This document shows, piece by piece, positions 1-13,356 of a DNA stretch of 13,356 nucleotides. Under the pieces are notes generated by a model. It was not told the origin of the DNA, did not search any database, and saw only the letters and a program-made list of their open reading frames with translations. The stretch comes from Phycisphaerae bacterium. Lineage in GTDB: Bacteria > Planctomycetota > Phycisphaerae > Sedimentisphaerales > SG8-4. The translations under genes and the position numbers were made by a program. Position 1 is the stretch's first letter. The number at the start of each line of letters is the position of its first letter. The stretch is from positions 1 through 13,356 of the forward strand of contig JAUXAH010000023.1 in NCBI GenBank assembly GCA_030614945.1, read 5' to 3'.

Positions 1-136
1 TAACTGGTGAATGGTAACTGGTGAATGGTAACTGGTGAATGGTAACTGGTGAATGGTAACTGGTGAATGGTAACTGGTGAATGGTAACTGGTGAATGGTA
101 ACTGGTGAATGGTAACTGGTGAATGGTAACTGGTGA
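1..136. repeat. 14-bp tandem repeat (minisatellite), at least 9 copies
   Basis: Nine consecutive identical copies of the 14-bp unit TAACTGGTGAATGG cover 1-126, followed by a partial tenth copy (127-136). The array begins exactly at the window edge, so it probably continues to the left. The unit has a single C, giving strong strand asymmetry. Fourteen is not a multiple of three and the unit contains TAA, so all plus-strand frames are closed and the array is not coding. Perfect copy identity implies recent expansion or homogenisation. Confidence 0.97.
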
Positions 137-289
137 GTTGGAGGATGTGGGATGAGTTGCGGGTTGCGGGGAAAGATTTTGGGGTAATTCGCTAAATACG
201 ATAGCTAAATACTAAAATTTCCTTTGCAGTCAATTGCGGGTTTGGGTATATTAGCCACAGAGAGCACTGAGAATTAAATAGAAAACAGC

Positions 290-306
290 GGTGGGCTGTG
301 CCCACC
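290..306. repeat. short palindromic repeat (7-bp arms)
   Basis: Perfect inverted repeat: GGTGGGC at 290-296, loop TGT, GCCCACC at 300-306. It lies in the non-coding stretch 137-389, which has no other support for a gene, between the degraded end of the minisatellite and the lipoprotein fragment. There is no T tract, so a terminator is unlikely. It resembles the other small dispersed palindromes of the window. Confidence 0.6.
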
Positions 307-389
307 CTACCAACCGTGAAGCAGGCGTTTCATACGGCAAATGTGCCAGAGGATGGGGCTTATGGGGAAACAATAGTGAGGGGACACGA

Positions 390-500
390 ATGGTACGCAC
401 TTTACTCATATCTGTTTTCCTAATTCTCTCCGCCGGATGCGTCACCCGGCGCCACACCAACGGGCTTGGACGGCATCGAACAAGGAATAACGAATTATGA
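390..500 (+). pseudogene. truncated lipoprotein gene (signal peptide only)
   Basis: An ATG at 390 preceded by a GAGGGG-type ribosome binding site opens a 36-residue reading frame whose first 17 residues form a lipoprotein signal: MVRT, a hydrophobic core, then the lipobox LSAGC. The mature part lasts about ten residues before the frame enters the 42-bp dispersed repeat that starts at 475, and it stops at 498-500. I read this as a former lipoprotein gene cut off by repeat insertion, since no continuation is visible downstream. A genuine tiny lipoprotein is possible, but the last residues are then wholly repeat-derived. Substrate and role cannot be told. Confidence 0.5.
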
Positions 501-637
501 AGTAGAGATTGCCACGGCCTGCTTCGCAGGCCTCGCAATGACGATTATTAACGGATCTTTCGCTTGCGCTCAGGATGACAAGAGGAATATCGAATATCGA
601 ACAAGGAATGTCGAATTATGAAGTAGAGATTGCCACG
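475..637 (+). repeat. pair of 42-bp direct repeats
   Basis: Copy 1 at 475-516 and copy 2 at 596-637 match at about 40 of 42 positions. Both start ATCGAACAAGGAAT and end GAGATTGCCACG. Just after copy 1 is a perfect palindrome, GGCCTGC/GCAGGCC (516-532, loop TTC). Around copy 2 lie further short pieces (GAATATCGAATATCGAA at 584-600; CGCTTGCGCTCAGGATGAC near 561-579). The stretch 500-740 is built of such pieces and holds no gene I can support. Confidence 0.9.
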
Positions 638-725
638 TTCCGTCCAATCCGTCCAGAGGCCGGACTTTCAGTGCTTCGCTCGGAATGACATTGTGAGGCA
701 ATTCTTCGCTTCGCTTGGAATGACG
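535..725 (+). repeat. cluster of repeats with a shared GGAATGACA-type end
   Basis: Four related short elements end in a common tail: CTCGCAATGAC (about 533-543), CTCAGGATGACA (569-580), CTCGGAATGACA (679-690) and CTTGGAATGACG (713-724), usually preceded by GCTTCGCT or GCTTGCGCT. The same tail follows the palindromes near 2884-2896 and 11501-11512. This is a dispersed REP-like family. It lies just downstream of the 740-1246 gene, between it and the lipoprotein fragment. Confidence 0.6.
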
Positions 726-739
726 GTGGAGAGCCTTGT

Positions 740-1246
740 TCACCTGATGATTTCTTCGATGGCCCGCGCGACGATGTAGTCCGGCAGCTTTCCGAGAGCG
801 GGCCCGGCCTCATAAGCAGATATAATGCTCTTATCGGGGAAGGCTCCGAGCTTGTTAATCAGCTCATCGGCCAGTTGCGAGATTTTTTCTTCGGCCATCG
901 GCGTTTGTGCCATAGCGTACACCGCTTCCATCAAATCCTCAAGTTCCGGCCGACTGTCGTACCAGTCAAGCTGCAACTGTAATTCAAAGGCCTCCTTCGC
1001 CCTGGTGCGGTCGAAGGTATACTGAATCCCGATTGGATTGTAAGTTTCCGTCCGCTCATCGACGAAGGCCAGGCACGCATCGCGGTATGCGGCGTATTTT
1101 TCTTTGTCAAAGCTGCCAAAAGCGCGCTTTGCGGCCTCTTCCTGCAGGAACTTTTCTATTGTTGCCGCCAAAAGGTCCTTCTTAGCTTCGAGGCGCTCGT
1201 GCAGGGCTTCATAGTATGCCCTCAAAAGTAATTTTGCATCATTCAT
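740..1246 (-). CDS. hypothetical protein, acidic and helical
   Basis: This is a 168-residue soluble protein that I do not recognise. I start it at the ATG of MNDAKLLLRAYYEAL (1244-1246); an in-frame TTG at 1298-1300 would add 18 residues but has no ribosome binding site. The sequence is rich in Glu, Lys, Ala and Leu. The N-terminal 50 residues look amphipathic or coiled-coil-like, and the C-terminal half has helices with many acidic residues (SRPELEDLMEAVYAMAQ; EEKISQLADELINKLG). No signal peptide, membrane segment or obvious catalytic motif is present. It stands alone, divergent from the beta-propeller gene, with a TATAAT at 1310-1315 upstream. Codon pattern and the long clean frame support a real gene. 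A role in binding or regulation would be guesswork. Confidence 0.75.
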   Translation of the reverse strand: MNDAKLLLRAYYEALHERLEAKKDLLAATIEKFLQEEAAKRAFGSFDKEKYAAYRDACLAFVDERTETYNPIGIQYTFDRTRAKEAFELQLQLDWYDSRPELEDLMEAVYAMAQTPMAEEKISQLADELINKLGAFPDKSIISAYEAGPALGKLPDYIVARAIEEIIR

Positions 1247-1309
1247 CTCTTTTTTCGTTATGCTGCTTATCAGGTGCCATCGCCGGGTCTCAATGGTCAA
1301 TTGTATTGT

Positions 1310-1315
1310 ATTATA
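1310..1315 (-). promoter_or_regulatory. possible -10 box for the 740-1246 gene
   Basis: On the minus strand the exact hexamer TATAAT lies about 65 bases before the ATG at 1246. No convincing -35 hexamer is found at the right distance, so this is a weak promoter call. Confidence 0.3.
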
Positions 1316-1387
1316 GAAAACCCTCTAACGCCATAGGCGGGGCAAAACGTTCCTTTTCGGTAATTTCGACTTTGTTTGAGCTTGCTA

Positions 1388-1415
1388 TTGACTTGCAACT
1401 ATTCGCAGCTAAACT
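1388..1415 (+). promoter_or_regulatory. possible sigma70 promoter for the beta-propeller gene
   Basis: TTGACT (1388-1393) is followed after 16 bases by TAAACT (1410-1415), with five and four matches to the sigma70 consensus respectively. It would give a leader of about 75 bases before the start at 1496. Plausible but unproven. Confidence 0.3.
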
Positions 1416-1495
1416 TGTAATCATCAAGGTCAATATGTGCATCACGTTGATTTGTAAATGTGTGCCTAAGTAAGTGTTTTAATGGGAGGCGTCTG

Positions 1496-2794
1496 ATGAA
1501 AAGAAGAGGGCAGCCGGGGGGCAGGGACAATCGATTTGTGAAAGGGCTTTTGGCGGTATCGGTGATTTTGTTGGGGTCGGTGTCGCAGGGGCAGGAGTGG
1601 ACTCGGTTCCGCGGCCCCAACGGCCAGGGCATCAGCGAGGCCAAGACAATTCCCGTCAAATGGACGGAAAAGGACTACAACTGGAAAGTCAAGCTGCCGG
1701 GAGGCGGGCACTGTTCTCCGGTGCTGTGGGGTGAGAAGATATTCGTAACAAGCTGGAACCAGAAAGCCGGCCGGGGTATCTTTCTGGCTCTAAGCGTCTC
1801 TGACGGCGAGGTACTATGGCAAAAGGAATACGCGCTAAGTCCGTACCGTATGAACAGGGACAATAGCTACGCGACTGCAACGCCGGCAGTGGATGCTGAC
1901 CGTGTCTATGTGCTCTGGGCCACTACTAAAGAGACAATTCTGGCGGCACTGGACCACGACGGCGGGGAAATCTGGGAGCGCAGCTTCGGAGGTGTGCATT
2001 GCCAGCACGGCCCGGGCAGCACACCCATTGTCTTCGACGACATTGTGGTCTTTACCCACGAGCACGAGGGCAGCGGAAAGGATGCCCAGAGTGCCTGGAT
2101 TGCGGTGGAGAGTAAGAGCGGGCAGAGGCGCTGGAAACTGGAGCGGCAAAGCAGTCCGAAAACCTCCTACTCGACGCCCTGTGTTTACTCGCCGGGAACG
2201 GACGCTCCGCAGTTGATATTCACCAGCCGTGCTCACGGTATGACCGGCGTCGATGCCCGTACGGGGACGGTCGTGTGGGAAGTGGAGTCGGCATTCCCAA
2301 ATCGAGTGGTCAGCTCGCCCGTTATCGCAGGCGAACTGTTAATCGGCACCTGCGGCTACGGTTCCAGCGGCAAGCGCTTAATCGCAATCCGACCCGGCAC
2401 AAAGGACAAATCCACCCAACTCACAGAGGCATACAAGATTGACAGTAGTTCCGCACCGTATGTCCCCACCTCGCTGGCGATAGGAGGCCTGCTGTTTACG
2501 TTTCACGACCGTGGGCAAGTCTCCTGCCTGCGGAGCGCCACAGGCGAAGAACTCTGGCGTGAAAAGCTCGGCGGCAGATTCTACGGCTCGCCGGTGTGGG
2601 TTGACGGCAAACTGTACTGCATTACGAGGAAGGGAGATGTTGTGGTGCTCAAGGCGGGCGCCAGCTACGAGCTGCTGGCGGTGAACCCTTTAGGCGAAAA
2701 GAGCCATGCGACGCCGGCGGTGGCGGGCGGGAGAATGTACCTGAGGACGTATTCGCACTTGATATCTATCGGGCCGAAGAAAAGAGGTACCTGA
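1496..2794 (+). CDS. secreted PQQ-like beta-propeller repeat protein
   Basis: A 432-residue exported protein of the PQQ-like (pyrrolo-quinoline quinone type) beta-propeller family that is abundant in Planctomycetota. The ATG at 1496 follows GGGAGG by six bases, which decides the start over the upstream TTG at 1460. Residues 1-33 form a Sec signal peptide: a basic region MKRRGQPGGR, then a hydrophobic core ending in SVSQGQ. The mature protein opens with EWTRFRGPNGQGIS, the typical entry motif of this family, followed by repeated blades with the pattern 'G..YVL....G...W' (GGEIWERSFGG; TGTVVWEVES; TGEELWREKLGG). There is no cytochrome c CxxCH motif and no dehydrogenase signature. A true quinoprotein enzyme is therefore unlikely, and a scaffold or sugar/protein-binding role outside the cytoplasm is more probable. 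The gene stands alone and is followed by dispersed repeats. Confidence 0.92.
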   Translation: MKRRGQPGGRDNRFVKGLLAVSVILLGSVSQGQEWTRFRGPNGQGISEAKTIPVKWTEKDYNWKVKLPGGGHCSPVLWGEKIFVTSWNQKAGRGIFLALSVSDGEVLWQKEYALSPYRMNRDNSYATATPAVDADRVYVLWATTKETILAALDHDGGEIWERSFGGVHCQHGPGSTPIVFDDIVVFTHEHEGSGKDAQSAWIAVESKSGQRRWKLERQSSPKTSYSTPCVYSPGTDAPQLIFTSRAHGMTGVDARTGTVVWEVESAFPNRVVSSPVIAGELLIGTCGYGSSGKRLIAIRPGTKDKSTQLTEAYKIDSSSAPYVPTSLAIGGLLFTFHDRGQVSCLRSATGEELWREKLGGRFYGSPVWVDGKLYCITRKGDVVVLKAGASYELLAVNPLGEKSHATPAVAGGRMYLRTYSHLISIGPKKRGT

Positions 2795-2810
2795 TGTGTC
2801 TTGTCTATAT

Positions 2811-2930
2811 CGTCTCCGTGCCGGCGAGGGGTAAACAAGCCCTGCGGAGCCATCCCCAAGTTGCGCTTGAGGCTGCCACCCAACGCAGGAATGACAATAA
2901 AACGTCGCCGTGCCGGCGACGAGTAAACAA
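2811..2930 (+). repeat. two near-identical 28-bp repeats with palindrome core
   Basis: Copy 1 (2811-2838) and copy 2 (2903-2930) agree at 25 of 28 positions and both end in GTAAACAA. Copy 2 carries a perfect palindrome GTCGCCG/CGGCGAC (2904-2920, loop TGC). Copy 1 keeps only an imperfect version of it. Between them is a piece ending GCAGGAATGACA (2885-2896), the same tail seen near 680 and 11504. The stretch lies between the stop of the beta-propeller gene and the Tat-leader fragment. Confidence 0.85.
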
Positions 2931-2945
2931 CAGAGGGGTCAATAA

Positions 2946-3155
2946 TTGAAAGAATTATTCATGAAAAAGAAATCAGGTGAAAAAACAGGCGGATTCTCAC
3001 GGAGAGAGTTCATCAAGGCGTCGGCAGCGGTATCGCTGGCGGCTGTGTCACCCGGTGTCAATAATGCTTTCGCCGCAGGCTCTGACAAGGTGCGTGTGGG
3101 CCTGATTGGATGCGGCGGGCGGGGCACGGCGGGAAGGGGAATCGGGATGGAATAG
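2946..3155 (+). pseudogene. 5' remnant of a Tat-exported Gfo/Idh/MocA oxidoreductase
   Basis: The 69-residue frame contains a twin-arginine signal (FSRREFIKASAAVSLAAV, about residues 17-34) and then VRVGLIGCGGRGTAG, the first strand and glycine-rich dinucleotide-binding loop of the Gfo/Idh/MocA family. It ends at a stop after GRGIGME, whereas family members run to about 400-450 residues. The Rossmann fold and the substrate domain are missing, and no continuation exists before the repeat at 3168. A TTG at 2946 sits seven bases after GAGGGGT; the in-frame ATG at 2961 has a weaker purine-rich site, so the start is uncertain. It is a dead gene or at best a short exported peptide. Intact homologues are often neighbours of sulfatases and DUF1080 proteins in sugar-degradation clusters. 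Confidence 0.85.
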
Positions 3156-3167
3156 TAACGCCACAAA

Positions 3168-3245
3168 TCCGGTCCGGCACTTTGTTCCGACTTTTTGTCG
3201 GGACAAACTGACGGATTTCATCGAAACAAATTGACGGAGCCAGAA
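3168..3245. repeat. hairpin-bearing dispersed repeat, related to 12782-12815
   Basis: Arms TTTGTTCCGAC (3181-3191) and GTCGGGACAAA (3197-3207) pair with one G-T wobble around a five-T loop. They are followed by CTGACGG and a second related piece, CAAATTGACGGAGCC (3227-3241). The 19 bases from 3196 match the minus strand of 12782-12800 at 17 positions, and TCCGGTCCGGCAC (3168-3180) recurs exactly on the minus strand of 12167-12179. This fills the gap between the two truncated genes. Confidence 0.75.
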
Positions 3246-3279
3246 TTTCTGAACAAAAATTTAGGAAGGAGGTTTTGCG

Positions 3280-3477
3280 ATGAAACAGGTCTATATTTTC
3301 TTTTTAATCGGCATTGTGGGATATGCGATGCTCATAGGCGACTCAGCTGCTCTGGGAGTGACCGATGACAAATTTGTGCCTTTATTTGGCGGTGACAGCC
3401 TGGACGGCTGGAAGGTTAGTGACTGGTCGGGGGATTACTCCGCGGCGGCACGGTCCCAACTCTTCAACCAGGCGTGA
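3280..3477 (+). pseudogene. 5' remnant of a DUF1080 (3-keto-disaccharide hydrolase family) protein
   Basis: The ATG at 3280 follows a very strong AAGGAGG by seven bases. The first 25 or so residues are a Sec signal peptide (MKQVYIFFLIGIVGYAML...). The next part, DKFVPLFGGDSLDGWKVSDWSG, is the conserved entry of the DUF1080 concanavalin-like domain ('LFNGKDLDGW'). After about residue 50 the similarity ends: the frame then runs antisense through the GH123-like fragment and stops at 3475-3477. Family members have about 200-250 residues, so most of the domain is missing. The join lies near 3422-3435. Known family proteins are secreted and act on glycosides. Confidence 0.85.
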
Positions 3478-3779
3478 AGCTTTTCGCGCTGAAGTTCAGG
3501 GTCCTTCACGATGCCGGTCGGCCTGGGAAGCATAATAGCGTTGACGTGGTAGCGGTCGACGAATTCTCTCAGCGTGCGGACTTGCTCCGGAGCAATCCGG
3601 TACGAGCCCCGCCCTTCGGAAGGGCGGTACGAGCCATGCGGCTGGGCTACCGGCACAAAGGCAATATCCATTTTAGCATTGCCGGTTGCCTGCGCAGGAT
3701 ATTCACGGTTCGTCGATACATAATAATCCTCCTTCGTAAAGGTGATTAGAAACTCTGTGTACGTTTGGGTCCCGGTCAA
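3435..3779 (-). pseudogene. fragment of a GH123/DUF4091-like glycoside hydrolase
   Basis: This is a 114-codon open frame on the strand opposite to the DUF1080 remnant. Its second half (APEQVRTLREFVDRYHVNAI, then MLPRPTGIVKDP and REKLHAWLKSWDRAAAE) resembles the segment of GH123/DUF4091 proteins just before the catalytic barrel region, recognised by eye only. The catalytic part that should follow is absent, because the frame stops at the junction with the DUF1080 remnant. The beginning overlaps the stop of the sulfatase, and no proper start in this frame is evident. A perfect AAGGAGG followed by ATG near 3721 opens a different frame of only 24 codons, so a frameshift may also be present. It carries an in-frame 27-bp palindromic insertion (3598-3635). 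Upstream sulfatase transcription would run into it. Confidence 0.5.
3598..3635. repeat. 27-bp palindromic insertion with 11-bp direct repeats
   Basis: CGGTACGAGCC occurs at 3598-3608 and again at 3625-3635. Between and overlapping them is the perfect palindrome CCGCCCTTC-G-GAAGGGCGG (3609-3627). The repeat period is 27 bases, nine codons, so the insertion leaves the GH123-like frame open and duplicates Gly-Ser-Tyr-Arg in it. Confidence 0.8.
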
Positions 3780-5266
3780 TTAGTGTATGGTACAGTTCCG
3801 GTCTCATTGACTCTATGGCCCCACTTTTTGATGTACTGCCGGCCCGGCAGAAACTCATCATTCGTCTCCTTTAACTTTTGCGATAAAATACTGTCCATTT
3901 TTTTCTGCAATTCGGCGTGCACAGCGTTATTGCAAAGGTTATTGAGCTGATAGGGGTCTTGTTTGTTATCATAAAGCAGCCAGGGCCCGTTCAGGTCTCG
4001 CACATAGGTATAACGCCGGGTGCGTAGGCCGCGATATTCCCTGCCGCCTCGTTTTCTTGCCCACTGGCCAAAGGGCGATGGGCAGGTAATCAGCGCTGCA
4101 TCGTTGGGTTCCCGCAAGGCGGGGTCCCTCTTCGGTCTCTGCGTCCCTTTCAAAACGCCGGAGAAATCGGTTCCCTGCACTGTATCCGGTATATGTATGT
4201 CGCTTAAACCCAGCAGCGTGGGCATAATATCAGGCGTGTTGATGGGCATATCAATTATTCTGCCTTGCCTGCCGAGCGCTGCCGGGTAGCGCAACAGGAA
4301 CGGAACCAGAATGGACTCGTCCCAGGGCTTCTGCTTTTTTTGCTCGCCCTGAGAATAAAGCATGTCCCCGTGGTCAGAGGTGAAGGCAAATATGGTGTCA
4401 TTTTCCAGGCCGCATTCTTTAAGCGTTTGAAGGATTTCTCCGATGCAGTCATCGAGGGCAGCAATGTGGGCGTAGTAACCGGCAAGAGTCTTTCTCGCTT
4501 CAGCTTCAAGATGCTCAGGGACGTTGGGGCGTAATTTCAATTCTTCCGCCTTGAAGAAATCCTTATACTTTTGGGGTGCGGTGTGATAGGGAGAATGCGG
4601 CGGTCCCCACGAGAGAAAAAGGGCAAAGGGCTTGCCATCGGCGTGCTCGCGAATGTACTTCTGGGCTTCGCGGGTCTGGGCGATTGCGTCATAGCCATTC
4701 CATTTGAGCCTTACATTTTTATCAGCGTAATAGAAAGAGTTATTGTAGTTATGCGTACAGCCCAAGACCTTCCAAAATTTAAAGTCCTGGCGTCTGTCTC
4801 TGGGAATAAAGGCGGTTCTGCGATTTCCATCTAAATGCCATTTGCCGATGTACCCTGTTTCATAGCCCGCACTGTTATAAGCGTCGGCAATGGAGACGGC
4901 ATCGGTACTTAATAGCACATCGTTCAGAAAGACGCCGTGAGTGAGCGGGTATCGGCCGGTCATCAAGCTCGCACGATAAGGTGAGCACACCGGGCAGCCG
5001 GATATGGCGTTAGTTAAGTTGATGCTTTCCTTCGCGAGTTTGTCAAGATTCGACGTCCTTGCGTTCGGGTCTCCTGCGTAGCCGGCGGCCTGCGCACGCC
5101 ATTGGTCGGCGAAGATATAGACAAGATTAGGCCTGCGGACAGCGTGTTCTGTGGGGGTGCGGTGCGTGGTTGCACACCCCGCTAACGGTGTGCCCAGAAA
5201 AATCGAAGCGGCTCCAACCCCGGCGGTCTGGAGAAACTGCCTTCTTCCAATATGGCCTTTTCCCAT
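3776..5266 (-). CDS. Tat-exported arylsulfatase (sulfatase family S1)
   Basis: A complete 496-residue sulfatase that hydrolyses sulfate esters, presumably on polysaccharides, outside the cytoplasm. The leader has a twin-arginine motif (GRRQFLQTAG, residues 7-16) and then TPLAGCATT with a lipobox-like Cys31, so it may be a lipoprotein. The catalytic motif CSPYR (94-98) provides Cys94 for conversion to formylglycine, followed by ASLMTGR. Metal and substrate residues are visible in NLVYIFADQW (47-56), GKWH (141-144) and TSDHGD (296-301). The ATG at 5266 is preceded by GGGGAG at nine bases. Residues 379-387 (KRDPALREP) are encoded by a dispersed palindromic repeat that also occurs at 11314-11337. 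No formylglycine-generating enzyme gene is in the window. Exact substrate unknown; DUF1080, Gfo/Idh and GH123-like remnants nearby suggest a former sugar-degradation locus. Confidence 0.95.
   Translation of the reverse strand: MGKGHIGRRQFLQTAGVGAASIFLGTPLAGCATTHRTPTEHAVRRPNLVYIFADQWRAQAAGYAGDPNARTSNLDKLAKESINLTNAISGCPVCSPYRASLMTGRYPLTHGVFLNDVLLSTDAVSIADAYNSAGYETGYIGKWHLDGNRRTAFIPRDRRQDFKFWKVLGCTHNYNNSFYYADKNVRLKWNGYDAIAQTREAQKYIREHADGKPFALFLSWGPPHSPYHTAPQKYKDFFKAEELKLRPNVPEHLEAEARKTLAGYYAHIAALDDCIGEILQTLKECGLENDTIFAFTSDHGDMLYSQGEQKKQKPWDESILVPFLLRYPAALGRQGRIIDMPINTPDIMPTLLGLSDIHIPDTVQGTDFSGVLKGTQRPKRDPALREPNDAALITCPSPFGQWARKRGGREYRGLRTRRYTYVRDLNGPWLLYDNKQDPYQLNNLCNNAVHAELQKKMDSILSQKLKETNDEFLPGRQYIKKWGHRVNETGTVPYTN
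4107..4130. repeat. 24-bp palindromic repeat inside the sulfatase gene
   Basis: This 24-bp element starts GGTTCCCGCAAG and ends GCGGGGTCCCTC. It matches 11314-11337 at 23 of 24 positions, in the same orientation. GGTTCCCGC and GCGGGGTCC form an imperfect stem around AAG. It encodes sulfatase residues 379-387 without breaking the frame. Confidence 0.85.
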
Positions 5267-5571
5267 AAGAGATTTCTCCCCTAAATTTTAATGATTTCTG
5301 TTTCTCTAAAGGAAGACACTATGTTTCATCCTACATCGTGTTAGCTAAATAACCCACAAATAAATTTGGTTATTGTCCTAATTTGAGGAAAATGAAAAAA
5401 ACTTAATTTTTGGTCCTTATAACCCAAGCTGTTTCTTCCAAAATAAATGCCAATATTTCTGTCATTTTCCTTTTCATTTATTTTGTCATAAAAAAGAGGA
5501 AAATGCTGTAACTCCCTTATAATAAGACAGTTAAATATGAATAAATTATTGCAAATATCTTTGCATTTTCT
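5267..5571. other. AT-rich divergent spacer between sulfatase and Fic genes
   Basis: There is no gene in this stretch. It is markedly more AT-rich than the sulfatase gene. A short word, GAGGAAAATG, occurs at 5385-5394 and 5496-5505 and inverted (CATTTTCCT) at 5463-5471, with a related GCATTTTCT near 5562. These may be operator half-sites, but such words are easy to get by chance in AT-rich DNA. The base composition fits recent acquisition of the Fic gene. Confidence 0.45.
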
Positions 5572-5600
5572 TTGACATACCTGCCGATATATATTAGAAT
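5572..5600 (+). promoter_or_regulatory. strong sigma70-type promoter of the Fic gene
   Basis: A perfect -35 hexamer TTGACA (5572-5577) and TAGAAT (5595-5600, five of six) are separated by the ideal 17 bases. Transcription would begin near 5607, leaving a 34-base leader that includes the AAGGAA ribosome binding site (5628-5633). Confidence 0.75.
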
Positions 5601-5640
5601 ATAAACAACAAAAATTATCGGTCTATTAAGGAATCCTAAA

Positions 5641-6822
5641 ATGGCACTTGACCTTGAAAAATTAAGTAAGTTTGATTTGGAAAAAGACCTTGAAAAGAGG
5701 CTTTTTGAAGATAAGAAGCCAAAGCGGCTTTTCGAGTTTATTAATACCGTTCATGAGATTCAAACTGCTGAGCAATTTATAAGAGACTGCCCCGCTTATC
5801 CCAAGTCAACAGATAGCATTATAGAAGACGAACTTCGTTCGGCGGTTGGAGCTACTTTGGCAATTGAAGGCACTATGCTCAAAGATGAAGAAATCGAGGA
5901 ATCTTTTCATAAAGCAGACCTTAAAAAGAAACTCGAAAAAAAGCAACAAGAGGCACAGAATACAAGAAAGGCGTATCGATACATTATTAAGGTGGTGGAT
6001 GAAGGTGGGGACAGATTTACTTATAGCGAAGCACATATTAAAAAAATTCATCAATATCTTACAGAGGGCATTCAGTATGTGTCACCAAATGTGCCTGGCC
6101 AATATAGAGACCTCAAAGCCAGATTTGGTGAGCCGCAGAAATATAGCTTTTGCAAAAGCAAGGTTGATATTGAAGCGATAATGCCAAAATTCATAATCTG
6201 GTTAAATGAAAGTGGTTCTGGCCCCTTAACGAGCAGTGATGTTGTTAAGGCAATTATGGCTCATTATTATTTGACAGAAATCCATCCTTTTGGGGATGGT
6301 AACGGTAGGACGGCAAGGGCATTAGAAGCCCTTGTTTTATATGCAACCAACAAAAGAGCCTATAGCTATAGGTCTATGGCCAAATTTTGGAATAACAATA
6401 GAAATGAGTATATTCTTCATTTGGGAAACGTGCGGGATACCTGTAATCCCTGGGAATTTCTGATATGGGGCACAAAGGGCTATCTCCTCGAAGTTCAGAG
6501 AATTAAGGATCTGGTGTTGAAAAAAGTTAAACAACTTATGTTAAAGGATTATGTGAGTTGGCTATTTCGTAACAAAAAGATTCATCCGAGGATTTTCGGT
6601 GTCTTGATGTTATTAATAAGCTCTGGAAAAATTCCTTTTGATAAATTTATATCTTCTCCTGAATTAACAACATTATATGCTCAGCGTACGTTGAGCACAA
6701 GATACAGGGATTTTAAGAAAATGGAGAAGACGTTAGGTTTAATCCGTATTTTTAAAGAAGATGGTAAAAAGTTTATTGAGCCAAACTTTCAAAAGCTTGA
6801 GACTTTAGAGTACGAAGTCTAA
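5641..6822 (+). CDS. Fic family protein adenylyltransferase with N-terminal self-inhibition motif
   Basis: A 393-residue Fic-domain protein. Enzymes of this family move AMP from ATP to hydroxyl side chains of target proteins. The core motif HPFGDGNGRTAR (215-226) is complete: His215 as base, acidic residue at 219, and GNGR with Arg226 for phosphates. The upstream VPGQYRDLK (151-159) fits the target-positioning flap. TLAIEG (72-77) matches the inhibitory helix motif (S/T)xxxE(G/N), so this looks like a class II Fic in which Glu76 blocks ATP until released. The C-terminal 100 residues resemble a winged-helix region, as in many Fic/DOC proteins. ATG at 5641, AAGGAA at seven bases, own promoter. 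No antitoxin-like partner is adjacent. AT-rich codon use differs from the beta-propeller and sulfatase genes, suggesting transfer. The target is unknown. Confidence 0.95.
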   Translation: MALDLEKLSKFDLEKDLEKRLFEDKKPKRLFEFINTVHEIQTAEQFIRDCPAYPKSTDSIIEDELRSAVGATLAIEGTMLKDEEIEESFHKADLKKKLEKKQQEAQNTRKAYRYIIKVVDEGGDRFTYSEAHIKKIHQYLTEGIQYVSPNVPGQYRDLKARFGEPQKYSFCKSKVDIEAIMPKFIIWLNESGSGPLTSSDVVKAIMAHYYLTEIHPFGDGNGRTARALEALVLYATNKRAYSYRSMAKFWNNNRNEYILHLGNVRDTCNPWEFLIWGTKGYLLEVQRIKDLVLKKVKQLMLKDYVSWLFRNKKIHPRIFGVLMLLISSGKIPFDKFISSPELTTLYAQRTLSTRYRDFKKMEKTLGLIRIFKEDGKKFIEPNFQKLETLEYEV

Positions 6823-6911
6823 GCCAACAATAGAATTATGGAAGAAATGAAATAGACACACAATCATACGGCTAAATATAACATACCTTGTGTTGCCGAG
6901 CCAGCGACGGC

Positions 6912-8939
6912 TCAAAATGCCCTTTTTAGTCTTAATCTCTGGACAAGATAAGACAGGCCATAGACTGCCAAGCCAACAAAGTACATATAATATCGAAGAT
7001 TATAATCCAAATTGAAAATCTTTGTTACGACAGTGGGACAAAATAATATAAGCGACGCAATAAGAAACAGGGGAACCTCATACCATTTATTCTTTATTAT
7101 AAACCATCCTTGGACTGCATTCGTGAAGGCAAATGCGCCGAATATCGCCATTACAAAAATGAGCAGTGCCTGAGGCCAATTATTGATTCCGTGGAGAATA
7201 AGCTCGGCATTAAAGACAAACATAAAGGGAATAACAGCAGTTCTCAAATCATATATGAATCCCTGTATCCCCGTTTGTATGGGGTCGGATTTTGCAATAG
7301 CGGCGGCGGCATAGGCAGCCAGGCCTACAGGCGGCGTATCATCGGCAAGAATGCCGAAATAGAAACAGAATAAGTGAGCAGCCATCAGCGGAATAACGAA
7401 GCTGCTTGTAGAGCTCAGTTCTACGATTACGGGAACTGTTATTGATGCCATAACAATGTAGGTTGCTGTTGTCGGCAGTCCCATTCCAAGTATGAGACTT
7501 GCAATTGCCGTTATTAGTAACAGAGGGAAAATATAGCCGAGAGAGAGTCCTGCTACAATGTCAACAACCATACCGCTCATACCCATGAAAACAATACCAA
7601 CAATAATACCTGCGGTGGCTGTTGCCAGTGCGACAGTGAGCATATTTCTCGAGCCCGCAATCAATCCTTCACCAATGGTGTTGGTGCCATTAATTACTGC
7701 CTTTATAAAGGCCTTTGCAATGTTCGTGCTGTTTCCGGCCGCCTTGATGATTTCGCGTACAAAGACAATCACTATCAGGACAAGTATTGCGTTAAAAGCT
7801 GCCAGGTTTGGAGTGTGGCGCATAACTATTAATTCATATATCAAAACAACCAACGGGATAAGGTAATAGAATCCATTTTTAAGTACGGTCAGAAATCTTG
7901 GAATGTCTTCCTTCGGCAGTCCTTTCATTCCAAGCTTTGAGGCCTCAAGATGTGTGATGTAAAACAGGGCAAAATATGATACAAAAGCGGGAACGGCGGC
8001 GGCTTTTACAACATCAAGGTAATCAATGCCCAGATATTCAGCAATGATAAATGCTGCTGCCCCCATTATCGGAGGCATCAACTGGCCGTTAGTGCTTGCG
8101 GCAACTTCGGTTGCCGCTGCAATCTTTCCGGGATAACCGCACTTCTTCATCAAGGGAATCGTAAAGGTCCCCGTTGTAACAACATTAGCAATGCTTGAGC
8201 CTGAGAAAAGACCTGTTAATCCGCTTGAGACAACGGCTGCTTTTGCTGCGCCGCCCTTAAATCGACCAAGCAAAGAGATTGCAAGGTCATTAAAGAAATG
8301 TCCTGCACCAATCTTATCAAGCATTGACCCGAATAATACAAACAGGAAAACAGTATTGGCAGAAACATAAAGGGGGATGCCATAAATCCCTTCTGAGGAT
8401 AGAGCAATCTGGCAGAGATACCTTCGCAGTGATACCCCTCGAAAGGCAATGAACAACGGCATGTAAGAGCCTGAGAAGGCAAAGAGTGTAAACAGAATGG
8501 CAATAATGGGAAGGGCCGGTCCGATGGCGCGTCTCGAGGCTTCCAACAGAAGGATAATCAGTATTATACTCATAACAACATCCCGCCAAATGGGCAGGCC
8601 CGCCCGCATTGATATACCCTTCCAGTCAAGAACAAAGTACAGTACAGAAAGACATCCAACACCGGCCAGAATATAGCCCGAAAGCGGGATATGGCTTGCT
8701 GCATTGAAGAACCTCTCTCTACGTTTATGTTTGGCAACAGGAATTGTCAGGAATACGAGTGTTACGGCAAAAGCCAGGTGGACCGCCCTTACCGTTGTAC
8801 TATCCAGTATTATAAAACGCGGTAACGCCAGTTGAAACAGAGCCCATGCTATTGAGATAACAGAAATGATGGCTCTACCTGCCGAGACGTGCTGTCTCTG
8901 ACACGGCTGGTCGGCTTTTCTCTTGTTTCTTAAAATCAT
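6912..8939 (-). CDS. TRAP transporter fused permease (4TM/12TM), TAXI type
   Basis: A 675-residue integral membrane protein joining the small (DctQ-like) and large (DctM-like) TRAP subunits in one chain, as is usual for TAXI-family TRAP systems. It takes up a small acid, driven by an ion gradient, after delivery by the receptor at 10220-11350. The protein is hydrophobic throughout. Conserved DctM-like stretches are GLFSGSSIANVVTTG (243-257), EVAASTNGQLMPPIMGAA (278-295), GMGLPTTATY (485-494) and ADDTPPVGLAAY (532-543). Length is normal. The ATG at 8939 has no ribosome binding site now. In the inferred original order it directly followed the receptor stop codon, so translation was probably coupled. 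A small GAGCC/GGCTC stem (6898-6913) overlaps the stop but lacks a T tract. Substrate unknown. Confidence 0.96.
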   Translation of the reverse strand: MILRNKRKADQPCQRQHVSAGRAIISVISIAWALFQLALPRFIILDSTTVRAVHLAFAVTLVFLTIPVAKHKRRERFFNAASHIPLSGYILAGVGCLSVLYFVLDWKGISMRAGLPIWRDVVMSIILIILLLEASRRAIGPALPIIAILFTLFAFSGSYMPLFIAFRGVSLRRYLCQIALSSEGIYGIPLYVSANTVFLFVLFGSMLDKIGAGHFFNDLAISLLGRFKGGAAKAAVVSSGLTGLFSGSSIANVVTTGTFTIPLMKKCGYPGKIAAATEVAASTNGQLMPPIMGAAAFIIAEYLGIDYLDVVKAAAVPAFVSYFALFYITHLEASKLGMKGLPKEDIPRFLTVLKNGFYYLIPLVVLIYELIVMRHTPNLAAFNAILVLIVIVFVREIIKAAGNSTNIAKAFIKAVINGTNTIGEGLIAGSRNMLTVALATATAGIIVGIVFMGMSGMVVDIVAGLSLGYIFPLLLITAIASLILGMGLPTTATYIVMASITVPVIVELSSTSSFVIPLMAAHLFCFYFGILADDTPPVGLAAYAAAAIAKSDPIQTGIQGFIYDLRTAVIPFMFVFNAELILHGINNWPQALLIFVMAIFGAFAFTNAVQGWFIIKNKWYEVPLFLIASLILFCPTVVTKIFNLDYNLRYYMYFVGLAVYGLSYLVQRLRLKRAF

Positions 8940-8951
8940 CTAATCGATTAT

Positions 8952-9088
8952 AAAAATGCGATGCTTCGTAAGTCAATAAAATAAATGAAGTTACAAGAAT
9001 GGCCGGAGCGATTTGGTGGAATATTTGGCGTTGAGGTTCGATTCGAAAGCTAAGGGGGGCGGTTTGTGGGATTGTGTGGGCAAGCGAT
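8952..9088. other. non-coding left flank of the inserted unit
   Basis: This stretch lies between the permease start and the NYN stop codon. It has no supported gene. A short minus-strand frame runs through it and overlaps both neighbours, but it has no start or family I can recognise. It may be degraded coding sequence. Confidence 0.4.
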
Positions 9089-9871
9089 TTAAGTCTGAGT
9101 CGATTGTTTGGCGAGCGTAACGGGCGGAATATTAAGGTAACGTGCAAGGTCGTCATATTTTATGTTGATACTATCATCTGTGACGTGATTGAGTCTCCGA
9201 GCACCGCCCGGCAATAGCTTCCCATTTCGGGCGACAAAAGCAACATTTATAATTGTTTTGCCAAAGTCTTTGACGCGCTGGACTGCTGGTACATAATCTT
9301 GGTCACCTGACACTATAACGCCCACATCATAAATATCTCGTAGTGTAATCAAATCTGTTGCGAGCTTCACATCTACGGCTTTCTCTTTCCGCAATTTCTT
9401 TGTAAATGCGTTGAATGTTATTGCTCCTGCATGTCTGAACTCAATGCGTGGCCAACGTAAAGATATATTGTCCTGTAAGTTCCTCCATCCGTCAAATCTA
9501 CGACGCATTTGGTTTTCACGTTTTATTAATTTCGCAGCAATCTCTTCCATTTTCTCCTTAAGCGCATCGCCTTCGAGATTTTCAAGCTCCTCCTTGGCCC
9601 ATTTGCCTTTTTCAAGAACACGTCTCAAGGCAATAGCATCCTTACTAAGCTTTTGGAGTCCATATGGAAACATATCCAAGAATTGAACGACATACCAATA
9701 TGTTCTTACTCTCTCACCCTCAGTTACGGCAAGAGCCACAAAGTGGTTAAATAAATGATTCCAATCGGCCTGCTTCGGTAGGTAGTCGTATTGATTGAAT
9801 TGCTCAAATAATTCTACGATGGAATGCCGGAAATTCTCCCCATCTACGAATACACATACCCTCTTGGCCAC
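9089..9871 (-). CDS. NYN domain (LabA/DUF88-like) PIN-fold putative ribonuclease
   Basis: A 260-residue cytoplasmic protein of the NYN family, a PIN-like nuclease fold expected to cut RNA using acidic residues that bind a metal ion. Numbering from GTG: the N-terminal strand VCVFVDGENF has Asp10; VDVKLATDLI carries Asp167 and Asp173; VGVIVSGDQDYVPAV carries Asp190 and Asp192. This is the full acidic set. An insertion of about 60 charged helical residues (around 85-145) separates the first strand from the rest. GTG at 9869-9871 lies six bases after GGAGGG; the TTG one codon earlier is too close, so GTG is preferred. The gene splits the TAXI-TRAP operon and lies on the 13-bp-flanked unit. A role in transport is unlikely; RNA control or defence is possible but unproven. 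Confidence 0.9.
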   Translation of the reverse strand: MAKRVCVFVDGENFRHSIVELFEQFNQYDYLPKQADWNHLFNHFVALAVTEGERVRTYWYVVQFLDMFPYGLQKLSKDAIALRRVLEKGKWAKEELENLEGDALKEKMEEIAAKLIKRENQMRRRFDGWRNLQDNISLRWPRIEFRHAGAITFNAFTKKLRKEKAVDVKLATDLITLRDIYDVGVIVSGDQDYVPAVQRVKDFGKTIINVAFVARNGKLLPGGARRLNHVTDDSINIKYDDLARYLNIPPVTLAKQSTQT

Positions 9872-9894
9872 CAAATTCCCTCCATATATGAAAC

Positions 9895-9924
9895 GCGGGA
9901 GGCACGCAGCCTCCCGCCATTATA
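9895..9924 (-). promoter_or_regulatory. -10 box and leader hairpin ahead of the NYN gene
   Basis: On the minus strand TATAAT (9919-9924) is preceded by TTGGGT at a short 15-base spacing. Immediately downstream is a perfect inverted repeat GCGGGAGGC/GCCTCCCGC (9895-9917, loop of five), then the GGAGGG ribosome binding site near 9878-9883. The stem would lie at the very start of the transcript and could affect its stability or translation. The rest of 9925-10218 has no gene I can support. Confidence 0.4.
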
Positions 9925-10060
9925 TTGTGCTCGGGACGCACCCAAGCATTGTTCACTGTAATAAACTAATCCTTGTACATTATCGCAAATTGGGGCTAAG
10001 ATGTTCAAGCAAAAACTTCTAATACAACTATAAATAAAACTTATATTGCGCCGAATGACC

Positions 10061-10083
10061 AAAAAACCACATTTTTATGGTTT
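10061..10083 (-). terminator. weak hairpin with T run downstream of the TAXI receptor
   Basis: On the minus strand AAAACCA and TGGTTTT pair around an eight-base loop and are followed by two more T. It lies about 140 bases past the receptor stop, inside the inserted unit. The stem is AT-rich, so termination would be weak. If active it would separate receptor from NYN and permease transcription. Confidence 0.25.
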
Positions 10084-10219
10084 TCGAAAGGCCAGTAAAA
10101 CAAATTTTTTTCAAAAAGTTCTTACGCATTGCTGGCAGCCGGACAATAACGACAGTATGGAAAATATAGGGTCAAATCTGTTTAACCAATCAATCACGGC
10201 CAGGGTAGGTCTATACAGT

Positions 10220-11350
10220 CTAATCGATTATGAGTTCTGAATCTATGTATTTATCAAGGCCGGCTTCTTTATAGTATTTTAAAGCACCTTTGTGAATTGG
10301 AGCAGAAAGTCCCTTGAGCATGCTTTCCTTTGTCAGCACCTTGTAAGCCGGATGAAGGGCTTTGAAGTCCTCAAAGTTTTCAAATACCTCTTTTGTTATA
10401 GCGTAGACAATATCCTCATCCACCCTTTTTGACGTAACAAAGGTTGCCTTTACACCAACGGTGTTAATATCTTCAGTATTTAATGCGTAGCGATAAAATG
10501 AATGAGGTATTACTGATTTTGCATAGTAAGGATACTTTTTAAGCATCTCATCTATATCCGGACCTTCGATAGGTACGATAAACACCTTAATTCTCCCGGA
10601 TGTTGCTTCTTTAATGTTACTGCTGGGATGCCCCACCGTATAGAAAAAGGCATCGAGCCTTTCATCCTGTAATAATCCAGGCGCCTCTACGGCTTTAACA
10701 TATTCTGCAGAGATGTCCTTTTCTGTAAGTCCTATCGTCTCTAACACATCCCTTGAGTTCTGTAAATGTCCGGAACCTGGATTTCCGAGATTGACCCTTT
10801 TGGCCTTCAAATCCTTAATTTCCCTGATACCGCTCTTTTCTGATGCAATTAAGGTAATTGATTCCGGGTGAATCGAAAATACGGACCTGAGCTCTGTTTG
10901 TTTTCCGAATCTGGACCACTCGGCCAGTCCGTTATATGCCTGGAACTGTCTGTCTGATTGAACAACACCAAACACCAAATCTCCGTTTAACACCGCATTA
11001 ACATTGAACACGGAACCGCTTGTCGATTCAACAGTTGCTTTAATATTGTATTGGTCAAATTTCTTATTAACCATTCGACTTATAGCAACACCCGTAGGAT
11101 AATAGATTCCTGTTACGCCTCCTGTACCTATTGTTACAAAACTGACATTCCGCTCTCTACATCCGCCCGGAAGGATGCTAATACCGATAAGAACAGCCGC
11201 AAAAAAACGTTTCTGCAACACCGCGTTAGAAATTTTCCCCTTTTGCCCCATCAGGGGCTGTGGACTCTCTTTTAACGGGGTTTGTGTCATATTATTGCTC
11301 GTCATAGAATTTCGGTTCCCGCAAAGCGGGGTCCCTCTAACGGGGTCCAT
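10220..11350 (-). CDS. TAXI family TRAP transporter solute receptor (lipoprotein)
   Basis: A TAXI-type periplasmic binding receptor that delivers substrate to the fused TRAP permease at 6912-8939. The mature domain begins near residue 70 with VSFVTIGTGGVTGIYYPTG, the family's opening strand and ligand loop, and contains NLGNPGSGHLQNSRDVL and LDAFFYTVGHPSS, also typical. The lipobox ILPGGC puts the lipid on Cys64. ATG at 11350 follows AGGAG by eight bases, the only good ribosome site, and gives 376 residues. ATGs at 11305, 11290 and 11251 lack one. As a result 33 residues precede a normal-looking lipoprotein leader (MGQKGKISNAVLQKRFF...). The first dozen or so, DPVRGTPLCGNRNS, are encoded by the same palindromic repeat found in the sulfatase. 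Substrate is unknown; TAXI systems often handle dicarboxylates or amino acids. Confidence 0.94.
   Translation of the reverse strand: MDPVRGTPLCGNRNSMTSNNMTQTPLKESPQPLMGQKGKISNAVLQKRFFAAVLIGISILPGGCRERNVSFVTIGTGGVTGIYYPTGVAISRMVNKKFDQYNIKATVESTSGSVFNVNAVLNGDLVFGVVQSDRQFQAYNGLAEWSRFGKQTELRSVFSIHPESITLIASEKSGIREIKDLKAKRVNLGNPGSGHLQNSRDVLETIGLTEKDISAEYVKAVEAPGLLQDERLDAFFYTVGHPSSNIKEATSGRIKVFIVPIEGPDIDEMLKKYPYYAKSVIPHSFYRYALNTEDINTVGVKATFVTSKRVDEDIVYAITKEVFENFEDFKALHPAYKVLTKESMLKGLSAPIHKGALKYYKEAGLDKYIDSELIID
11314..11346. repeat. palindromic repeat at the start of the TAXI receptor gene
   Basis: 11314-11337 is the second copy of the 24-bp element in the sulfatase (one mismatch). It is directly followed by TCTAACGGGGT (11336-11346), the same arm sequence as in the 13265-13303 palindrome. 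Together they fill codons 2-13 of the receptor, just after the ATG, without breaking the frame. Confidence 0.8.
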
Positions 11351-11672
11351 TCAGTTTTCTCCTGCAATGCTTTGTTCACATCTATACACGCTATTATAAA
11401 AAAAATACATCAATTTATATACTCAAACTGACCGGTTCCGGTGAAGTTTGTTTTCAGAGGAAACAAAAATGCATTCTAATAGATTTAGATTCCTGCTCCC
11501 CGCAGGAATGACAAATCCTACTATGTTTTTATTGGAACAATATTTACGTCAATATCTGGCTTAAAATCGGTCAGCTTGGGCAGCTTAATTTTTTGCTTAA
11601 CCCGGCCCAAACTTTTGCCGATACAACATTTGGAATGTGCGAAGGCTGTATGAGTTAAAAAGGAGATTTACA
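11351..11672. other. divergent spacer between the TAXI receptor and STAS genes
   Basis: This 322-bp stretch has no gene. It holds an exact minus-strand TATAAT at 11393-11398, about 43 bases before the receptor ATG and without a clear -35 partner. It also holds the palindromic repeat at 11489-11512 and the AAAGGAG site of the STAS gene at 11658-11664. I see no convincing promoter for the STAS gene. Confidence 0.5.
11489..11512. repeat. palindromic repeat with GGAATGACA tail
   Basis: ATTCCTGC (11489-11496) and GCAGGAAT (11502-11509) form a perfect 8-bp stem around TCCCC. The following GACA completes the tail shared with the elements near 680-720 and 2885-2896. Confidence 0.75.
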
Positions 11673-12008
11673 ATGGGAATTCAAAACTTGTCGGATAATA
11701 TCGTCCTCGTGGAGCTGCCCCAGGAACCGGAAATGGCCGATGAGCTCAAAAGCGTTACTGAATTCGTGCGTGACAGAGAAGACTGCAATGTGGTAATCGA
11801 TTTTTCCAGCGTCGATATTGTAACTTCTTCAAGCCTCTCGAAGCTGCTGAAGCTGCGCAAGGTGTTGGCCGATTGTGGGCATCGGGTCGTTTTTTGCAAC
11901 GTTGCCGCTCCAACCAGGGGCATCTTTAAGGTAACCGCCCTTGATAAAATCTTTGAACTTGCTGATGACAAGTCCGTTGCCCTGACCAGCTTGCAGACGG
12001 TCAGTTAG
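11673..12008 (+). CDS. STAS-domain protein, anti-sigma factor antagonist-like
   Basis: A 111-residue single-domain protein of the STAS fold. ATG at 11673 follows AAAGGAG by eight bases. The core VVIDFSSVDIVTSSSLSKLLKLRKVL (40-65) matches the strand-loop-helix of SpoIIAA/RsbV-type antagonists, in which a Ser or Thr at the start of the helix is phosphorylated; Ser52-Ser54 are candidates. VVFCNVAAPTRGIFKVTALDKIFEL (72-96) is the conserved second half, with the usual hydrophobic helix after the last strand. Such proteins release sigma factors or other partners by binding anti-sigma kinases of the HATPase type. No kinase, phosphatase or sigma factor is adjacent. It therefore works with partners elsewhere, or is one of the orphan STAS proteins common in Planctomycetota. 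It is convergent with the 2H phosphoesterase gene. Confidence 0.92.
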   Translation: MGIQNLSDNIVLVELPQEPEMADELKSVTEFVRDREDCNVVIDFSSVDIVTSSSLSKLLKLRKVLADCGHRVVFCNVAAPTRGIFKVTALDKIFELADDKSVALTSLQTVS

Positions 12009-12010
12009 TC

Positions 12011-12035
12011 TCGTCCGTCGCCCCACGATGGACGA
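12011..12035. repeat. hairpin between convergent STAS and 2H genes
   Basis: TCGTCCGTCG (12011-12020) and CGATGGACGA (12026-12035) form ten-base arms with one mismatch around CCCCA, three bases after the STAS stop. It could act as a two-way barrier to transcription between convergent genes. No T run follows, so a classic intrinsic terminator is not shown. Confidence 0.5.
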
Positions 12036-12053
12036 AGGACGAAGGGTGGCCAC

Positions 12054-12713
12054 TCAGCTTCCAAGTTCAGCTGATACAAGAACTTTCCTGCAGGTGCAAT
12101 AATTTCCCAGGTGACATAAAGCAAGTTTTGAGGTAGCGAATCCGGCATCGATCCGGCAAAGGCGTTGTGCCGGACCGGACTCGACCTTATTCGTTTCGCC
12201 CAGCCCCTCGGAGGGATGGGGTTCGCCGAATCCAATTGTTATATGCGGAGAAAAATTTCCAAAACCTGATTTTTCCGGGTAGTTCTTAATCCAGAATAAA
12301 GTTGCTTCCTCAACCTCGGGAGGGGAAAACAGCATAGCCGTAGTTACATCATAGGTAAAATATGGTGCGAGTCTTTCCATAACCTCTTCGTGAAGCAATT
12401 GAAGCTCTTTTGTTTTTTCTATCTTAAAACCCGACACTTTTTTGCCGGTTGGAATTATTTCAGCACGAATGTCAACAACTCTTAGCTCGCTGAAAGAATA
12501 CTTTTTTGCAATGCCCCGCAAAATTTCCTTGATATCAGGAATGTCTTTTTCATTGATACAACCCATAGCCAGGGAAATATGGGGCAGACAATTCTCATAA
12601 TTGAGGATTATTTTATTATCAAACGTTTTGAGCAGCTCTCTATTTACTTCGATTGCATAATCGGTCATCTCGTCTGAAGGTAATAATACGACATCAACTG
12701 CTATTCGGGCCAT
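12054..12713 (-). CDS. 2H phosphoesterase (2'-5' RNA ligase-like protein)
   Basis: A 219-residue member of the 2H phosphoesterase superfamily (LigT / 2'-5' RNA ligase fold), which acts on cyclic phosphates or 2'-5' bonds of RNA or nucleotides. Both catalytic motifs are seen: LPHISLAMG (His45, Ser47) and SPHITIGFGE (His157, Thr159). ATG at 12713 gives MARIAVDVVLLP, the usual first strand; the ribosome site is weak. The C-terminal FATSKLALCHLGNYCTCRKVL (192-212) is cysteine-rich and looks conserved in a subgroup. Between it and the second motif lie about 27 residues (HPSEGLGETNKVESGPAQRLC...) encoded by palindromic repeat DNA and flanked by CGAATCC exactly 90 bases apart, so an in-frame insertion is likely. 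It may lie in a surface loop. Natural substrate unknown; the gene is not in an operon. Confidence 0.88.
   Translation of the reverse strand: MARIAVDVVLLPSDEMTDYAIEVNRELLKTFDNKIILNYENCLPHISLAMGCINEKDIPDIKEILRGIAKKYSFSELRVVDIRAEIIPTGKKVSGFKIEKTKELQLLHEEVMERLAPYFTYDVTTAMLFSPPEVEEATLFWIKNYPEKSGFGNFSPHITIGFGEPHPSEGLGETNKVESGPAQRLCRIDAGFATSKLALCHLGNYCTCRKVLVSAELGS
12137..12233. repeat. 90-bp palindrome-rich insert in the 2H phosphoesterase gene
   Basis: CGAATCC occurs at 12137-12143 and 12227-12233. Between the copies are a stem TCCGGCA/TGCCGGA (12152-12158 and 12168-12174) and an imperfect palindrome CCAGCCCCTC-G-GAGGGATGGG (12200-12220). GTGCCGGACCGGA (12167-12179) recurs inverted at 3168-3180. 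The 90-base period equals 30 codons and keeps the frame. Confidence 0.65.
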
Positions 12714-12781
12714 ATTCTACTTGAAACCTGAAATATATATAAAACTTGTGTTAAGTTTGCCTTTTTCTCGATTTTCCGGCC

Positions 12782-12815
12782 CCGTCAGTTTGCTCCGACA
12801 GACTACCAGAGCAAA
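12782..12815. repeat. hairpin repeat related to 3181-3214
   Basis: TTTGCTC (12789-12795) and GAGCAAA (12809-12815) are perfect arms around 13 bases. On the minus strand the right part reads TGTCGGAGCAAACTGACGG and matches 3196-3214 at 17 of 19 positions. It overlaps the stop codon of the secreted remnant at 12803-13045. Confidence 0.7.
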
Positions 12816-13045
12816 TTGCCGGGCTCCGCCACGCTGCTGGCGAAGTCGCCGCAGGCGGGTTCTCCCGAAAGCCGTACGGCCCGCAGGTTACCCGATGCCT
12901 CGACTTTGTCCTTGCCAATGCGCAAATACACCCACTCAAGGGCATCTTTTTTTTTCGCAGCGATTTGGGGGAGGTCTCGCACAGTGATTAGCTCTGCTGT
13001 ACAAGGACTAACCAACAGTAGCCACACACAAAGAAAAAACAGAGC
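12803..13045 (-). pseudogene. 5' remnant of a secreted protein
   Basis: The frame starts with a convincing Sec signal peptide (FFLCVWLLLVSPCTAEL) followed by about 60 residues (ITVRDLPQIAAKKKDALEWV...RIGKDKVEASGNLRAVRL). The start is either GTG at 13025-13027 or, with a better AAAGGA site, CTG at 13040-13042; the frame is open from 13045. The last 20 or so residues come from palindrome-rich DNA that ends in the dispersed hairpin at 12782-12815, where the frame stops. This looks like a longer exported protein cut short by repeats, the same fate as the lipoprotein fragment at 390. I do not recognise the family. A true small secreted protein cannot be excluded. Confidence 0.45.
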
Positions 13046-13253
13046 TTATTCCTTTAGCGTTTCCTTCTCACCATCACCGCACCTGAACCCGCTACGCTTT
13101 TACTGCCCGGCTTGGGTGTTATAGAACCACATTTATCGTAACCTTTCTGCGTTTGGCAAACCGGCCAAAGGCGATACGATTTTATATTCTGCTGACTGAA
13201 AATCAAGCAAAAAAAAGAGCGAATTCGTGCAACGCCTAACTATATTTCTCCGC
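13046..13253. other. non-coding stretch with nothing recognised
   Basis: No reading frame with a start, ribosome site and family resemblance is visible on either strand. There is an eight-base A run near 13209-13216. No promoter is convincing. Confidence 0.4.
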
Positions 13254-13312
13254 GCAATCTGTTTACCCCGTTAGAAATGTACCTTCTCTTTTTCTAACGG
13301 GGTGCAATCTGT
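13254..13312. repeat. 41-bp palindromic element with 9-bp flanking duplications
   Basis: ACCCCGTTAGAAA (13265-13277) and TTTCTAACGGGGT (13291-13303) are perfect 13-bp arms around a 13-base loop. The element is bounded by GCAATCTGT at 13254-13262 and 13304-13312. The layout is that of a tiny transposable palindrome with target duplication. The arm TCTAACGGGGT also occurs at 11336-11346 beside the receptor start. From 13313 to the window end nothing else is recognised. Confidence 0.85.
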
Positions 13313-13356
13313 GGCTAACAATAACCCAAAACCGCAATTCCCGTCAACACATAAAA

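Follow-up and report, generated by a model that had tools for sequence, protein, structure and literature searches.

The window analysed here, a whole stretch of 13,356 nucleotides, carries a gene for an NYN (LabA/DUF88-type) nuclease between the TAXI receptor and TRAP permease genes of a transporter operon, on DNA that is flanked by a short direct repeat (Table 1). This arrangement raises the question of how the nuclease gene came to lie within the operon and of what came with it. On balance, we lean towards a joint account, built from sequence comparisons, in which a captured insert brought in a module of a small structured RNA and the NYN gene, the RNA controlling the nuclease.

Table 1. 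Features in and around the insertion (window coordinates)
Feature	Position	Strand	Remarks
TRAP permease DctM, downstream member of the interrupted operon	6912..8939	-	
Left copy of the 13-bp target duplication	8939..8951		Touches the permease ATG
Hybrid promoter: TTGACT in the insert, TATAAT across the junction	8947..8976	-	11/12, spacing 18
Inserted DNA, 1,267 bp	8952..10218	-	Same junction in eight relatives without the insert
NYN (LabA/DUF88-type) nuclease gene, 260 aa	9089..9871	-	GTG at 9871; TTG at 9874 possible
Two-hairpin RNA	9889..9949	-	Model R1, 74.5 bits; window sequence is part of the model
Hairpin 2, loop UGCGU, terminator-like	9895..9917	-	Weak T-run in the window copy
Hairpin 1, loop UGCGU	9929..9947	-	Covariation
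Promoter-like pair TTGAAC-18-GATAAT ahead of the RNA	9979..10008	-	9/12; by itself of a strength found by chance
Promoter/leader-like stretch (front part), cut near the insertion end	10091..10214	+	Continues in L055, L065, L197
Right copy of the 13-bp target duplication	10219..10231		On the minus strand, contains the final receptor codons with their TAG
TAXI receptor (NMT1_3), upstream member of the interrupted operon	10220..11350	-	

Insertion at a stop/start junction

The repeated word, TCTAATCGATTAT, is present as two exact copies in direct orientation (8939-8951 and 10219-10231, 1,280 bp from start to start), and its length is exactly 13 bp, the neighbouring base being mismatched on both sides. 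In minus-strand reading the left copy closes with TAGA, the final A of which is the first base of the permease ATG at 8939. A sequence of 13.4 kb should contain about 1.3 exact pairs of 13-mers by chance (13356^2/2/4^13), so that the repeat taken alone is unremarkable; longer chance repeats are also present in the window, whose sole tandem repeat found lies at 1-136. The 13-mer gains weight from its exact position and from uninterrupted relatives. The initial annotation had reported the 13-mer at these two positions, 1,280 bp apart, the right copy enclosing the receptor's stop codon and the left one adjoining the permease ATG; both copies are indeed exact, and the gene calls agree. The NYN gene, a -10-like box, a palindrome in the target (TAATCGATTA, perfect over 10 bp) and the lack of terminal inverted repeats in the scan used are also as it described them.

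A permease search of 61 genomes yielded nine long loci (L021-L029) together with partial matches. Both TAXI genes are visible in eight genomes (G001, G037, G029, G022, G020, G004, G016 and G035), the nearest of which, G001, shares 38% of the sampled 31-mers. None of these eight relatives has an NYN gene between receptor and permease. In seven of them the receptor stop (TAG, TAA or TGA) directly abuts the ATG that opens the permease frame; in G004 an ATG likewise stands immediately behind the stop but in another frame, and the permease start lies within a few codons downstream. The junction of G037 holds a single perfect 13-mer (L022:3516), in keeping with the check that the initial annotation had proposed, and exactly 13 of its bases are common to both flanks. 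The other empty junctions carry the 13-mer in diverged forms; some codons before the receptor stop are missing in G001, and a further genome, G002, ends within the region. Because eight relatives lack the insert and one of them has the 13-mer once, we regard it as established from these comparisons that 1,267 bp were inserted at the stop/start junction with duplication of 13 bp.

The reverse history, in which an ancestral NYN gene of the operon was deleted from the relatives when the two 13-bp repeats recombined, appears to us extremely improbable. Deletion between direct repeats would leave an identical empty junction, but the gene is absent from eight relatives of differing distance, only one of which has the exact 13-mer. 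The subfamily is, moreover, rare among 148 relative genomes, which gave two full-length NYN matches (65% and 57%) and one 35-residue piece; four further genomes of this set gave short matches near 40%.

The insertion had also been proposed to explain why the permease ATG lacks a ribosome site. Inspection by eye does not support this: a ribosome site is likewise missing ahead of the permease ATG at the uninterrupted junctions, which means that the insertion removed none. What the insertion would have added, to judge from the motifs, is a near-consensus promoter for the permease, with an activity that we infer from its match to consensus; the permease ATG lies 7 nt behind it. Two sites of 11/12 strength are present in the window, as compared with 0.25 expected (60 shuffles). 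A leaderless permease mRNA is possible, as an after-the-fact reading of this spacing. The insertion is thus a clean case of an RNA–NYN module landing in a conserved operon, with a near-consensus promoter joined to the downstream gene.

A two-hairpin RNA beside the NYN gene

The inserted gene encodes a protein in which Pfam matches the NYN domain only (PF01936, E 1.1e-13, 52.4 bits against a curated cut-off of 24.2). Its predicted fold is NYN/PIN-like (pLDDT 89.9) and closest to 2qip (VPA0982) and the MARF1 NYN domain; the acidic residues D10, D167, D190 and D192 are invariant or nearly so in 36 aligned sequences. The DUF88 nuclease and its fold are the subject of passages in PMC2848206. From the LK/NYN (LabA, DUF88) ribonucleases VPA0982 (2qip) and MARF1 the present proteins differ in a length of ∼250 aa, in a long helix between strands and in that the window's NYN is linked to an RNA gene.

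Searching with the protein sequence retrieved 896 relatives (E up to 0.001); among the 120 that were listed, P0002 to P0011, carried on metagenome contigs, are 78–90% identical. Scanning genome contigs with the single NYN protein gave nothing, while an alignment of 36 relatives gave 52 loci. A plasmid or phage origin was considered, but there was no match to P0110 in plasmids or phages, none to the insert DNA in plasmids and none to A1 in viral contigs. A PDB sequence search with A1 and NCBIfam for three NYN members likewise gave no match; PADLOC gave only weak HEC-09 and NYN matches. The NYN tree was built without partial genes and without L113 and L122 (internal stops), each protein being truncated where its first stop occurs. 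Phylum labels show partial clustering in this tree (16 changes as compared with 19.4 when shuffled), and 8 of 33 inner branches are starred; transfer of NYN between phyla is plausible on this evidence. A raw comparison of 63 neighbour proteins of NYN loci gave some matches to restriction or CRISPR models, and any one Pfam family is shared by two neighbours at most; we make no claim of a defence-island setting.

A structured RNA beside the NYN gene was missing from the initial annotation. When upstream regions were compared side by side, two hairpins lay between promoter and start codon in most loci, forming an RNA of ∼62 nt upstream of the NYN gene with strong covariation. In 34 aligned RNAs, standard pairs occupy 93.9% of cells across 16 pairs, 12 of which show changes on both sides, and pairing falls to 38–54% when partners are slid by 1 to 3 columns. 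The occurrence of further pair types is the weakest measure of covariation, being matched in 16 of 500 shuffles. This alignment, A3, is without L098, L118, L123, L124, L125, L126, L128 (in A4), L131 and L138, and without seven diverged sequences that are kept in A4, six of them from Patescibacteria by title. The diverged form is paired in 90.7% of cells as against 37–58% when slid; in these seven sequences changes on both sides occur in hairpin 2 only and none in hairpin 1. UGCG is found in 23 of 34 loops of each hairpin, and co-variation between the two loops is not significant (p 0.11).

The window has three terminator-like sites where 1.1 are expected, and seven promoter-like sites of 9/12 strength as compared with 3.9 expected, a strength thus found by chance. 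At its gathering score, Rfam 15 matched the RNA neither in the window nor in 14 loci; a sub-threshold match of the window stretch to sroE reached 23.1 bits, where 51 are needed. The two-hairpin RNA is apparently uncatalogued. Titles and abstract openings, a scope that leaves subscription papers mostly outside, held no mention of an RNA linked to this NYN subfamily.

Partner RNA or leader

The RNA is tied to the NYN gene. Of 53 sources with an NYN match, model R1 detects it in 39 (E up to 0.0015), its training set accounting for 34 of these, and it detects it at none of the eight empty-site loci. The carriers include a named isolate, Formosimonas limnophila (L120), whose RNA match is weaker (31.3 bits). 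The 14 negative sources include the seven diverged forms, a weak case (L125, E 0.02), two in which hairpins are visible by eye (L123 and L124) and four distant NYN matches (L132, L133, L135 and L136). Thirty-three genomes chosen for the RNA–NYN pair gave one model match each, with up to 150 candidates per genome scored. In 298 genomes of the class, with eighteen candidates per genome scored, matches were found in eight. Four of these lie beside NYN (two whole genes, one broken frame and one truncated after ∼35 residues) and were already in the 52-locus scan, so this search probes for RNA without NYN and adds no new pair. For the remaining four (37.4, 28.8, 27.6 and 25.8 bits) no NYN gene was found alongside, the best of them lying directly behind an unrelated gene. 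An intact RNA with a broken NYN copy is present at L130, L122, L113 and L138.

The two hairpins could instead act in cis, as a leader of the NYN mRNA that works as an attenuator and that NYN cuts or binds, thereby limiting its own synthesis. RNase E and RNase III limit their own synthesis through their own leaders. The RNA lies ahead of NYN on the same strand in 37 of the 39 R1-positive sources, and hairpin 2 resembles an intrinsic terminator. Against this stand L097 and L102, where the RNA is encoded on the other strand and points away from the NYN gene; by eye, it is preceded by a promoter-like pair, and its hairpin 2 is followed by a T-run. These two are sister sequences in the tree (100/99), so the divergent layout probably reflects one event. 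Transcription away from NYN nevertheless indicates that the RNA persists where it could not serve as the NYN leader and is more than a leader, and we consider the leader reading possible but rather doubtful. A separate RNA partner is favoured by the layouts compared here, with a cis role possible in the common one.

If the RNA is a separate partner, the insert's cargo would be a two-part module of the ∼62-nt two-hairpin RNA and the NYN ribonuclease gene. In the common layout NYN would be read by passage through the terminator-like hairpin 2, and the RNA may inhibit the nuclease or control it as a partner, in the manner of type III antitoxin RNAs. Passages of PMC5086642 describe type III toxin–antitoxin loci as one promoter, a structured RNA, a terminator-like hairpin and then an RNase gene, and describe three families. 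By analogy, RNA–NYN may be an RNA–RNase pair laid out like these loci, with a putative toxicity. The likeness to ToxIN, CptIN and TenpIN, namely an RNA under one putative promoter, a terminator-like hairpin and then an RNase gene, is one of sequence and holds for the common loci, not for the divergent L097 and L102. RNA–NYN differs from the type III systems in that it has two hairpins and no tandem repeat array, in that an NYN nuclease takes the place of a ToxN-type toxin, and in that the RNA is divergent from the nuclease gene at those two loci.

In its fullest form, which we put forward only tentatively, the reading is of an unnamed two-component module whose ∼62-nt RNA, made from its own promoter, would act in trans as antitoxin or obligate partner of NYN and which would be carried by various vehicles in about a dozen phyla, the phylum labels being taken from record titles, at least one of them doubtful. 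A conserved RNA tied to one LabA/DUF88-type NYN subfamily is a concrete and testable partner for the nuclease, which may bind it, cut it or be silenced by it. Should the RNA neutralize the nuclease, the RNA-antitoxin principle would extend to a fold beyond the three type III families of which passages of PMC5086642 speak.

Vehicles of the pair and ends of the insert

At other loci the pair is found in different surroundings. At L105 the RNA–NYN pair is accompanied by an ISXO2-like (IS1595-type) transposase and enclosed by inverted repeats with an 8-bp duplication, and L093 has inverted repeats and an 8-bp duplication with no transposase; such a combination of inverted repeats and duplication occurred in 0 of 380 shuffled flanks. 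IS1595-family transposons carry passenger genes. A wider inverted-repeat scan passed three of 38 loci (L093, L105 and L109), of which L109 (9/12, duplication AAAAAACC) is of low complexity and was not counted; the inverted-repeat scan used for the window also gave L112, a weak pair with a 5-bp duplication. At L107 there is an 88-bp repeat of the start of the next gene. In the relative L207 this 88-bp stretch is single, and BLAST matched the right flank only, which falls short of full proof of an empty site. A 63-bp repeat (90%) around NYN at L089 may be a dispersed repeat and was not counted as a target duplication. The RNA–NYN pair may thus spread by whatever vehicle is available.

Is the window's insert itself a defined mobile unit? 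The initial annotation was right about an insertion with a 13-bp duplication at the junction, as the eight relatives attest; its further reading, a cargo unit mobilized by a trans-supplied enzyme with the palindrome as its recognition site, fares less well. An exact 13-bp duplication that spares both genes, a perfect palindrome in the target and the presence of NYN modules in transposon-like elements elsewhere are all as such a unit would have them. However, the scan used found no terminal inverted repeats, and 148 genomes, with two candidates scored in each, yielded no relative with these ends and none of the insert as a whole. Other NYN loci carry other flanks. Unlike the IS1595-type element at L105, the window insertion has neither transposase nor inverted repeats, and its duplication is of 13 bp rather than 8 bp.

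The right end of the insert also argues against a defined unit, since it lies inside a leader-like stretch that continues elsewhere. This stretch was matched in G074, G079 and G124 (E 4e-4, 0.0025 and 0.026 per genome, individually weak); some short right-end match was present in 29 of 119 genomes, with at most seven candidates per genome scored. All three matches break off at one identical base, beyond which the three genomes continue with similar sequence and have both a ribosome-site-like word and an ATG; in the window the stretch halts four bases before the 13-mer. Rfam gave no match up to E 0.1 for the truncated leader in L055, L065, L070, L072 or L076. Taken together, we think a trans-mobilized cargo unit unlikely.

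A leader-like stretch that is cut at the right end and continues in three genomes fits better with a captured chromosomal fragment. We infer that the insert is such a fragment, taken up at a staggered break: 1,267 bp of foreign DNA would have entered between the TAXI receptor and permease genes, and 13 bp would have been duplicated in the process. Retroposition was considered and rejected, there being no poly(A) tract at the 3' end; the insert starts ∼210 bp upstream of the -35 box, and it is therefore not a plain copy of a transcript.

NYN loci and their RNA

In four of the NYN loci (L130, L122, L113 and L138) the nuclease gene is frame-broken, internally shortened or truncated, while the adjoining two-hairpin RNA still fits model R1. 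A known RNA, Acido-Lenti-1 (RF01687), was present in two of the 14 NYN loci searched. In the named isolate Formosimonas limnophila (locus L120), an ORF with weak matches to IS240/IS1-type transposases (E about 1e-6) ends 97 bp ahead of the NYN match.

The Actinomycetes title of the record for one locus, L099 (G396), is doubtful, because the same contig place recurs (G171:C36) in a genome of the class of G001, the genome nearest to the window; title-based phylum counts are therefore rough.

A leader-like stretch in other genomes

The promoter/leader-like stretch that continues the right end of the insert is made up of two similar halves, of GGCCAGGGTAGGTCTATCCGTAAGGACGAC and GCGTCATTAACCCTGGCC type, respectively. 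An Rfam search of the L055 and L065 copies gave no match, and the stretch is possibly an undescribed structured leader.

Repeats and neighbours of the operon

Of the genes near the operon, one codes for a Fic/DOC protein and another for a protein resembling 2'-5' RNA ligases; the window opens with a perfect 14-bp tandem repeat of 9.7 copies. The N-terminus of the longest receptor ORF extends into a dispersed repeat of GTTCCCGCAAAGCGGGGTCCC type, which has a second site in the window and about 25 short matches spread across many G001 contigs.

Coordinates of the features described in this section
Feature	Position	Remark
Acido-Lenti-1 RNA	L089:5476-5529	
Acido-Lenti-1 RNA	L102:10195-10240	
Transposase-like ORF	L120:4972-5904	
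Promoter/leader-like stretch	L055:1082; L065:1533; L197 (minus strand)	three genomes, upstream of ATG
Tandem repeat	window 1-136	
GTTCCCGCAAAGCGGGGTCCC-type repeat	window 4104-4131	second site
Fic/DOC protein	window 5641-6822	
GTTCCCGCAAAGCGGGGTCCC-type repeat	window 11306-11350	receptor N-terminus
2'-5' RNA ligase-like protein	window 12054-12713
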